Shown: positions 1 to 64,000 of the stretch, one piece after another | Numbering within the stretch: the first letter of the stretch is position 1 | Layout of the letters: each line of letters begins with the position of its first letter | NCBI RefSeq assembly: GCF_040712075.1 | Contig: NZ_JBFCVL010000001.1 | Coordinates: 503,501-567,500, forward strand | From: Fodinicurvata sp. EGI_FJ10296 | GTDB lineage: Bacteria; Pseudomonadota; Alphaproteobacteria; DSM-16000; Inquilinaceae | Reading direction: 5' to 3' | Length of the DNA: 64,000 nt | Notes under the pieces: model-generated | Told to the model about the DNA's origin: nothing | What the model saw: the letters and a program-made list of their open reading frames with translations, nothing else | The model's database searches: none | Program-made: the position numbers and the translations under genes

Positions 1-88
1 CGCTTGACCGGTGCCCGCTAGACGAACGAAGTACATGGCTTTTCACGTTGCGACGCAATGCCCCGACTGGCCTGGAGAGCGGCGCGAA

Positions 89-502
89 TCAGGCGTCCTT
101 GCGCCCTCGGGTGCCGAGACCGATTTCTTTTGCGAGCATACTGCGCTGCTTTGCGTAATTTGGGGCAACCATGGGATAATCAGCCGACAATCCCCACCTT
201 TCCCGGTAGTCTTCCGGCGTCATGTTATAGGCCGTTTTCAGATGGCGCTTGAGCATTTTTAGCTGCTTCCCATCTTCGAGGCAGACAATATAATCCGGAT
301 GCACGGATTTCTTGACGGGGACGGCGGGCTGTGGGCGCTCCTGCTGGGGGCTTGGCTCCCGACCGGCATTCGCCAGGCTCTTGTAGACCTGTTCGATCAA
401 CTGCGGCAGATCCGACATGGCGACCGTGTTGTTGCGGACATGCGCCGCCACGATCTGCGAGGTCAGAACAAGATACTCATTTGACGGTGCTTCGTTGGTC
501 AT
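89..502 (-). CDS. mucR: MucR/Ros family transcriptional regulator
   Basis: A 137-residue member of the Ros/MucR family, which bind AT-rich DNA and control surface polysaccharide, motility and cell-cycle genes in alphaproteobacteria. The family core is clear (VCLEDGKQLKMLKRHL followed by YNMTPEDYRERWGL). The start is the ATG behind GGAGAGGTG; a longer reading frame upstream lacks such a site. The single DNA-binding domain lies at about residues 66-115. Of the four zinc ligands of Agrobacterium Ros, only Cys74 and His87 are kept; the second Cys is Asp77 and the last His position is Tyr92. Some Mesorhizobium Ros homologues are known to fold without zinc, so this need not be inactive. It is transcribed away from the TusA-like gene. 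Family members usually repress their own gene; no operator was identified here. Confidence 0.95.
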   Translation of the reverse strand: MTNEAPSNEYLVLTSQIVAAHVRNNTVAMSDLPQLIEQVYKSLANAGREPSPQQERPQPAVPVKKSVHPDYIVCLEDGKQLKMLKRHLKTAYNMTPEDYRERWGLSADYPMVAPNYAKQRSMLAKEIGLGTRGRKDA

Positions 503-687
503 CGACACCTCTCCGGTCTGATAGGACACCCTGCGCCTGCTTCTGTGAGGCTTCATGACCTGGTGGGGATAAAACTTCCCCTTGTGTATCTGTCCATGAA
601 GACACCAAAAACATGCCCACTGGGTATATGGCTGCTGCCTAAATAATGCAAGAACCGCTATGAAGAAAGTAAGAGAAGGTTATCTCA

Positions 688-945
688 ATGAAAAAAAATC
701 CTGACTACACCGTCGATATCACACAAGAGGTTTGCCCATTCACGTTCATTCGCACCAAGTTGGTTTTGGAACGAATGAAGACCGGCGAGATTCTGCACGT
801 ACGCCTGAAGGGCGAGGAGCCACTCGAAAACGTGCCCAAGGCTGTCAGGGAGATGGGCTCGACCATCCTGTCACTGGAGCCGGAACCAGAATCCGATACC
901 GAGGGTGTCAAGATTCTTTCGATTGAGAAAGGTTCGGCACGATAG
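688..945 (+). CDS. TusA/SirA-like sulfur-carrier protein
   Basis: An 85-residue protein of the TusA (SirA/YeeD) family, small proteins that carry sulfur as a persulfide on one cysteine. The family signature is an N-terminal Cys-Pro: here Cys16-Pro17 in EVCPFTFIRTK, followed by the expected alpha-beta pattern and the stretch about 'GEILHVRLKGEEP'. The second Pro of the usual CPxP motif is absent (CPFT), so it may belong to a subgroup rather than be TusA itself. The start ATG follows AAGAGAAGG. It is convergent with rimI and stands alone as a transcription unit. Its partner, whether a cysteine desulfurase, a dehydrogenase or a transporter, cannot be told from the sequence. Confidence 0.85.
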   Translation: MKKNPDYTVDITQEVCPFTFIRTKLVLERMKTGEILHVRLKGEEPLENVPKAVREMGSTILSLEPEPESDTEGVKILSIEKGSAR

Positions 946-967
946 GAAGCTCCCGAGTCGGCATTTG

Positions 968-1489
968 TCATTCGGTGTCTTTGCCGGCAAGAGTCTTTTT
1001 CATAACGACGGCTGTGGCACCATATGTCGGATCTGTATAATAATTGAGTCGCCGTCCGGCAATTATATATCCCGCTTGGCGATAGAGGCACGTCGCCCGC
1101 TCGTTATTCTCTGCGACTTCAAGGAAGATAATCGCTGCCCCCAGTCGATGCGCCGCCTCTTCGCTCGCTGCGAGCAGGCGCCGGCCAATGCCTTTGCCGC
1201 GGTAATCGGGATCGACACAGATCGTCAACAGATCCGCCTGATCGCCAATCGCCCGGACGATTGCCAAACCCGAAAGGGTTCGCTGCCCTGTCCTGCCTTC
1301 GCAGCGCTCTCCTTCCCAGCATTGACAGGCGCCGATACCCAACGTGCCGACGATATCGAAGGATTTCTTCAGCGTCTCGCTGCTCCAGCCATCGGCGAAG
1401 CAACGACTGTGAAGTTGGGCGGCGCTCTGAAGATCGCTTTTGACAAGCGCGCACAGCACCGTGTTCTCCGAACCGGTCGGCGCGGTCAC
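968..1489 (-). CDS. rimI: Ribosomal protein alanine N-acetyltransferase (RimI-like GNAT)
   Basis: A GNAT-fold acetyltransferase of 173 residues. The acetyl-CoA binding motif A is visible as ICVDPDYRGKGIGRRLL, followed by FLEVAENNERATCLYRQAGY, which matches the RimI signature (VxxxNxxAxxLYxxxGF). RimI acetylates the N-terminal alanine of ribosomal protein S18 in E. coli; other targets are possible. The start chosen is a GTG that overlaps the tsaB stop as GTGA, giving tight translational coupling; the open frame continues further upstream but only inside tsaB. The tsaB-rimI order is widely conserved in bacteria and supports the assignment. Confidence 0.88.
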   Translation of the reverse strand: MTAPTGSENTVLCALVKSDLQSAAQLHSRCFADGWSSETLKKSFDIVGTLGIGACQCWEGERCEGRTGQRTLSGLAIVRAIGDQADLLTICVDPDYRGKGIGRRLLAASEEAAHRLGAAIIFLEVAENNERATCLYRQAGYIIAGRRLNYYTDPTYGATAVVMKKTLAGKDTE

Positions 1490-2241
1490 TGTTCGATGCC
1501 CCGCCCGGGCGGGGCCGCGACGGCGTCCGGGGGCCGAAGATAGAGGGGGGTCGGAATATCCGACGAGGACCGGGATCGTGCCTCCCATGCGAGGCGGGCG
1601 ACGACGCCGCCGTCGATGGCATAAGGGGGTCGCCGTGCATCCGGCGAAACGGCGGGATGAAGATCGCAGAAGCGCCGCGCGCCGTCTCCGATCACGATCA
1701 ATCCCCCGGGGGACTTCTCACGGTCCGTCATTTCCAGACCGGCGGGCGGCGCACAGATCATTTCGCCGCCGGAACCCAGCGACCAGGCGTCGAGCCCGCA
1801 TTCGATCGGGTATAGCCGAAGATACATTTCCAGACGCCGACTTTCGATGGCGACTGCAAGCGATCCGCGCGTTGCTCCGATCGGCGGCGGCGCAAAAGCC
1901 AGGCCGGGCATCGCGGCATGCGCCAATGCATCGAAGGCATTGACGCCGACCACACCCGCTCCCGTTGCCAAGGAGAAGCCGGCGGCCGCAGCCAGCCCGA
2001 TCCGAAGCCCTGTGAAAGCCCCGGGTCCTTCAATAACACCGATCAAGCCGATGCTGTCCGGCCTCCGAGCCGTTCGATCCAGTAGTGTGCGAATGGCCGG
2101 CAGCAGAGATTCGGCGTGTCCGCGGGCCATGGGTTGGCGAATTGACGCCAGGACGATGCCACACGGATCATCGTCGCGCGGTTCCCAAATGGCTGCCGTG
2201 CAAGCCGCGCCCGATGTGTCGATCGCCAATACGGTGGTCAT
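1486..2241 (-). CDS. tsaB: tRNA threonylcarbamoyladenosine biosynthesis protein TsaB
   Basis: A 251-residue ASKHA-fold protein. TsaB is the partner that dimerises with TsaD in the complex which transfers threonylcarbamoyl to A37 of ANN-reading tRNAs. The diagnostic motifs are the N-terminal VLAIDTSGAACTAA, GHAESLLPAI near residue 41, and GPGAFTGLRIGLAAAAG near residue 72, equivalent to the family GPGSFTGLRIG. TsaB has degenerate metal-binding residues compared with TsaD and is structural rather than catalytic. It is the first gene of the tsaB-rimI pair. The Shine-Dalgarno site is weak. Upstream lies a short dyad, TATCC-N7-GGATA (2250-2266), of unknown meaning. Confidence 0.93.
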   Translation of the reverse strand: MTTVLAIDTSGAACTAAIWEPRDDDPCGIVLASIRQPMARGHAESLLPAIRTLLDRTARRPDSIGLIGVIEGPGAFTGLRIGLAAAAGFSLATGAGVVGVNAFDALAHAAMPGLAFAPPPIGATRGSLAVAIESRRLEMYLRLYPIECGLDAWSLGSGGEMICAPPAGLEMTDREKSPGGLIVIGDGARRFCDLHPAVSPDARRPPYAIDGGVVARLAWEARSRSSSDIPTPLYLRPPDAVAAPPGRGIEQ

Positions 2242-2293
2242 CGTCTGTATATCCGGAATCTGGATACTTTAGGTCTGGACACTTGGCGCCGCT

Positions 2294-3388
2294 TCAGTCC
2301 ATAGGCCGGTCGTCCGGTGTTTCAGCCAGTTGCGTCCGATGTGACAGACGGGCCGCGTCGGCCATGTGAAGGTCGTTCGAGCGTATCATCGTCTGAACGA
2401 AATCGACATAATCGGCGCCGCGCTCTGAATACCGCAATAAGCCTTCCGCCAATCTGACGCCGCTGACGGGCTCGCCCTCCGCCATCAGCGATGCGCGAAG
2501 CGCGCGCATGTCCCGATATGCTGGATGGGTATTCAGGTTGCGCATGTATGAAATCGTCGCGTCGGCAACGTCGCCGAATGCGGCATAGCGGCGCGGCTGG
2601 CCCGGCACGTCCCGCTGGGAGATCAAGCTGTCGGCCGCCGTCGTGATCTGACCGTACAGGGCATTGCCTTCACGAGCGAAACGTGACGTGCCCCACCCGC
2701 TTTCAATCGCCGCCTGAGCCAGAGCAAGACTCGGCGGGATCACGTCGGCCCGGCGCAGAAGCGTCTCGAAATCCGGCTCGTCGACCTCGTATCGGCTCAG
2801 CAACGTTTCGAGCCGGGCGCGCCGCTCCGGCCTGAGGCTCTCGGGATCGCCGGCAGACAATGCCTCCATCACCTGGATCTCGTGCCGTTCCGCGAGAATC
2901 CGGTCGTTTTCCCGCAGAACCAGCGGCAGGAGAATGCGAAAGAACAGGTGCTTGCGGTCGGCAACGGGTTCGACATCGGCAATGTCCGGAGGAATGGACA
3001 GGACCCGAATCCTGGGCACGGCCTCGTCATCTTCCACGACCCCCTCGTATGAGTACCCCAAGCGGGTAAACCGGTCGATCAGGGCGTCGGCCGAAGCGGT
3101 GTGGAGCACCAGTTCCGCGCTGGGTGTGGCTGGTGCGGCTCTCGGTGTCGACTCCGCAGCGAAAGGCATGATTGGGACCGGTGTTGCGCGATCCTGCGCC
3201 GAGGCCGTTATGGCCGATGGCCCGACGGATACCATCGTTGCCACCATTCCGAGGAGTACCGGCCCGATGGCATTGCGCAGTCGCAGTGCTGCGCGCAAGC
3301 CCGCGTGTGCTGGCTGGTGAGCGGCCCCCGTCTTTTCACCGGTGTTCTTTGGGCTGGTGTAAAATGGCATTTGTGATGAATGCTTCAT
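2294..3388 (-). CDS. Secreted glucosaminidase-domain protein (Bax/GH73-like)
   Basis: A 364-residue exported protein. Near the N-terminus is a hydrophobic stretch ending in TASAQ, consistent with a signal peptide that has a long, basic n-region (an alternative start at 3370 would shorten it by six residues). A low-complexity Pro/Ala segment follows. The C-terminal half carries the glucosaminidase core ALAQAAIESGWGTSRFA with GNALYGQ, the active-site region of Bax/FlgJ-type N-acetylglucosaminidases; Glu of IESGWG is the expected general acid. The likely job is cleavage of peptidoglycan glycan chains in the periplasm. It sits alone between nfuA and tsaB on the same strand, with gaps too long for tight coupling. 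Confidence 0.85.
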   Translation of the reverse strand: MKHSSQMPFYTSPKNTGEKTGAAHQPAHAGLRAALRLRNAIGPVLLGMVATMVSVGPSAITASAQDRATPVPIMPFAAESTPRAAPATPSAELVLHTASADALIDRFTRLGYSYEGVVEDDEAVPRIRVLSIPPDIADVEPVADRKHLFFRILLPLVLRENDRILAERHEIQVMEALSAGDPESLRPERRARLETLLSRYEVDEPDFETLLRRADVIPPSLALAQAAIESGWGTSRFAREGNALYGQITTAADSLISQRDVPGQPRRYAAFGDVADATISYMRNLNTHPAYRDMRALRASLMAEGEPVSGVRLAEGLLRYSERGADYVDFVQTMIRSNDLHMADAARLSHRTQLAETPDDRPMD

Positions 3389-3561
3389 AATAGGTCAATC
3401 TATCTATTGTGCGCGTATCGCCTGGACAATGCGATACACACCATACACCGTCCGGCGTTCCGCCGCAGGAGGATAAAGTGGGTAGCAGGGATGTCATTCG
3501 GACTGGCCCGCCCGGACATGGCCGAGCGGGTGCATTCGCAGTACGGCATCAATTCCGGTGA

Positions 3562-4134
3562 CTAAACGGCGGCGCGGACTTCCTGAACATCGGGAATATA
3601 GTGGCGCAACAGGTTTTCGATTCCCGCTTTGAGCGTCATTGTCGAACTGGGGCAGCCCTGGCAGGACCCTTTGAGGCTCAGAAAGACGACGCCGTCTTCA
3701 TATCCCTGAAATGTGATGTCGCCACCATCCTGGGCGACGGCGGGCCGAACGCGCGTATCCAGCAGTTCCTTGATCTGGACAACGATCTCATCATCTTCGG
3801 GTGTGCCGGTATGCATGGCATGGTCGGCCTCACCGTTGGCGTCGGCGCTGTCGTTCAGAATGGCGGCACCATTGGTGAAATGCTCCATGATCGCGCCGAG
3901 GATCGCCGGCTTGAGCAAATACCAATCCTTGTCATCCCGTTTCGACACGGTAAGGAAGTCGGCGCCGAAAAACACACCGGTAACGCCATCGATCCCGAAC
4001 AGGCGTTCAGCCAGAGGCGAGCGGCGTGCTTCTTCTGCATCCGGAAAATTGGCGGTTCCACTGCCCAGAACGTCGCGTCCCGGCAGGAACTTCAGGCTCG
4101 CCGGATTCGGGGTCTGTTCGGTCTGGATAAACAT
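3562..4134 (-). CDS. nfuA: NfuA-type Fe-S cluster carrier
   Basis: A 190-residue protein with the two-domain layout of alphaproteobacterial and mitochondrial Nfu: an N-terminal Nfu_N domain (MFIQTEQTPNPASLKFLPG, about residues 1-88) and a C-terminal NifU-like domain (about 115-185) with the cluster-binding motif Cys158-x2-Cys161 in GSCQGCPSS. Two monomers bridge one [4Fe-4S] cluster and hand it to target enzymes. The start is the ATG after AGAGAGACAGG, well inside a longer open frame. The gene for a universal stress protein lies upstream on the same strand, 126 bases away. The formate dehydrogenase in this window needs many clusters and could be a client; that is only inference. Confidence 0.95.
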   Translation of the reverse strand: MFIQTEQTPNPASLKFLPGRDVLGSGTANFPDAEEARRSPLAERLFGIDGVTGVFFGADFLTVSKRDDKDWYLLKPAILGAIMEHFTNGAAILNDSADANGEADHAMHTGTPEDDEIVVQIKELLDTRVRPAVAQDGGDITFQGYEDGVVFLSLKGSCQGCPSSTMTLKAGIENLLRHYIPDVQEVRAAV

Positions 4135-4260
4135 GTCCTGTCTCTCTTGTCTGCGGTCCCGCGTAAGCTCGAAGATGGGCCTCGATCCGGTCCGGATCAA
4201 GGTTCGGCCATTGCGATCGGGTCCGGGCACGGATCAAACGCAAGAAGACGACGCTGCTTC

Positions 4261-4800
4261 TCAGGCCAGCAGGTCGATCTCACGGTCTGTCAGCTTGCCT
4301 GGCACGATCGTCACCGGAATGCGCAAAGTGCCGATCCTGCTCGTCGTCAGAAACTGAATCAACGGGCCGGGTCCTTCCTTGCCGGGTTTCGCACCCAGTA
4401 CCAGAATGGAAATCGTAGGCTCTTCATCGATCAGCTTGACGAGTTCGTCGCGGCGCGTTCCTTCTCGCAGAAACAGGATCGGCATGCGGCCCGTCAGATC
4501 GTTGACGGTCTTTGCAACCCTCTGAAGCAGCATCTCGGCTTCCTGGCGCACTTCGGTCCGCATCATATCCTCGACAGCGGACCAGTGCTGAAATTCGGTC
4601 GGCTCGATGACAGCCAGCAGCGCGACGCGGCCGAAGGTGTGGCTGGCGCGCATGCAGGCAAACCGCAATGCCGCCTTCCATTCGTCGGTGTCGTCGATGA
4701 CGACCAGAAAGACCCGCGGATGCTGATCGTCGATCCCGTCGCCGGATATGCCGTCGGGATCGGATTCGGGACCCGTTGGAAACGGAGACGTGTCGGCCAT
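4261..4800 (-). CDS. Universal stress protein (UspA family)
   Basis: A 179-residue single-domain Usp. The start ATG is set by a strong GGAGG 8 bases upstream; the open frame reads on for 62 more codons but without a site. After an acidic, Pro/Gly-rich leader of about 25 residues, the fold begins at VFLVVIDDTDEWKAALRFA and ends at IPVTIVPGKL, which fits the Rossmann-like Usp fold. The ATP-binding G-x2-G-x9-G(S/T) signature is not well formed (LGAKPGKEGPGPL), so nucleotide binding is doubtful. It lies between nfuA and the TIGR02186/TauE pair, all on one strand. Function is likely stress-related, unspecified. Confidence 0.85.
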   Translation of the reverse strand: MADTSPFPTGPESDPDGISGDGIDDQHPRVFLVVIDDTDEWKAALRFACMRASHTFGRVALLAVIEPTEFQHWSAVEDMMRTEVRQEAEMLLQRVAKTVNDLTGRMPILFLREGTRRDELVKLIDEEPTISILVLGAKPGKEGPGPLIQFLTTSRIGTLRIPVTIVPGKLTDREIDLLA

Positions 4801-4867
4801 GGTGTCCTCCACCGGCAATTCGCCTGCCAACCCCGGGGCAGGCGGGGTGCTTGGGGGCATAGATGCG

Positions 4868-5620
4868 TCACGGACGGCGGAAAGGCAAACTCGCGAGCCA
4901 TCCCGCCGTGATGGCGACCAGAATAGCAAGGATACCGTATAGCGCGGGACTGCCGTGAGCGAAGAGAAATATCTCGGCACCGACACCGACCTTGCGCACC
5001 GAAAGGGGCGTTGTCTGCGCGGCCGTCACGTTGCCGTCGGACAGCAGAAAGACGCTGACGAGATACTGCCCCGTGGGAACATTGTCAGGAAAGGCGAGGC
5101 GGGTTCGAAACAGGCGGCTGCCGAGAAATGACACCGGCTCGATCTCGATGCCATAAGTACCGGCGAACTGTTTGCGGCGGATCAGTGAGTCGCGGAAGCT
5201 GACGATCTCGTCGTCGTCCATCGACTCCCAATCGACCGGTCTGAGGTCGAGATTTTCGAGGCCGATGTCGTGCCGGTCCAGAATCGGGGGTGACGCGATC
5301 TCCTCCAGAGGCCGGCTCGCAGCGACGGCATAATACGACGGCGCGCGCTCGAACCGGGCCGAAGCGCGATTGACCCAAATGCCCAGAAAGCGCTCTTTTC
5401 GGCGCACCATGATCGTCTCGGTCGGGCCCCTGACCACCACGACGACATCGCCGGGTTCCTCGACAGCACCAAAAAGCACGACCTCGTCGCCGGTGAAGCC
5501 GGTGGTGATGGCGATCAGATGTTCCGACAGATCGGCCACGAGGGCCCGCGCCGGCGATGACACCGTGATGACCATCGCGACGGCGATCAGGCCGATCCAC
5601 CGCGCCAGCCCGGCCATCAT
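4868..5620 (-). CDS. TIGR02186 family membrane-anchored protein
   Basis: A 250-residue protein of the TIGR02186 family, conserved in alphaproteobacteria next to a TauE/SafE permease and otherwise uncharacterised. It has an N-terminal signal or anchor helix (about residues 8-27), a periplasmic beta-rich domain containing VVVVVRGPTETIMVRRKE and GLYxNRxS-like IWVNRASARF, and one C-terminal transmembrane helix (about 222-243, ALYGILAILVAITAGWLA) ending in a short basic tail. Its ATG overlaps the stop of the permease gene as ATGA, so the two are probably translated together and may form one complex. The substrate is unknown; a sulfur anion such as sulfite is the usual guess for the partner family. 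Confidence 0.85.
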   Translation of the reverse strand: MMAGLARWIGLIAVAMVITVSSPARALVADLSEHLIAITTGFTGDEVVLFGAVEEPGDVVVVVRGPTETIMVRRKERFLGIWVNRASARFERAPSYYAVAASRPLEEIASPPILDRHDIGLENLDLRPVDWESMDDDEIVSFRDSLIRRKQFAGTYGIEIEPVSFLGSRLFRTRLAFPDNVPTGQYLVSVFLLSDGNVTAAQTTPLSVRKVGVGAEIFLFAHGSPALYGILAILVAITAGWLASLPFRRP

Positions 5621-6540
5621 ATTCCCCTTTCGGTGATGGTGATCTCATAGAGATCGTCAGGTTGCGAGACGAGTTCGTAGAACAGATTGGCGCATACCGT
5701 CAGAACGATCACCGCCAGCATGGCACGGGCCTGCTCGCCGCGGAGTTTCTCGGCGGCTTTGGAGCCGAACTGAGCGCCGATGACACCGCCGGCCAGCAGC
5801 AGCAGCGCGAGCACCACATCCACTGTCTGGTTCTGCGTTGCCTGAAGAAACGTTGCGATACCCGTCGCGAAGATGACCTGGAACAAACTGGTCCCCGCGA
5901 CGACCGAGGCCGGCATGCCGAGCAGATAGATCATCGCCGGCACGAGAAAGAAGCCGCCGCCGATCCCCATGATTGCAACCATGAGGCCGCCCAGGAACCC
6001 GACCGACAACGGCAGCAGCGCCGAAATGTAGAGGCGCGAGCGTGGATATCGCATCTTGAAGGGAAGGCCGTGCGCCCAGGTGTGCCGATGCAATTTGTGC
6101 CGCGGGGTCGTCCCGCGCCGGGTCCGGAAGATCGTCCGGACGCTTTCCACCAGCATCAAACCGCCGATAATGCCGAGCGTTATGACATAGCTCAGCGAGA
6201 TGACGAGATCGATCTGGCCCATGCGTTGGAGGATCCCGAAGACCCAAACGCCAAGTACGGTGCCGACGGTACTGCCGGCGATCATTACGACTCCGATACG
6301 AAAATCGACATTGCCGCGACGGCTGTGCGCCAGCACTCCCGATACCGAGGCAGCCACCAGCTGATTGGCCTGGGTGCCGACTGCAACCGCCGGGGGAACG
6401 CCAATGAAAATGAGCAGCGGCGTCATCATGAAGCCGCCGCCGACACCGAAGAGCCCGGACAGAAATCCGATCACACTGCCCATGCCAAGGATGAGCAGAA
6501 CGTTGACGGTCATTTCCGCGATCGGCAGATAGATCTGCAT
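5617..6540 (-). CDS. TauE/SafE family permease (TSUP), probable sulfur-compound exporter
   Basis: A 307-residue integral membrane protein. It shows the TSUP internal repeat: GFLSGLFGVGGGFMMTPLLIF near the N-terminus and, in the second half, GFLGGLMVAIMGIGGGFFLVPAMIYLLG. About eight hydrophobic segments are visible with a basic loop (RTRRGTTPRHKLHRH) in the middle. Members export sulfite, sulfoacetate or related anions, and the gene arrangement with a TIGR02186 protein is a recurrent alphaproteobacterial pair. It is the first gene of the pair; a divergent or upstream promoter should lie in the 62 bases before it. The exact substrate cannot be read from sequence. Confidence 0.88.
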   Translation of the reverse strand: MQIYLPIAEMTVNVLLILGMGSVIGFLSGLFGVGGGFMMTPLLIFIGVPPAVAVGTQANQLVAASVSGVLAHSRRGNVDFRIGVVMIAGSTVGTVLGVWVFGILQRMGQIDLVISLSYVITLGIIGGLMLVESVRTIFRTRRGTTPRHKLHRHTWAHGLPFKMRYPRSRLYISALLPLSVGFLGGLMVAIMGIGGGFFLVPAMIYLLGMPASVVAGTSLFQVIFATGIATFLQATQNQTVDVVLALLLLAGGVIGAQFGSKAAEKLRGEQARAMLAVIVLTVCANLFYELVSQPDDLYEITITERGI

Positions 6541-6602
6541 GCGCTGTGCCCGAGAGGCTCCTTCTGCGGCCGGCGGCTCGTTCGAGCGGCCGGCCGTTGG
6601 AT

Positions 6603-7607
6603 TCAGTCGATGTTGATCAATCCCATGGTGTCCTTCACGTCGGCAATCGTGCCCCGCGCGATCTCTCGCGCCCGAGCGCCGTTTTCCCGCAGTATGGCAT
6701 CGAGCTGCGCCGGATCGGCAGTTAGTCGGTCGAGTTCCTGCGAGATTGGGCTCAGCACCGATACCGCGAGATCGGCCAGAGCCGCCTTGAACGTCGAGAA
6801 CGATTCGCCGCCCCGTTCGGCAATGACCGCGTCAATGGTGGTATCGGCCAATGACGCATAGATCGTCAGCAGGTTGCGGGCTTCCGGGCGGCTGTCCATG
6901 TTCTCGCGGTCCGACGGCACCGGGTCCGGGTCGGTCCGGGCCTTGCGGATCTTCAGGGCAATGGTGTCGGCATCATCGGTCAGGCTGATCCGGCTGTAGT
7001 CCGAGCTGTCGGACTTGGACATCTTCTTCGAGCCGTCGCGCAGGCTCATGACCCGTGCGGCCTCACCCAGGATCTGAGGCTCCGGCAGGGGGAAATAGTC
7101 GCGCTCGAAGCGGTGATTGAAGCTGCCGGCGATTTCGCGGGTAAGCTCCAGATGCTGCTTCTGATCTTCACCCACCGGGACATGGGTCGCGTGATACAGC
7201 AGAATGTCAGCCGCCATCAGGACCGGATAGGCCAGCAGGCCGTGCATCGCCAGATCCTGATGCTTGCCGGCCTTGTCCTTGAACTGGGTCATCCGCTTGA
7301 GCCAGCCCATGGGCGTCAGGCAACTGAACAGCCATGCCAGTTCGGTGTGTTCGGGAACCTGGCTCTGCGCGAATAGGATCGATTTCTTCGGGTCGATGCC
7401 GACGGCGATCAGCGTGGCCAGCAGCTCCCGGGTATTCGCCCGCAGCGCCTGCGGATCCTGTGGAACCGTCAGAGCGTGAAGATCCACTGCGCAGAAGATG
7501 GTTTCGTAGTCCTCCGACTGAAGCCGCACCCAGTTTCGAACTGCACCGAGATAGTTGCCCAGATGCATCTTGTGCGTCGGCTGAATGCCGGAGAAAATCC
7601 GTTTCAT
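6603..7607 (-). CDS. trpS: Tryptophanyl-tRNA synthetase
   Basis: A 334-residue class I aminoacyl-tRNA synthetase that charges tRNA-Trp. The N-terminus [23 protein letters not shown] holds the HIGH-type motif (HLGN), and the KMSKS loop is exact ([12 protein letters not shown], near residue 194). The length equals that of bacterial TrpRS. It follows murJ on the same strand with 114 bases between them; murJ-trpS is a common order in alphaproteobacteria. Nothing unusual. Confidence 0.97.
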
Positions 7608-7721
7608 CTCAAATCTACTGCTTTGCGGCTAATGGTGGGCGTCTGGAGGTGGTTCCCGGGAACGTCATGGGAGGAACGGCTGTTGCGTGCCAGCGGTTTT
7701 TGCCGCCGCAGGGCGTCAGGG

Positions 7722-9359
7722 TCAAGCTGCCTTTTTCCATATCAACCGTTTGACGTCCGACAACCGGACGCCGCCAAAGAGAGCGCCGGCCGCGAAATAG
7801 GTTGCAGCTCCCATTGCGACCAGTGCCATCAGGCCAATCGGCCCGGCCCAAAGCCCCGACGCCGTTCGCGCGCCGGCCTCGTCGCCCAGGGGTAGCCAAC
7901 TGCCCAGGCCGGTCAGGAGGGCGGTGGCGAGCAACGCAATGCCAAGGACGGCGCCAGCAGCGATCTGCCCCAGGATGCGCCGCCTGGTTTCCGCGTCCAG
8001 ACGAAACAGGCCCCGACGTCGCAGCCCCCGAACGAGAATGGCGACGTGAAGCCACGCGGTGAGGCCGGTGGCGAGAGCCAGACCGACATGCCCCAGATAC
8101 CGGATCAGGATCAGGCTGAGCGATATGTTCATGACTGTGGCCACGATGGCCACCTTGACCGGGCTGGCCGTATCCTGGCGGGCGAAATAGACCGTCGAGA
8201 AAACCTTGACCATCACATAGGCGGGAATTCCGATGCCGTAGGCCGCCAGCGCGAGGGCTGTCGCACGCGTGGCCTCGGCATCGAAGGCGCCCCGCTGGAA
8301 CAGGACAGTCAGGATCGGCTGCGGGATGACGATCAGCGCGACGGCCGATGGTATCGACAGCAGCAACGCAGCGTCGAGCGCGCGGTTCTGGGTCCGCAGG
8401 GCGGCGCTGGTATCTGCGGCTTCGACCTGGCGCGACAGCATGGGCAACAGGGCCGTTCCGATCGCGATTCCGATCACACCCAGCGGCAACTGATAGAGCC
8501 GGTCGGCATAGTACAAGTAGCTGATCGCGCCGGCTGGCAACAGGGACGCCAGCAGAATGTCGATGAATATGTTGATCTGGATGACTCCGGCGCCGAGAGC
8601 GCCGGGGGCCATCAAGCGAAACAGCTTGCGGATTCGGGCGTCAATTCGCGGGCGCGGCAGGCCCAGCCGGACACCGGCGCGGCGGCAGGCTTCGGCCAGC
8701 CACAGAAGCTGAACGATCCCCGCGATCAGGACGGCCCAGGCAAGGGCGTGGCCGACGGTCGCGACGATGCCCCACCCGATCAACGGCTCAGCGAGCAGCA
8801 GGGCCGCGATCAGGCACAGATTGAACAGGATCGGCGCGGCGGCGAAGGGCCCGTACCGACCGAGTGCATTCAGCACACCGCCCATCAAGGCGACCAGCGA
8901 CATCAGTATCAGATAGGGAAAGGTGACGCGGCCCAACGTCACCGCCAGGTCGAACCGCTCGGCATCGTCGACGAATCCCGGTGCAATCACGGTCATGATT
9001 GCCGGCATGGCGATCACCGCAAGGATCGTAAGCGGCAACAGAACGGCGATCATCACAGCCAACGCGCGTTCCGCGAAGGCCACCGCGGGGTCGATTCCCT
9101 TCGATTCCAGGTCGGCGGAAAACATCGGCACGAAGGACACACTGAACGCGCCTTCGGCGAACAGGCGGCGGAACAGATTGGGCAGCTTCAATGCAACGAA
9201 GAAGGCATCGGCCACGACGCCGGCACCGAGCATGGCGGCGGTCAGAATATCGCGCACGAACCCGGCGATGCGGCTCAGCATGGTGAGCCCGCCGACCGTT
9301 GCGATCGCCCGGATCAGCGTCGGGGACCGGCCACGAATTGAAGTGTCGGCGGGGGTCAT
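7722..9359 (-). CDS. murJ: Lipid II flippase MurJ
   Basis: A 545-residue polytopic protein of the MOP exporter superfamily. MurJ moves lipid II across the inner membrane for peptidoglycan synthesis. The N-terminal signature is present (LTMLSRIAGFVRDILTAAMLGAG and AFFVALKLPNLFRRLFAEGAFSVSFVP), including the conserved arginines of the central cavity region. About fourteen hydrophobic segments can be counted, as expected. The ATG overlaps the glnD stop by four bases (ATGA), so the two genes are one unit with glnD first, a linkage often seen in Rhodospirillales and Rhizobiales. Confidence 0.96.
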   Translation of the reverse strand: MTPADTSIRGRSPTLIRAIATVGGLTMLSRIAGFVRDILTAAMLGAGVVADAFFVALKLPNLFRRLFAEGAFSVSFVPMFSADLESKGIDPAVAFAERALAVMIAVLLPLTILAVIAMPAIMTVIAPGFVDDAERFDLAVTLGRVTFPYLILMSLVALMGGVLNALGRYGPFAAAPILFNLCLIAALLLAEPLIGWGIVATVGHALAWAVLIAGIVQLLWLAEACRRAGVRLGLPRPRIDARIRKLFRLMAPGALGAGVIQINIFIDILLASLLPAGAISYLYYADRLYQLPLGVIGIAIGTALLPMLSRQVEAADTSAALRTQNRALDAALLLSIPSAVALIVIPQPILTVLFQRGAFDAEATRATALALAAYGIGIPAYVMVKVFSTVYFARQDTASPVKVAIVATVMNISLSLILIRYLGHVGLALATGLTAWLHVAILVRGLRRRGLFRLDAETRRRILGQIAAGAVLGIALLATALLTGLGSWLPLGDEAGARTASGLWAGPIGLMALVAMGAATYFAAGALFGGVRLSDVKRLIWKKAA

Positions 9360-12298
9360 GGCTTTTGTGCCGTCTGACCCTGTGTCCCGGCAGGCATTCG
9401 GGGCCGCTTGCCCAGGCGCCGGCGCGCCGGACGCGTTGGCGCCGGTGCGGGCGGCACCGATCCGGGGTCGCCGTCGGCAAGCACCGCCGTCAGATGGCTT
9501 CGGATCTGTTCCAGCTTCGTTTCATTGGTGACCTTGAGGCCGAAAACATCCTTGACGTAGAAGACGTCGATGGCCCGTTCGCCAAAGGTCGAAATCTTGG
9601 CGCTGGATATCTGCAAAGCCATCCCGGACAGCGCACGCGTCAGATCGTACAGCAGTCCCGGACGGTCGCGGCCGTTGACCTCGATGACCGAATGCGTCCG
9701 GCTCGCGGCATTGTCGATCAGGACCCGCGGCTGAACCCGAAACACGTTCGTACGGGTCGGCAGACGCGACCGTTGACGCTCCAGTTCGGCGGTCGGGTCG
9801 ATCGTTCCTGCAAGGCAACGGGACACGGTATCGCTGAGAGAGGCCAACGCATCGGGATCGTCGAATGGCAGTGTGTCGGCGCCGCCCTGAACATTGAACA
9901 GATCGATGGCAAGTCCGGTGGTCAGTGTGAAAATCTTCGCATCGACGATGTTCGCCCCGGCGACGGCCAGCGCGCCGGCGACCCGCGCGATCAGGCCGGG
10001 GTGGTCCGGCGTCAGCACGGTCACTTCCGTCGTGCCCTGATCGCCGACCGGCCGAGCGTCGACGATCAGCGGATCGTCCTGCCGTTCGGCGCGGACGACC
10101 AGTGCGGCGTGCCGGCAATGAGTATCGGTGTCCAGCGACAGCCAATAGGGCGGGTATCCCTTTCCCAGAAATGCCGCAACGGCGTCGTCGCTCCATCCGG
10201 CGGCGGTGAGGCGGGTCCGGATCGCCTCGTGCGCGGCGTTCACCCGCGATTCGGTGCCCTCGAAGTCGAAACCGTCGGCGATCAGGTGCCGGGTCCGGTT
10301 GTAAAGCTGACCGAGAAGCGATCCCTTCCACCCGTTCCATCGACCCGGCCCGACGGCCCGGATGTCGGCGCAGGTCAGCACAAGAAGCAGGCGGAGGCGT
10401 TCGGCCGATTCAACCAGCCCGACGAAATCGCGCACCGTCTGGTCGTCCTCGATGTCCCGCTTCAAAGCGGTGTCGTTCATGGCCAGGTGATTGAGCACCA
10501 GCCACTCGACCGTCTCGGTTTCTTCCGTCGAAAGACCCAGCCGGGGGCAGAGTTTGCGGGCAACTTTCGCGCCCAGAACAGAATGATCGCCGCCACGGCC
10601 CTTGGCGATGTCGTGCAGCAGCATGGCCACGAACAGCGCCCGGCGCGATTTGATCGACGGGAAGACGCTGGTCGCCAGCGGCATCTCGTCCGCGATCGCA
10701 CCGTTTTCGATCCGGTGGAGGATGCCGATTGCGAACATCGTATGCTCATCGACGGTATAGACATGGTACATGTCGTATTGCATCTGGGCGACGACGCGGC
10801 CGAAATCGGGCAGGAAACGCGCCAGAACGCCGCTTTCGTTCATCCGCCGCAGCGCCTTCTCGGGGTCGTTGGGCGATGTCAGGATATCCAGGAACAGCGC
10901 GTTGGCGGCGGGGTCGTTGCGCAGCTTGTTGCCGATCAGTTTCAACGATCGCGTAATCGCCTTCAGCGCGGCCGGATGAATATCGAGATCCCGGTCCTGC
11001 GCAACGCGGAACAGCCGCAGCATGTCGATCGGTGTGTCGCGAAGATGCCGTTCGGAGGGAAATGTCAGGCGTTCGCGATCGACGACAAAGCCGTCGACTT
11101 CTTTGGCACCGCCGAGAAAAAACATGAAACGCCGGGGCTTGCGTCGGCTGTCGGCTTCCAGGGCGGCACAGAAGATGCGTGTAAGATCGCCGACATCCTT
11201 TGCGATCAGGAAATAGTGCTTCATGAACCGCTCGACGCCGCTGGCGCCGGCATGGTCGGTGTACCCCATCGCCGGTCCGATCTCGCGCTGAAGATCGAAG
11301 GTCAGCCGGTCTTCCTCGCGTCCGGTCAGATAGTGTAGATGGCAGCGCACGGCCCGGAAGAACGACAGGGCCTTGCGGAACCGGGCGGCTTCGTCGTCGT
11401 TCAGGACTCCGGCCGCCACCATGCCGTCGATATCCCGCACCTGAAAGAGATACTTGGCGATCCAGAACAGGCTCTGGAGGTCGCGCAGCCCGCCCTTTCC
11501 GTCCTTGACGTTTGGCTCCATCACGTAGCGGCTGTCGCCGAGTTTGCGATGGCGTGCGTCGCGTTCGGCCAGCTTGGCCTCGACGAAATCGGCCTTGCTG
11601 TCCGCGTCGACGATGTCCCGTTTGTATCGCTTGAAGAGCTCTTCGACCAGCGCCGGCTCGCCCCATAGCGGTCGGCATTCGAGCAGACTTGTGCGGATCG
11701 TCATGTCCGTTTTGCTCGTGCGAATGCAATCGTCGACGGATCTGACCGCATGGCCCACCCTGAGGCCGAGATCCCAAAGCAGATAGAGCATGAATTCCAC
11801 GACCTGCTCTACCCGTGGCGTGCGCTTGTAGGGAAGCAGGAAGAGCAGGTCGATATCGGATTTGGGTGCCAGTTCACCGCGGCCATAGCCGCCCAGCGCG
11901 ACAATGGCGAAGCGTTCGCCGGTCGTCGGATTGGGTGCGGGGAAGAGATGAAGGTCGGAAATATCAGCGAGCGTGCGGATGAGTTGGTCCAGAACATGCA
12001 CCCGGTTCCGGACGCAGTCGTCACCGGTGCCGAAATCATTCAGAAACCGATTGCGCACCTCGGATTCGCCGCTTTTCAGCGCCGCCTTCATCAGGCCGAG
12101 CAGCGCCTGTCGCCCTTTGCCCGTCCGGCACTTGTCGGGGCCGCCGCATTCGACCGTCCAATCCGCGATACGGCTCTTGAGCGCCGCTGCGTCCAGCAAA
12201 GCGTCGCCATTGCTGACCGGCGGCGGCGCCCAATCGCCGATGGCGGCCGGGAAAAGCTGTCCCTCGCCGTGGTCCGTCGGTCGGAAGAAATTGAACAT
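9356..12298 (-). CDS. glnD: Bifunctional uridylyltransferase / uridylyl-removing enzyme GlnD
   Basis: A 980-residue nitrogen sensor that uridylylates PII proteins when glutamine is low and removes UMP when it is high. In order: a nucleotidyltransferase domain with GYGRGELAPKSDIDLLFL (about residues 133-150), a PII-uridylyltransferase helical region, an HD domain with LHDIAKGRGGDHSVLGA (about 559-575) for the removing activity, and two C-terminal ACT domains (about 750-830 and 865-935) that sense glutamine. The length is slightly above the usual 900-950 because of a basic, Pro-rich C-terminal tail. All catalytic motifs appear intact. It is transcribed with murJ. Confidence 0.97.
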   Translation of the reverse strand: MFNFFRPTDHGEGQLFPAAIGDWAPPPVSNGDALLDAAALKSRIADWTVECGGPDKCRTGKGRQALLGLMKAALKSGESEVRNRFLNDFGTGDDCVRNRVHVLDQLIRTLADISDLHLFPAPNPTTGERFAIVALGGYGRGELAPKSDIDLLFLLPYKRTPRVEQVVEFMLYLLWDLGLRVGHAVRSVDDCIRTSKTDMTIRTSLLECRPLWGEPALVEELFKRYKRDIVDADSKADFVEAKLAERDARHRKLGDSRYVMEPNVKDGKGGLRDLQSLFWIAKYLFQVRDIDGMVAAGVLNDDEAARFRKALSFFRAVRCHLHYLTGREEDRLTFDLQREIGPAMGYTDHAGASGVERFMKHYFLIAKDVGDLTRIFCAALEADSRRKPRRFMFFLGGAKEVDGFVVDRERLTFPSERHLRDTPIDMLRLFRVAQDRDLDIHPAALKAITRSLKLIGNKLRNDPAANALFLDILTSPNDPEKALRRMNESGVLARFLPDFGRVVAQMQYDMYHVYTVDEHTMFAIGILHRIENGAIADEMPLATSVFPSIKSRRALFVAMLLHDIAKGRGGDHSVLGAKVARKLCPRLGLSTEETETVEWLVLNHLAMNDTALKRDIEDDQTVRDFVGLVESAERLRLLLVLTCADIRAVGPGRWNGWKGSLLGQLYNRTRHLIADGFDFEGTESRVNAAHEAIRTRLTAAGWSDDAVAAFLGKGYPPYWLSLDTDTHCRHAALVVRAERQDDPLIVDARPVGDQGTTEVTVLTPDHPGLIARVAGALAVAGANIVDAKIFTLTTGLAIDLFNVQGGADTLPFDDPDALASLSDTVSRCLAGTIDPTAELERQRSRLPTRTNVFRVQPRVLIDNAASRTHSVIEVNGRDRPGLLYDLTRALSGMALQISSAKISTFGERAIDVFYVKDVFGLKVTNETKLEQIRSHLTAVLADGDPGSVPPAPAPTRPARRRLGKRPRMPAGTQGQTAQKP

Positions 12299-12338
12299 CT
12301 GTTCGATACTCGTCGTATGATCGGCGGTCGTGATCGCG

Positions 12339-13127
12339 CTAGCGGGGCTTTCGCATCGCCAACAGGGCTTCCCGGAGGATTTCCAGGACGGGCTTCAGCC
12401 GCTCGTCGACGGATTCGGCAATCAGGCGGCGCAACTCGTCCTCGGACAGGGTGCCGCCTGAGCCCGGAGCATCCGGCCCGAAACCCGGATCCGGTGACTC
12501 CGGCGGCGTTACGAACGCACCATCGATGCCGCCGCCCCAATCGAACGGGGAATCGGTGTCTTCCCGGTCCGAACCATTCCCGGCAATATCATTCGGCGAA
12601 AAACCATTCGGGACCGGTGCGCTCCCGACAAATCCATCGTCACCTGAATCGGCATCCGCCCAGACGTCGCCCGTGTCCGGCAGGACATGGGCTTCCGATG
12701 GCCCCCCAGCACCGTCCCCCCCAGCACCGTCCCCCGCCGTGTCTGCTTGCGGCATAACCGGCTGTTCCAGGAGAGGGCCATCACCGCGATGCGGGCTCGA
12801 CAATGACGGCAGCGCCGGAGCCGATGTCCGTCCGGACACCGTTTCCTCCAACGCGCGGCGCAAATCGCCCAGATGCGACTTGAGGACCCGGACATCCTCT
12901 TTCAGTGCCGTGACCTCGGCCGCCAAACCGACGGCGCTGCCGGGGGCGCCGCCGGAATTGCCGGTGACGGCGCCGGTTTCGGCATCATCCAGGAAAACCC
13001 GCCAGGTCCCGTCGTCTGCCTTGTATCCCCGAGCAGCGCCACGTTGCAGACGTTTTCTCAATGCCTCGACAGACAGACCGAGCGTACGGGATGCTGTCGT
13101 TATATCGACCGTGGCGTCAGTCGCCAT
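12339..13127 (-). CDS. Unrecognised helix-turn-helix protein with coiled coil and disordered linker
   Basis: A 262-residue protein I do not recognise beyond its parts. Residues about 1-50 look like an excisionase/MerR-type winged helix (VDITTASRTLGLSVEALRKRL, then GYKADDGTWRVFL as the wing). Residues about 65-95 are a likely coiled coil (EVTALKEDVRVLKSHLGDLRRALEE). A long acidic Gly/Pro/Ser segment (about 100-225) is probably disordered and contains a duplicated DGAGG from a 15-base tandem repeat near 12708-12735. The end is a predicted amphipathic helix (EDELRRLIAESVDERLKPVLEILREALLAM). The start is the ATG at 13127; the open frame reads on upstream past a low-quality region. It is divergent from another small DNA-binding-like gene and lies just upstream of glnD on the same strand. 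Confidence 0.72.
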   Translation of the reverse strand: MATDATVDITTASRTLGLSVEALRKRLQRGAARGYKADDGTWRVFLDDAETGAVTGNSGGAPGSAVGLAAEVTALKEDVRVLKSHLGDLRRALEETVSGRTSAPALPSLSSPHRGDGPLLEQPVMPQADTAGDGAGGDGAGGPSEAHVLPDTGDVWADADSGDDGFVGSAPVPNGFSPNDIAGNGSDREDTDSPFDWGGGIDGAFVTPPESPDPGFGPDAPGSGGTLSEDELRRLIAESVDERLKPVLEILREALLAMRKPR

Positions 13128-13202
13128 CAGGTAAAACCCTGTCCGGTTGTCTCGAATGTCCCGCCCGATATCATAACGATGTTGCGCCTCATGTCTAATA
13201 CG

Positions 13203-13222
13203 ATCAGCCTCTGATTGCTGAT
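13203..13222. promoter_or_regulatory. Dyad in shared promoter region of the divergent pair
   Basis: An inverted repeat ATCAGC-N8-GCTGAT lies midway in the 153-base space between the two divergent DNA-binding-like genes. The position would suit an operator bound by one of them. This is inference from symmetry and location only; the arms are short and no second copy was found nearby. Confidence 0.3.
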
Positions 13223-13280
13223 ACCGGCATGACCGGGTTCCGGGTCGGTACTGGACGGGTCCCATGAGATAGAGGGTGTC

Positions 13281-13685
13281 ATGGCGGATGACGGAAAGGA
13301 TCCCGTAGAGCAGCCCGACGGCCGGAGCGCCAACGCCCGCCGTGTGGCCCGTCACAAGGCGCGGCTGGCCGAATCCGGCTTGAAGCAGGTCAATATCCAG
13401 GCCCCGGTTGCGGCACACCCGATCCTCAAGGATCTCGGCCGCCGGCTGAAGGCAGGCCAGCCGATTGAAGAGGCGCTGTTCGAACTCGCCGCCCGGCACG
13501 CCCGTGCTCCACAATCGCCGGAGGCGGCCGGTGCTGTGTCGTCGAGGCCGCCCGATACCGAAAGGGGCAACGGGCTGACCGGACGGCTGGGGCGCCTGTT
13601 CAGAGGGCGAAGCCAGCGCGGAGAAGGCAGCGACCTGTCCGATGACCCCGGCAGAGATCCGGACCCCGGTCGAAGCGAGAACTAG
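13281..13685 (+). CDS. Small unrecognised protein with ribbon-helix-helix-like core
   Basis: A 134-residue basic protein of unknown function. The central part (about residues 17-70) reads as a very basic helix (ANARRVARHKARLAESG), a short strand (LKQVNIQAP) and two helices (ILKDLGRRLKAG, PIEEALFELAAR), the order expected of a ribbon-helix-helix DNA-binding fold. The rest is Pro/Gly/Arg-rich and probably disordered (GLTGRLGRLFRGRSQRG, then acidic repeats of DPGR). The start ATG has AGAGGGTG upstream. The stop codon overlaps the stop of mutS on the other strand, so the two genes are convergent with no room for a terminator. Coding is supported by its clean frame and ribosome site, but the family is not one I can name. 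Confidence 0.65.
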   Translation: MADDGKDPVEQPDGRSANARRVARHKARLAESGLKQVNIQAPVAAHPILKDLGRRLKAGQPIEEALFELAARHARAPQSPEAAGAVSSRPPDTERGNGLTGRLGRLFRGRSQRGEGSDLSDDPGRDPDPGRSEN

Positions 13686-16489
13686 TCAGCCTGGTCTGCT
13701 GCATCCGAGCCTTCCGATATCAGTTTCTTCAAACGGTACATTGCATCCAGGGCATCGCGCGGCGTCATCGCGTCCGGGTCGGCCTCGGCGACAAGGCGCC
13801 GGATGGCAGCAACCTGCGGGTCTTCCGCCGCGGCATCAGCGGGCTCGTCGGGTAATGAGCCGAGCGGTACTGAGCCGGGACCGGGTTCCGGAACCGGCGC
13901 CGTGGTGTCTTCTGACTCCAGCCCGGCGAAGAGCGGAAGTGCCGCGGCGTCGTTCTCGCGCTGTCCGGATCGTTCCAGTGTGTCCAGGACGGTGCGGGCG
14001 CGAGTCAGAACGGCATTCGGCAGTCCCGCCAGCTTGGCCACATGCAGTCCGTAGGATCGGTCGGCGGCCCCCTCGCGGACCTCGTGAAGGAACACGATGT
14101 CGCCCTTCCATTCCCGAACCGCCATCGAACGGCATGTCAACGCCTTGAGCCGGTCGGCCAGGGCGGTCAGTTCGTGATAGTGGGTGGCGAAAAGGGCGCG
14201 GCAGCGATTGCGGTCATGCAGATGCTCAACGGTGGCCCAGGCGATTGAAAGTCCGTCATAGGTCGATGTGCCTCGGCCGATCTCGTCCAGGACGACCAAC
14301 GACCGCGGCGTGGCCTGATGGAGAATTGCGGCCGTCTCGACCATTTCGACCATGAAGGTGGATCGGCCGCGCGCCAGATCGTCAGCGGCGCCGACGCGGC
14401 TGAACAATCTGTCGACGATGCCGATCTCGGCCTGATCGGCCGGCACATAACCCCCGATCTGCGCCATGATCGCGACCAGCGCGTTCTGACGCAGAAAGGT
14501 CGACTTGCCGGCCATGTTGGGTCCGGTCAGCAACCACAGACGCCGTGCCTGCGAAAGATCGCAATCATTGGCGACAAAAGTATCGCTGCTGCCGGCCAGG
14601 GCAGCCTCGACGACCGGATGGCGGCCCGAGACGATCCTGAACCGATGGCTCAGGTCCACTGTCGGACGGGTGTATCCCTGTTCCGCCGCGATTTCGGCGT
14701 GGGATGCAAAAACGTCGATCACGGCAAGTGCCGCCGCCATTTCCGCAACGCCGTCCGAGGCGGCGGTCACGGCGCCCGACAGTTGGGCGAACAAGTCGAG
14801 TTCCAGGGCGATGGCCCGGTCGCCCGCCTGGGCCAATGTCTTCTCCATTTCGGCCAGTTCGGTGGTCGTGAACCGGACTGCCGACGCGAGAGTCTGGCGA
14901 TGGATGAAGGTCTGGGCCGCCGGTTCGGCCGTGAGCTTTTCGGCGTTCGTCGGCGACACCTCGATAAAATAGCCCAGAACGTTGTTGTGCTTGATTTTCA
15001 GCGTTCCGACGCCGCTAGCCTCGGCATAGCGATGCTGCAGGCCGGCGATCAGGCGCCTCCCTTCGTCGCGGGCTGTCCGCGTCTCGTCCAGATCCGGCGC
15101 GAAGCCCGGCGCAATGAAACCGCCGTCACGGGCCAGAACCGGAAGCGTCTGGGACAATGCCCTGGCCAGCTTGTCCATCAGATCGTCCAGCCCCGTCAGC
15201 CGGGACTGCGCCCTTGCCACTGCGTCGGGCAGCAGGTCGAGCCGGGGCATCGCCAGCAGGGTCGAGAGGCGCTGTGCCCCGCTCAGCCCGTCACGGATGG
15301 CGGCGAGATCGCGGGGGCCGCCGCGTCCGATCGTCAGCCGGGACAGGGCGCGTTCCATGTCCGGGATCGCGCGCAGGATCTCGCGCAGGTCGATCCGCAG
15401 ATTACCGTCGTCGACGAAAAGCTGAACCGCGTCCAGCCGGCTGTTTATGGCCGCGGGATCGGTCGATGGCGCGGCGAGGTGCTGGGCCAGCAGCCGCGCC
15501 CCCGGCCCGGTGATCGTCCGGTCGAGGGTGGCAAGAAGACTGCCCGACCGCTCTCCGGACTGATTGCGGGTCAGTTCCAGACTGCGCCGTGTTGCCGCGT
15601 CAATCTCCATGGTGGCCCCGTCCGCACGGCGCTCCGGCGGGCACAGATGCGGCAGATGGCCTTGCTGGGTAAGGTCGATATATCCGACCAAAGCGCCGCA
15701 TGCGGCAATCTCGCAGCGGTCGAAGGTGCCATAGGCGTCCAGCGTCTCGACCCCGTAAAGGGTGCAGAGCCGGTGAAGCGCGGACTCGCTGTTGAAGCGG
15801 GCCGCTGGCAGCAGCGTTACGCGGGAATCGCGCGGTTCAAGAATAGAGTGGATGTCGGCGTCCTGGCGCAAACTGTCGGCGATCAGGATTTCGCCCGGAT
15901 CGAGACGGGCAAGTACGCTGTCCAGATGCTTGACGTCAGTGATCTCCAGCATCAGCCGGCCGACGGTGATGTCCGCTGCCGCGACACCAAACCGGCCACC
16001 AACGCGGGCGATGGCGACCAGATTGTTTGCCGCGCGGCTTTCCAGCAGCGTCTCCTCGGTCACGGTGCCGGGGGTTACGATCCTCACCACCTCACGGCGG
16101 ACCAGCGTCTTGCCCGATCGTTTTTTGGCTTCAGCCGGCGATTCGACCTGATCGCAGATGGCGATCCGGAATCCCTGCCGGATCAGGCGGGCCAGGTAGC
16201 TCTCATGGGCATGCGCCGGCACGCCTGCCATCGGAATTTCGCCACCGCCGTGCTGGCCGCGCCGTGTCAGTGTAATGTCCAGCGCCCGGGCGGCTTTCAC
16301 GGCATCATCGAAAAAAAGCTCGTAGAAATCGCCCATCCGGAAAAACACCAGGCAATCGGGATGTGCGGCCTTCGCGTCCAGATACTGGGCCATCATCGGA
16401 CTGGCGTTGTCCGTCTGGCGGGGCGCGTCGACACCTTGCGGCCCGACCTCGTGGGATGATTCCGTCGGTGATTTTGCTGTGTCGGTCAT
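13682..16489 (-). CDS. mutS: DNA mismatch repair protein MutS
   Basis: A 935-residue mismatch-recognition ATPase. The mismatch-binding Phe-x-Glu motif is in the early segment FFRMGDFYELFFDDA. Further on are the connector and core/clamp regions, Walker A (LLTGPNMAGKSTFLRQ, about residue 646), Walker B and signature (LVVLDEIGRGTSTYDGLS) and the conserved FATHYHELT. I chose the ATG at 16489 (MTDTAKSP...), which gives a short extra N-terminal leader of about 30 residues before the conserved part; the ribosome site is weak, so a later start (MMAQYLDAK) is possible. Its stop overlaps that of the small basic protein on the plus strand. It is divergent from maeB. Confidence 0.97.
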   Translation of the reverse strand: MTDTAKSPTESSHEVGPQGVDAPRQTDNASPMMAQYLDAKAAHPDCLVFFRMGDFYELFFDDAVKAARALDITLTRRGQHGGGEIPMAGVPAHAHESYLARLIRQGFRIAICDQVESPAEAKKRSGKTLVRREVVRIVTPGTVTEETLLESRAANNLVAIARVGGRFGVAAADITVGRLMLEITDVKHLDSVLARLDPGEILIADSLRQDADIHSILEPRDSRVTLLPAARFNSESALHRLCTLYGVETLDAYGTFDRCEIAACGALVGYIDLTQQGHLPHLCPPERRADGATMEIDAATRRSLELTRNQSGERSGSLLATLDRTITGPGARLLAQHLAAPSTDPAAINSRLDAVQLFVDDGNLRIDLREILRAIPDMERALSRLTIGRGGPRDLAAIRDGLSGAQRLSTLLAMPRLDLLPDAVARAQSRLTGLDDLMDKLARALSQTLPVLARDGGFIAPGFAPDLDETRTARDEGRRLIAGLQHRYAEASGVGTLKIKHNNVLGYFIEVSPTNAEKLTAEPAAQTFIHRQTLASAVRFTTTELAEMEKTLAQAGDRAIALELDLFAQLSGAVTAASDGVAEMAAALAVIDVFASHAEIAAEQGYTRPTVDLSHRFRIVSGRHPVVEAALAGSSDTFVANDCDLSQARRLWLLTGPNMAGKSTFLRQNALVAIMAQIGGYVPADQAEIGIVDRLFSRVGAADDLARGRSTFMVEMVETAAILHQATPRSLVVLDEIGRGTSTYDGLSIAWATVEHLHDRNRCRALFATHYHELTALADRLKALTCRSMAVREWKGDIVFLHEVREGAADRSYGLHVAKLAGLPNAVLTRARTVLDTLERSGQRENDAAALPLFAGLESEDTTAPVPEPGPGSVPLGSLPDEPADAAAEDPQVAAIRRLVAEADPDAMTPRDALDAMYRLKKLISEGSDAADQAD

Positions 16490-16818
16490 GATCCGGGCGT
16501 GAGCTCGCAGTCTATAGCGATGACAAGGGGGGCAATGGCAGGGATTGGAATCGGTCAGCGCGAACCTATCACGGTCGTCCTGTTCGCCAAACACGGCAGA
16601 GCGCCAACCGCTTCCAAGAAGTTGTCGTCGGGGTACAACCATAAGTCCATTCGGTTATTGAACCGAGACGTCGCTCGATCCCGGTTTTGCCTTGACGAAT
16701 CCCGGTGCGATCCTGCCAATTTGGAGAACTGCCCACACCGGCCGAAGGTTTGTCTGCTTTCGGCGGGTATTCCCATCTTTTGCACCGACAAGAAACAAGG
16801 TTAGGGAGACGACGGTTC
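16490..16818. other. Intergenic region between mutS and maeB
   Basis: These 329 bases separate two divergent genes and hold no convincing gene. They contain a small perfect hairpin TCGGTT-ATTG-AACCGA (16651-16666) and a second dyad GCCGAA-N12-TTCGGC (16741-16764) in what should be the maeB leader. A TTGACG lies near 16690, but no good -10 hexamer stands at the right distance, so the maeB promoter is unresolved. No tRNA-like or known riboswitch pattern was recognised. Confidence 0.5.
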
Positions 16819-19095
16819 ATGGCCGGTAAATCGCTCGACGAAGAGGCTCTGGCGTTTCACGCGGCCAAAAGGCCGGGTAAGCTGGAAATCACCCCGACGA
16901 AGCCGCTGACGACACAGCACGATCTGTCGCTGGCGTATTCGCCCGGCGTCGCCGCGCCGTGCCTGGCGATCGCGGCCGATCCGCTCAAGGCATACGACTA
17001 TACGGCCCGGGGCAATATGGTCGCGGTTATTTCCAACGGTACCGCCGTTCTCGGGCTGGGCGATCTGGGTGCGCTGGGCTCCAAGCCGGTGATGGAGGGC
17101 AAGGCCGTCCTGTTCAAGCGGTTTGCCGATATCGACGGTATCGACCTTGAAGTTGACACTCGTGATGTCGATGAATTCGTCAACTGCGTCCGATATCTGG
17201 GGCCGTCCTTCGGCGGCATCAATCTGGAGGATATCAAGGCGCCGGATTGCTTCATCATCGAGCAGCGCCTGCGGGAACTGATGGACATTCCGGTCTTCCA
17301 CGACGACCAGCACGGCACCGCGATCATCGCCGCGGCCGGACTGATCAACGCGCTTGACCTGACCGGCCGACGGATCGAAGACATCAAGATGGTCGTCAAC
17401 GGTGCCGGCGCGGCGGCAATCGCCTGTATCGAACTGTTCAAATCCATGGGTCTGCCGCCCGAACAGGTGATCATGTGCGACAGCAAGGGCGTCGTGTATC
17501 AGGGCCGCGAAGCCGGCATGAACCAGTGGAAGAGCGGCCACGCCGTCGCCACCGATGCCCGGACCCTGGAAGACGCACTCGACGGCGCGGATGTCTTCCT
17601 GGGTGTTTCCGTCAAGGGGGCGGTCACGCAGGACATGATCCGGCGCATGGCCGACAAGCCGATCATCTTCGGCCTGGCGAACCCTGATCCGGAGATTCTT
17701 CCCGACGAGGTCAAGGCGGTCCATCCCGAGGCCATCGTGGCGACCGGGCGGTCGGATTATCCCAACCAGGTGAACAATGTCCTGGGCTTCCCTTATATTT
17801 TCCGGGGCGCACTGGACGTCCGCGCGCGCACGATCAACGACGAGATGAAGATCGCTGCAGCACGTGCATTGGCCGAACTGGCGCGCGAAGATGTCCCTGA
17901 CGAGGTTGACGCGGCCTATTCCGGCCGACGGCTTCGCTATGGTCCGGATTATATCATTCCGGTGCCGTTCGATCCTCGCCTGATCGTGGCCATTCCGATG
18001 GCAGTGGCCGAGGCGGCGATGAAAACCGGCGTTGCCAGCCAGCCACTGGAGAATATGGCGGCGTACCGCAAGGAACTGCTGGCGCGTCTCGACCCGACCG
18101 CTGACAGCCTGCACCTGATCTTCGAAGAGGTCCGGGCTTCGCCGAAACGGGTCGTCTTCGCCGAGGGCGAAGAAGAGCGCACGATCAGGGCCGCGGTCGC
18201 CTTTAGAAACGCCGGGCTGGGCACGCCGATTCTGGTGGGGCGCGAATCACATATCAAGGAAACGATGGCGTCCATCGGCCTTACCAATACCGATGCCTTC
18301 GAGATTCACAACGCCGCGCTCAGCAACAACAATACCCGCTATGCCGAGCGGCTTTATGCACGCATGCAGCGCCAGGGGATGCTTTTGCGCGACTGCCAGC
18401 GGATCATCAATCAGAACCGCAATTCTTTCGCCGCCGCCATGGTCGATGCCGGCGACGCCGACGGGATGGTGACCGGACTGACCCGCAGCTTCTCGGTCTG
18501 TTTCGAAGATATCAGCCGTGTTATCGAGGGCCGATCCGGCGACGTGATGTTTGGCCTGTCGATCCTCGTCAATCGGTCGCGGACGGTGTTCATTTCCGAC
18601 ACGACGGTGCATGAGCGTCCGGACCCGGAGACGCTGGCCCGTATAGCCGTTCAGGCGGCGCAGCGCGCGCGCGAGATGGGGCATCTTCCCCGCGTCGCGT
18701 TCCTCAGTTTCTCGAATTTTGGCCAGCCGATGCGTGAGCGGGCGCAGCATGTCCGGGACGCGGTTTCCCTTCTGGACCAGGACTCGGTCGATTTCGAATA
18801 TGACGGCGAAATGACCGCCGAGGTGGCGCTGGATCACGATCTGATGCGCCGGCTCTACCCGTTCTGTCGTTTGACCGGTCCTGCCAATGTTTTGATCATG
18901 CCGGCGCTTCATGCGGCGAATATTTCTGCCAAGCTGCTGCAACAGATGGGTGGGGCGACCATGATCGGTCCCCTGCTGCAGGGCCTCTCGCGGCCGGCCC
19001 AGATCGTCCAGATGGGGGCCAATTCCGGCGATGTGGTGACGGCGGCCGCCCTGTCGGCGCATGAAGCGCTGATCCGGGATGGCAAGAAGGCCTGA
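16819..19095 (+). CDS. maeB: NADP-dependent malic enzyme with phosphotransacetylase-like domain (MaeB type)
   Basis: A 758-residue enzyme that oxidatively decarboxylates malate to pyruvate. The N-terminal malic domain holds SLAYSPGVAAPCLAI, the NAD(P)-binding domain follows (VVNGAGAAAIACIELFKSMGL, near residue 193), and from about residue 430 the protein continues as a phosphate acetyltransferase-like domain (PKRVVFAEGEEERTIRAA ... GMVTGLTRSFSV ... ILVNRSRTVFISDTTVHERPDPETLARIA). In E. coli MaeB the C-terminal domain is not an active transacetylase but mediates allosteric control by acetyl-CoA. The start ATG follows GGGAG at 10 bases. Length and domain order are normal for the family. Confidence 0.95.
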   Translation: MAGKSLDEEALAFHAAKRPGKLEITPTKPLTTQHDLSLAYSPGVAAPCLAIAADPLKAYDYTARGNMVAVISNGTAVLGLGDLGALGSKPVMEGKAVLFKRFADIDGIDLEVDTRDVDEFVNCVRYLGPSFGGINLEDIKAPDCFIIEQRLRELMDIPVFHDDQHGTAIIAAAGLINALDLTGRRIEDIKMVVNGAGAAAIACIELFKSMGLPPEQVIMCDSKGVVYQGREAGMNQWKSGHAVATDARTLEDALDGADVFLGVSVKGAVTQDMIRRMADKPIIFGLANPDPEILPDEVKAVHPEAIVATGRSDYPNQVNNVLGFPYIFRGALDVRARTINDEMKIAAARALAELAREDVPDEVDAAYSGRRLRYGPDYIIPVPFDPRLIVAIPMAVAEAAMKTGVASQPLENMAAYRKELLARLDPTADSLHLIFEEVRASPKRVVFAEGEEERTIRAAVAFRNAGLGTPILVGRESHIKETMASIGLTNTDAFEIHNAALSNNNTRYAERLYARMQRQGMLLRDCQRIINQNRNSFAAAMVDAGDADGMVTGLTRSFSVCFEDISRVIEGRSGDVMFGLSILVNRSRTVFISDTTVHERPDPETLARIAVQAAQRAREMGHLPRVAFLSFSNFGQPMRERAQHVRDAVSLLDQDSVDFEYDGEMTAEVALDHDLMRRLYPFCRLTGPANVLIMPALHAANISAKLLQQMGGATMIGPLLQGLSRPAQIVQMGANSGDVVTAAALSAHEALIRDGKKA

Positions 19096-19199
19096 CGGCC
19101 TGACGCCAAAAGTTCACTTTTGCTGTGCGGCACCGGAGGCTATAGCCTTACGGTGCCGTATTGTTTCGGACAGATTGCGCAGCGAAAGAGTGATTGGCC

Positions 19200-20744
19200 A
19201 TGCCACGGTCCGTGATCCGGCATTCGCGATTTCTGGCGATTATTGCGCTCGTATCGACGCCGGCGGCGATCGTCCTGCTCGCGCTCGTCGCGTTCGCCGG
19301 TCTGGCCCTGCATCATGCACTGTCGGGACTGGCCGTCATTGCGGTCGCGACCGCGGGCATACTGCATGTCTATTTCCGCGACGCCGAAAAGATCGCCCGC
19401 CAGCTCGATCGGCTCGGCGCGCCCGGCGCGCCGCTGCCGGTGCGTCCTCCTCGTCCGGAAAGCGATACCGGGCGGGCGATCTTCGCCGCCGTAGCCGGTC
19501 TGCAGCGGCAACTTCGCGCGCGCAACCGCGCTATGGAACTGGAAGCGGCGGCCGGGCGGTCGATCGTCGAAAGCCTTGACGATCCGGTGGTCGTCATCAC
19601 TGCCGATCGGCGGATTGCCAGAGTAAACCCGGCGGCAACATCCCTTTACGGCGCCCGCCTCGTTGGCCGCGATGTCGGTGAGCGGTTGCGCAATCCCCGG
19701 ATTCTCGCTGCCATCGATCGGGTCTTTTCCGGCGGGCCGGCGGAAGAACTGGAATATACCGAACCGGTACCGGTGGAGCGTGCTTTCGATATCCGCATCA
19801 AACCGTTTCCGGTCACCATCGATCCGATGATCGGCATCGACGGAACGGGGCCGGTCGAGGCGGTGCCGGCGGTCCTGGTTATGGTCCATGATGTCACTGC
19901 GGCGCTGCGCACGGACCGGATGCGCGCCGATTTCATCGCCAATGTCAGTCATGAACTGCGCACGCCGCTGGCGACCCTTGCCGGGTTCATCGAGACGCTC
20001 AGCGGGCCCGCGCGGGACGACTCAGCAGCGCGTGAGCGGTTTCTTGCGATCATGCAGCAGCAGACCGACCGGATGGCGCGGCTGGTGCAGGATCTGCTGT
20101 CCCTGTCGCGGATCGAGGTCGAGGAACACGCCCAGCCGCGCAAGCCGGTGGATGTTTCGGCCATTCTTTCCCGCGTGATCCAGAGCCTCGAAATGAAAGC
20201 GGCCGACCGGCACAGCCGCATCGTCCTGGACATGCCGGACGAACTGCCGAAGGTGGGCGGAGACGACGATCAGCTTTCGCAGGTTTTTCAGAACCTGATC
20301 GATAACGCGATCAAATACGGACGTCCGGAAACCGATGTTGAAGTTACCGTCGCCGTCGAAGACGATACGGCCCCGGTTCTGATTCCGGCGGCGGCGCGAG
20401 CGGCCAACAGCGCGCCGGGGCGGCGGCTGCGGGTGACGGTGCGCGACCATGGCGAGGGCATCGACCGCGTGCATCTTCCGCGCCTGACCGAACGGTTCTA
20501 TCGAGTCGACCCGGCGCGGTCGCGCGCTGCCGGTGGAACCGGCCTCGGCCTTGCCATAGTAAAGCACATCATCAGCCGCCACCGCGGCCGGCTCGTCATC
20601 GACAGCGTTGTCGGCGAGGGGAGCACTTTTTCCGTCCTGCTGCCCGGTGCCGGACGACCGGTGCCAGTGACCCGTCCGGAATCGGTGCGCCCTGCGGAGC
20701 CGGCCATCGTTCAGCGGCGAAACGCCACGACGGCGGCCGAGTAG
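19200..20744 (+). CDS. PhoR-like sensor histidine kinase
   Basis: A 514-residue membrane histidine kinase. Two hydrophobic helices near the N-terminus (about residues 9-35 and 40-58) are joined by a very short loop, so it has almost no periplasmic sensor. A PAS domain follows (about 120-225, VVVITADRRIARVNPAATSLYG), then HisKA with the phospho-acceptor His251 in FIANVSHELRTPLATL, and HATPase with the N box (QNLIDNAIKYG) and G boxes (DHGEGI, GGTGLGLAIVKHI). The layout resembles PhoR of phosphate control, but no phoB, pst or phoU gene is next to it, so the partner and signal are unknown. The ATG at 19200 has AAAGAG upstream; a TTG two codons earlier is an alternative. A terminator hairpin follows. 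Confidence 0.92.
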   Translation: MPRSVIRHSRFLAIIALVSTPAAIVLLALVAFAGLALHHALSGLAVIAVATAGILHVYFRDAEKIARQLDRLGAPGAPLPVRPPRPESDTGRAIFAAVAGLQRQLRARNRAMELEAAAGRSIVESLDDPVVVITADRRIARVNPAATSLYGARLVGRDVGERLRNPRILAAIDRVFSGGPAEELEYTEPVPVERAFDIRIKPFPVTIDPMIGIDGTGPVEAVPAVLVMVHDVTAALRTDRMRADFIANVSHELRTPLATLAGFIETLSGPARDDSAARERFLAIMQQQTDRMARLVQDLLSLSRIEVEEHAQPRKPVDVSAILSRVIQSLEMKAADRHSRIVLDMPDELPKVGGDDDQLSQVFQNLIDNAIKYGRPETDVEVTVAVEDDTAPVLIPAAARAANSAPGRRLRVTVRDHGEGIDRVHLPRLTERFYRVDPARSRAAGGTGLGLAIVKHIISRHRGRLVIDSVVGEGSTFSVLLPGAGRPVPVTRPESVRPAEPAIVQRRNATTAAE

Positions 20745-20746
20745 AC

Positions 20747-20801
20747 GCGCCCGTATTGATCAGGGACGCATCTCCGCTCCTGATCGTCCCGGGCGCTTTT
20801 T
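20747..20801 (+). terminator. Rho-independent terminator after the histidine kinase gene
   Basis: Starting three bases after the stop codon, GCGCCCG (20747-20753) pairs with CGGGCGC (20790-20796), with an inner helix GATCAGG/CCTGATC, followed directly by TTTTT. This is a convincing intrinsic terminator ending the maeB-kinase direction of transcription. Confidence 0.8.
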
Positions 20802-20857
20802 CGTTTCCTGGCGAACGGACAAGGGGACAGCGCCCAAAGAATTCCCCCGCCCCGGAC

Positions 20858-20884
20858 GCGATGCACCATGAAATGGTGCGTCGC
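20858..20884. repeat. Strong 12-base-pair hairpin between convergent genes
   Basis: The arms GCGATGCACCAT and ATGGTGCGTCGC flank a three-base GAA loop and pair throughout with one G-T wobble. It lies between the histidine kinase and the solute-binding-protein gene, which converge. It could end or protect the transcript of the minus-strand gene, but there is no T run on either side. Confidence 0.5.
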
Positions 20885-21016
20885 AGAGCCGGGGCCCACA
20901 CCATCAGCGCTCTCGCCTAGCGTGTGGATACCGGATGACGCTTCGCGCCTCCGGGGAGGAGAAAAGGGCGGATGCTGTGTCAATAAACACAGTTGCCGAA
21001 GGCGCGGTTCTCCACT

Positions 21017-22903
21017 CTACTCAACCTGTGGCGCCCACCAGGCGTTGACGGTCGCCAACTGGCCGTACATCGGCTGATAATCGACATAGGCCATAGGCTC
21101 CCAATAGGCGATGGTGTCGGTGCCCTGGTAGTACAAAGGTATGACGTAGTGGCCTGACAGCAGGACCCGATCCAGCGCCCGGGTTGCGGCAATCAGGTCC
21201 TCACGATCGATGGCGTCGGCGATTTCCACGATCAGGGCATCGACGACGGGGTCCTGAACGCCCGGATAGTTCCGCGTTCCAGTCACGTCGGCCGATCCCG
21301 ATCCCCAGTACAGGTTCTGCTCGGCTCCCGGCGAGAGCGACGCGCCCCAATGGTGGATGATCATGTCGAAATCGTAGTCTTCTGTGCGGGCGACATATTG
21401 CGAGCTGTCGACGGTTCTCACCGTTGCCTCGACACCGAGGCGGCGCAGATTGCTGGCGAAACTCAGCGCGATGCGCTCGTCCGATGCTGACTGCAGCAGG
21501 ATCTCGAACTGCATCGGCCTGCCGGTTTCGGAATTGACCAGCGCACCGTCACGCACTTCCCATCCGGCTTCGCGAAGCAGCCCGACGGCGGTGCGCAAAT
21601 TGCCCCGGATGTTGCCGCTGCCGTCGGTAGACGGTGGCTCGTAAGCGCCTTCGAACACGCTGTCGGGAAGCTGATCGCGATAAGGTTCCAGCAGGTCCCG
21701 TTCGCGGTCGCTCAACGTCGGCGTATGGGCCAGTTCGGAATTGGCGAAGAAACTGGTGGTGCGGGTATAGAGACCACGCAGGTAGTTCTGGTTGACCCAC
21801 TCGAAGTCGAAGGCGTGGGCGAGTGCCTCACGGACGCGGGGGTCGGCGAAGATGTTCTTGCGTGTGTTGAAGGCAAAGGCCCGCATGCCGGCCGGTCGGC
21901 TGTGCGGCGCTTCCAGCAAGGTCACGCGTTCGTCCCTGACAGCGGGGAAATCATATCCCGATGCCCATTGGTCGGCATTCGTCTCGAATCGGTAACCATA
22001 TTCGCCGGCCCGAAACGCTTCCATTGCGATGGTGCCGTCGCGGAAATACTCGTAGCGCAGGTCGTCGAAATTGAACTGTCCCTGAAACTGTGGAAGGTCG
22101 TCACCCCACCAGTCCTCGATTCGTTCATAGCTGACCGACCGGCCGGGATTGGACTCGGTCAGCCGATACGGCCCACCGCCCAGTGGTACGTCCATGGTCG
22201 TGCGGTCGAACGGCACATCGCTGTAATAGGCTTCGCTGATCAAAGGCATCAGCGCCAGGATCAGCGGGGTCTCGCGGTCGGCCTCGTCATCGAGTTCGAA
22301 ACGCACGGTATGGTCATCGATCCGATCGATCGTCTCGACGCGGCCATAGTTCCGGCGTCGGGCCGGAATGCCTTCGGTGCGATGGGTCTCCAGGCTGAAG
22401 ATGACGTCGTCGGCGGTGATCGGCGTTCCGTCATGCCAACGGGCGTCCGGATTCAGATGAAAGGTGACCCAGGAGCGGTCCTCGGGCACTTCGATCCCTT
22501 CGGCGACATAGCCGTACATCGTGAAGGGCTCGTCCCAGGACCGGTACATCAGCGCCGGGAAATGATATTCGGTCAGCCCGGCCGCTGGCTGGCCGAGAAT
22601 GATGAACGGGTTCATGCTGTCGAAACTGCCGACCAGACCGCGCGACAGCCTGCCGCCCTGGGGCGCATCGGGGTTTGCGAACGGAAAATGCTCGAAATCC
22701 GGCTCCATTTCCGGCTCCCCATGCATGGCGATGGCATGGGAAACGGTGGCGCTGGTCTCACCTCCGTCGGCCGAAGCTGTCCCGGCGGCGAGAACCGAAC
22801 CGAGCGCAAGAGCAACGGGAAGGGACAGGCCCAGGGACAGGCCGAGGGACAGGTACGGGGATCGGCGGAACGTCCTGTTTTCGGCGAGAATGGTTCGCAG
22901 CAT
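21017..22903 (-). CDS. Extracellular solute-binding protein, family 5 (peptide/microcin-type, YejA-like)
   Basis: A 628-residue periplasmic binding protein of the oligopeptide/dipeptide class (SBP_bac_5). After a signal peptide that ends near TASADGG, the mature protein starts with HAIAMHGEPEMEPDFEHFPFANPDAPQGGRL, which is typical of the YejA branch that feeds a YejBEF-type ABC importer. The core has WVTFHLNPDARWHDGTPITADDVIFSLE, the usual family signature. The h-region of the signal peptide is built from a 12-base tandem repeat giving SLGL repeats. No permease or ATPase genes lie beside it in this window, so it is an orphan here or its partners are elsewhere. The start is the ATG at 22903, well inside a longer open frame that reads through an unlikely basic sequence. 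Confidence 0.92.
   Translation of the reverse strand: MLRTILAENRTFRRSPYLSLGLSLGLSLPVALALGSVLAAGTASADGGETSATVSHAIAMHGEPEMEPDFEHFPFANPDAPQGGRLSRGLVGSFDSMNPFIILGQPAAGLTEYHFPALMYRSWDEPFTMYGYVAEGIEVPEDRSWVTFHLNPDARWHDGTPITADDVIFSLETHRTEGIPARRRNYGRVETIDRIDDHTVRFELDDEADRETPLILALMPLISEAYYSDVPFDRTTMDVPLGGGPYRLTESNPGRSVSYERIEDWWGDDLPQFQGQFNFDDLRYEYFRDGTIAMEAFRAGEYGYRFETNADQWASGYDFPAVRDERVTLLEAPHSRPAGMRAFAFNTRKNIFADPRVREALAHAFDFEWVNQNYLRGLYTRTTSFFANSELAHTPTLSDRERDLLEPYRDQLPDSVFEGAYEPPSTDGSGNIRGNLRTAVGLLREAGWEVRDGALVNSETGRPMQFEILLQSASDERIALSFASNLRRLGVEATVRTVDSSQYVARTEDYDFDMIIHHWGASLSPGAEQNLYWGSGSADVTGTRNYPGVQDPVVDALIVEIADAIDREDLIAATRALDRVLLSGHYVIPLYYQGTDTIAYWEPMAYVDYQPMYGQLATVNAWWAPQVE
22821..22856. repeat. 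Three tandem 12-base units in a signal-peptide coding region
   Basis: Three near-identical units starting AGGGACAGG lie back to back (22821-22832, 22833-22844, 22845-22856). Read on the minus strand they code for repeated Leu-Ser-Leu-Gly in the hydrophobic core of the solute-binding protein's signal peptide. Units are a multiple of three, so copy-number change would keep the frame and alter only the length of that core. Confidence 0.85.
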
Positions 22904-23077
22904 GATAATGTGTCGCTCGCGGTAGTGACTGACGGGACGAGGAATCCGACGCCGCCGGTGGCCCGTGCGGCGTGTCGAGGCAGTCTTTCCCACGACCGGG
23001 GGCGATGGCAAGGGAAAGCGATCCCGGCACCATGAACGGGGGCGGTTCGGGATTCGACGCAACCGGGATGGTCAATA

Positions 23078-23107
23078 GCGGCGCATATGCTGTATAGAGT
23101 GCGCCGC
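23078..23107. promoter_or_regulatory. Inverted repeat around a possible -10 element upstream of ppa
   Basis: GCGGCGCA (23078-23085) and TGCGCCGC (23100-23107) form a perfect 8-base inverted repeat with 14 bases between. The sequence TATAGA (23093-23098) in the middle could be a -10 hexamer of the ppa promoter, but no good -35 is seen. A repressor site or a structured leader are both possible; this is inference. Confidence 0.35.
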
Positions 23108-23150
23108 AAACCGATTCGTTTGATCGCAGAGAACAGGACACGAGTAGAAG

Positions 23151-23675
23151 ATGAACATCGATCTCATTCCCGTCGGCGAGAACCCTCCCTGGGACGTCAA
23201 CATGATCGTCGAGAACCCCGTAGCCGGCAATCGGGTCAAATACGAACTCGACAAGAAATCCGGGGCGATGTTCGTTGACCGGTTCCTGCATACAAATATG
23301 TATTATCCCGGCAATTACGGCTTCGTGCCGCATACGTTGTCTGGCGACGGTGATCCGGTCGACGTCCTGTGCGTCGGCGATGTCCAGGTTTTCCCGGGCA
23401 GTGTCCTGCGGGTCCGCCCCGTCGGCGTCCTGGTCATGACCGATGAAGCCGGCGAGGACGAGAAGATCGTCGCCGTGCCGGTCAGCAAGCTCTACCCCTT
23501 CTTCGACAAGGTGAAGACGGTCGGCGACCTCCCGGAGATCGAGCGGAGCCAGATCGGCCATTTCTTCAAGCATTACAAGGATCTGGAAAAGGACAAATGG
23601 GTGGACGTCAAGCGGTGGGGCGACGCCGACGAGGCGGCCGCGATGATCAAGGCCGGAATCGATCGCGCCGCCTGA
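23151..23675 (+). CDS. ppa: Inorganic pyrophosphatase
   Basis: A 174-residue soluble family I pyrophosphatase, which hydrolyses pyrophosphate to phosphate and so pulls biosynthetic reactions forward. The signature DGDPVDVLCVGD (about residues 65-76; the three Asp residues bind metal) is exact, and MYYPGNYGFVPHT and the KW(V)DVKRWGDADEA end fit the family. The length is that of bacterial PPases (about 175). It is divergent from the solute-binding-protein gene. Confidence 0.97.
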   Translation: MNIDLIPVGENPPWDVNMIVENPVAGNRVKYELDKKSGAMFVDRFLHTNMYYPGNYGFVPHTLSGDGDPVDVLCVGDVQVFPGSVLRVRPVGVLVMTDEAGEDEKIVAVPVSKLYPFFDKVKTVGDLPEIERSQIGHFFKHYKDLEKDKWVDVKRWGDADEAAAMIKAGIDRAA

Positions 23676-23811
23676 GGACGCCGCAAACCCGACGCTTATT
23701 TTTACATCCGGTTTGGAACGGTTGACGGGAGTGCTATGTTGCGCTGCAGGCCCGGGTAGGAAGGGTTCCTGCGCGTCGCCGACACGAAACCGGCACTGAA
23801 GGGCGGCTGCC

Positions 23812-26550
23812 ATGACGGTTCGCAATCTCGATTCCCTTTTCAAACCGAATTCCGTTGCCGTTATCGGAGCCAGCCGGAAGGCGCGGTCTGTCGGTCAGGT
23901 GGTGGCGCGCAACCTGCTCAACAGCGGTTTCGGTGGCCCGGTGATGCCGGTCAATCCGCGCGAAGCGTCGATCGAAAGCACGCTCAGCTACAAATCGGTC
24001 GCGGATCTGCCGACCGTTCCCGACCTGGCCGTGATCGTGACGCCCCCGGCCGCCGTGCCCGGCCTCATCGAAGAACTGGGCGCAAGGGGCACGCGCGGGG
24101 CCGTTGTGCTGACCGCCGGCTTTGGGGAAGGCGGCAGCGACGAGCATCAGGCCATCGGCCGCGATCTGCGCCAGCGTATGCTGGACGCCGCCAGGCCAAA
24201 CCTGCTGCGGATCGTCGGGCCGAACTGCCTGGGCATCATGGTGCCGGGCATCGGACTCAACGCCAGTTTCGTGCACATTCCGCCACTCGCGGGCGATCTT
24301 GCCTTCGTTACCCAATCCGGGGCCGTCGCGACCTCGGTCGTCGACTGGGCAACCCATCGCGGCATCGGGTTTTCCCACGTCGTCACACTGGGTGACATGA
24401 CCGACGTCGATTTCGGTGACATGCTGGATTACCTGGCGGCCGACCCCGGCGTCCGGGCGATTCTGATGTATGTCGAGTCGATTACCGATGCCCGCAAGTT
24501 CATGTCGGCCGGCCGTTCGGCTGCCCGGACCAAGCCGGTCGTGGTGATCAAATCCGGCCGCAATGCCGCCGCTGCCAAGGCGGCTGCCAGCCATACCGGC
24601 GCTCTGGCGGGGGCGGACCGCGTGTATGACGCCGCCTTCCGGCGCGCCGGGATGCTGCGTGTGTTCGACATGACAGAGCTGTTCGATGCCGTGGAAACGC
24701 TGGCGTCCGGCCTGAAGGTCACCGGGGACCGGCTGGCAATCGTGACCAATGGCGGCGGCATCGGCGTATTGGCAACGGAATCCCTCGTGGATGGCGGTGG
24801 ACAGGTCGCCGAACTGGCACCGGAGACAATGGAGCGGTTGCACGCCGTGCTACCGCCGACATGGTCGCACGGTAACCCCGTCGATATCATCGGGGATGCG
24901 CCGGGCAGCCGCTATGCCGATGCACTGGAAACGGTGTTGGCTGATCCGAACAAGGACGGTGTCCTGGTGCTCAACTGCCCGACGGCCGTCGCCGATTCAC
25001 TGGAAGCCGCCCAGGCCGTGGTCGATACAATCGCCCGATACAAGGCCACCGAACGCAATCGGCCGCTGCCGCCGGTCGTGACCAGCTGGCTGGGCGAGGG
25101 TGCGGCGGCCGATGCCCGCAAGCTGTTTGCCCGCCATCGCATTCCAACCTATCAAACGCCCGGACAGGCTGCCCGGGCTTTCATGCATCTGGTGCGCTAT
25201 CGGCGCAATCAGGACCTGCTGATGGAAACGCCGGATGCCCTGCCGGCGGACCGGACGCCGCCCCGGACTCATGAGGCGCGCGCACTGCTGACATCGGCGC
25301 TGGAGGCTGGACGGGAATGGCTGAGCGAGCCCGAGGCCAAGGCCGTGCTGTCGGCTTACGATATTCCGGTCGTCCGGACGGTCCGCGTTGCGACGCCGGC
25401 CGAGGCCGAAGCCGCGGCGTCAGGCCTCAAGGCGCCGCTGGCGGTCAAGATCGTCTCCGACGACATCACGCACAAGTCCGACATCGGCGGCGTCCGCCTG
25501 AACCTCCAGACCGCCGAGGCCGTTGGCGAGGCCGCGGAAACCATGTCCCGCACCATCGCCCGGCTGCGGCCCGAAGCGCGGCTGTCGGGTTTCGCCGTGC
25601 AGGAGATGGCCGAGATGGCCGGCGCGCACGAACTGATCCTGGGCATTACCGGCGACGTCCTGTTCGGACCGGTCATCCTCTTCGGTCAGGGCGGGACGGC
25701 AGTCGAGGTTCTGAATGATACGGCCGTGGCTTTGCCGCCCCTGAACACCGTTCTGGCACGGGAACTCATGTCCCGGACCCGCGTCTGGAATCTCCTTCAG
25801 GGTTATCGCTCGCATCCGGCCGCCGATCTGGACGCTCTGGCTCAGGTCCTGGTCAAATTGTCCCGGCTGGCCGCCGATCTGTCCGAGGTTGCGGAACTCG
25901 ATATCAATCCACTTCTGGCCGACGACAGCGGGGTCCTGGCCCTGGATGCTCGCATCCGGGTTCAGGCGCGCGTCGATCCGGGTGCGCGCCGCCTCGCCAT
26001 CCGGCCCTATCCGTCCGATCTCGAAACCGATATCGGCAGCCGGGCCGGGCAGGAGTTCCGTATGCGGCCGATCCGGCCGGAAGACGAACCGCTGATCCAG
26101 GACATGCTCGCCCATTCGGCGCCCGAGGACATCCGGCTGCGTTTTTTCTCGCCGCTCAAGCAGCTCACCCACCAGATGGCGGCCCGGCTGACGCAGATCG
26201 ACTACGACCGTGAGATGGCCTTCGTCGCGACGGCGGCGCCCGACGACCTTTCCGACGTCTCGGGCGCCGAAGCCATCTATGGCGTCGTCCGGATTTCGGC
26301 CGATCCCGACAACGAGAACGCGGAATACGGCATCATGGTCCGGTCCGATCTCAAGGGGCAGGGTCTTGGTACCGTGTTGATGCAGGAGATCATCGACTAT
26401 GCGCGGGGCCGGGGGATCAAATCGATTCATGGCGATGTGCTGCGGGAAAACACATCGATGCTGGCAATGGCGGCGGAGATGGGATTCACGCGGCGTCAGG
26501 ATGCCGACGATCCGGGTGTCGTGCGGGTAGAGATCGACCTGGCGCGGTGA
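23812..26550 (+). CDS. Acyl-CoA synthetase (NDP-forming) fused to a GNAT acetyltransferase (Pat/PatZ-like)
   Basis: A 912-residue fusion. Residues about 5-460 are the succinyl-CoA-synthetase-alpha-like part (SVAVIGASRKARSVGQVV, IVGPNCLGIM, FVTQSGAVATSVVDWA); about 490-710 is an ATP-grasp part (LSEPEAKAVLSAYDIPVVRT, VKIVSDDITHKSDIGGVRLNL); about 745-912 is a GNAT domain with the acetyl-CoA motif RSDLKGQGLGTVLM. This is the layout of protein lysine acetyltransferase Pat, which modifies and inactivates acetyl-CoA synthetase. In Salmonella Pat the synthetase part is thought to be inactive. Here the SHTGALAG motif with His261, aligned with the phospho-His of NDP-forming synthetases, is kept, so synthetase activity is possible. 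It stands alone downstream of ppa. Confidence 0.9.
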   Translation: MTVRNLDSLFKPNSVAVIGASRKARSVGQVVARNLLNSGFGGPVMPVNPREASIESTLSYKSVADLPTVPDLAVIVTPPAAVPGLIEELGARGTRGAVVLTAGFGEGGSDEHQAIGRDLRQRMLDAARPNLLRIVGPNCLGIMVPGIGLNASFVHIPPLAGDLAFVTQSGAVATSVVDWATHRGIGFSHVVTLGDMTDVDFGDMLDYLAADPGVRAILMYVESITDARKFMSAGRSAARTKPVVVIKSGRNAAAAKAAASHTGALAGADRVYDAAFRRAGMLRVFDMTELFDAVETLASGLKVTGDRLAIVTNGGGIGVLATESLVDGGGQVAELAPETMERLHAVLPPTWSHGNPVDIIGDAPGSRYADALETVLADPNKDGVLVLNCPTAVADSLEAAQAVVDTIARYKATERNRPLPPVVTSWLGEGAAADARKLFARHRIPTYQTPGQAARAFMHLVRYRRNQDLLMETPDALPADRTPPRTHEARALLTSALEAGREWLSEPEAKAVLSAYDIPVVRTVRVATPAEAEAAASGLKAPLAVKIVSDDITHKSDIGGVRLNLQTAEAVGEAAETMSRTIARLRPEARLSGFAVQEMAEMAGAHELILGITGDVLFGPVILFGQGGTAVEVLNDTAVALPPLNTVLARELMSRTRVWNLLQGYRSHPAADLDALAQVLVKLSRLAADLSEVAELDINPLLADDSGVLALDARIRVQARVDPGARRLAIRPYPSDLETDIGSRAGQEFRMRPIRPEDEPLIQDMLAHSAPEDIRLRFFSPLKQLTHQMAARLTQIDYDREMAFVATAAPDDLSDVSGAEAIYGVVRISADPDNENAEYGIMVRSDLKGQGLGTVLMQEIIDYARGRGIKSIHGDVLRENTSMLAMAAEMGFTRRQDADDPGVVRVEIDLAR

Positions 26551-26622
26551 GGCGGGCACAGTAGCGGCGTCGCCGAGGCAATCGAGCTTCGCTTGCAATC
26601 GCCAACCGGACCGCAGCGCCGT

Positions 26623-27531
26623 ATGGATCTGATCAACAAGCTGGAATTCCTGATCGCCCTGTCGCGTGAGCGGCATTTCGGTCGTGCTGCCGCCGTTTGC
26701 CGCGTCACCCAGCCGACATTGTCGGCGGGATTGAAGCAGCTGGAGGACGATCTGGGCGTTCTGCTGGTTCAACGCGGGGCGCGCTTTCAGGGCTTCACGA
26801 CCGAGGGCGAACGGGTACTGGACTGGGCCCGACGGTTGGTCGGCGACGCCCGGGCCATGCGTCAGGAAATCGCCGCTTCGCGCGAAAAGCTCAGCGGCCA
26901 TCTGCGGATCGCGGCGATTCCCACAGCGCTGCCCATGATTCCGACGCTCACGACGCCCTACCGGGCGCTCTATCCCAACGTCAACTTTACCATTCTGTCG
27001 CGAACGTCTACCGCGGTTCTGGAACTGCTGGAGAATCTTGAGGTCGATGCCGGCGTGACCTATCTGGGCAACGAACCGGTCGGCCGTGTCGGTACGGTGC
27101 CGCTCTATCGCGAGCATTATCGTCTGTTGACGGCCTCCGACGCGCCGCTCGGTGATCGGCAGTCGGTGACATGGTCCGAGGTCGGCGGGCTGCCGCTGTG
27201 CCTACTTACACCCGACATGCAGAATCGGCGCATTATCGACCGGCTTCTGGTCGAAGCCGGCACGGCATCGTCGCCGACGCTGGAGTCCAACTCGATTGTC
27301 GTGCTCGTCGCCCATGTTCGAACGGGAAAGTGGGCCAGCATCATGCCGGCGAAGCTGGCCACAACGCTCGGCCTGACCGAAAAGGTCCGGGCGATTCCCA
27401 TTGTCGGCCAGGAAAACGCCCAGACCGTCGGTCTGGTCGTCCCGCAGCGTGACCCGATGATGCCCTTGACGACGGCGCTCGTCCGGCTCGCCAGAACCGT
27501 CGCGCCCACCTTGAGCGACGAGGCCGATTGA
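26623..27531 (+). CDS. LysR-type regulator, probable activator of the fds operon (FdsR-like)
   Basis: A 302-residue LysR regulator: N-terminal winged helix-turn-helix (residues about 1-60, EFLIALSRERHFGRAAAVCRVTQPTLSAGLKQLE) and a C-terminal effector domain (IPTALPMIPTLTTPYRALYPNVNF). It is directly upstream of, and in the same direction as, the fdsGBA-fdhD-fdsD genes. In Cupriavidus necator, FdsR is a LysR protein located next to the fds operon and binding its promoter. I infer the same role. The ATG at 26623 is used; ten more upstream codons are open but lack a site. A T-N11-A type dyad overlaps its stop codon. Confidence 0.88.
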   Translation: MDLINKLEFLIALSRERHFGRAAAVCRVTQPTLSAGLKQLEDDLGVLLVQRGARFQGFTTEGERVLDWARRLVGDARAMRQEIAASREKLSGHLRIAAIPTALPMIPTLTTPYRALYPNVNFTILSRTSTAVLELLENLEVDAGVTYLGNEPVGRVGTVPLYREHYRLLTASDAPLGDRQSVTWSEVGGLPLCLLTPDMQNRRIIDRLLVEAGTASSPTLESNSIVVLVAHVRTGKWASIMPAKLATTLGLTEKVRAIPIVGQENAQTVGLVVPQRDPMMPLTTALVRLARTVAPTLSDEAD

Positions 27532-27546
27532 TAGAAGCCGGCTATC
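27530..27546. promoter_or_regulatory. Candidate LysR-binding dyad upstream of fdsG
   Basis: GATAG-N7-CTATC is a perfect dyad that contains a T-N11-A core, the classic LysR recognition pattern. It overlaps the last two bases of the regulator stop codon and lies at the start of the 230-base space before fdsG. Its position about 215 bases before the fdsG start would need a long leader. Binding by the adjacent regulator is inference. Confidence 0.45.
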
Positions 27547-27761
27547 GAATTTTGTGACAGCGGCACGCAATGTTTCCGATACGACATATGCACAGCACAG
27601 GCTGAGTCTTGTGCCGAACGCCGCGTCGACGGAAGGGGCGGTGATGCGGGCTGAAACGCCATCTAATCGATTTTCTCTATTGAACCATGATGAAATCGCA
27701 CTTGATTCGCCCTGCGGCGAGTCGCAGCCTGCCGTCATTATGCCTCGACGGGAGCGGTCGG

Positions 27762-28235
27762 ATGACACGGGCGGAACCAATTCAGCAGCGCGAGATCGAC
27801 GAGATCCTGCTGCGCTTCAGGGGCGTGGAGGGAGCAACCCTGCCCGTCCTGCACGCAATCCAGGGTGCCGTGGGTTTCATCCCGGAATCCGCTGTGCCGG
27901 CCATCGCCGCCTTTCTCAACCGGACGCGGGCCGAGATCCATGGCGTCATCAGCTTTTATCACGATTTCCGCTATGAGCCGGCCGGACGTCATGTGGTCAA
28001 GCTGTGCCGGGCCGAGGCCTGCCAGGCGATGGGCGGCGAGCGGCTGGCCGACATCGTGAAGCGCGATCTGGCGCTGGAATTCGATGAAACTTCCGGTGAC
28101 GGTGCTGTCTCATTGGAATCGGTCTATTGCCTTGGCCTTTGCGCCTGCGCGCCGGCGGCCATGGTCGACGGCCGGCTGGTCGGGCGCCTGGACGAAGAGG
28201 GCGCAGGCGCGCTGGTCCGGGAGGTGCGGTCATGA
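27762..28235 (+). CDS. fdsG: NAD-dependent formate dehydrogenase, gamma subunit (2Fe-2S)
   Basis: A 157-residue thioredoxin-like [2Fe-2S] subunit, homologous to NuoE of complex I. The four cluster cysteines are Cys82 and Cys87 (CRAEAC) and Cys123 and Cys127 (CLGLC), the family pattern. It forms part of the electron path from the molybdenum site to NAD. The start is the ATG after GGGAGCGG; an ATG 75 bases upstream opens the same frame but adds a sequence unlike the family. It overlaps fdsB by four bases (ATGA). Confidence 0.95.
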   Translation: MTRAEPIQQREIDEILLRFRGVEGATLPVLHAIQGAVGFIPESAVPAIAAFLNRTRAEIHGVISFYHDFRYEPAGRHVVKLCRAEACQAMGGERLADIVKRDLALEFDETSGDGAVSLESVYCLGLCACAPAAMVDGRLVGRLDEEGAGALVREVRS

Positions 28236-29839
28236 CGACACGCGTATTCGTCGCAACGGCTGATGCCGGCGCCTTGTCGGTCGGCGCCGAGGCGGTCGCC
28301 GATACGATAGGTGCCGAGGCGGCTGCCCGGTCACAGGATGTCACGATCGTGTCCACCGGGTCGCGCGGCCTTTACTGGCTGGAGCCGATGGTCGAAATCG
28401 AAGCGCCTGATGGTGGGCGCAGGGCCTATGGTCCTCTGACGCCCAAGGATATTCCGGGCCTGTTCGATGCGGGCTGGCTGGCGGTCGGGACGGCCGGGCA
28501 GGAATCCGGCCTGGCCCTGGGGCCGACGGAGGAAATCCCGTTTCTGAAACAGCAGAGCCGCTTCACCTTTGCCCGGTGCGGCATCGTCGATCCGGCGTCA
28601 CTTGACGACTACCGCGCCCATGGCGGCCTGAAGGGGCTGACGGCGGCGGTCGACATGACGGCCGAGGCGATCGTGCAGGCGGTCACGGACTCTGGCCTGC
28701 GCGGGCGCGGCGGGGCCGGCTTTCCGACCGGCATCAAGTGGCGCACCGTGCTTCAGACGTCGGCGGACCGGAAATACATCGTCGCCAATGCCGACGAGGG
28801 CGACAGCGGCACTTTTGCCGACCGCATGCTGATGGAGGGCGATCCGTTCGTTTTGATCGAAGGCATGGCGATCGCCGGGCTGGCGGTCGAGGCGACCCAC
28901 GGATACATTTATCTGCGCTCGGAATACCCCCACGCGATCGCGCGCATGAACCATGCCATCGGGACGGCGCGGGCGGCCGGTGTCCTGGGCACTGACGTTC
29001 TCGGATCGGGCCGGGCTTTCGACATCGACGTGCGCGTGGGTGCGGGATCGTATGTCTGCGGCGAGGAAACGGCCCTGCTGGAAAGCCTGGAAGGCCATCG
29101 CGGGCAGGTCAGGCCCAAGCCGCCGCTGCCGGCGCACGAGGGACTGTTCGGACGGCCGACGGTGATCAACAACGTCGTCACGCTGGCGTCGGTGCCGTTC
29201 GTGCTCGCCGAAGGGCCACAGGCGTATGCCGATGTGGGTTTCGGCCGGTCGCGGGGCACCATTCCGATCCAGCTTGCCGGCAATGTCCGCCATGGGGGTC
29301 TGTTCGAAGCCGCTTTCGGCATGACGCTGGGTACCCTGATCGACGATGTCGGGGGCGGCACGCTGTCTGGCCGTCCGGTCCGGGCCGTTCAGGTCGGCGG
29401 TCCGTTGGGCCCCTATTTCCCGCGGTCCCTGTTCGACACTCCCTTCGACTACGAGGCGTTCGCCGCGTCGGATGGCCTGATCGGTCACGGAGGCATCGTG
29501 GTCTTCGACGACACGGTCGATCTGGCGCATCAGGCGCGCTTTGCCATGGAATTCTGCGCCATCGAATCCTGCGGCAAATGTACGCCATGCCGGATCGGCT
29601 CGACGCGGGGGGTGGAATTGGTCGACCGGATCACGGCCAACCGAACCACCGGCAACCGATCCACTGACCACAGCGATCGCATGTCCGATATCACCCTGCT
29701 GGAAGACCTGTGCGAGACGATGAAGTATGGGTCGCTGTGCGCCCTGGGCGGCTTCGCGCCGTATCCGGTGATGAGCGCGCTGACCCATTTCCCGGAAGAT
29801 TTCGGCGCTTCCCGGGAGCGCTCCACTGCTGCTGAATAG
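28232..29839 (+). CDS. fdsB: NAD-dependent formate dehydrogenase, beta subunit (NADH-binding)
   Basis: A 535-residue NuoF-like subunit that carries FMN, NAD and a [4Fe-4S] cluster. Residues about 1-120 are an extra thioredoxin-like domain, typical of FdsB. The nucleotide-binding core has SGLRGRGGAGFPTGIKW (about 151-167) and VANADEGDSGTFADR. Near residue 448 is the cluster motif ESCGKCTPCRIGS, closed by a later Cys (YGSLCALGG). A short insertion before that (TANRTTGNRSTDHSDRMSD) is Thr/Asn-rich and looks like a loop. Coupled by overlap to fdsG; fdsA follows nine bases later. Confidence 0.96.
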   Translation: MTTRVFVATADAGALSVGAEAVADTIGAEAAARSQDVTIVSTGSRGLYWLEPMVEIEAPDGGRRAYGPLTPKDIPGLFDAGWLAVGTAGQESGLALGPTEEIPFLKQQSRFTFARCGIVDPASLDDYRAHGGLKGLTAAVDMTAEAIVQAVTDSGLRGRGGAGFPTGIKWRTVLQTSADRKYIVANADEGDSGTFADRMLMEGDPFVLIEGMAIAGLAVEATHGYIYLRSEYPHAIARMNHAIGTARAAGVLGTDVLGSGRAFDIDVRVGAGSYVCGEETALLESLEGHRGQVRPKPPLPAHEGLFGRPTVINNVVTLASVPFVLAEGPQAYADVGFGRSRGTIPIQLAGNVRHGGLFEAAFGMTLGTLIDDVGGGTLSGRPVRAVQVGGPLGPYFPRSLFDTPFDYEAFAASDGLIGHGGIVVFDDTVDLAHQARFAMEFCAIESCGKCTPCRIGSTRGVELVDRITANRTTGNRSTDHSDRMSDITLLEDLCETMKYGSLCALGGFAPYPVMSALTHFPEDFGASRERSTAAE

Positions 29840-29848
29840 GAGGCGGCC

Positions 29849-32728
29849 ATGTCCCTGATCACCGAACCGGATTACGGCACGCCCGCATCCGCCTCTTCTG
29901 AAACCGTTCATCTGACCATCGACGGCCGCGACGTGACCGTGCCGGCGGGAACCTCGGTCATGCGGGCCGCGCGCGAGCACGGCCTTCAAATCCCGAAGCT
30001 GTGCGCGACCGACATGGTGGAATCGTTCGGGTCCTGCCGCATGTGCCTGGTCGAGGTCGAGGGGCGGCGGGGGACGCCGGCCTCGTGCACGACGCCGGTG
30101 GCTGACGGCATGGTTGTCCGGACCCAGACCGAGCGTTTGAAGAAGCTGCGTCGCGGGGTCATGGAGCTTTATATCTCGGACCATCCGCTGGACTGCCTGA
30201 CCTGTGCGGCCAACGGCGACTGCGAACTGCAGGACATGGCCGGGGCCGTCGGTCTGCGCGAAGTCCGCTATGGTATGGACGGCGCCAATCATGTCCATGC
30301 CGATCATCGGGGCCAGGAGAACCCGAACTTCCTGGCGAAGGACACCTCCAATCCCTATTTCGACTACGATCCGTCGAAATGCATCGTCTGCTCGCGCTGT
30401 GTCCGGGCCTGCGAAGAGGTCCAGGGCACCTTCGCGCTGACGATCGAGGGACGGGGATTCGACAGCCGCGTGTCGCCGGGAGTGCACGAGGCGTTTCTGG
30501 ACTCCGAATGCGTCTCCTGCGGTGCGTGTGTCCAGGCCTGTCCGACCGCGACGCTGACGGAAAAATCCGTTGTGGAGATCGGTCAGCCGGAGCACTCGGT
30601 CGTGACGACCTGCGCCTATTGCGGCGTCGGCTGCGCCTTCAAGGCCGAGATGCGCGGCGAGGAGGTCGTGCGCATGGTGCCGTACAAGGACGGCAAGGCC
30701 AATCGGGGCCATTCGTGCGTCAAAGGCCGCTTTGCATGGGGCTATACCAGCCACAGCGACCGCATCCTCAACCCCATGGTCCGCGACCGCATTACCGATC
30801 CGTGGCGCGAGGTCAGCTGGGATGAGGCGTTCGACCATGTCGCGTCCCGTTTCAAGGCGATTCAGGCCGCGCATGGCGTCGATGCGATTGGCGGCATCAC
30901 CTCGTCCAGATGCACGAACGAGGAGACCTATCTGGTTCAGAAGCTGATCCGGGCCGGGTTCGGCAACAACAATGTCGATACTTGCGCGCGCGTCTGTCAC
31001 TCGCCGACCGGGTATGGGCTGAAAACCGCTTTCGGGACGTCGGCGGGCACCCAGGATTTCGACAGCGTCGAGCATACCGACGTGGCGGTCGTCATTGGCG
31101 CCAACCCCACCGACGGCCATCCGGTGTTTGCCTCGCGGCTTAAGAAGCGGCTGCGCGACGGTGCCAAATTGATCGTCATCGACCCGAGGCGTATCGATCT
31201 CGTTCGCACGCCCCATGTCGAGGCGAGCCATCATCTGCCGTTGAAGCCGGGCACCAATGTTGCCGTGCTGACGGCCATGGCCCATGTGATCGTGACCGAA
31301 GGGCTCGCCGACGAAACCTTCGTGCGGGAGCGCTGCGACTGGTCAGCCTATGAGCATTGGGCAGCGTTCGTCGCCGAACCGTGCAACAGTCCCGAAGCGG
31401 TGGAAGCCGTGTCCGGCGTGCCCGCGGATGCACTACGGGCGGCGGCGCGGCTCTACGCCACCGGCGGCAACGGGGCGATCTATTACGGTCTGGGCGTGAC
31501 CGAGCACAGCCAGGGCACGACCACCGTGATGGCAATCGCCAATCTCGCGATGGCGACCGGCAATCTCGGCCGTCCGGGTGTCGGGGTCAATCCGCTGCGG
31601 GGGCAGAACAATGTCCAGGGCGCCTGCGATATGGGGTCGTTCCCCCATGAACTGCCGGGCTATCGGCATGTTTCCGACGATGCGACCCGCGACATTTTCG
31701 AGAAACTGTGGGGCACGCCGGTGTCCAGAGAGCCGGGACTGCGCATCCCGAACATGCTGGACGCCGCCGTCGACGGCACCTTCAAGGGCATCTATATCCA
31801 GGGGGAGGACATCGTCCAGTCCGACCCCGACACGGGGCATGTGACGGCCGGGCTCGCGGCGATGGACTGCGTCGTGGTTCACGACCTTTTCCTGAACGAA
31901 ACAGCCAATTTCGCCCATGTCTTCCTGCCGGGATCGACGTTCCTGGAGAAAGACGGGACTTTCACCAACGCCGAACGGCGCATTCAGCGGGTCCGCAAGG
32001 TCATGACACCCAGGAACGGTCTGGCGGACTGGGAGGTGACCCAGCAGCTTGCCCGGGCCATGGGTCTGAGCATGAGCTATGGGCATCCATCCGAGATCAT
32101 GGACGAAATCGCCGCGACGACTCCCAGTTTCGCCGGCGTATCCTATGACCGGCTTGAGGCCCTGACGTCGATCCAGTGGCCATGCAACGACAAGGCGCCC
32201 GAGGGGTCGCCGGTCATGCACACCGAGGGATTCGTGCGCGGGCAGGGCCTGTTCATGATCACCGAGTATGTGGCGACCGAGGAAAAGACCGGGCCGCGGT
32301 TTCCACTGTTGCTCACGACGGGACGCATCCTCAGCCAATACAATGTCGGCGCCCAGACGCGCCGGACGGCCAATACGGCCTGGCACCAGGAAGACGTGCT
32401 GGAGATTCACCCCCACGATGCCGAGCAGCGCGGCGTGCGCGAAGGGGACTGGGTTCGGCTGTCCAGCCGCAACGGCGAAACGACGCTGCGGGCGGTGGTC
32501 ACGGACCGGGTGGCGCCGGGCGTGGTCTATACCACGTTCCACCATCCGATGACGCAGGCCAATGTCGTTACCGGCGACCTGTCGGATTGGGCGACCAATT
32601 GCCCGGAATACAAGGTGACCGCCGTCCAGGTGGCGCCGTCCAATGGTCCCTCCGAATGGCAGGCCTCGTACGAGGCCCATGCCCGCCTGAGCCGCCGGAT
32701 CGCAGAGCCTGCGGAACCGGGAGAGTGA
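29849..32728 (+). CDS. fdsA: NAD-dependent formate dehydrogenase, alpha subunit (Mo-bisMGD, Fe-S)
   Basis: A 959-residue catalytic subunit oxidising formate to CO2. Domains in order: an N-terminal ferredoxin-like [2Fe-2S] domain (about residues 15-95), a [4Fe-4S] His-Cys motif (HPLDCLTCAANGDCELQDM), two ferredoxin [4Fe-4S] motifs (CIVCSRCVRAC and CVSCGACVQAC), another [4Fe-4S] motif opening the molybdopterin domain (CAYCGVGC), and the large Mo domain to the C-terminus. The probable molybdenum ligand Cys383 and catalytic His384 lie in CARVCHSPTG, the conserved formate dehydrogenase context. An AGGAGG site sits before the ATG. In known homologues the enzyme is a soluble cytoplasmic dimer of FdsABGD. 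Confidence 0.97.
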   Translation: MSLITEPDYGTPASASSETVHLTIDGRDVTVPAGTSVMRAAREHGLQIPKLCATDMVESFGSCRMCLVEVEGRRGTPASCTTPVADGMVVRTQTERLKKLRRGVMELYISDHPLDCLTCAANGDCELQDMAGAVGLREVRYGMDGANHVHADHRGQENPNFLAKDTSNPYFDYDPSKCIVCSRCVRACEEVQGTFALTIEGRGFDSRVSPGVHEAFLDSECVSCGACVQACPTATLTEKSVVEIGQPEHSVVTTCAYCGVGCAFKAEMRGEEVVRMVPYKDGKANRGHSCVKGRFAWGYTSHSDRILNPMVRDRITDPWREVSWDEAFDHVASRFKAIQAAHGVDAIGGITSSRCTNEETYLVQKLIRAGFGNNNVDTCARVCHSPTGYGLKTAFGTSAGTQDFDSVEHTDVAVVIGANPTDGHPVFASRLKKRLRDGAKLIVIDPRRIDLVRTPHVEASHHLPLKPGTNVAVLTAMAHVIVTEGLADETFVRERCDWSAYEHWAAFVAEPCNSPEAVEAVSGVPADALRAAARLYATGGNGAIYYGLGVTEHSQGTTTVMAIANLAMATGNLGRPGVGVNPLRGQNNVQGACDMGSFPHELPGYRHVSDDATRDIFEKLWGTPVSREPGLRIPNMLDAAVDGTFKGIYIQGEDIVQSDPDTGHVTAGLAAMDCVVVHDLFLNETANFAHVFLPGSTFLEKDGTFTNAERRIQRVRKVMTPRNGLADWEVTQQLARAMGLSMSYGHPSEIMDEIAATTPSFAGVSYDRLEALTSIQWPCNDKAPEGSPVMHTEGFVRGQGLFMITEYVATEEKTGPRFPLLLTTGRILSQYNVGAQTRRTANTAWHQEDVLEIHPHDAEQRGVREGDWVRLSSRNGETTLRAVVTDRVAPGVVYTTFHHPMTQANVVTGDLSDWATNCPEYKVTAVQVAPSNGPSEWQASYEAHARLSRRIAEPAEPGE

Positions 32729-32735
32729 CCGGACA

Positions 32736-33602
32736 ATGGGGCAGGATGCGCGGCGCAGAGCGACCGAATCGACCATTGATGTGGCCATCTGGCGCCATGG
32801 CCGGCTGACGCGCGATCGCCGGGTCGTGGCCGAAGAAACGCCGGTCGCCCTCAGCTATAACGGTATCGCGCATGCGGTGATGATGGCGACGCCGGCCGAT
32901 CTGGAAGATTTCGCCATCGGCTTCAGCCTGACCGAAGGCATCGTCGGTGCACCGGTCGAAATCGAATCTCTCTCCCTTTGCGAGATGGATGGCGGCCTCG
33001 ACCTGCAGATGACGGTTGCGGGCGATGCCGCCGACCGTTTGTCGCAGCGCCGCCGCAGCATGGCAGGGCCTGTCGGTTGCGGACTGTGCGGGATCGACAG
33101 CATCGAACAGGCCATGCGTCCGTTGCCGCGCGTGCCCCGGGGCCGGACAGTGCCGGCAGCGGATATCGATCGGGCGATCGCCGCCCTGGTACCGCATCAG
33201 GCAATGAACCACCGCACGAGGGCGGTCCACGGCGCTGCGCATATTCCCTTGGGTGAGCCTCTCGACGGTGTCGGCATTATCGTGCGTGAGGATGTCGGGC
33301 GGCACAATGCGCTCGACAAGCTTGTCGGCGCCATGGCCCGCGCGGGACGCGCTGCCCCCGACGGGCTGGTTGTGGTGACGAGCCGGCTGTCGGTGGAAAT
33401 GGTTCAGAAGGCGGCAATGATGGCCGCGCCGATCCTGATCGCTGTTTCCGCGCCGACCGCCCTGGCCATTCGCGCGGCCGAAGAGATTGGCCTCACGATC
33501 ATATGCGTCGCCCGGTCCGACGGATTCGAGGTCGCGACGCATCCCTGGCGGGTCGGGTTCCCGCCATCGACCGCAAACGGAGCCGCAAGCGATGTCGCCT
33601 GA
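32736..33602 (+). CDS. fdhD: Formate dehydrogenase accessory sulfurtransferase FdhD (FdsC)
   Basis: A 288-residue chaperone. FdhD/FdsC delivers sulfur to, and binds, the bis-MGD cofactor so that the formate dehydrogenase receives an active, sulfurated molybdenum site. The key CGLCG motif (Cys115, Cys118) is present, as are EETPVALSYNG near the N-terminus and DVGRHNALDKLVGA in the C-terminal half. It lies between fdsA and fdsD, the position of fdsC in the Rhodobacter capsulatus operon. It begins seven bases after fdsA and overlaps fdsD by 11 bases. Confidence 0.95.
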   Translation: MGQDARRRATESTIDVAIWRHGRLTRDRRVVAEETPVALSYNGIAHAVMMATPADLEDFAIGFSLTEGIVGAPVEIESLSLCEMDGGLDLQMTVAGDAADRLSQRRRSMAGPVGCGLCGIDSIEQAMRPLPRVPRGRTVPAADIDRAIAALVPHQAMNHRTRAVHGAAHIPLGEPLDGVGIIVREDVGRHNALDKLVGAMARAGRAAPDGLVVVTSRLSVEMVQKAAMMAAPILIAVSAPTALAIRAAEEIGLTIICVARSDGFEVATHPWRVGFPPSTANGAASDVA

Positions 33603-33831
33603 CAAGACAATCCGCATGGCCAATCAGATCGCCGCGTTCTTCAACGCTCAAGGGACGTCGGCCGAGGCCGTGTCGGCTGTCGCCAACCACCTGAAGCAGT
33701 TCTGGGACCCGCGCATGCGGCGGAAGCTGATCGAATTGGTGGGAGATGACGGTGCCGCCGATCCGGCAGTGGTCGGCGCCGTCCGCCAATTGCGAGACGA
33801 AGAAGGCAGTGGGGGGCGTTTGCCCTCCTGA
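33592..33831 (+). CDS. fdsD: Formate dehydrogenase delta subunit
   Basis: A 79-residue subunit matching the FdsD family by IRMANQIAAFFNAQG and HLKQFWDPRMRRKLI. FdsD is small and is required for assembly or stability of the FdsABG complex; its exact function is unsettled. The start chosen overlaps the end of fdhD by 11 bases and has GGAG upstream; a longer open frame inside fdhD is not used. It ends the operon; a strong hairpin follows within three bases of the stop. Confidence 0.93.
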   Translation: MSPDKTIRMANQIAAFFNAQGTSAEAVSAVANHLKQFWDPRMRRKLIELVGDDGAADPAVVGAVRQLRDEEGSGGRLPS

Positions 33832-33834
33832 CAT

Positions 33835-33856
33835 GGGGGTGCGCAATTCCACCCCC
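33835..33856 (+). terminator. Hairpin after the fds operon
   Basis: GGGGGTG (33835-33841) pairs with CACCCCC (33850-33856) around an 8-base loop, just after the fdsD stop. A second, longer dyad TTCCCGGG (33862-33869) / CCCGGGAA (33902-33909) follows before the convergent kinase gene ends. Neither has a T run, so they may slow RNA decay or help Rho-dependent termination rather than act alone. Confidence 0.5.
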
Positions 33857-33924
33857 ACCAATTCCCGGGCGCTGCGCGGCACGGGAGTGACGCGCTGCTG
33901 ACCCGGGAACTCGTGCGCCAGCTA

Positions 33925-34911
33925 TCAGGCGGCCTTGGCGACCAGCTTGCTCAGATCGATCTCGGGCCGGGCGCCGAAATGGCCGATGACCTCGGCGGCG
34001 GCAAGACTTCCGAGACGCGCGCATTCCGGCAGCGCAAGACCCTCGGTCAATCCGTGCAGGAAGCCGGCGGCATAGAGATCGCCGGCGCCCGTGGTGTCGA
34101 CGACCCTGTCGACCGAGGCGGCTTCGACCTGGTAGGTCTCCGTGCCGGCCACGACGACCGATCCCTTTTCGCTCCGCGTGACAACGGCGAGCTGGCAATC
34201 CTGGCGCACAGCACCCAACGCCTCTTCGACGGTCGGCACCTGATAGAGCGAGGTGATCTCGTTCTCGTTCGCGAACAATACGTCGATATGGCCGTTGACG
34301 AGGTCGCGGAAGCTCTCCCGGTGCCGGTCGACGCAGAAGCTGTCCGACAGGGTCAGTGAAACCTTGCGGCCCGCGCCATGCGCGATGTCGGCGGCCTTGA
34401 TGAAGGCCTCCTTCGCCTTTGGCTTGTCCCAAAGATAACCTTCCATGTAGGTCACCTGGGCGTTCTCGACGAGCTTCTGGTCAACGTCCTCGGGGCCGAG
34501 TTCGGTACAGGCGCCGAGAAACGTGTTCATCGTCCGCTGCGCGTCCGGCGTCACCAGGATCAGGCATCGTGCCGTCGGCGTGGCGTCGGTCAGCGGCGAG
34601 GAATTGAAATCGACGCCGATGGCGCGGATGTCATGGGCGAAAACGGACCCCAACTGGTCGGAACCGACTTTGCCGATAAAGGCGCCTTTGCTGCCGAAGG
34701 AAGCAAGGCCCGCCATGGTATTGGCAGCGGATCCACCGGAAATCTCGATTCCGGACCCCATCTTCTGGTAGAGCGCTTCGGCCTGGTCGGCGTCGATGAG
34801 AGTCATCCCGCCCTTGTTCAAGGCGTTCGTCTCGATAAAGGCGTCGTCCGCCCGGCTGATCACGTCGACGATGGCGTTGCCGATACCTACCACTTTGAGG
34901 GGTGCGGTCAT
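33925..34911 (-). CDS. PfkB-family carbohydrate/nucleoside kinase (adenosine kinase type)
   Basis: A 328-residue ribokinase-fold kinase. The PfkB signatures are GGSAANTMAGLASFGSKGAFIGKVG (near residue 58; glycine-rich) and DTTGAGDLYAAGFLHGL with the catalytic Asp of GAGD. Close relatives in alphaproteobacteria are annotated as adenosine kinase; ribokinase-like activity on another sugar or nucleoside cannot be excluded. The start is the ATG after AGGAGCAG. A good promoter-like sequence stands upstream. It converges on the fds operon. Confidence 0.9.
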   Translation of the reverse strand: MTAPLKVVGIGNAIVDVISRADDAFIETNALNKGGMTLIDADQAEALYQKMGSGIEISGGSAANTMAGLASFGSKGAFIGKVGSDQLGSVFAHDIRAIGVDFNSSPLTDATPTARCLILVTPDAQRTMNTFLGACTELGPEDVDQKLVENAQVTYMEGYLWDKPKAKEAFIKAADIAHGAGRKVSLTLSDSFCVDRHRESFRDLVNGHIDVLFANENEITSLYQVPTVEEALGAVRQDCQLAVVTRSEKGSVVVAGTETYQVEAASVDRVVDTTGAGDLYAAGFLHGLTEGLALPECARLGSLAAAEVIGHFGARPEIDLSKLVAKAA

Positions 34912-34966
34912 GGGCTGCTCCTGATTCTGTTTTAAGAAAATGCATCCTGTGTGCACTCGCAGCCGC

Positions 34967-34994
34967 AGTATAGGGGATCGATCCGAGATGACAA
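34967..34994 (-). promoter_or_regulatory. Probable housekeeping promoter of the PfkB-family kinase gene
   Basis: On the minus strand TTGTCA (-35, 34994-34989) and TATACT (-10, 34972-34967) are 16 bases apart, about 55 bases before the start codon. The match to the sigma-70 type consensus is good. Predicted by eye only. Confidence 0.5.
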
Positions 34995-35135
34995 CCGTCG
35001 AAAAGCGCCCTTGCCCGGTCCATCCTTCCGCGAAGCCGATCGGGAACGGAAGCGCGACGAACCCATGTTCGTCATTGGTGTTATTATAGCGCGCGGTACA
35101 TATTATTATTTGCGACATAGGGTTAATACAGCAAG

Positions 35136-35810
35136 ATGAGTGTTTTATTTAGATCATTCTCGCGCGCAGTGGGTCAGTTCGATGATCCGGCATTCTTTCG
35201 TGTTCTTGTCTATGCGATCGCGGGCAGTGCCCTTGCCCTCGCGGCCATGGTCGTGGGCTTCGTCTTCGCTGTCGACGCCATTGCGACCACGGGTCTGGCG
35301 TGGCTCGACGCCGTGATCAATCTTCTTGGCGGTCTGGCGGGTTTCGTTTTGGCCTATCTGATGTTCCCGGCGGTTGCCGGCCTGATCGTCGGCCTGTTCG
35401 TGGACGGCATCGCCGACGCGGTCGAGCGCCGCCATTACCCCGCCCTGGGGCCGACGCGCGACCTGGGCTATGTCAAGCCGCTGATTCTGGCGCTGAAGTT
35501 CCTGCCGGTTATTGTCATCGCCAATCTCGTCGGCCTTGTCGTGGTCTACCTCGTTCCAGGGATCAATCTCATCGCCTTCCTGTTGATCAACGGGTTCCTC
35601 CTCGGCCGCGAATTCTTCGACATGGTGGCGCTGCGCCGCCTGCCGCCGGAGGCCGTTGCCGCGCGCAGGCGGCAGCATGGCCCCTTAATTCTCATGGCGG
35701 GAATGGGGATCGCCCTATTGTTTTCCGTGCCAATCCTCAATATTCTGGCGCCGGTGGTCGGCGCTGCCACTATGGCGCATATATTTCAAATGCTTCCTTC
35801 CGGTGATTGA
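35136..35810 (+). CDS. EI24/CysZ-like membrane protein
   Basis: A 224-residue membrane protein of the EI24 domain family, which includes CysZ, a sulfate uptake protein in E. coli. Hydrophobic helices are visible at about residues 25-48, 57-83, 113-140, 141-160 and 184-213, and the family-typical FLLGREFFDMVALRRLP near residue 160 and LPVIVIANLVGLVVVYLVPGIN match. The middle (GPTRDLGYVKPLILALK) is a re-entrant-like helical region. Whether this one moves sulfate is not shown; the name is by family. The leader upstream is strikingly AT-rich compared with the rest of the window, which may mark its promoter. Confidence 0.85.
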   Translation: MSVLFRSFSRAVGQFDDPAFFRVLVYAIAGSALALAAMVVGFVFAVDAIATTGLAWLDAVINLLGGLAGFVLAYLMFPAVAGLIVGLFVDGIADAVERRHYPALGPTRDLGYVKPLILALKFLPVIVIANLVGLVVVYLVPGINLIAFLLINGFLLGREFFDMVALRRLPPEAVAARRRQHGPLILMAGMGIALLFSVPILNILAPVVGAATMAHIFQMLPSGD

Positions 35811-35819
35811 AAAGGGACA

Positions 35820-35857
35820 TTAACAATTCATCTGGATGTTAACCGCTGATTTGTTAA
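35820..35857. promoter_or_regulatory. Cluster of TTAAC motifs upstream of the bactofilin gene
   Basis: TTAAC at 35820, GTTAAC at 35838 and GTTAA at 35853 lie in 38 AT-rich bases. CtrA, the alphaproteobacterial cell-cycle regulator, binds TTAA-N7-TTAA; the spacings here are 15 and 11, so this is not a canonical site. Half-site binding or a plain AT-rich promoter are equally possible. Confidence 0.25.
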
Positions 35858-35933
35858 TATGCCGACGGACATCGCCCGCGTGGCGTGGGGGCGTCGTCCG
35901 ATCCATCATCTCATCGTTCAGGGAGATCGTATC

Positions 35934-36674
35934 GTGTTCCGACGAAAAGGCCCTTCTCCCGGAGAACCGTCTCAGGAAAAGCAGCAATCGCGCCCGCCCG
36001 CCGGTGTCGGCGATCGGTCCTATCAAGGATCGACGGGTGCTTCAGGATCCACATCAGCCAGTAGCGAAGGGAGATCCATGTCAGGAACCAGAACGCCGCC
36101 CCCGGGTAAATCCGACATACCGCGCAGGCCGGGCGACACCTCCGCGACGGCCGGGCGTCGGCCAAGCGAGTCCGGCGAAACGACGGCCGACGACCCTCAG
36201 AGCCGGCGGCTGATTGTCGGCCGGGATATTTCCCTGACCGGCGAAATCAGTGCTTGCGACCATCTGATCGTCGAAGGCCGCATAGAAGCCCGGATCGGCG
36301 ATTGCAAGACGCTGGATGTAGCCGATGGCGGCACCTTCAAGGGATCGGCAGATATTGGCGATGCCGACATTGCCGGCCGATTCGAAGGCGATCTCAGTGT
36401 TCAGAATCGCCTGACCCTGCGCGCTACCGGCGTGGTCAACGGCACGATCAAGTACGGTGAACTGGCTGTTGAGGCCGGTGGCCGGCTGATCGGGCAGACT
36501 GAGCCGATCAACGCGAACGAAACCGTGGTGACGCCGCTCGTCGATCCGGGACGTCGGTCGCAGTCGGCAGGGTCGTCCGGCGGTTCTGCCGGTTCGGCGC
36601 CCTCGGGTTCGGTATCGTCCTCCAGCAGTCACGCCCCTCAGCCTGTTCCGGCAGCGGAGCGGGGATCAAGCTGA
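35934..36674 (+). CDS. Bactofilin-family cytoskeletal protein
   Basis: A 246-residue polymer-forming protein. Bactofilins are beta-helical filaments that help shape cells and place wall enzymes. The core (about residues 90-200) shows the repeat-rich pattern RLIVGRDISLTGEISACDHLIVEGRI, FKGSADIGDADIAGRFEGDL and LTLRATGVVNGTIKYGELAVEAGGRLIGQ. It is flanked by long Ser/Gly/Pro-rich, probably disordered ends, longer than in many homologues. The start chosen is a GTG giving VFRRK, because AGGGAGA lies 8 bases before it; an upstream ATG at 35859 has no site and adds an unusual sequence. Confidence 0.9.
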   Translation: MFRRKGPSPGEPSQEKQQSRPPAGVGDRSYQGSTGASGSTSASSEGRSMSGTRTPPPGKSDIPRRPGDTSATAGRRPSESGETTADDPQSRRLIVGRDISLTGEISACDHLIVEGRIEARIGDCKTLDVADGGTFKGSADIGDADIAGRFEGDLSVQNRLTLRATGVVNGTIKYGELAVEAGGRLIGQTEPINANETVVTPLVDPGRRSQSAGSSGGSAGSAPSGSVSSSSSHAPQPVPAAERGSS

Positions 36675-36691
36675 CGCTGGGCCGCAATTTG

Positions 36692-37363
36692 CTACGGCAA
36701 TGCCTTGTCCGGATAGCGGCATAGGTCGCTGATCGGACAGGCGCCGCAAGCCGGTTTGCGCGCTTTGCAGATATAGCGTCCGTGGAGGATGAGCCAATGA
36801 TGGGCGTGGTGGCGCCAGTGAGGCGGCACGACGGCCATAAGTTCGTTTTCCACGTGCACGACAGTTGCACCCGGCGCAAGGCCGGTACGATTGGCGACCC
36901 GGAATATGTGCGTGTCGACGGCGATCGTCGGCTCGCCGAATGCGATGTTCAGCACGACATTGGCGGTCTTGCGGCCCACCCCCGGCAGCGCCTCAAGAGC
37001 CTCCCGGTCGCGGGGGACCTGACCGCCGTGGTCGCGGACAAGAATTTGCGACAGGGCCGCGACGTTGCGGGCCTTGGCGTTGAACAGTCCGATGGTCCGA
37101 ATATGATCGCGAATCCCCTCCTCACCTAAAGCAGCCATGGCTTCTGGCGTATCGGCGACCTGGAACAAAGCGCGTGTCGCCTTGTTGACTCCCTCATCCG
37201 TCGCCTGCGCCGAAAGCACCACGGCGACCAGAAGCGTAAACGGATTCGTATACTGAAGGTCGCTTCGCGGTTCGGGCATTCGCTCGGCGAGACGGGCGAA
37301 CAGGGTTTCGATTTCCGGTGCCGTCAATCGACCAGATAGCGGTTCGTCCTGTTTCACTGACAT
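36692..37363 (-). CDS. nth: Endonuclease III
   Basis: A 223-residue DNA glycosylase/AP lyase that removes oxidised pyrimidines. The helix-hairpin-helix with catalytic Lys is LEALPGVGRKTANVVLNIAFG, the catalytic Asp is in VDTHIFRVANRTGL, and the C-terminal [4Fe-4S] cluster ligands are C-x6-C-x2-C-x5-C (CKARKPACGACPISDLC). All key residues are present. The ATG at 37363 is preferred to the TTG eight codons upstream. It is divergent from the DUF2244 gene. Confidence 0.97.
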   Translation of the reverse strand: MSVKQDEPLSGRLTAPEIETLFARLAERMPEPRSDLQYTNPFTLLVAVVLSAQATDEGVNKATRALFQVADTPEAMAALGEEGIRDHIRTIGLFNAKARNVAALSQILVRDHGGQVPRDREALEALPGVGRKTANVVLNIAFGEPTIAVDTHIFRVANRTGLAPGATVVHVENELMAVVPPHWRHHAHHWLILHGRYICKARKPACGACPISDLCRYPDKALP

Positions 37364-37571
37364 TGGTACCGAAATCCTCTGTGGCAAATTGGATCCCTGG
37401 CCGGATCACCGACCGCGTCTTTCATGCGCCGGTGTCCAACCCTTGGGCCTGCAGCCGGGTGCGGCAAAACGAATGTGTAACCGAGGCCGGTGTGATGGAT
37501 ATACTTGCCCCTGCGACCGATGGCCAACCCGGACCTGCTATGCCGACACCAAAGGGATCCACGAACCTGAG

Positions 37572-38120
37572 ATGACAGAGCGAGCGCGGCCTGATGCTTC
37601 TTTGACCCACTTTGTCGACGATCGCGGCAGCGAAAAGGTGCATTTCGATGCCATCCTGCATCCCAACCGATCGCTTTCGCAGGCGGGGTTCTATCTCGTC
37701 ATGGCGATGGTGGGGTTGATCAGCCTGATCATGGGTACGGTTTTCCTGATCGCGGGCGCATGGCCCGTGTTCGGTTTCTATGGCCTGGATGTTGCCATCG
37801 TCTACTGGGCTTTCCGGCGAAACTATCATTCCGCGCGGATGTACGAATGCGTTCGGCTGACGGACGCCACCCTGGTGGTGGAACGTGTCGATACCCGTGG
37901 CCACCATCATAACTGGACGTTCCAGCCGCACTGGATGCAGATCCACATGGACGATCCGCCGCAGCACGAGAGCCAGATCCGGCTCGTCAGCCATGGACGG
38001 TCTCTGATTATCGGCAGTTTCCTCTCGCCGGAGGAGCGGCTGGATTTTGCCAACGCCCTGCGCCGGGCGCTTGCCCTGGTCAAGAATCCGCTCGCCGAAT
38101 TACCGTCGGGGCACGCATAA
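37572..38120 (+). CDS. DUF2244 family membrane protein
   Basis: A 182-residue protein of the DUF2244 family, conserved in alphaproteobacteria and often found close to nth and dapB, as here. Two transmembrane helices are visible (about residues 42-62 and 66-86), with the family-typical FHAILHPNRSLS-like lead-in FDAILHPNRSLSQAGF and a cytoplasmic C-terminal part with the conserved RLVSHGRSLIIGSFLSPEERLDFANALRRAL. Function unknown. The ribosome site is weak, but the ATG at 37572 gives the usual length. Confidence 0.85.
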   Translation: MTERARPDASLTHFVDDRGSEKVHFDAILHPNRSLSQAGFYLVMAMVGLISLIMGTVFLIAGAWPVFGFYGLDVAIVYWAFRRNYHSARMYECVRLTDATLVVERVDTRGHHHNWTFQPHWMQIHMDDPPQHESQIRLVSHGRSLIIGSFLSPEERLDFANALRRALALVKNPLAELPSGHA

Positions 38121-38152
38121 AAGCAGCCGGAGCCCGAGCGCCGACGTCACGA

Positions 38153-38959
38153 TCACAGGTCTCTCAATCCCAATACGTCGGCCATGCCGTATATGCCTGG
38201 TTTGCGGCCAACCAGCCATCGGGCCGCCTTGATGGCACCGCGGGCGAATATCCGCCGATCGGACGACTTGTGGCCAAGTTCGACCCGCTCACCGGGGCCG
38301 GCAAAAATCACGGTATGGTCGCCGACGACATCGCCGCCCCTCAGGCTGGCAAATCCGATATTACCCGGCCTGCGTTCCCCGGTATGCCCATCGCGCCCTC
38401 GGTCGGCCCGGTCATCCAGATTGACGCCCCGGCCATCTGCGGCTGACTGTCCCAGCAGCAACGCTGTTCCGGATGGTGCATCGATCTTGTGCCGGTGGTG
38501 CATCTCGACAATTTCGATATCGAAATCTTCATCGAGAATGGCGGCAACCCGTTGGGAAAGTGCGGCGAGCAGGTTGACGCCCATGCTCATATTCGCGCCG
38601 ATCATGAGCGGCGTATGCCGGGCCGCCATGTCAAGGGCGGCGTGATCCTCCGCGCTGAGGCCGGTGGTGCCGATCACATGGGCGGTTTTGCCCTGCGCGG
38701 CGAGTTCGGCAAAGGCGCGTGTCGCCTCCGGGACGGTGAAATCGATCACGACGTCGGCCTCGGCGAACAGTGCAACGGCGTCATCGGTGACCGGAACACC
38801 GCAGGCGCTGGTTCCTGCCAGCAATCCGGCATCGGTTCCGACGGCGTCGGAGCCCGACCGAGCTACCGCGCCGGCAAGTTCGACGCATTCGGTTGCCAAA
38901 ACCGCGGCAATGTTCATCCGCCCCATACGGCCTGCTGCCCCAACCACGCCAATTTTCAT
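38153..38959 (-). CDS. dapB: 4-hydroxy-tetrahydrodipicolinate reductase
   Basis: A 268-residue NAD(P)H-dependent reductase in the diaminopimelate/lysine pathway. The nucleotide-binding loop is IGVVGAAGRMGRM, the central conserved part is GTTGLSAEDHAAL and GANMSMGVNLL, and the catalytic/substrate motif EMHHRHKIDAPSGTALLLG is exact (His pair and Lys). Length normal. It converges with the DUF2244 gene and follows opgH on the same strand with 84 bases between. Confidence 0.97.
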   Translation of the reverse strand: MKIGVVGAAGRMGRMNIAAVLATECVELAGAVARSGSDAVGTDAGLLAGTSACGVPVTDDAVALFAEADVVIDFTVPEATRAFAELAAQGKTAHVIGTTGLSAEDHAALDMAARHTPLMIGANMSMGVNLLAALSQRVAAILDEDFDIEIVEMHHRHKIDAPSGTALLLGQSAADGRGVNLDDRADRGRDGHTGERRPGNIGFASLRGGDVVGDHTVIFAGPGERVELGHKSSDRRIFARGAIKAARWLVGRKPGIYGMADVLGLRDL

Positions 38960-39043
38960 GATCGCTGTTCTCCCCTGAGCCGATGTTCTCGAATGTTGTC
39001 TTGCCTCCAGGGATAGACGATGCAGGCATCGCGTGCCAAGCAG

Positions 39044-41116
39044 CTATTCAGCCGGAATCGGCCTGGATTCCGTCGGAGTGGCGGACGCGAAGGCCAGACC
39101 GTCGGCCAGCGGGGTGCGCGGCATCAGGGGCCGAATGACCGAAACCGGGTCGGTCAGCAGCGCCATCTTGGCTGCCTGGTCCAGTGGCAGTCCGCGTGCC
39201 AACCTGAAGCGGGCGTCGTTGAGCAGGCGCATCCGGTCGCGGCCGACAGTGGCGGGGCGCCCCTGATGATAGACGTGCAGAACACGGCGATGGACGGCGT
39301 TCAGCGTCGGGTCGCTGAGCACATCGCGAAGCCCGTCGCGGTCGACCAATTGGTGGTTCGGATGGTGGGCCTGTCTCGACGCCAGGGCCATTGCCACGAC
39401 GTCGGGCGCGGACCGTTCCGCAGGCGCCACGAAAAGCCCCACCGCCCGCGTTGCCGCGCCAAGCCAGACACTATCGGCCAGAACGATCAGTATCGGAGCG
39501 GCCAGAAGGGGTATGGCCACCGGCAGACCCCAGATCAGGGATCCGGTTGGTTTTCCATCGGCGTCCATCGCCCCGGCGCCGAACAGGATCAGGCCGGTTA
39601 TCGCCACACCGGCCAGGAATGGCGGTAGCGCCAAGCGCATTTGCTCGCGCCGATACGAAGACGCAATGTTTCTGCGCTGTGTCGTCCAGCCGACCGCATG
39701 GCCGGCAAAGACAGCAACCACGGCCAGGCACTGATGAACCATCAGGATCGGGGCCAGAAATGCGGTCAAGGCGATTTCCAGCGGCGTTGCGACGAGCGCG
39801 AAGAAGCGGCCCGATCTGCCGCTCAGAAGCGAGTCGGCGAGCCCCACCAATCGCGGACCGACCAACAGGCAGAGCACGAGAACCAGCAGCGGGCCGATGA
39901 CGGTCAACATTCCGTCGCCGGGCGCACCGACGGTGTCGAGCACGAGGCCGACGGCGATGAAGCCAAGCCATACCGGCGCGATCGCATAGCTCATTATGCC
40001 GGACATCAGGTGAAACCGGCTCATACCCTTCAGGCCGGGGCCGAACAGAATGCGGAGATGTTGAAGATTGCCCTGGCACCACCGTCGATCGCGGCGGGCG
40101 AACGCCGCCATGGTCGCGGGTGATTCCTCGTAGCTGCCGCCAAGATCGGGGGCGATACGGACCTCCCATCCGGCGCGGACCAGCAGCGCGGCCTCGACGA
40201 AGTCATGGCTCAGAATGTCGCCCCCCATGGGCGCCCTTCCGCGCAGCCGGGGCAGTCCGCAATGGCGAAGAAACGGCTCCATGCGAAAGATTGCGTTGTG
40301 TCCCCACGAGTTGCCATGGGGTCCGGACAGCAGGGCAAGGCCAGCCGTAAATACCGGGCCATAGGTGCCGCCGGCAAATTGCAGCAGGCGGTTGAACAGC
40401 GAGGTGCCATTCACGATCACGGGGGCGGTCTGGATCATGGCGACGGTCGGCGCCGCATCCATGCGGTCGATCAGGGCGCCGATTGTGCTGCCTTCCATAA
40501 GGCTGTCTGCGTCAAGAACGACCATGTAGTCGTAGCGCCGGCCCCATCGGCGGCAGAAGTCGGCGATATTGCCGCTCTTTCGCCCGGCGGTGTCCGGGCG
40601 TTTGCGGTAGAAGATCCGGCTGTCGCCGCCAAATTCGCGGCAAAGGCCGGCCCAGGCCTTTTCTTCCGCGACCCAGATATCCGGATCGGTGGTATCGCTG
40701 AGAATGAAAAAATCCACCCGGTCCTGGCGTCCGGCCGCCCGAACGGAGCGGACCATTGCGGCGATGTTACCGGCGACCATGTCAGGGTCTTCGTTGTGAA
40801 TCGCAATCGCCACGACGGTCCGGCTGTCCTGCGCTTGCGGACTCCTGGCCTCAGCGTCCGGAGAGCGCCGCGGATGCCATCTGAGGGCCAGGAACCCGGC
40901 GATGGCGGTCCAGAACGCAAGGGCGATCCAGCCGGTCCCGATGGTGAACAGCACCAATGCCGAAAATATCAGGCCGACCGGACCGGTTTCCCAAAGCACA
41001 CCCGCCAGCAGCCATGTTCCGACAGCAGTCGTCAGACCGGAAAGGCCGAATACTGTCCAGCGGGCAAGACGGATCGCCGCTTGGGTCGTTGCTGTGGTGT
41101 CTTCCGAAGTCATCAT
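39044..41116 (-). CDS. opgH: Osmoregulated periplasmic glucan glucosyltransferase (OpgH/MdoH)
   Basis: A 690-residue membrane glucosyltransferase of family GT2 that builds the linear beta-glucan backbone of osmoregulated periplasmic glucans from UDP-glucose. About two hydrophobic helices precede the catalytic domain, which contains VVLDADSLMEGSTI (DxD type) and ARRDRRWCQGNLQHLRIL (QxxRW-like, with WCQGN), and several helices follow to the C-terminus. Two adjacent ATGs (41116 and 41113) are candidate starts, and no clear Shine-Dalgarno site precedes them; it may depend on coupling to the small upstream gene, which ends 14 bases before. No opgG is present in the window, though opgG normally precedes opgH. 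Confidence 0.93.
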   Translation of the reverse strand: MMTSEDTTATTQAAIRLARWTVFGLSGLTTAVGTWLLAGVLWETGPVGLIFSALVLFTIGTGWIALAFWTAIAGFLALRWHPRRSPDAEARSPQAQDSRTVVAIAIHNEDPDMVAGNIAAMVRSVRAAGRQDRVDFFILSDTTDPDIWVAEEKAWAGLCREFGGDSRIFYRKRPDTAGRKSGNIADFCRRWGRRYDYMVVLDADSLMEGSTIGALIDRMDAAPTVAMIQTAPVIVNGTSLFNRLLQFAGGTYGPVFTAGLALLSGPHGNSWGHNAIFRMEPFLRHCGLPRLRGRAPMGGDILSHDFVEAALLVRAGWEVRIAPDLGGSYEESPATMAAFARRDRRWCQGNLQHLRILFGPGLKGMSRFHLMSGIMSYAIAPVWLGFIAVGLVLDTVGAPGDGMLTVIGPLLVLVLCLLVGPRLVGLADSLLSGRSGRFFALVATPLEIALTAFLAPILMVHQCLAVVAVFAGHAVGWTTQRRNIASSYRREQMRLALPPFLAGVAITGLILFGAGAMDADGKPTGSLIWGLPVAIPLLAAPILIVLADSVWLGAATRAVGLFVAPAERSAPDVVAMALASRQAHHPNHQLVDRDGLRDVLSDPTLNAVHRRVLHVYHQGRPATVGRDRMRLLNDARFRLARGLPLDQAAKMALLTDPVSVIRPLMPRTPLADGLAFASATPTESRPIPAE

Positions 41117-41130
41117 GGCGCCATGTGGGA

Positions 41131-41388
41131 TCAGTCTGTGCGTCCGGTATGGCTGGCGCCGCCGAGAACGGTGCGGCGTCGGCTCCATTGGCTGATGGTC
41201 AGACGCCGCACGAAGCGCGAGACAGCGCGCGGCACGACCCGGCGGACCGCCCGCGGCTCCAGGCGTTGAACAGGCATGGAGGCTGGTGCCTCAGGCGGTG
41301 CGACGATGATTGCGTCAACGGGGATTGCGTCAACAGGGATCGCGTCAACCGGGGCAAATTCAACCGGGGTGTGCCTGGTTGCGTCCAT
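41131..41388 (-). CDS. Small unrecognised protein upstream of opgH with Val-Asp-Ala-Ile-Pro repeats
   Basis: An 85-residue protein of unknown family. It contains three consecutive PVDAI units (about residues 13-27) encoded by a 15-base tandem repeat, a Pro/Ala linker, and a basic C-terminal half (RRVVPRAVSRFVRRLTISQWSRRRT). No signal peptide or clear membrane helix. The start is the ATG after TGGAG, six bases away. It lies in the same direction as opgH and ends 14 bases before it, so it is plausibly co-transcribed and translationally coupled. I cannot assign a function; its reality rests on the ribosome site and placement. Confidence 0.6.
   Translation of the reverse strand: MDATRHTPVEFAPVDAIPVDAIPVDAIIVAPPEAPASMPVQRLEPRAVRRVVPRAVSRFVRRLTISQWSRRRTVLGGASHTGRTD
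41308..41352. repeat. Three tandem 15-base units in the small gene upstream of opgH
   Basis: Units beginning GATTGCGTCAAC, GATTGCGTCAAC and GATCGCGTCAAC run from 41308, 41323 and 41338, with a fourth degenerate copy after. On the minus strand they give Pro-Val-Asp-Ala-Ile repeats. The unit is a whole number of codons. Confidence 0.85.
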
Positions 41389-41417
41389 AGAGAACTCCAT
41401 TAACCGCGAGGATAAAT

Positions 41418-41436
41418 GTTGGTGTTGCAAACCAAC
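41418..41436. promoter_or_regulatory. Dyad upstream of the small gene and opgH
   Basis: GTTGGT-N7-ACCAAC is a perfect dyad about 30 bases before the start of the small gene that precedes opgH. It could be an operator or a leader hairpin. Symmetry and position are the only evidence. Confidence 0.3.
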
Positions 41437-41621
41437 CAATATCGATCGTCGGCGCCGAGTCTCCAGAGGCAGGGGGAATAAAATCCGTGACGGACGCGTG
41501 ATAAAGAGACCGGGGCGCCTCGGGGTGCCGATAAAATGGCCCTGCGGGGATCGTTCGGCCGGGTTCCGATCTCAGGGGGCGGGTCGCCACGACCAGCGGT
41601 CGCAGCGCCCCGCATCCCGGA

Positions 41622-42752
41622 TCAATCCTTCAGGTCTTCGAAGAACTCCTTGACCTTCGAGAAGAATCCGTGGGTCTCGGGATGGCTTTTCTCGCCGCTA
41701 CCTTCGCCGTCGAATTCTTCCAGAAGCTGTTTTTGCTGTTTTGTCAGAGATACGGGGATCTCGACCTGAAGCTGCACGTACATGTCGCCGCGCTGGTTGG
41801 ACCGCAGCAACGACATGCCCTTGCCCTTCAGCCGGAACTGCGTGCCGGGCTGGCTGCCGGCCGGAACCGTCACCTTGGCCCGGCTGCCGTCGATGGTCGG
41901 CACATCGACGGAACCGCCCAAAGCGGCCTTCGTCATTGGCACCGGCACCTTGCAGTAGATGTCCGCGCCCTCGCGGCTGAAGAATCGATGCGGCTTTACG
42001 GACAGGAAGATATAAAGATCGCCCGGCGCCGCGCCGCGCATACCGGCTTCGCCCTCGCCGGCAAGACGAATGCGTGTCCCGTCATCGACACCGGCCGGAA
42101 TGGTGACCTGAAGTGACTTTTCCTGGCGAACCCGCCCGGCGCCGCTGCACGCCTTGCAGGGATTGCTGATCACGCGCCCCATACCGGCGCAGGTCGGGCA
42201 GGTGCGTTCGATGGTAAAGAAACCCTGCTGTGCCCGGACCTTGCCAGCGCCCCGGCAGGTCGGGCAGGCGGTCGGTTCGGTCCCGGGCTCGGCGCCGTCG
42301 CCGTCGCAAGCTTCGCAGGTCACCGATGTCGGCACGCGAATGGAGGATTGTTTCCCCGCGAACGCTTCCTCCAGGGTGATTTCCATGTTGTAGCGCAGGT
42401 CGGCGCCTCGGCCGGTGCCGCGCCGACTGCGGCGGCCACCCATGGCCTCGCCGAACATTTCCTCGAAAATATCGGCGAATCCGCCGCCGAATCCGGCGCC
42501 GCCGGCTCCGGCTCCAGCGCCGCCCTCCTCGAACGCCGCATGCCCGTAACGGTCATAGGCCGCGCGTTTCTGATCGTCCTTGAGGACCTCGTATGCCTCG
42601 GAAACCTCTTTGAATCGCGCCTCAGCCTCGGCATCGTCCGGATTTCTGTCCGGATGATACTTCATCGCCATCTTGCGATAAGCTTTTTTGATTTCGTCCG
42701 CAGACGCGCTCTGCGAGACGCCGAGCAGCTCGTAATAGTCCTGCTTCGCCAT
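41622..42752 (-). CDS. dnaJ: Molecular chaperone DnaJ
   Basis: A 376-residue type I J-protein, the co-chaperone that delivers substrates to DnaK and stimulates its ATPase. It has the J domain with HPD at residues 33-35 ([10 protein letters not shown]), a Gly/Phe-rich segment (about 75-95), the four CxxCxGxG-type zinc repeats ([32 protein letters not shown]) and the C-terminal substrate domains. The length and order match E. coli DnaJ. It follows dnaK after 137 bases. Confidence 0.98.
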
Positions 42753-42846
42753 GAATAGACTTATCCTCGTCGGATTGATCGCCGCGAGACCGTCGCGAGT
42801 GCGGCCGGTATATTAGCTGTAAACGGAAATAAGCGATAGACGCAAC

Positions 42847-42876
42847 TCGGGCGCGCCCGATACCGGACGCGCCCGA
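42847..42876 (-). other. Strong hairpin between dnaK and dnaJ
   Basis: TCGGGCGCG (42847-42855) and CGCGCCCGA (42868-42876) form a perfect 9-base stem, extended inside by CCG-ATAC-CGG. It lies 14 bases after dnaK. There is no T run. Such a structure could set the ratio of dnaK to dnaJ by RNA processing or partial termination; this is inference. Confidence 0.55.
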
Positions 42877-42889
42877 CCTGGCCTATTTA

Positions 42890-44815
<1,926 letters not shown>

Positions 44816-45002
44816 AATCTTCCTCTCGTCTTGTGGCGAATTCCCGAAGGCCCCCGGGGCAATGACACCGGTTGAAGGCGCCTCCAGGTTTCCCAACAGG
44901 CTGTTGATCTCGAATTTGCTCCGTCGGGCCGGATGGCATGATCGCGTGGGCCATCGGATCGATGACCGTGCGATCGCCTGGCCGCCCCTACGATCACTGT
45001 GG

Positions 45003-45031
45003 ATATAAGCGCGGCCATTCGGGCCTGCAAC
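45003..45031 (-). promoter_or_regulatory. Candidate RpoH (heat-shock) promoter of dnaK
   Basis: On the minus strand GTTG (45031-45028) is followed, 18 bases later, by CTTATAT (45009-45003). The alphaproteobacterial RpoH -10 consensus is CYTATNT, which this fits fully; the -35 differs from CTTG in one base. It starts right after the rhomboid stop codon. Predicted only by motif. Confidence 0.5.
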
Positions 45032-45037
45032 CAGCCA

Positions 45038-45742
45038 TCATCGTTGCAATGTCACGAACGGCAGGAAAAATCCGACGACGAAGCCGCCGATATGGGCTTG
45101 CCAGGCGATGGCGGCGCCGTTAGCGGTCAGCCATTGCCCGCCGATTCCGATAACGAGATTGGCGGCAATCAGGATAAGCGCCATATTGATGGCGAAACGC
45201 CGGCGGGCCGAACCGGGCACACTGGTAATGACCATGGTCGCCAATACCGCTCCGATGCAGCCCGAAACGACGCCTGAAGCGCCGAACATCACGCTGAATT
45301 CGCCCCAACTCGCCAGCAATTGTGCCGCCGCTCCGCCGATCGCACTGGCCGCGACCAGCAAAACGAAACGCGACCGCCCCAGCATGCGCTCGGCCATACT
45401 GCCGAAGGCCAGCAGAAATCCGGCATTGGCCAAAATATGCAGCCCGTCTCGATGAATCAGCGCGTGGGTCAGAAGAGACGGCAGCGTCGCCCAGAATTCA
45501 GCCGATCCCGGATGCTGGAAAGCGGCGGCGAACCGTATCGGAATGACGCTGCCATTGATGACAATCCATTGGTGCAGCGTCTGGCCGCCGATCTGCAGCA
45601 GAAGGAATACCGCCCCGATCGCCGCCAGGTATATAAGCGTGATCGGGGGCACATTGAAGGCCGGGCCGCCGGCCGGCGGCAAAGCACCGCCCCCGTCCCG
45701 TTGAGAGGGACGAGTGCGAAAAGGGTTCGGTTCGGCATTCAT
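45038..45742 (-). CDS. Rhomboid-family intramembrane serine protease
   Basis: A 234-residue membrane protein with about six helices. The catalytic dyad appears intact: Ser156 in GASGVVSG and His217 in WQAHIGGFVVG. The WR motif of the L1 loop is not conserved, but HALIHRDGLHILANAGFLLAFG fits the HxxxN motif. A short Pro/Gly-rich cytoplasmic tail precedes the first helix. Substrate unknown. It is divergent from the DUF1848 gene. A TATACT stands 6 bases before the start codon, so the mRNA may have almost no leader. Confidence 0.92.
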   Translation of the reverse strand: MNAEPNPFRTRPSQRDGGGALPPAGGPAFNVPPITLIYLAAIGAVFLLLQIGGQTLHQWIVINGSVIPIRFAAAFQHPGSAEFWATLPSLLTHALIHRDGLHILANAGFLLAFGSMAERMLGRSRFVLLVAASAIGGAAAQLLASWGEFSVMFGASGVVSGCIGAVLATMVITSVPGSARRRFAINMALILIAANLVIGIGGQWLTANGAAIAWQAHIGGFVVGFFLPFVTLQR

Positions 45743-45809
45743 GCGGACAGTATACCTATGACAACGGACAGGTCACGAATTGAGGCTCCTACCGGAAAGG
45801 TGAGCACGA

Positions 45810-46685
45810 ATGATCGTTTCCGCCAGCTATAGAACCGATATTCCGGCCTTTTACGGGCCCTGGTTCCGCCAACGCCTGTCAGAGGGGTATTGCATGGTTC
45901 CAAACCCGTATGGCGGGCGGGACTACCGGGTGGATCTGACGCCCGCGGGCGTTGACGGATTCGTCTTCTGGACCCGCAATCCGGCACCGTTCGATGCGGC
46001 GCTGGACGATGTTCGACGCATGGAACGGCCGTTCGTCGTGCAGATGACGATCACCGGCTATCCCCGGCCGCTTGATCGATCGGTGATCGCGCCGGATCGC
46101 GCCATCGCACTGGTCCGCGATCTTTCCGATCGCTTCGGCCGACGCGCCGTCGTTTGGCGCTATGACCCGGTGCTGATTTCGGATCTGACCCCGCCGACCT
46201 TCCACATCGATACCGTGGACCGGCTGGCATCGGCGCTGGCCGGGTCGGTAGACGAGGTCGTGCTGTCGATGGCGACGATATACAAGAAGACGCGGACCAA
46301 TCTCGACCGTCGGGCTCACCTGGACGGATTTGCATGGCGTGATCCTGATTTGACAGAAAAACAGGATCTGCTGGCCCGACTGGGCGGCATCGCAGCCCTC
46401 CACGGCATGACGCCGACGGTGTGCTCGCAGTCCGATCTGGTCACCGGGACCTTAAAGTCGGCCCGCTGCATCGACGCGGTACGGCTCTCCGATCTGGCCG
46501 GCCGGCCGCTCAAGGCCCCGGTGGCCGGCAACCGGCCCGGCTGCCTGTGCGCCCGGTCACGCGATATCGGCGTCTACGATACCTGCCCGCATGGATGCGT
46601 CTATTGCTATGCTGTTCGCAACCGGGACAAGGCGCAGGCCAATCACGCTGCGCATGCCCCGGGTGCACCGTCGCTTCGTCCCTGA
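45810..46685 (+). CDS. DUF1848 family protein with C-terminal radical-SAM-like cysteines
   Basis: A 291-residue protein of the DUF1848 family, of unknown function. The start MIVSASYRTDIPAFYG and the mid part VFWTRNPAPF, QMTITGYPRPL and RYDPVLIS are typical of that family and suggest a TIM-barrel-like fold. Near the C-terminus five cysteines are clustered: Cys245, Cys247, then Cys259-x3-Cys263-x2-Cys266 (CPHGCVYC). The last three match the CxxxCxxC pattern of radical SAM enzymes, which is normally near the N-terminus, so the cluster would close the barrel from the other end. It stands alone, divergent from the rhomboid gene. The chemistry is a guess. Confidence 0.85.
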   Translation: MIVSASYRTDIPAFYGPWFRQRLSEGYCMVPNPYGGRDYRVDLTPAGVDGFVFWTRNPAPFDAALDDVRRMERPFVVQMTITGYPRPLDRSVIAPDRAIALVRDLSDRFGRRAVVWRYDPVLISDLTPPTFHIDTVDRLASALAGSVDEVVLSMATIYKKTRTNLDRRAHLDGFAWRDPDLTEKQDLLARLGGIAALHGMTPTVCSQSDLVTGTLKSARCIDAVRLSDLAGRPLKAPVAGNRPGCLCARSRDIGVYDTCPHGCVYCYAVRNRDKAQANHAAHAPGAPSLRP

Positions 46686-46717
46686 TCACATGCTTCTTAT
46701 GATGCGCGGCACGTCCG

Positions 46718-46987
46718 CTATCGGTCGTCCCGGCCCTCGATATCGTCGTGGCCGTGGCGAGCGGAATAGAACGCCAGCGCCATAAGCCCGCCGCCCAGCA
46801 GCAGGGTGAAGACCGCCCCCAGAGCGAGGGCGATCAGGCCATGGGTCGATATGGCCGTGCCGCCGAGCGACGCCCAGATCTGCCAGGCGCCGGCAGTCCC
46901 GGCGCCGAGCAGGACGATCAGTACGATGATGATCGTCCAGGCGCCCCGGCTCAGGTGGCGGATGCTCGGCCAAAAGTCACGCCACAT
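46718..46987 (-). CDS. Small membrane protein of unknown function
   Basis: An 89-residue protein with two transmembrane helices (about residues 16-38 and 48-73) joined by a short loop and ending in a charged tail (RHGHDDIEGRDDR). No family recognised. It lies 10 bases downstream of grpE in the same direction, so it is probably the last gene of the hrcA-grpE transcript. Function unknown. Confidence 0.7.
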   Translation of the reverse strand: MWRDFWPSIRHLSRGAWTIIIVLIVLLGAGTAGAWQIWASLGGTAISTHGLIALALGAVFTLLLGGGLMALAFYSARHGHDDIEGRDDR

Positions 46988-46997
46988 TCATTGATCC

Positions 46998-47666
46998 TCA
47001 GGCTGATGTGTCGACCCGCTGGGGCGGTTCACCGCTGGCAGCCACGGCAACCATCGCCGCCCGCAAAAGCCGCCCGTGGATGACGTAGCCGGGCGCCAAT
47101 ACCTGCACGACGGTGCCGCCGGGTTTGCCTGTCGCAGGAACTTCCATCATCGCCTGGTGGAAATTCGGGTCGAACTTCTCGTCCTGCGGATCGATCCGGG
47201 TGATGCCATGACGGTCAAAGGTGTCGATCAGGCCCTTTTCCGTCGCGGCAACGCCATCGACGATCTTTCGCAGATCCTCGCTGGCTTCGATCGTCTCTGC
47301 CGGCACCGCATCGAGGGCACGGCGCAGATTGTCGGCCACATCCAGCAGATCGCGCGCCAGCTTGGTCACGGCATATTTGGCCGTGTCTTCCTTTTCGCGT
47401 TCCGTCCGACGACGGATATTCTCGGTCTCGGCCATGGCGCGCAGAGCCTGATCGCGCAGCTTTTCGTTCTCGGCCGTCAGGCGGGCGATTTCGGCAGCGG
47501 CGTGATCGCTCTCGCCGTTGGCGTCTCCGGCATCGGATGCCGATTCGCTACCGGCCTGAGCACCGCCACCTGTCCGATCTGTCCGGTCTTCCGATTCCGG
47601 GTTTGCCGTGCCGGGCGCCGCGTCTTCGGCGGCCGGGTCAGTCCGCTTCGATTGTCCTGTACTCAT
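46998..47666 (-). CDS. grpE: Nucleotide exchange factor GrpE
   Basis: A 222-residue GrpE, the ADP-release factor for DnaK. An acidic, Gly/Ala/Ser-rich leader (about residues 1-55) is followed by the long helix (about 56-105) and the four-helix and beta-domain end with KFDPNFHQAMMEVPATGKPGGTVVQVLAPGYVIHGRLLRAAMVAV, the family signature. Its ATG overlaps the hrcA stop by four bases. Confidence 0.97.
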   Translation of the reverse strand: MSTGQSKRTDPAAEDAAPGTANPESEDRTDRTGGGAQAGSESASDAGDANGESDHAAAEIARLTAENEKLRDQALRAMAETENIRRRTEREKEDTAKYAVTKLARDLLDVADNLRRALDAVPAETIEASEDLRKIVDGVAATEKGLIDTFDRHGITRIDPQDEKFDPNFHQAMMEVPATGKPGGTVVQVLAPGYVIHGRLLRAAMVAVAASGEPPQRVDTSA

Positions 47667-48760
47667 CCTGTATGCTGCTCTTTTCTGTCCCAGAGTAGTC
47701 GGCCGATCAGCTTCGCGGTGTAATCGACCATCGGAATGATGCGCGCATAGTTCAGCCGGGTTGGACCGATCACGCCAATGGCGCCCACGATATGCTCCTG
47801 GCTGTTCTTATAAGGGGCGATCACCATGGAACACCCCGTATTGCGGAAGAGATTGTTCTCCGCACCGATGAATATCTGAACCCCATCGGCGGTGCCGGTC
47901 GCTTCCAGCAGCCGCGCCATGGCGTCCTTTGTTTCGAGCACCTCGAACAGGGTCTTGACCCGCTCCAGGTCGTCCAGTGCCGTAACGTCGGACAGCAGTC
48001 GGGATTGCCCCTTGACGATCAGGGTCCCGCCCGATCCGCCGTCGGTATAGGTGGCCAACCCGGCGTCGACCAGCTTTGCGGTCAGGCTGTCGAGTTGATC
48101 GCGCTGGCGCTGTGCTTCGTCGGCCACCTCCTTGCGGATCTCCGAGACCGTACGGCCGATGATCCGGCTGTTCAGATAGTTGGAGGCCTCGACCAGCGCC
48201 GATGGCGGCATGCCTGCCGGAATCTCCAATACCCTGTTTTCGACCAGACCGTCCTGATTGACGAGTACGACCAGTGCCCGTCCGGGCGACAGATGGACGA
48301 ATTCGATATGTTTCAGCGGCCGGTCGCTCTTTGGTGCGACGACCAGACCGGCAGAATTCGTAAGTCCGCTCAGCGCTGTCGTCGCATCGCTGAGAACATC
48401 GCTCATCGACCGTTCGGCCGTAGCGCATTGAGCTTCCAGATTGCGCCGTTCCTCCTCGCCGACATCGCCGATCTCGAGCAGGCCATGGACAAACAGACGC
48501 AAGCCCAGATCCGTCGGTAACCGTCCTGCCGACGTATGCGGGGAGGCGATCAGTCCGAGATCCTCAAGATCCGCCATCACATTGCGAATCGTCGCGGGCG
48601 ACAGATTGAGGCCCAGTCGACGCGAGATCGACCGCGAACCAATGGGTTCGCCCGTCTCGACATAGGCGTCGACGATATGTCGGAATATCTCGCGCGATCT
48701 CTCGTTGAGGTCGGCGAACATATCCTTGTGTGGCGGTAGCAGATCTTGAACCTGTGTCAT
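47663..48760 (-). CDS. hrcA: Heat-inducible transcription repressor HrcA
   Basis: A 365-residue repressor that, in other bacteria, binds the CIRCE operator of heat-shock genes. The N-terminal winged helix (PIGSRSISRRLGLNLSPATIRNVMADLEDLGLIASPHTSAGRLPTDLG) is the family signature, and GAENNLFRNTGCSMVIAPYKN in the C-terminal part is also typical. No CIRCE (TTAGCACTC-N9-GAGTGCTAA) sequence is seen upstream of hrcA, grpE or dnaK here, so its targets must lie elsewhere, for example groESL. It leads the hrcA-grpE unit and is divergent from rph. Confidence 0.96.
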   Translation of the reverse strand: MTQVQDLLPPHKDMFADLNERSREIFRHIVDAYVETGEPIGSRSISRRLGLNLSPATIRNVMADLEDLGLIASPHTSAGRLPTDLGLRLFVHGLLEIGDVGEEERRNLEAQCATAERSMSDVLSDATTALSGLTNSAGLVVAPKSDRPLKHIEFVHLSPGRALVVLVNQDGLVENRVLEIPAGMPPSALVEASNYLNSRIIGRTVSEIRKEVADEAQRQRDQLDSLTAKLVDAGLATYTDGGSGGTLIVKGQSRLLSDVTALDDLERVKTLFEVLETKDAMARLLEATGTADGVQIFIGAENNLFRNTGCSMVIAPYKNSQEHIVGAIGVIGPTRLNYARIIPMVDYTAKLIGRLLWDRKEQHTG

Positions 48761-48774
48761 GGCATTACGCCCGC

Positions 48775-48803
48775 TATGTAGGGACACCGCGTCACTGCGT
48801 CAA
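48775..48803 (-). promoter_or_regulatory. Possible housekeeping promoter of hrcA-grpE
   Basis: On the minus strand TTGACG (48803-48798) and TACATA (48780-48775) are 17 bases apart, ending 14 bases before the hrcA start codon. The -35 is good and the -10 moderate. The leader would be very short. Predicted by eye. Confidence 0.35.
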
Positions 48804-48941
48804 CGTCGGTCAGCATCAAGAGAATGCCTGAAAAGCGGTAAGGTCAAGGCGCCTGAACGGTGCATCTGACGGTGCGTCTGGACGGGAGGGCCCTGAAGCG
48901 ATAGCTTGCGGCCACCCAATCACAAGACGCGCGTGGCCTCC

Positions 48942-49679
48942 ATGTCCATAGTATCCCGCCCTTCGGGGCGTGCTTCCGACCAGCTTCGGCCCATTACGCT
49001 GGAAACGAATTTCAGCAAACATGCCGAAGGGTCGTGCCTGGTTCGTTTCGGCGATACCCATGTCCTGTGCACGGCGTCGGTGGAAGCCCGCGTGCCATCC
49101 TTCCTCAAGAACACCGGCAAGGGTTGGGTGACGGCGGAATATGGCATGCTGCCCCGGTCGACCGACACGCGCACCGATCGCGAGGCCGCGCGCGGCCGCC
49201 AGACGGGGCGGACACAGGAAATCCAACGGCTAATTGGCCGGAGCCTGCGCGCCGTCACCGATCTGAAGGCGCTGGGCGAATATCAGGTCAAGCTTGACTG
49301 CGATGTCATCCAGGCCGACGGCGGCACCCGAACGGCGTCAGTGACCGGCGGCTATGTGGCTCTGGCACTGGCATTCCGACACATGGTGCGAATCGGTGCC
49401 ATCACCCGCGTGCCACTGACGGGCCGGGTCGCTGCGGTATCCTGTGGGCTGTGGCAGGGTTCCGCGCTGCTCGATCTCGACTATGCCGAGGATAGCACCG
49501 CCGAGGCCGATGCCAATTTTGTCATGACGGATGCCATGGGGATCGTCGAGGTCCAGGGAACGGCCGAAGCCGATCCGTTCAGCGAATCGGACTTTCTGGC
49601 ATTGCTGTCACTCGCCAAGAAGGGCATTGCCGAACTGGGCGTCCTTCAGGAGGCGGCGATCGAATCCGCGGCCCCCTGA
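48942..49679 (+). CDS. rph: Ribonuclease PH
   Basis: A 245-residue phosphorolytic 3'-5' exoribonuclease that trims tRNA 3' ends. Family motifs are [19 protein letters not shown] at the start, [38 protein letters not shown], and [19 protein letters not shown], all intact. The ATG at 48942 gives the usual N-terminus. It is divergent from hrcA and begins the rph-rdgB-hemW region, an order often seen in alphaproteobacteria, here split by a gene on the other strand. Confidence 0.97.
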
Positions 49680-49708
49680 GGCGGTTCTGAACGCGGCCTT
49701 GCCGATCT

Positions 49709-50578
49709 TCAGCTTTCGTCCCGCAGCACCGCGATGAGGCTGGACGTGTCGTATCGGTTGCCGCCCTTTGCCTGAACATGGGCATAGAACTGGTCGACCA
49801 GGGCGGTGACCGGCACGCGCGCCCCGTTGCTGCGTGCTTCTTCCAGGACGATTGACAGATCCTTGCGCATCCAGTCGACGGCAAAGCCGAAATCGAACTC
49901 GTTTTTCAGCATGGTTGGGCCGCGATTGTCCATCTGCCAGGATTGGGCGGCGCCCTTGGAAATGACGTCCAGCACCTTTTCGCCGTCCAGCCCGGCTTTC
50001 TGGGCGAAGTTCAGGCCTTCAGAAAGCGCCTGGACGAGACCCGCGATGCAGATCTGGTTGACCATCTTGGTCAACTGGCCAGCGCCGCTTTCACCCATCA
50101 GCTTGCATGACTTGGCAAAGCAATCGATCGCCGGCTTCACCCGGTCGAACGTCGCCTGATTGCCGCCGCACATGACCGTAAGGGCACCGTTTTCCGCGCC
50201 GGCCTGGCCACCTGATACCGGGGCATCGATGAAGCCGATGCCGGCATTGTCGCAGCGCTCGGCCAGTTCCCGCGCGAGATCGGCAGACGCAGTCGTGTGA
50301 TCGACCAGAATCGTGCCGGAGGCCATTCCGGCCAGAGCGCCATCGTCGCCATAGACGACGGACCGGACATCGTCGTCATTGCCGACGCACATGAAAACGA
50401 CTTCACATCCCTTGGCCGCGGAAGCCGGCGTCGCCGCGGCGGTAAGACCGTGTTCCCTGGCCAGGGCCTCGGCCTTGGACGCTGTCCGGTTATAGATGGT
50501 GACGTCGTGTCCGCCTTTGGCAAGATGGCGCGCCATCGGCGCCCCCATCACTCCCATACCCAAAAAGGCTGTCTTCAT
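49709..50578 (-). CDS. Beta-hydroxyacid dehydrogenase (3-hydroxyisobutyrate dehydrogenase / tartronate semialdehyde reductase family)
   Basis: A 289-residue NAD(P)-dependent reductase. The N-terminal Rossmann motif is TAFLGMGVMGAPMARHLAKGG, substrate binding is in DAPVSGGQAGAENGALTVMCGG, and the catalytic Lys is in GAGQLTKMVNQI. Known relatives act on 3-hydroxyisobutyrate, tartronate semialdehyde or succinic semialdehyde; the substrate cannot be chosen from sequence. The start follows GAGGAAA. It lies on the opposite strand between rph and rdgB and so interrupts that conserved cluster. Confidence 0.92.
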   Translation of the reverse strand: MKTAFLGMGVMGAPMARHLAKGGHDVTIYNRTASKAEALAREHGLTAAATPASAAKGCEVVFMCVGNDDDVRSVVYGDDGALAGMASGTILVDHTTASADLARELAERCDNAGIGFIDAPVSGGQAGAENGALTVMCGGNQATFDRVKPAIDCFAKSCKLMGESGAGQLTKMVNQICIAGLVQALSEGLNFAQKAGLDGEKVLDVISKGAAQSWQMDNRGPTMLKNEFDFGFAVDWMRKDLSIVLEEARSNGARVPVTALVDQFYAHVQAKGGNRYDTSSLIAVLRDES

Positions 50579-50723
50579 CGGATTTTCCTCGTCGTTCTGC
50601 ATGCTTGGCCGTACTGGCGGGCCTACCGTCAGCGAGATATCACGGAACTGTAATCCCCTGGCGGTGGCGATCTTCGCGGCAGAACATAACATACGAAGGA
50701 CCGTCGACAGAAAGGCACCGCAT

Positions 50724-50735
50724 TTCGCATGCGAA
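50724..50735. promoter_or_regulatory. Perfect 12-base palindrome between two divergent genes
   Basis: TTCGCATGCGAA is fully self-complementary and lies in the 274-base space between the dehydrogenase and rdgB genes. It is a plausible operator for a dimeric regulator but none is encoded beside it. The rest of the space shows no gene or clear promoter. Confidence 0.3.
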
Positions 50736-50852
50736 TACCTGCTTTGGAGCAATCGGCCGACCTCCGGCCTTTCGCGGTGCTGGTATCCGCGCTAAGGGAA
50801 GCAAGCGGCACCGTCGACATCGACGATTGCCGAAGAACTGGAGGTAAGACCA

Positions 50853-51491
50853 ATGGCCCGACATTTTTCCGGCGATACGCTCGTCATCGCGAGCCACAAT
50901 CCGGGCAAGGTTCGGGAGATCGCCGATCTGCTGAAGGATCGGGTAGCCCGCTTTCCCGGCGCGGCCGATCTCGACCTGCCGGAGCCTGAAGAAACGGGAG
51001 CGACGTTCGTCGAGAACGCGGTCCTCAAGGCCCGATCCGCGGCCGACGGCTCCGGTCTGCCGGCGCTGGCCGACGACAGTGGCCTTTCGGTCGCCGCGCT
51101 CGGGGGTGCCCCGGGGTTGTATTCGGCCCGCTGGGCGGTTCGGCCCGATGGAACGCGCGACTTCGCCTTTGCCATGGAACGCGTCAGGCAGGAACTGGTG
51201 GCGGCCGAGAGCGAACGGGGTCTGGATCGGGGCCGGGACCGGCGGGCATCGTTCCTTTGCGCTCTGGCGCTGGCCTGGCCCGATGGCGACGCAGAGGCGG
51301 TGGTTGGAACGGTCGATGGAACACTCGTGTTCCCGCCGCGCGGACTGGCCGGATTCGGCTATGATCCGATTTTCCTGCCTGACGGCCATAGCTTGACCTT
51401 TGGCGAAATGGAACCCGACGCCAAGCATGCCATCAGCCACCGTGCCGACGCGTTCGCCAAAATGCGCGAGCTGTGTTTCGGAGGGCGTTGA
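50853..51491 (+). CDS. rdgB: XTP/dITP diphosphatase (RdgB/HAM1)
   Basis: A 212-residue nucleotide-pool cleaning enzyme that hydrolyses ITP, XTP and their deoxy forms so they do not enter DNA or RNA. The signature [10 protein letters not shown] is at residues about 12-21, the phosphate/metal part is [24 protein letters not shown], and [12 protein letters not shown] near the C-terminus is exact. It starts after GGAGGTAAG. The hemW ATG follows one base after its stop. Confidence 0.97.
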
Positions 51492-51492
51492 C

Positions 51493-52731
51493 ATGCAGAC
51501 GGGTGATGGCGGTATCGACAGTGCCGACGGGAGCAGTTTCGTCGGTGAGACCGACGGGATCAGTCTTGTCGGTGAAACCGACGGGGGCGGTTTCGGGATC
51601 TATGTCCACTGGCCGTTCTGTGCCGCCAAGTGCCCGTACTGCGACTTCAACAGCCATGTGCGCGATGATATCGACCACGCGGCCTGGTCCGCGGCCCTGG
51701 TCCGCGAGCTTGACCATTTCGCGCGCGAAACCGGCGGTCGGCGCGTGAATTCGGTCTTCTTCGGCGGCGGCACCCCGTCATTGATGGCGCCGGCCAGTAT
51801 CGCGGCCGTCCTCGAAGCCGTTGATCGGTCATGGAAATTGGCGCCGGATATCGAAATCACTCTCGAAGCCAACCCGACATCGGTCGAGGCCGCGCGCTTT
51901 GCGGGTTTCAAGGCTGCCGGCATCAACCGTGTATCGCTGGGTGTACAGTCATTGATCGACGCGGATCTGGCGGCGCTGGGCAGACAGCATTCCTCTGCCG
52001 AGGCCCTTGCCGCCGTTGACGTGGCCTCGCGGCATTTCGATCGATTCAGTTTCGATATGATTTATGGGCGTCCGGGGCAGACGGTGGAAGCGTGGGCTGA
52101 TGAATTGTCCGGCGCCATCAGCCGCATGGGCGATCATGCGTCTGCCTATCAGTTGACCATCGAGCCGAGCACGGTTTTCGCTGGCCGCTATCGCCGCGGC
52201 GAGCTGGTAATGCCCGACGATGAAATTCAGGCCGGTCTGTTCGAGACCACGCGCGCGCTTCTGACCGCGTCCGGCCGGCCAGCCTATGAGGTATCGAACC
52301 ATGCCCGCCCGGGCCAGGAATGCCGACATAATCTGGTGTACTGGCGCTATGGCGACTATGTCGGTGTCGGCCCCGGTGCCCACGGACGGTTGACGCTGCC
52401 GGACGGACGCTATGGAACGCGCACCCATCGGGCGCCGGAAGTCTGGCTGGAACGGGTACAGACCGGCGGCCATGGCGAACAGCCGCGCGAATCGATCGCG
52501 CCGGAAGATCAGGTGGCCGAAGCGCTGATGATGGGCCTCAGACTGGCCGAGGGTGTCCCTCTGGCCAGGCTGGAACGCTGTGCTGGCACCCCCGCCACGC
52601 AGATTCTGGATATGGCGGCCGTGGCGGCGCTGACGGATGGCGGATATCTGGCACCCTCGCGCGATCGGCTGATCGCCACGGATGCCGGCCAGGCCGTTCT
52701 TGATTCCGTCCTCGGACGTCTCCTGGCTTAA
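51493..52731 (+). CDS. hemW: Radical SAM heme chaperone HemW
   Basis: A 412-residue HemW (formerly called an oxygen-independent coproporphyrinogen oxidase-like protein), which binds heme and hands it to respiratory enzymes. The radical SAM motif Cys43-x3-Cys47-x2-Cys50 lies in HWPFCAAKCPYCDFNSH, whose CDFNS ending is typical of HemW rather than HemN. VNSVFFGGGTPSL follows. An unusual leader of about 35 residues precedes the core, built partly from a duplicated 27-base unit (FVGETDG / LVGETDG). The start has GGAGGG just upstream, and the gene is coupled to rdgB. Confidence 0.95.
   Translation: MQTGDGGIDSADGSSFVGETDGISLVGETDGGGFGIYVHWPFCAAKCPYCDFNSHVRDDIDHAAWSAALVRELDHFARETGGRRVNSVFFGGGTPSLMAPASIAAVLEAVDRSWKLAPDIEITLEANPTSVEAARFAGFKAAGINRVSLGVQSLIDADLAALGRQHSSAEALAAVDVASRHFDRFSFDMIYGRPGQTVEAWADELSGAISRMGDHASAYQLTIEPSTVFAGRYRRGELVMPDDEIQAGLFETTRALLTASGRPAYEVSNHARPGQECRHNLVYWRYGDYVGVGPGAHGRLTLPDGRYGTRTHRAPEVWLERVQTGGHGEQPRESIAPEDQVAEALMMGLRLAEGVPLARLERCAGTPATQILDMAAVAALTDGGYLAPSRDRLIATDAGQAVLDSVLGRLLA
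51541..51594. repeat. 27-base tandem duplication at the start of hemW
   Basis: Units 51541-51567 and 51568-51594 both begin GTCGGTGA and contain ACCGACGGG, differing at few bases; a partial third copy (GCCGACGGGAGCAGTTTC) precedes them. Each unit encodes nine residues, lengthening a leader that is absent from typical HemW proteins. Confidence 0.8.
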
Positions 52732-52759
52732 GCCGTGGGGCCTGACCGGGCTCGTCCGC

Positions 52760-52787
52760 GCGAGAGCCGCCGGGCCGCGGCTCTCGC
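52760..52787. terminator. Perfect hairpin between convergent hemW and LpoA-like genes
   Basis: GCGAGAGCCGC and GCGGCTCTCGC pair over 11 bases with a 6-base loop. It lies between the stops of two convergent genes. The plus side continues CAAAATTG, without a real T tract, so it may act in both directions with Rho or as a 3' stabiliser. Confidence 0.65.
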
Positions 52788-52803
52788 CAAAATTGACAGT
52801 CGG

Positions 52804-54039
52804 TTAGAACATCTCGCTCAGGAACGTCGTCGGCGCATCCTGCCGCAGGCGCGGGCCGTTCGGCGTAACCTCCAGAACGGCGAGGCCGCGATCGATGAGG
52901 CCATTGTTCTGGAACCGGAATATTCCGTCCAGGCCTGCGAAGCCGCCGGGATCGGTCAGCGATTGCCGTCCGAACGGGTTGCCCTGCGGCTGGCGGGCCA
53001 GGATGGCTGCCATGGCCACAGAATCATACGCCAGCGTTGCCAGCCTCTCCGGCGCGCTGCCGAAAGTCTGCTGATAGCGATTCTCGAAATCGCGCCGCAG
53101 ATTCGGATTGGGCGCGGCAAACCAGCCGCCGTGGACAGCCTCGATCCTGCCGATGGCACTGTCGTCCCAAAGCCCGGTGCCAAGCATCTGCGTCGGACCG
53201 GCGGCTTCGAGGATAAGGGACGCGATCGATTCCAGGGCCTGACCTGCGGCGGGGATCATGATGGCGTCGGGGTCCGCGTTGACGACTTCGGCGACCCGGT
53301 CGGCCACGTCGCTGCCGTCGCTGCCATAATAGGCCGTCGTTGCCAGTGTGCCACCGCGCCGGTTGGCGGCGTCGTTCAAGGACTGGGCGATCAACCGGCC
53401 ATAGCGGCTGCCGGGCGCGATGACCGCGAACCGGCTCAGCCCGTTCTCGACGCTGTGGGCGACCACGCGGTCGACCTGCAATTCCGGCAGCAGGCCCATG
53501 ACGAAGACATTGCTGTCGGCGCGTTCGGCGTCGGTCGTATAAGCGACGACATTGATGCCGGCTGATCGCGCGACCGGACCGACTTCGGCGACTTCTTCGC
53601 CCGTCAGGGGCCCGAGGATCAGGTCAACGCCCTGATTGACGACATCCTGTGCTGCACGCGCGGCGCCGGCGGCCGATCCGCCGGTATCGACGGGAACCAG
53701 TTCAAATCGGTCGTCGGCGGCATCGAACATGGCCATCTGTGCGGCATTCAGCATCGATTGCCCCAGCTCTTCGGCGCGGCCGGAGAGCGGAAGCAGCAGG
53801 CCGACGAGGATCTTCTCGTCGTCAATGACACGGCCGAACCTGTCGGTTCGCTCGCGCGGCTGCTCGACCGGCTGATCGCTCATTGGCGGGCCGCTCTGAA
53901 TCGTCGGACCGCACGCCGCAACCACGACCGTGACCACCGCCAGACCAAGGGTCTGCAGAGAGCGCATAAGGGAGTTCGACCAGCGCCATGGCGTCGGCCG
54001 TATCGAATCGAGGCTTTTCAGACCGATCGTCGATGTCAC
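52804..54039 (-). CDS. LpoA/YraM-like lipoprotein, penicillin-binding protein activator family
   Basis: A 411-residue lipoprotein with a type 1 periplasmic binding fold (LppC/LpoA family). The lipobox is VVAAC with Cys43; the predicted signal peptide is long because the start chosen is a GTG placed by AGGAGG; an in-frame ATG 24 codons later gives a more ordinary length. The mature domain runs ILVGLLLPLSGRAEELGQSMLNAAQMAMFD to LTDPGGFAGLDGIFRFQNNGLIDRGLAVLEV. In E. coli LpoA activates PBP1a from the outer membrane; alphaproteobacterial members lack the N-terminal TPR domain, as here. It is divergent from rsmI, the same neighbourhood as in E. coli. Confidence 0.88.
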   Translation of the reverse strand: MTSTIGLKSLDSIRPTPWRWSNSLMRSLQTLGLAVVTVVVAACGPTIQSGPPMSDQPVEQPRERTDRFGRVIDDEKILVGLLLPLSGRAEELGQSMLNAAQMAMFDAADDRFELVPVDTGGSAAGAARAAQDVVNQGVDLILGPLTGEEVAEVGPVARSAGINVVAYTTDAERADSNVFVMGLLPELQVDRVVAHSVENGLSRFAVIAPGSRYGRLIAQSLNDAANRRGGTLATTAYYGSDGSDVADRVAEVVNADPDAIMIPAAGQALESIASLILEAAGPTQMLGTGLWDDSAIGRIEAVHGGWFAAPNPNLRRDFENRYQQTFGSAPERLATLAYDSVAMAAILARQPQGNPFGRQSLTDPGGFAGLDGIFRFQNNGLIDRGLAVLEVTPNGPRLRQDAPTTFLSEMF

Positions 54040-54128
54040 AGACCCGTTCCTCCTGTTATCGTAACCGTTGCCGATGGGGATGATCCCGATCGGCGGCCGC
54101 ATACTTTGTTCCGCAACGTGGTTGCCCC

Positions 54129-55115
54129 ATGCCCGATACCAGCGAGCCTTCCCAATCTGACGATGCCGCCCGGGAGTTGCCGGAATCGGCGCCGGAGAAG
54201 ATCCCCGAAACAACCGGGGACGGACTGGCGTCTATCGTGCCGCAATTGAAGGTAAAGCCCCTCGATGCCGGGCTTTACCTCACGGCGATGCCGATCGGCA
54301 ATGCCGAAGACATAACGTTGCGGGCGCTTCGCGTACTGTCCACTGCCGCCGTCATTGTCTGCGAGGATACCAGACACAGTGGCCATTTGTTGACCCGCTA
54401 TGGTATTGATACGCCCAGAATCCCCTATCACGAGCATAATGCCCTGCGCATGCGACCGCAGATCCTCCGGCGCATGGCCGAGGGGCAGGCGGTGGCGCTG
54501 ATCTCGGACGCCGGCACGCCGCTGATCTCCGATCCGGGATACAAACTGGTCCGGGAAGCGCAGTCCATGGGCATTTTCGTGACATCGCTGCCTGGAGCCA
54601 GCGCCGCGACCGCCGGGCTGATCGTATCCGGCTTGCCGAGCGACCGGTTCATGTTCGCCGGATTCCCGCCGCCCAAAGCGGCATCCCGCGATCGCTATCT
54701 GGCCGATCTGGCCGCGATCGACACGACCCTTATCTTTTACGAGTCCGCCCGCCGGCTTCCGGCCTGTCTCGCCGGCATGGCGGCCGCGTTCGGCGCGCGC
54801 GACGCTGCGGTCGTGCGTGAATTGACCAAGCGGTTCGAGGAAGTCCGGCGCGGGCCGCTGACCGATCTGGCAGCGCATTACCGCGACGAGGGGCCGCCCA
54901 GGGGCGAAATCGTCGTCGTGGTCGGGCCGCCGAGTCCCGAAAGTCTGCAGGCGGAAAAGCCCACTGCCGAAGAAGCCCTGACGGCGGCCTTCGCGACCGG
55001 TGCCTCGCTTCGCGACGCCGTCGACCGCGCTACGTCCGTCACTGGCCTTCCACGGCGGACAGTTTATGCGTCGGCTCTTGCCATGAAGCGCACCGACACC
55101 GACGGCGTTGCATGA
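54129..55115 (+). CDS. rsmI: 16S rRNA (cytidine1402-2'-O)-methyltransferase
   Basis: A 328-residue SAM-dependent methyltransferase of the tetrapyrrole-methylase fold; RsmI modifies C1402 of 16S rRNA. Signatures are LYLTAMPIGNAEDITLRALRVL, CEDTRHSGHLL, ALISDAGTPLISDPGYKLV and FYESARRLPACL. A Pro/Ala/Glu-rich leader of about 45 residues precedes the core, longer than in E. coli. It overlaps the yraN-like gene by four bases (ATGA). Confidence 0.96.
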   Translation: MPDTSEPSQSDDAARELPESAPEKIPETTGDGLASIVPQLKVKPLDAGLYLTAMPIGNAEDITLRALRVLSTAAVIVCEDTRHSGHLLTRYGIDTPRIPYHEHNALRMRPQILRRMAEGQAVALISDAGTPLISDPGYKLVREAQSMGIFVTSLPGASAATAGLIVSGLPSDRFMFAGFPPPKAASRDRYLADLAAIDTTLIFYESARRLPACLAGMAAAFGARDAAVVRELTKRFEEVRRGPLTDLAAHYRDEGPPRGEIVVVVGPPSPESLQAEKPTAEEALTAAFATGASLRDAVDRATSVTGLPRRTVYASALAMKRTDTDGVA

Positions 55116-55495
55116 AGCAGGGCGCGAGCGCGGCGGGAAGGGCCCGGCAAGGTGCCGAAAGGCGCGGACGTCTTGCGGAGTCCCTGGCGGCCCTGTGGCT
55201 GCGGGCAAAGGGGTACCGGATCGTGGCGCGGCGCTTTCGGTGCCGCGCCGGGGAAGTCGACATTCTCGTTCGGCGGGGAGACCTGCTGGTCGCCGTCGAA
55301 GTGAAAGCGCGCAGCCGATCCGATACGGCCCTCGGTGGCGTAACCGCAAGGCAGCGTCGGCGGATCGAGCGGGCCGTCTCGGCCTATTGCGCGCGTGCGG
55401 GGCTTTCACTGTCGGTTCGTTTCGATGTCGTGGCCGTCGACCGCTTCTGCGTACCCCGCCACCATGTTGATGCATGGCGCCCGGAAATAGGCTAA
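55112..55495 (+). CDS. YraN/UPF0102 family protein
   Basis: A 127-residue protein with an endonuclease-like fold (UPF0102). The conserved core is GRLAESLAALWLRAKGYRIVARRFRCRAGEVDILVRRGDLLVAVEVKARS, holding the restriction-endonuclease-like E-x9-D-ExK residues (Glu and Asp of GEVDIL, and VEVKAR). Function not settled; a DNA-repair or recombination role has been suggested. Coupled to rsmI by overlap, as in many bacteria. Confidence 0.9.
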   Translation: MKQGASAAGRARQGAERRGRLAESLAALWLRAKGYRIVARRFRCRAGEVDILVRRGDLLVAVEVKARSRSDTALGGVTARQRRRIERAVSAYCARAGLSLSVRFDVVAVDRFCVPRHHVDAWRPEIG

Positions 55496-55581
55496 AGCTC
55501 GGTTGTCCATTAATGACTAAGCTAACGGATGTTCGCTGGGTTCCATCGCGGCACGGTTTTGGCAGCAAGGGTTATGAGACA

Positions 55582-56217
55582 ATGAGATTTCCTGCGTTGG
55601 CGCCGGTCGCGGCCGGCGGTATTCTGGTCGCTGCTCTTGGCCTGTCCGGATGTGTGCCTGTCGCCGCCGTCGGTGCCGGTGCGGCTGCCGGTGCCTTCGC
55701 CGCTCAGGAATTCGGCGGCAGCATGTCGCCGGAAGACGCAGCCATCGCCGACAATATTGCCGATCGGTGGAACGCGGTCGACGCGGATCTGGCGTCGCGC
55801 CTGACGGTTACGGTTTCGGGCGGCCGCGCGCTTGTGACGGGCCGGGTTTCCAACCCCAACCAGCGTGTTGAAGCGATACGCGCTGTCTGGGACGATCCGG
55901 ACGTGGTCGAAGTCATAAACGAGGTCCAGCTTGCCGATGATGCGGGTCTTGCCCAGGCGGCCAGGGACGGCTGGATCGGGGCGCAGCTTCGGTCGCGGCT
56001 GACGGTCGACTCGGCTGTACGCGCGATCAACTACTCCATTGATGTGGTTGATGGGGTTGTATACCTGATGGGTGCAGCGCGATCGGCTGACGAGCGGGAC
56101 AGAGTTGTCAACAATGCACGTCAGATCCCTTATGTTTCCAGGGTGGTCGACTATATTTCCATGAGGGAGCCCGCGACCGGCACATCGGGAGACGCGTCGG
56201 GGGATGCGGGGACCTGA
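55582..56217 (+). CDS. Lipoprotein with two BON domains (DolP/YraP-like)
   Basis: A 211-residue lipoprotein. The signal peptide ends in LSGC with lipidated Cys24. Two BON domains follow (about residues 55-120 and 130-195), each with the characteristic RLTVTVSGGRALVTGRV / YSIDVVDGVVYLMGAARS pattern and ending VVEVINEVQL / VSRVVDYIS. It lies in the same place as dolP (yraP) of E. coli, downstream of rsmI and yraN; DolP helps outer-membrane assembly and integrity. The same role is likely but inferred. A downstream Ser/Gly tail ends the protein. Confidence 0.88.
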   Translation: MRFPALAPVAAGGILVAALGLSGCVPVAAVGAGAAAGAFAAQEFGGSMSPEDAAIADNIADRWNAVDADLASRLTVTVSGGRALVTGRVSNPNQRVEAIRAVWDDPDVVEVINEVQLADDAGLAQAARDGWIGAQLRSRLTVDSAVRAINYSIDVVDGVVYLMGAARSADERDRVVNNARQIPYVSRVVDYISMREPATGTSGDASGDAGT

Positions 56218-56265
56218 GGCGCGCACTCGCCACGATGCGATTGGAGAGCAGATTTGGGGGTCGGT

Positions 56266-57138
56266 ATGGAATACGATGTACTGCCCGAAGAGGCCGTAAC
56301 CCGGCTTGAACTGGCCGGCGCGGTCTCCGATCCGCCGGCCGACGGGGCTATAGACGTGGCGGAAACCGCACTCGCGCTGGCCATGTGTCGTCAGGGCAAC
56401 ACGGACCTGACCTGGTATCGGTCGCATCTCAGGACGTTGGGCGACGATGTCGGGACCTACTACGCCGCAGAGGTCGAGCCCTACGGCGTCGATCCGGCGG
56501 TCAAGGCGCTGTCGACGGTCATATCGGAACTCCACGGATATCACGGCGACCAGCTGACCTATGACGACAGGCAGAATGCCGACCTCATCCGCGTGATCGA
56601 CCGGCGCAAGGGGCTGCCGGTGTCGCTCGGGCTCATCTACATGCATGCCGCCCGGGCGCAAGGCTGGTCGATTTCCGGGCTCAATTTTCCCGGACATTTC
56701 CTCGTGCGCCTCGATATCGAGGGAGAGCGCGCGGTCCTGGACCCCTTCGCGGGCGGCGCCGTGCTGTCGCCGATGGACCTGAAGGAAAAATACATCGGGA
56801 TGCTGGGCGATCGGGCGTCTTTCGGGCCGTCCAGGTATCGCCCGGTTTCAGACCGCGATGTTCTGTTGCGACTGCAGAACAATCTGAAGCTGAGATATCT
56901 GCGCGACGACCGGCCCGATCGGGCGCTGAATGTCCTTGAGACAATGCTCAAGATCGCGCCGGACCGCCCCTTCCTTTTGCGCGAGGCGGCGCTGATGAAG
57001 GCGGAACTGCAGATGACCGGCGAGGCGATCGCCGCTCTGGAGCGCTATTTGCACCTGATCGATGCCGTCCCGGGGCAGGAAGTCGAGCGTCGTCAGATGT
57101 GGTCGATGCTGCGCGACCTGAAGGCCCGCCCCGTTTAG
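56266..57138 (+). CDS. SirB1-type protein (transglutaminase-like and TPR)
   Basis: A 290-residue protein of the SirB1 family. An N-terminal transglutaminase-like domain contains RKGLPVSLGLIYMHAARAQGWSISGLNFPGHFLVRL (about residues 124-155), and a TPR-like pair of helices follows (LQNNLKLRYLRDDRPDRALNVLETMLKIAPDRPFLLREAALM). The catalytic Cys typical of active transglutaminases is not evident at the expected place; the family is usually regarded as non-enzymatic. Start: ATG 56266 behind GGGGG is assumed; a TTG at 56254 has a better GGAGAG site and would add four residues. Confidence 0.85.
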   Translation: MEYDVLPEEAVTRLELAGAVSDPPADGAIDVAETALALAMCRQGNTDLTWYRSHLRTLGDDVGTYYAAEVEPYGVDPAVKALSTVISELHGYHGDQLTYDDRQNADLIRVIDRRKGLPVSLGLIYMHAARAQGWSISGLNFPGHFLVRLDIEGERAVLDPFAGGAVLSPMDLKEKYIGMLGDRASFGPSRYRPVSDRDVLLRLQNNLKLRYLRDDRPDRALNVLETMLKIAPDRPFLLREAALMKAELQMTGEAIAALERYLHLIDAVPGQEVERRQMWSMLRDLKARPV

Positions 57139-57209
57139 TCCCGCCTTTTCCGCCCCGCTCCGGCCGGAACGGCCGGCACTTGCCGCGCCCGTGAACCAGG
57201 AATAGTGAT

Positions 57210-58166
57210 ATGAGTCTCTCCGTCGCGATCCAGATGGATCCCATCGACAACGTCAACATCGACGCCGACAGCACGTTCGCGATGGCGTTGGAAGCTCAGC
57301 GCCGCGGGCACCGTCTCTGGCACTATCTGCCTCAGGACCTCACTTTCGATGCCGGTGTGGTGCGCGCCGCGGCCCGCCCATTGAGTGTCCGCGCGGCGCA
57401 GGGCGATCACTTTACGCTCGGGGACAGCGAAAAGCTGGATCTGGCAAACGTCGACGTTGTGCTGATGCGCCAGGACCCGCCCTTCGACATGGGCTATATA
57501 ACCGCGACCCACATTCTAGAGCACATTCATCCGGACACGCTGGTCGTCAACGATCCCTTCGAGGTCCGCAACGCGCCGGAAAAGCTGTTCGTCACCCATT
57601 TCATCGATTTCATGCCGCCGACCGTCATCACGAGCAGGCGCGAGGACATCGAGGCGTTTCGGCGTGACCATCGCGACATAATCGTCAAGCCGCTGTTCGG
57701 CAACGGCGGCGCCGGCGTCTTTCACCTGAAGCCGGATGACGAAAACCTCGGCGCCCTGCTCGAAATGTTCACGCAGATGTACCGCGAACCGGTCATCGTT
57801 CAGAAATACCTTCCCGAAATCAGGCAGGGCGACAAGCGCATCATCCTGATCGACGGTGAGCCAGCCGGCGCGGTGAGCCGCATACCGGCGGACGGCGAGA
57901 GCCGGGCCAACTTCCACGCCGGCGGCCGGGCCGATCGTGCCGATCTCACCGATCGCGAGCGCGCCATCTGCGAGCGCCTGGGCCCGGAACTGCGTAAGCG
58001 GGGCCTGATATTCGTCGGCATCGATATGATCGGCGACTATCTGACCGAAATCAATGTGACCTCACCGACAGGCATTCACGAGATCAACCGACTCAACGGC
58101 GTCAAGCTGGAAGCAAACCTCTGGGACGCCATTGAAGCGCGAAAGGCCGAAGCGCCGAAAGCCTGA
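57210..58166 (+). CDS. gshB: Glutathione synthetase
   Basis: A 318-residue ATP-grasp ligase that joins gamma-glutamylcysteine and glycine. The N-terminus SVAIQMDPIDNVNIDADSTFAMALEAQRRGHRL, the motif VVLMRQDPPFDMGYITATHILEH, the glycine-rich ATP loop VKPLFGNGGAGVFHL and the C-terminal INVTSPTGIHEIN are all diagnostic. The gene stands between the SirB1-like gene and comM, in the same direction. Confidence 0.97.
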   Translation: MSLSVAIQMDPIDNVNIDADSTFAMALEAQRRGHRLWHYLPQDLTFDAGVVRAAARPLSVRAAQGDHFTLGDSEKLDLANVDVVLMRQDPPFDMGYITATHILEHIHPDTLVVNDPFEVRNAPEKLFVTHFIDFMPPTVITSRREDIEAFRRDHRDIIVKPLFGNGGAGVFHLKPDDENLGALLEMFTQMYREPVIVQKYLPEIRQGDKRIILIDGEPAGAVSRIPADGESRANFHAGGRADRADLTDRERAICERLGPELRKRGLIFVGIDMIGDYLTEINVTSPTGIHEINRLNGVKLEANLWDAIEARKAEAPKA

Positions 58167-58278
58167 CGCCCCGGGCGACCTATCGGCGTAATTGTTTTTC
58201 CGATCCATTCCTCGCGCCTTGATTGTTTTCGGTTGCAATCGTAGTCTCCCATGGGTGTAACTCAGGGGAGAGCTTGCA

Positions 58279-59826
58279 GTGGTCGCTCGGATAAGCACAG
58301 TAGCGTTCCAGGGCATTGATACGCGCACGATCGAAACGCAGGTGCAGCTATCCGGCGGTTTGCCGGCCTTCACCATTGTCGGTTTGCCCGACAAGGCCGT
58401 CGGCGAAAGCCGGGAGCGCGTTCGCTCGGCGCTGCTGGCCATGGGGCTGTCGCTGCCGCCCAAGCGGATAACCGTGAATCTGGCTCCGGCGGATGTCGCC
58501 AAGGAAGGAAGCCATTTCGATCTGCCGATCGCACTGGGCCTGTTGGTGGCTACTGGCGTGCTCGCGGCGGAAGAAATGGAAGAGTATGTGGCGCTCGGCG
58601 AATTGGGTCTGGACGGGACGCTGCGCCCGGTCGCCGGCGTACTGCCGGCCGCGATCCATGCCAATGCAATGGAAAAGGGATTCATTTGTCCCGCATTCTG
58701 CGGGCCGGAAGCAGTATGGGCAGGCGACAGCGGAACCGGATTCGAAGTGCTGGCGCCGCCGACGCTTCTTCACCTGATCAACCATTTCAAGGGGACGCAG
58801 GTACTCTCCCGGCCGCAACCGACCCCCCTGGACGAGGCTGCGGCCGATCGCGGCGATCTCCGCGACGTCAAGGGGCAGGAATCGGCCAAGCGCGTCCTGG
58901 AAATCGCGGCGGCCGGTGGGCACAACCTGCTGATGGTGGGGCCGCCGGGTGCTGGAAAGTCGATGCTCGCCTCGCGTCTGCCGGGCCTCCTGCCAGAGAC
59001 CGAACCTCATGAAATGCTCGATCTAAGCCGAATTCATTCCGTTGCCGGGATGCTCACCGACGGAAAGCTGGTGCGCCATCGCCCGTTTCGCGATCCGCAC
59101 CATTCTGCTTCCTTGCCAGCGCTGGTCGGCGGTGGCAGCCGTGTCCGGCCGGGCGAAATCAGTCTTGCCCACCGCGGCGTTCTCTTCCTGGACGAGCTGC
59201 CGGAATTCAGCCGTCAGGCGCTGGAAAGCCTTCGTCAGCCGCTGGAAACCGGGCAGATCAGCATTGCCCGCGCCAATGCTCATGTGACCTTTCCGGCCCG
59301 TGTGCAGCTGGTTGCGGCGATGAATCCGTGCCGGTGCGGCTATCTCGGCGATCCGGGGCGGGCCTGCAGCCGCGCACCGCGCTGTGGTCAGGACTATCAA
59401 GCCAAGGTATCGGGCCCGATCCTGGACCGGATCGATCTCCATCTCGAGGTGCCCGCTGTTTCCGCTGCCGATCTTTCGTTGCCGCCACCACAGGAGGGGA
59501 CGGCGGAAGTGGCCGCCCGCGTGCGACGGGCGCGGGCGATCCAGACACGACGTTATGCCGCCCATAACCAGGGCCCTACGGCCTCATTTGTCGAGACCAA
59601 TGCCGATGCCGATGGTCAACTGCTCGGGAATGTGGCGACACCCGATGCCTCGGGTCGAGCGCTGCTGGCGGACGCCGCCGACAGATTCCGGTTGTCGGCC
59701 CGCGGTTGGCACCGGCTGCTCCGCGTCGCCCGGACAATCGCCGATCTCGACGGGTCGGAAACGGTGGGGCGGCCGCATATCGCCGAAGCCCTGGCCTATC
59801 GGAACAACGCGGTGGCGGTGGCGTGA
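58279..59826 (+). CDS. comM: YifB/ComM-type AAA ATPase (Mg-chelatase-like)
   Basis: A 515-residue ATPase of the YifB/ComM family; ComM in Vibrio is a helicase that extends DNA strands during natural transformation. The N-terminal Lon-protease-like domain runs about 20-170; Walker A is VGPPGAGKSMLASRL (about residue 220), Walker B is LFLDELPEFSRQALESLRQPLE, and a zinc-like CxxC pair is in NPCRCGYLGDPGRACSRAPRC. The start is GTG after GGGGAGAGC. No other competence genes are adjacent. Confidence 0.95.
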   Translation: MVARISTVAFQGIDTRTIETQVQLSGGLPAFTIVGLPDKAVGESRERVRSALLAMGLSLPPKRITVNLAPADVAKEGSHFDLPIALGLLVATGVLAAEEMEEYVALGELGLDGTLRPVAGVLPAAIHANAMEKGFICPAFCGPEAVWAGDSGTGFEVLAPPTLLHLINHFKGTQVLSRPQPTPLDEAAADRGDLRDVKGQESAKRVLEIAAAGGHNLLMVGPPGAGKSMLASRLPGLLPETEPHEMLDLSRIHSVAGMLTDGKLVRHRPFRDPHHSASLPALVGGGSRVRPGEISLAHRGVLFLDELPEFSRQALESLRQPLETGQISIARANAHVTFPARVQLVAAMNPCRCGYLGDPGRACSRAPRCGQDYQAKVSGPILDRIDLHLEVPAVSAADLSLPPPQEGTAEVAARVRRARAIQTRRYAAHNQGPTASFVETNADADGQLLGNVATPDASGRALLADAADRFRLSARGWHRLLRVARTIADLDGSETVGRPHIAEALAYRNNAVAVA

Positions 59827-59929
59827 TGGCCAGCCGCGTCACGTCCGATATTCAATCAAAGGTTGTTTTACGCCCGCATCGGCAGCAGAATGTCGGCCTG
59901 AGAAGAAATGACGCCGGGGCGGGCTCCTA

Positions 59930-61198
59930 ATGCGGTATGCGCTTTACTTGGACTGGGAGAATCTTTGGATTACGCATATCAAGGTCTGCTTTCCGAGGCT
60001 GCACGTCTCGGAGTTGAACCTGCCCAGGCCGATCGCGACCCACCAGGAACGGCAACTTCTGGCTGAGCTGCCGGATCTGATGATGCGGGCGCTGCGGGAC
60101 AAGCTGGACTCCGTCCCGCGCTTCAGCAAGGCATTTGCGGTTTGGGAGAGCCTGAATTATTGCGACGACCTGCCGTCGCGCCTGCGGCAATGGAACATCA
60201 ATCCGATCCAGAGCCTTGGCAAGGTCTATTACAAGAGTGGCAAGCGCAGCGTCAAGGAATCTTCAGATCGCGCATTGATCATCAAGGTGATAGAAGACGT
60301 GATGCTTCGGCCACACGCGCGACCGGAAGCCGTCGTCATCGCGACTGGCGATTTCGGATTCGTTCCATTGATAGAGTTCCTGATGGAACATACCGATATC
60401 GACGTCTATATTCTCTCTTATCGGGCGTGCCTGTCGCAACCGCTGGAACAGATGATCACGTCGGCATTCGACGCCGATCATGTCATCGTCCTCGATGACC
60501 ACCCGGGCTTCGTCGCGCTGAACGAGCAGTGCCGGCAGCATTGGCCACCGGACCGGCCGGGCGACACGGACCTGCCGCCCGACGAGGATGAGAGCGACGG
60601 CATTTTCGTCGACGTGGTATCGGACGAGGAATTCCTTTTCGATCTCGCCCGCGCCTTGACCCGCGCCCGCATGCCCTACATCGATCCGGGACTGGTCGAG
60701 AACCGCTGGTGCAGCATGTGGGAGCAGCACAAAACCTATAGCGCCCGCGCCGCTTTGCTCTTCCGAAGGGCGGTCGAAGAAGGCATCGTCACCGTCGAAA
60801 GCGACGAGTTCGACGGACGGCAGGTGCGGACTGTGACCCTCAATCGCACGCATCCGGCTCTCGCGGCCCCCCTCAAGCGGCTGGACGACGAGGCGCAGGC
60901 CCCGGCGCCAACAGTGGCCGACGGTCCATCCGGCACCGAGACATCGCCCGCCCGCGTTCCCGACTCCGACCCCGGCTCGCCGGAGATTTCGCCCGCGATT
61001 CCGCCCGGCGCGGCCTTCGCAACAACGGCGTCGAGCGCCGAGCCGCAGCTGCCGCCGCTCCCGGAGCCGACTGGCCCAAATCCCGCTGGCTCAAATTCCG
61101 CGGGCCCGAAACCGGTGGAGATCGAATCGGCCGCCCCGGACGCGACGCATCCGGACCCGGCGAGCCCGGCGCAGCATCGAACGCCGCAGAACGCCTGA
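59930..61198 (+). CDS. NYN-domain (PIN-like) protein with winged-helix-like region and disordered tail
   Basis: A 422-residue protein. Residues 1-175 form a NYN domain, a PIN-like nuclease fold also seen in LabA and human MARF1: the acidic positions are Asp8 (YLDWENLW, with Asn11), Asp113 and Asp141 (ATGDFGFVPLIEFL). Residues about 215-310 are a helical region ending in a strand pair (VEEGIVTVESDEF...TVTLNRTHP), suggesting a winged-helix/LOTUS-like RNA- or DNA-binding module, as in other NYN proteins. The last 100 residues are Pro/Ala/Ser-rich and surely disordered. NYN proteins are RNA-cleaving in tested cases; the target here is unknown. It is not close to a toxin-antitoxin partner. Confidence 0.85.
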   Translation: MRYALYLDWENLWITHIKVCFPRLHVSELNLPRPIATHQERQLLAELPDLMMRALRDKLDSVPRFSKAFAVWESLNYCDDLPSRLRQWNINPIQSLGKVYYKSGKRSVKESSDRALIIKVIEDVMLRPHARPEAVVIATGDFGFVPLIEFLMEHTDIDVYILSYRACLSQPLEQMITSAFDADHVIVLDDHPGFVALNEQCRQHWPPDRPGDTDLPPDEDESDGIFVDVVSDEEFLFDLARALTRARMPYIDPGLVENRWCSMWEQHKTYSARAALLFRRAVEEGIVTVESDEFDGRQVRTVTLNRTHPALAAPLKRLDDEAQAPAPTVADGPSGTETSPARVPDSDPGSPEISPAIPPGAAFATTASSAEPQLPPLPEPTGPNPAGSNSAGPKPVEIESAAPDATHPDPASPAQHRTPQNA

Positions 61199-61354
61199 CG
61201 AGGAACGGGCCCATGTATCGGCACTGCGGCGTTCCGGCCTGAATTCGGCGCGTCGGCAGGCATTGGAACCAAGCCGTAAATGGGGTACATGTGCACGCGC
61301 AATCGTCCGTACGCTGCGGACGTTGCCACTGCATCGCTGCCTGAGTGTTTGCCA

Positions 61355-62179
61355 ATGCCTGCCTACCCTGATGTCGATACCATCGTCGCGGCGCTGAAGG
61401 ATGCGGCCGATGCCGCGATCGTGCCCCGGTTCCGGTCGCTGCAGGCGGGCGAGATCCACGAGAAGGGCAAGGACGATCCGGTGACCATCGCCGACCGCGA
61501 GGCCGAGATATTGCTGACGCAAAGTCTTGCCGCGCTGTTGCCCGGGTCGGTCGTCGTCGGCGAAGAAGCGGTATCCGCCGATGAGGGCATACTGAAGCGG
61601 CTGGATGGCGATGCGCCGGTTTGGCTGGTCGATCCCGTGGATGGAACGGCCAATTTCGTGGCCGGCAAAGAGACCTTCGGCGTGATGACGGCCCTGGTGG
61701 TCTCCGGCGTGCCGGTTCTGAGTGTCATCTATGCCCCGATCAGTGGCTGGGTCGTTGCCGCCGAAAAAGGGGCAGGTGCCTATGCCGACGGCGAGCGGCT
61801 GCCTGTCAACGAAGACCCTGCCTCTTTCGAATCGCTGCGGGGTGCGGTCATGACCCATTTCATGCCAGAGACCATCGCACAACAGGTCGCCAGCCGGGCC
61901 GCGAGCCTGGGCGAGCGGCTTCGCGGATTGCGGGCCTGCGCATTCGAATATCCGGCCATCGCCACAGGGGACCGGGATTTCGCGCTGTTCAGCAAGACGA
62001 TGCCTTGGGATCATGCGCCTGGTGCCGTGCTTCTGGGCGAAACGGGCGGCGCCATGCGGTATCTCGACGGCACCGACTATACGCCACGGTCACAACGCCG
62101 GGGGCTGCTGGCGGCGCGAAGCCCTGCGACATGGGACGCCGTAGCGGGGGGACTGTTCCCGGAGGGCGATCCCTATTAA
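61355..62179 (+). CDS. Inositol monophosphatase-family phosphatase
   Basis: A 274-residue Li-sensitive phosphatase-fold enzyme. Metal-binding motifs are VVVGEEAV (about residues 67-74), WLVDPVDGTANFVAG (about 90-104) and WDHAPGAVLLGETGGAM (about 217-233). The family includes inositol monophosphatase, SuhB, CysQ and histidinol-phosphatase; substrate choice needs experiment. The ATG at 61355 gives a normal N-terminus; the open frame extends upstream but without a ribosome site. Confidence 0.9.
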   Translation: MPAYPDVDTIVAALKDAADAAIVPRFRSLQAGEIHEKGKDDPVTIADREAEILLTQSLAALLPGSVVVGEEAVSADEGILKRLDGDAPVWLVDPVDGTANFVAGKETFGVMTALVVSGVPVLSVIYAPISGWVVAAEKGAGAYADGERLPVNEDPASFESLRGAVMTHFMPETIAQQVASRAASLGERLRGLRACAFEYPAIATGDRDFALFSKTMPWDHAPGAVLLGETGGAMRYLDGTDYTPRSQRRGLLAARSPATWDAVAGGLFPEGDPY

Positions 62180-62276
62180 TTCTGAACATCGAGTTGAGAT
62201 GCCAAGAGGGTGACCTCCTCCGGTCACCGCATCGGTACGTCTGTTCCAACGCCCCGCACCTCATTTGTGACCCGAG

Positions 62277-63209
62277 ATGACCGAACCCCCGGCACGCCAC
62301 TCTGACAACAGCACAGCCTTCAGCGCCGCCGACGAGTCGGGAACTCCCGCCAAAGCCGGGGAGACCCCGGCGACCGCACCGGAGGGGTTCCGGGGCCAGC
62401 TCGCCCGCTGGATTGAATCGGCGCCTGTACAGCGATTCATCACGGTCCTGATCCTGATTAATGCCGTCACGCTGGGCCTGGAGACAAGCAGGCAGGCAAT
62501 GGATTTCGCCGGGCCTGTCCTTGTCGTTCTGGATCGGACGATCCTGTCCGTTTTCGTCGCCGAGCTTCTGATAAAGCTGGTTGCATTCCGGACTGCGTTC
62601 TTTCGTACCGGCTGGAACTGGTTCGATCTGATCGTCGTCGGCGTCGCACTGGTGCCCGCGACCGGTAGCTTGTCGGTGCTGCGGGCGTTCCGCATTCTGC
62701 GCATTCTGCGCCTGGTCTCGGTCGTGCCGGCCATGCGGCGCGTGGTGTCGGCCTTCGCAGCCGCCATTCCGGGCATGTTCTCGATCATTGCGGTGCTGAT
62801 GCTGGTATTTTACGTGTCGGCCGTTCTGGCCACGAAACTCTTTGGCCAGCACCCGGATCCGGATATGCAGGAATGGTTCGGCACGATCGGGGCCTCGATG
62901 TATACGCTGTTCCAGATCATGACCCTGGAAAGCTGGTCGATGGCGATCGTCCGTCCGACGATGGAACTATTTCCATTGGCATGGCTTTTCTTCGTACCAT
63001 TCATCATTCTGACCAGCTTCGCCGTCCTCAACCTTTTCATCGGCATCATCGTGGACGCCATGCGCAGCGTGCATGAAGCCGATATCGAGGAAAGCCGGCT
63101 GGAAGAGAAATCGGCGGCAGAGGACCGGGAGCGGCGCATCGCAGATGAACTCGCCGCGCTGCGCGAAGAGGTGTCGTCACTTCGAAGTTTTCTGTCGGGC
63201 CAGCGGTAA
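62277..63209 (+). CDS. Bacterial voltage-gated sodium channel (NaChBac/NavMs type)
   Basis: A 310-residue single-domain channel that tetramerises. Disordered leader (1-38), S1 (about 54-72), S2 (82-104), S3 (113-128), S4 (134-150) with gating arginines Arg136, Arg139, Arg142 and Arg145 (each three residues apart), S5 (162-187), the selectivity filter TLESWSM (216-222; identical to the NavAb/NavMs filter) and S6 (236-262). A charged C-terminal coiled coil (about 268-307) follows, as in bacterial Nav proteins. It should pass sodium into the cell on depolarisation. It probably has its own promoter. Confidence 0.96.
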   Translation: MTEPPARHSDNSTAFSAADESGTPAKAGETPATAPEGFRGQLARWIESAPVQRFITVLILINAVTLGLETSRQAMDFAGPVLVVLDRTILSVFVAELLIKLVAFRTAFFRTGWNWFDLIVVGVALVPATGSLSVLRAFRILRILRLVSVVPAMRRVVSAFAAAIPGMFSIIAVLMLVFYVSAVLATKLFGQHPDPDMQEWFGTIGASMYTLFQIMTLESWSMAIVRPTMELFPLAWLFFVPFIILTSFAVLNLFIGIIVDAMRSVHEADIEESRLEEKSAAEDRERRIADELAALREEVSSLRSFLSGQR

Positions 63210-63281
63210 TGGAACCGGCGTAGTGACCGATGGCTGCTGGCGACGAGAACCGAGGCACACGAAAGACGAGGCAGATCGGCA

Positions 63282-64000
63282 ATGATCCTGGAATCCTGGC
63301 CTGAGGTTATCGGCCATCGCGGCGCCGCCATGATTGCGCCGGAAAATACGGTCGCAGGGGCCAGGGCAGCCGCGTCTGCCGGGGCGGCCATGATCGAGTT
63401 CGACGCCAAACTCAGCGCCGACGGTGTCGCCATGGTCATGCACGACGATACCGTGGACCGCACGACCGATGGCATCGGGTCCTTTGCCGGGAAGTCCCTC
63501 GGCGCCTTGCGCGCACTGGACGCGGGCGGGTGGTTCGATCCCGCTTTCGCCGGCGAACGCATTCCGACACTGGCCGACATGCTGGTCGCGTGCCTCGATC
63601 TGGGGCTGGCGGCGAACATCGAGATCAAGCCGACGCCGGGACGCGAGGACGACACGGCCAGAACGGTTCTGGAAACGGCCGCCTCGATCTGGCCTGCCGG
63701 CAAACCGGCGCCGTTGATCTCCAGCTTCCAACGGCGCTGCCTTACGGCGGCGGCCGAAATAATGCCAGACTGGCCGCGGGGCTATCTGATCGATCGGCTG
63801 CCCGAGGATTGGCAGGCCTTCGCCGACGCGATCGCCGCCGCAACCGTGAACATTTCCGACACCATGGCGACGCCGCCCGTGATCGCGGCTATCGCCGATA
63901 CCGGGCGCGCGGTCATGGTCTATACGGTGAACGACCCGATTCGCGGCCGGGACCTCCTCAATATGGGGGCCGCATCCGTGATAACGGATTGTCCGGACCG
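63282..64000 (+). CDS. Glycerophosphodiester phosphodiesterase (3' part cut by window end)
   Basis: An incomplete gene: 239 codons are visible and the frame is open at the last base. It is a GDPD, releasing sn-glycerol 3-phosphate from glycerophosphodiesters. The conserved catalytic residues are His12-Arg13 (VIGHRGAA), Glu/Asp in MIEFDAKLSADG and His in VMHDDTVDRTT, followed by LGLAANIEIKP. No signal peptide is seen, so it is probably cytoplasmic, of the UgpQ type. It begins 72 bases after the sodium channel gene. Confidence 0.9.
   Translation, partial: MILESWPEVIGHRGAAMIAPENTVAGARAAASAGAAMIEFDAKLSADGVAMVMHDDTVDRTTDGIGSFAGKSLGALRALDAGGWFDPAFAGERIPTLADMLVACLDLGLAANIEIKPTPGREDDTARTVLETAASIWPAGKPAPLISSFQRRCLTAAAEIMPDWPRGYLIDRLPEDWQAFADAIAAATVNISDTMATPPVIAAIADTGRAVMVYTVNDPIRGRDLLNMGAASVITDCPD

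Follow-up and report, generated by a model that had tools for sequence, protein, structure and literature searches.

Two small divergent genes, here called A and B, occupy the junction between mutS and glnD in the present genome, and they are most likely an autoregulated pair of regulators. This explanation is the best one because two DNA-binding-like genes lie head to head and have a control region in common, which carries a recurrent promoter-like element. What was seen here comprises the two genes, the architecture predicted for them, their conservation and linkage, the selection acting in one genus and the common element. A fuller proposal, that A and B are divergent autoregulated chromosomal DNA-binding regulators, which are older than the genera that carry them and which also set the level of glnD, is put forward tentatively, with somewhat less than an even chance of being right.

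The window, i.e., the whole stretch of 64 kb that was analysed, has the following features at this locus.

9356..12298, minus strand: glnD (NCBIfam), 40 bases downstream of A and on the same strand as A
12339..13127, minus strand: gene A, 262 aa, winged-helix coiled-coil protein
12351..12443, minus strand: C-terminal helix of A, residues 229-259 (model and alignment)
12444..12824, minus strand: disordered linker of A, residues 102-228 (model and alignment of relatives)
12825..12935, minus strand: coiled coil of A, residues 65-101 (AlphaFold2 model)
12987..13115, minus strand: winged helix-turn-helix of A, residues 5-47 (alignment, model and fold neighbours)
13128..13280, no strand: shared control region between the start codons of A and B, 153 bases
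13170..13197, minus strand: promoter-like site for A, TAGACA-16 nt-TATGAT (10/12, a consensus match only)
13190..13198, minus strand: YTAGACAYG element, single copy in the 64-kb window
13203..13222, no strand: dyad ATCAGC-N8-GCTGAT (exact; not conserved)
13281..13685, plus strand: gene B, 134 aa, ribbon-helix-helix-like, with a VapB-related core
13329..13502, plus strand: basic helix and ribbon-helix-helix-like core of B, residues 17-74 (model and profile match)
13682..16642, minus strand: mutS ORF (bounds of the ORF, not a fixed start; NCBIfam), convergent with B

According to the ORF coordinates, A and B diverge around 153 bases at the mutS-glnD junction, and the stop codons of B and mutS overlap. 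The earlier note on this DNA had described the same arrangement; both ORFs were found at those positions, NCBIfam names the flanking genes as it did, and an empty junction in six of 17 genomes agrees with its view that two unrelated DNA-binding-like genes are set between glnD and mutS. The glnD product is a [protein-PII] uridylyltransferase (1259 bits against a cut-off of 959), the MutS flank scores 996 bits against a cut-off of 480, and MurJ and then TrpS lie beyond glnD (all NCBIfam). The GC3 values are 0.69 for A and 0.76 for B, and those of mutS and glnD are 0.75 and 0.77. Scans of the 64-kb window for tRNA genes and Rfam families gave no matches. No paper on this glnD/mutS locus was found in the literature, as far as titles or the beginnings of abstracts indicate. 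Conservation in relatives, together with the low dN/dS values of 0.14 (A) and 0.11 (B) described below, argues that A and B are real genes.

Distribution of A and B in the host order

Seventeen genomes of the host order, which belongs to the alphaproteobacteria, were sampled. A profile of the head of A found A in seven of them (98-121 bits), and the B profile gave strong matches in five (140-267 bits); weaker matches of the B profile (25-36 bits) in G001, G005, G007 and G011 belong to other proteins. The carriers of both genes, namely G000 (the present genome), G003, G005, G007 and G012, span four genera (g1, g4, g6 with two genomes, and g8), and each of them has A and B in divergent orientation at the mutS-glnD junction. 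Six genomes (G002, G006, G011, G013, G015 and G016) have an empty mutS-glnD junction, with gaps of 9 to 367 bases by the starts considered. G001 has no A, and its glnD lies upstream of mutS. G008, G010 and G014, which have no A, were left out of this count because of contig ends or a gene that could not be located. When a collection of species genomes was scanned with patterns derived from A, six loci were recovered, matching the six relatives. In a class-wide sample of 385 genomes, the A profile had at least 10 matches, four of them in the order (98-121 bits) and at least six outside it (24-29 bits), and the B profile had at least 13, three of them in the order. Up to 16 candidates per genome were scored for A and up to 9 for B, so that some weak relatives may have escaped. 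As far as these searches reach, the pairing and placement of A and B appear to be specific to the host order.

The dN/dS values come from G005 and G012 of genus g6, the only pair of genomes close enough for the measurement, between which the 252 intergenic bases align gap-free at 72% identity. By these ratios (0.14 for A and 0.11 for B), both genes are under purifying selection in this genus. G012 is placed in the family of the window, and its genome has 9% contamination. Furthermore, a record titled 'Anaerolineae bacterium' (L024, JANQQD010000390.1, 29752 bases) contains the block mutS-B-A-glnD-murJ-trpS in a form much like the one in L026, with DNA identities of 90% for A and 86% for B; this record is probably mislabelled or a mixed bin.

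In six of the seven genomes with A, glnD follows A on the same strand; in the seventh (G009), the contig ends before this can be seen. The gap between A and glnD is 40 bases here as against at least 146 in G007, which was counted against the regulator pair, and thus co-transcription of A and glnD is not certain.

One possible explanation other than an autoregulated pair is that A and B are two independent small regulators which share the intergenic region by chance, B being dispensable. Two of the seven genomes with A have no B, and this too was counted against the regulator pair: in G004, A stands before glnD and mutS is on another contig, and in G009, A and mutS are on one contig with an ORF without a Pfam match between them. 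The B of the window, moreover, has no GGWRAAxIRRLL-like C-terminal motif, which is present in the B of four relatives. However, all five close B homologues are head to head with A, none having been found without it, and the purifying selection in G005 and G012 extends to B. Independence of the two genes is therefore considered unlikely. The earlier note had held that the finding of each protein alone in relatives would speak against a pair; this was seen for A (two genomes) and not for B (none of five). Conservation beside mutS, which it had proposed to check, was found for the pair in five of the 17 genomes, with A lacking its partner in the two just described. Since the divergent pair is kept in those five genomes, the self-regulated pair that the earlier note had suggested is plausible.

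Architecture and kinship of the two proteins

A was modelled by AlphaFold2 using seven homologues. Residues 5-47 form a strand-helix-helix-strand-strand arrangement (block pLDDT 77-95, with block means of 92-95 for residues 11-40), and residues 102-228 are unstructured and of low confidence. The winged helix, coiled coil, linker and C-terminal helix that had been read from the sequence earlier were all matched by the model. In the alignment of homologues, the recognition region is nearly invariant (E..RKRLQRG...G.KA..G.WRV..D), and the last part of the C-terminal helix can be aligned in all six relatives, including the two without B. The long linker is found only in the A of this genome, and the A proteins of the six relatives are 134-169 aa by the starts used. 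A short in-frame duplication in the linker (GDGAGGDGAGG, window 12700-12740) and the about 100 residues by which it is longer than those of the relatives suggest that the linker was expanded in this lineage.

In the fold comparison, the model of the A head resembled BldC (Z 7.4, rmsd 3.0, 55 aligned), Xis of the phage Pukovnik (Z 6.4, rmsd 2.8, 52 aligned), Xis of Tn916 (Z 5.6, rmsd 3.2, 52 aligned) and RdfS (Z 5.2, rmsd 4.2, 53 aligned), and further neighbours were CarH and, among other proteins like MerR, RacA and GlnR/TnrA. Such Z-scores are middling and call for caution, but the neighbours listed are alike in kind; Foldseek gave weak E-values (0.043 at best), and the identity of the head to BldC/Xis/MerR-type winged helices is 7-22%. 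The head is predicted from the model to be of the excisionase/BldC/MerR winged-helix kind. Besides the head and the coiled coil, the model contains the low-confidence linker and one helix, and no folded effector domain.

HTH_17 (PF12728) was the commonest Pfam match of the A family, found in six of the seven members at E <=1 (best 1.6e-4); unlike these six, the A of the window was not matched by it. The A of G003 scored 24.6 bits with TIGR01764 (cut-off 28.8), and A reached no curated cut-off of the excisionase/HTH_17 models (PF12728 and TIGR01764). An integrase, as would stand beside a functional excisionase, is not among the genes next to A (glnD on one side, B and then mutS on the other). 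The A of the window had no NCBIfam match and a single match in PHROGs (E 0.28), and the A proteins of two relatives matched a MerR-like regulator there (E 1.4e-4 and 2.6e-5). PADLOC gave no match for A or B of the window and a weak head match (mad1) for the A of two relatives. A sequence search of the PDB with A returned mostly coiled-coil proteins, over the coiled-coil segment. In Pfam, the best E-values for A and B of the window were 0.079 and 0.12, and none was above the cut-off. Thus the earlier statement that neither protein matches a nameable family holds as far as cut-offs are concerned, but the A head is of the predicted excisionase/BldC/MerR kind, and the core of B is related to VapB-type antitoxins.

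The position of A just upstream of glnD in six of the seven genomes, and its fold similarity to GlnR and TnrA (Z 4.8 to 4.3), suggest another reading, in which A is a GlnR/TnrA-like nitrogen-status regulator of glnD whose tail helix senses a partner protein. According to a paper on BldC (PMC5859096), GlnR and TnrA have a MerR-like winged helix-turn-helix and lack a coiled coil, and their C-terminal regions make contact with glutamine synthetase. However, the head of A is only 7-15% identical to those of GlnR/TnrA, A has the coiled coil that these proteins lack, and 17 other entries score equally well or better as fold neighbours. We regard this reading as rather unlikely.

In the model of B, the helices at residues 17-31, 43-57 and 62-74 fit a ribbon-helix-helix core, although the confidence is low (mean pLDDT 64) and the strand-like segment forms no strand in the monomer. 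Of the ribbon-helix-helix-like core claimed earlier, the helices thus stand and the strand does not appear. Foldseek with the B model gave nothing at E 0.001, and the putative assignment draws mainly on kinship with antitoxins. Residues 18-65 of B matched a VapB-like set in a profile-profile comparison (hhalign; probability 97%, E 3.9e-11, 48 columns), and the common core (alignment A8) is RV.RH....G...V.V..P..........A..LR. The distant B relatives were collected with the B profile from the order and the class sample. A PIN (VapC-like) gene directly adjoins eight of these 14 (one cut by a contig end), and in the other six loci no PIN gene was found by tblastn with four of the eight PIN genes as queries; Pfam confirmed PIN in the three genes scanned (52-62 bits). 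Since PIN genes adjoin eight of the 14, the distant relatives are, on the evidence of their neighbourhood, VapB-type antitoxins. The same four queries gave no tblastn hit in the 64-kb window or L015-L019, and a single weak one in L014 (E 1e-4), which is over 5 kb away from B. In type II antitoxins, the toxin is likely bound by the C-terminal half; neither B nor its four close homologues have this half of the distant relatives (ELVAFLRASPL...ERDRS.GR). A MazE-like antitoxin model (PF11455) weakly matched four of six B members (best E 0.01), including the B of the window (residues 20-39, 12.8 bits against a gathering score of 22). The PDB sequence search with B found two designed proteins over 22 positions (E 1e-4), the other four matches having E-values of 0.66 or worse.

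In two genomes of one genus, VapB-like/VapC pairs (L076 5428-6150 and L078 5229-5951) adjoin the same gene, whose product we take, from its sequence, to be undecaprenyl-diphosphatase-like. Their VapB-like proteins matched no Pfam or NCBIfam model above the cut-off, and this VapB-like type seems to be unmodelled in these libraries.

B could also be a working orphan antitoxin that neutralises the VapC toxins of incoming elements, and a role as anti-addiction modules has been proposed for orphan antitoxins (PMC7354431). The PIN/VapC genes beside eight of the 14 distant relatives are in keeping with this. However, B has no conserved C-terminal half, the likely toxin-binding part, and the profile match is confined to residues 18-65; such a function is very unlikely.

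A chromosome organiser like RacA or KfrA, with a winged helix, a coiled coil and a tail that anchors it elsewhere, would have its parts in the order seen in A, RacA is among the fold neighbours (Z 4.8), and KfrA is described as a DNA-binding, oligomerising coiled-coil protein (PMC7783346). However, the coiled coil of A has only about 37 residues, no sequence match is above the cut-offs, and the immediate neighbours include no partition gene, so that we give this possibility very little credence. In each of the five pair loci, glnD and mutS directly flank the pair and no partition NTPase adjoins it; the partition-like system suggested earlier is not supported by these neighbours.

The shared control region and the proposed mechanism

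The earlier note drew attention to the dyad ATCAGC-N8-GCTGAT. It is present exactly at 13203-13222, and with up to one mismatch the pattern occurs twice in the window as against a shuffle mean of 0.20, a comparison for which the dyad was chosen after the fact; inverted repeats are common near it (24 pairs of at least 6 bases within 601 bases). The four other pair loci contain no half-site, and their best matches of the same spacing have 4 to 6 mismatches of 12. The dyad was rejected as an operator because it is not conserved in these loci.

Sites of the TAGACA-16-TATGAT type occur three times in 1.6 kb, as against a shuffle mean of 0.1. Each of the five control regions holds a single YTAGACAYG, which was counted in favour of the regulator pair, and five further copies lie outside them in 122 kb (the window and the four pair loci): two in L014 (16 kb), three in L018 (13 kb), and none in the rest of the window, L016 and L017. 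It overlaps the -35 element of the promoter-like site of A in the window; in G005 and G012, as read by eye, it is inside a conserved block before B (TAGACA-17-TAGCGT), which looks like the promoter of B. The element points toward A in some genomes and toward B in others, and this was counted against the regulator pair, as were the exact 6-base words in common, which 68 of 500 shuffles also reach and which are not significant. There is no exact word of at least 7 bases common to all control regions; when one mismatch is allowed, the best 8-, 9- and 10-base consensus was reached by 2, 4 and 8 of 200 shuffles. The word and consensus shuffles used four loci, G012 being left out as a near relative of G005. 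The degenerate form YTAGACAYG was chosen after the sequences had been seen, and its significance appears modest.

With up to two mismatches, the palindrome CATGTCTAGACATG was above its reversed control in G000 (8:4), G005 (7:3), G007 (7:4), G012 (12:7) and G001 (3:2), and not in others (1:1, 1:1, 2:2, and 0:3 in G006 and G011). The exact core TGTCTAGACA, derived from the YTAGACAYG element, is not enriched in the 17 genomes (10 places vs 13 for the reversed control), a result that was also counted against the regulator pair, and 11 of the 16 sites looked at fall inside a script-called ORF; for these reasons, the idea of a genome-wide regulon was dropped. In G007, the three further copies of YTAGACAYG in L018 (7646-7654, 7811-7824 and 8803) are near the start of mutS, upstream of mutS (with TGTCTAGACA) and within a malic-enzyme gene, and they may represent a candidate mutS operator in this genome. 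One copy in L014 is at the end of mutS. TAGACA is absent from the stretches upstream of mutS in the window, L014, L017, L015, L032, L039 and L088.

In the proposed regulator pair, A would bind DNA via its excisionase/BldC/MerR-type winged helix and oligomerise via the coiled coil and the C-terminal helix, and B would be a dimeric ribbon-helix-helix repressor-like protein, with a VapB-type core and without a toxin partner. Both would act on the shared 153-base region (the promoter-like site of A and YTAGACAYG), and they would set their own levels and the level of glnD, directly downstream of A. A is likely the main regulator, heading the glnD unit, with B as a modulator, since in G004, which has no B and carries mutS elsewhere, A is still found with glnD. 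We infer DNA binding, autoregulation, glnD co-transcription and contact between A and B, and with them the role of the two proteins, whose parts are both of known kinds and whose families are unnamed in the libraries searched. A farther-reaching possibility, that A and B constitute a new two-protein module gating glnD transcription as a lineage-specific tuning of the PII nitrogen signal, is quite doubtful.

If the regulator pair is confirmed, the DNA-binding core of a toxin-antitoxin system would have been turned into a chromosomal regulator and paired with a winged-helix coiled-coil family that reaches no cut-off in the libraries searched. Furthermore, there would be a lineage-specific input into GlnD, which acts as a sensor high up in the nitrogen control of bacteria. 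If it is not confirmed, two family definitions and the mapped presence or absence at the mutS-glnD junction would still be gained.

History of the junction and comparison with known systems

A FastTree phylogeny of mutS and glnD from 20 genomes, for which partial rows were kept, mixes carriers with non-carriers, and the carriers are not one clade. G000 is grouped with G006, which has an empty junction (support 0.82), G003, G005, G012 and G007 group together (0.87), and G004, with A only, is grouped with the empty genus g3 (0.84), G009 being placed elsewhere; the deep nodes are weak (0.28-0.31). A single recent insertion of the pair is not supported, as the carriers are not one clade on this tree. 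The simpler reading of the tree would be that the pair was ancestral at the junction and that B or both genes were lost repeatedly; repeated gain is a possible alternative.

In another family, an LtrA-family gene fills the mutS-glnD junction (G057, L089 3870-5120), and thus the junction accepts different inserts. This gene, the resemblance of the A head to the Xis of a phage and of Tn916, and the phage integrase and head-tail connector gene adjoining the closest B relative outside the order among the class-sample matches listed (L072, 47 bits) would suit remains of a mobile element, also suggested earlier, with A as the excisionase and B as the repressor of the element. However, A and B alone fill the junction, except for an extra 123-aa ORF in G007, viral contigs yielded no relative in pattern-limited scans, plasmid scans gave only weak, partial hits in two records each (E 0.01 at best), the GC3 values of A and B are near those of mutS and glnD, and the carriers are on separate branches; as a recent event this origin is largely refuted, and it is the least probable of the readings weighed here.

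Among known systems, BldC and Xis are tiny proteins without the coiled coil and tail of A, and MerR regulators have an effector domain, unlike the model of A. RacA and KfrA share with A a DNA-binding head followed by a coiled coil, which is short in A; their neighbourhood differs from that of A. GlnR and TnrA have a MerR-like head and a flexible C-terminal part, as A does, and the link of A to nitrogen control is by neighbourhood only; the coiled coil sets A apart from them. As for B, the match to the MazE-like antitoxins of PF11455 is weak and below the gathering score. The C-terminal half and the PIN/VapC neighbour of the VapB-type antitoxins (A8) are missing for B, but the core is the same.
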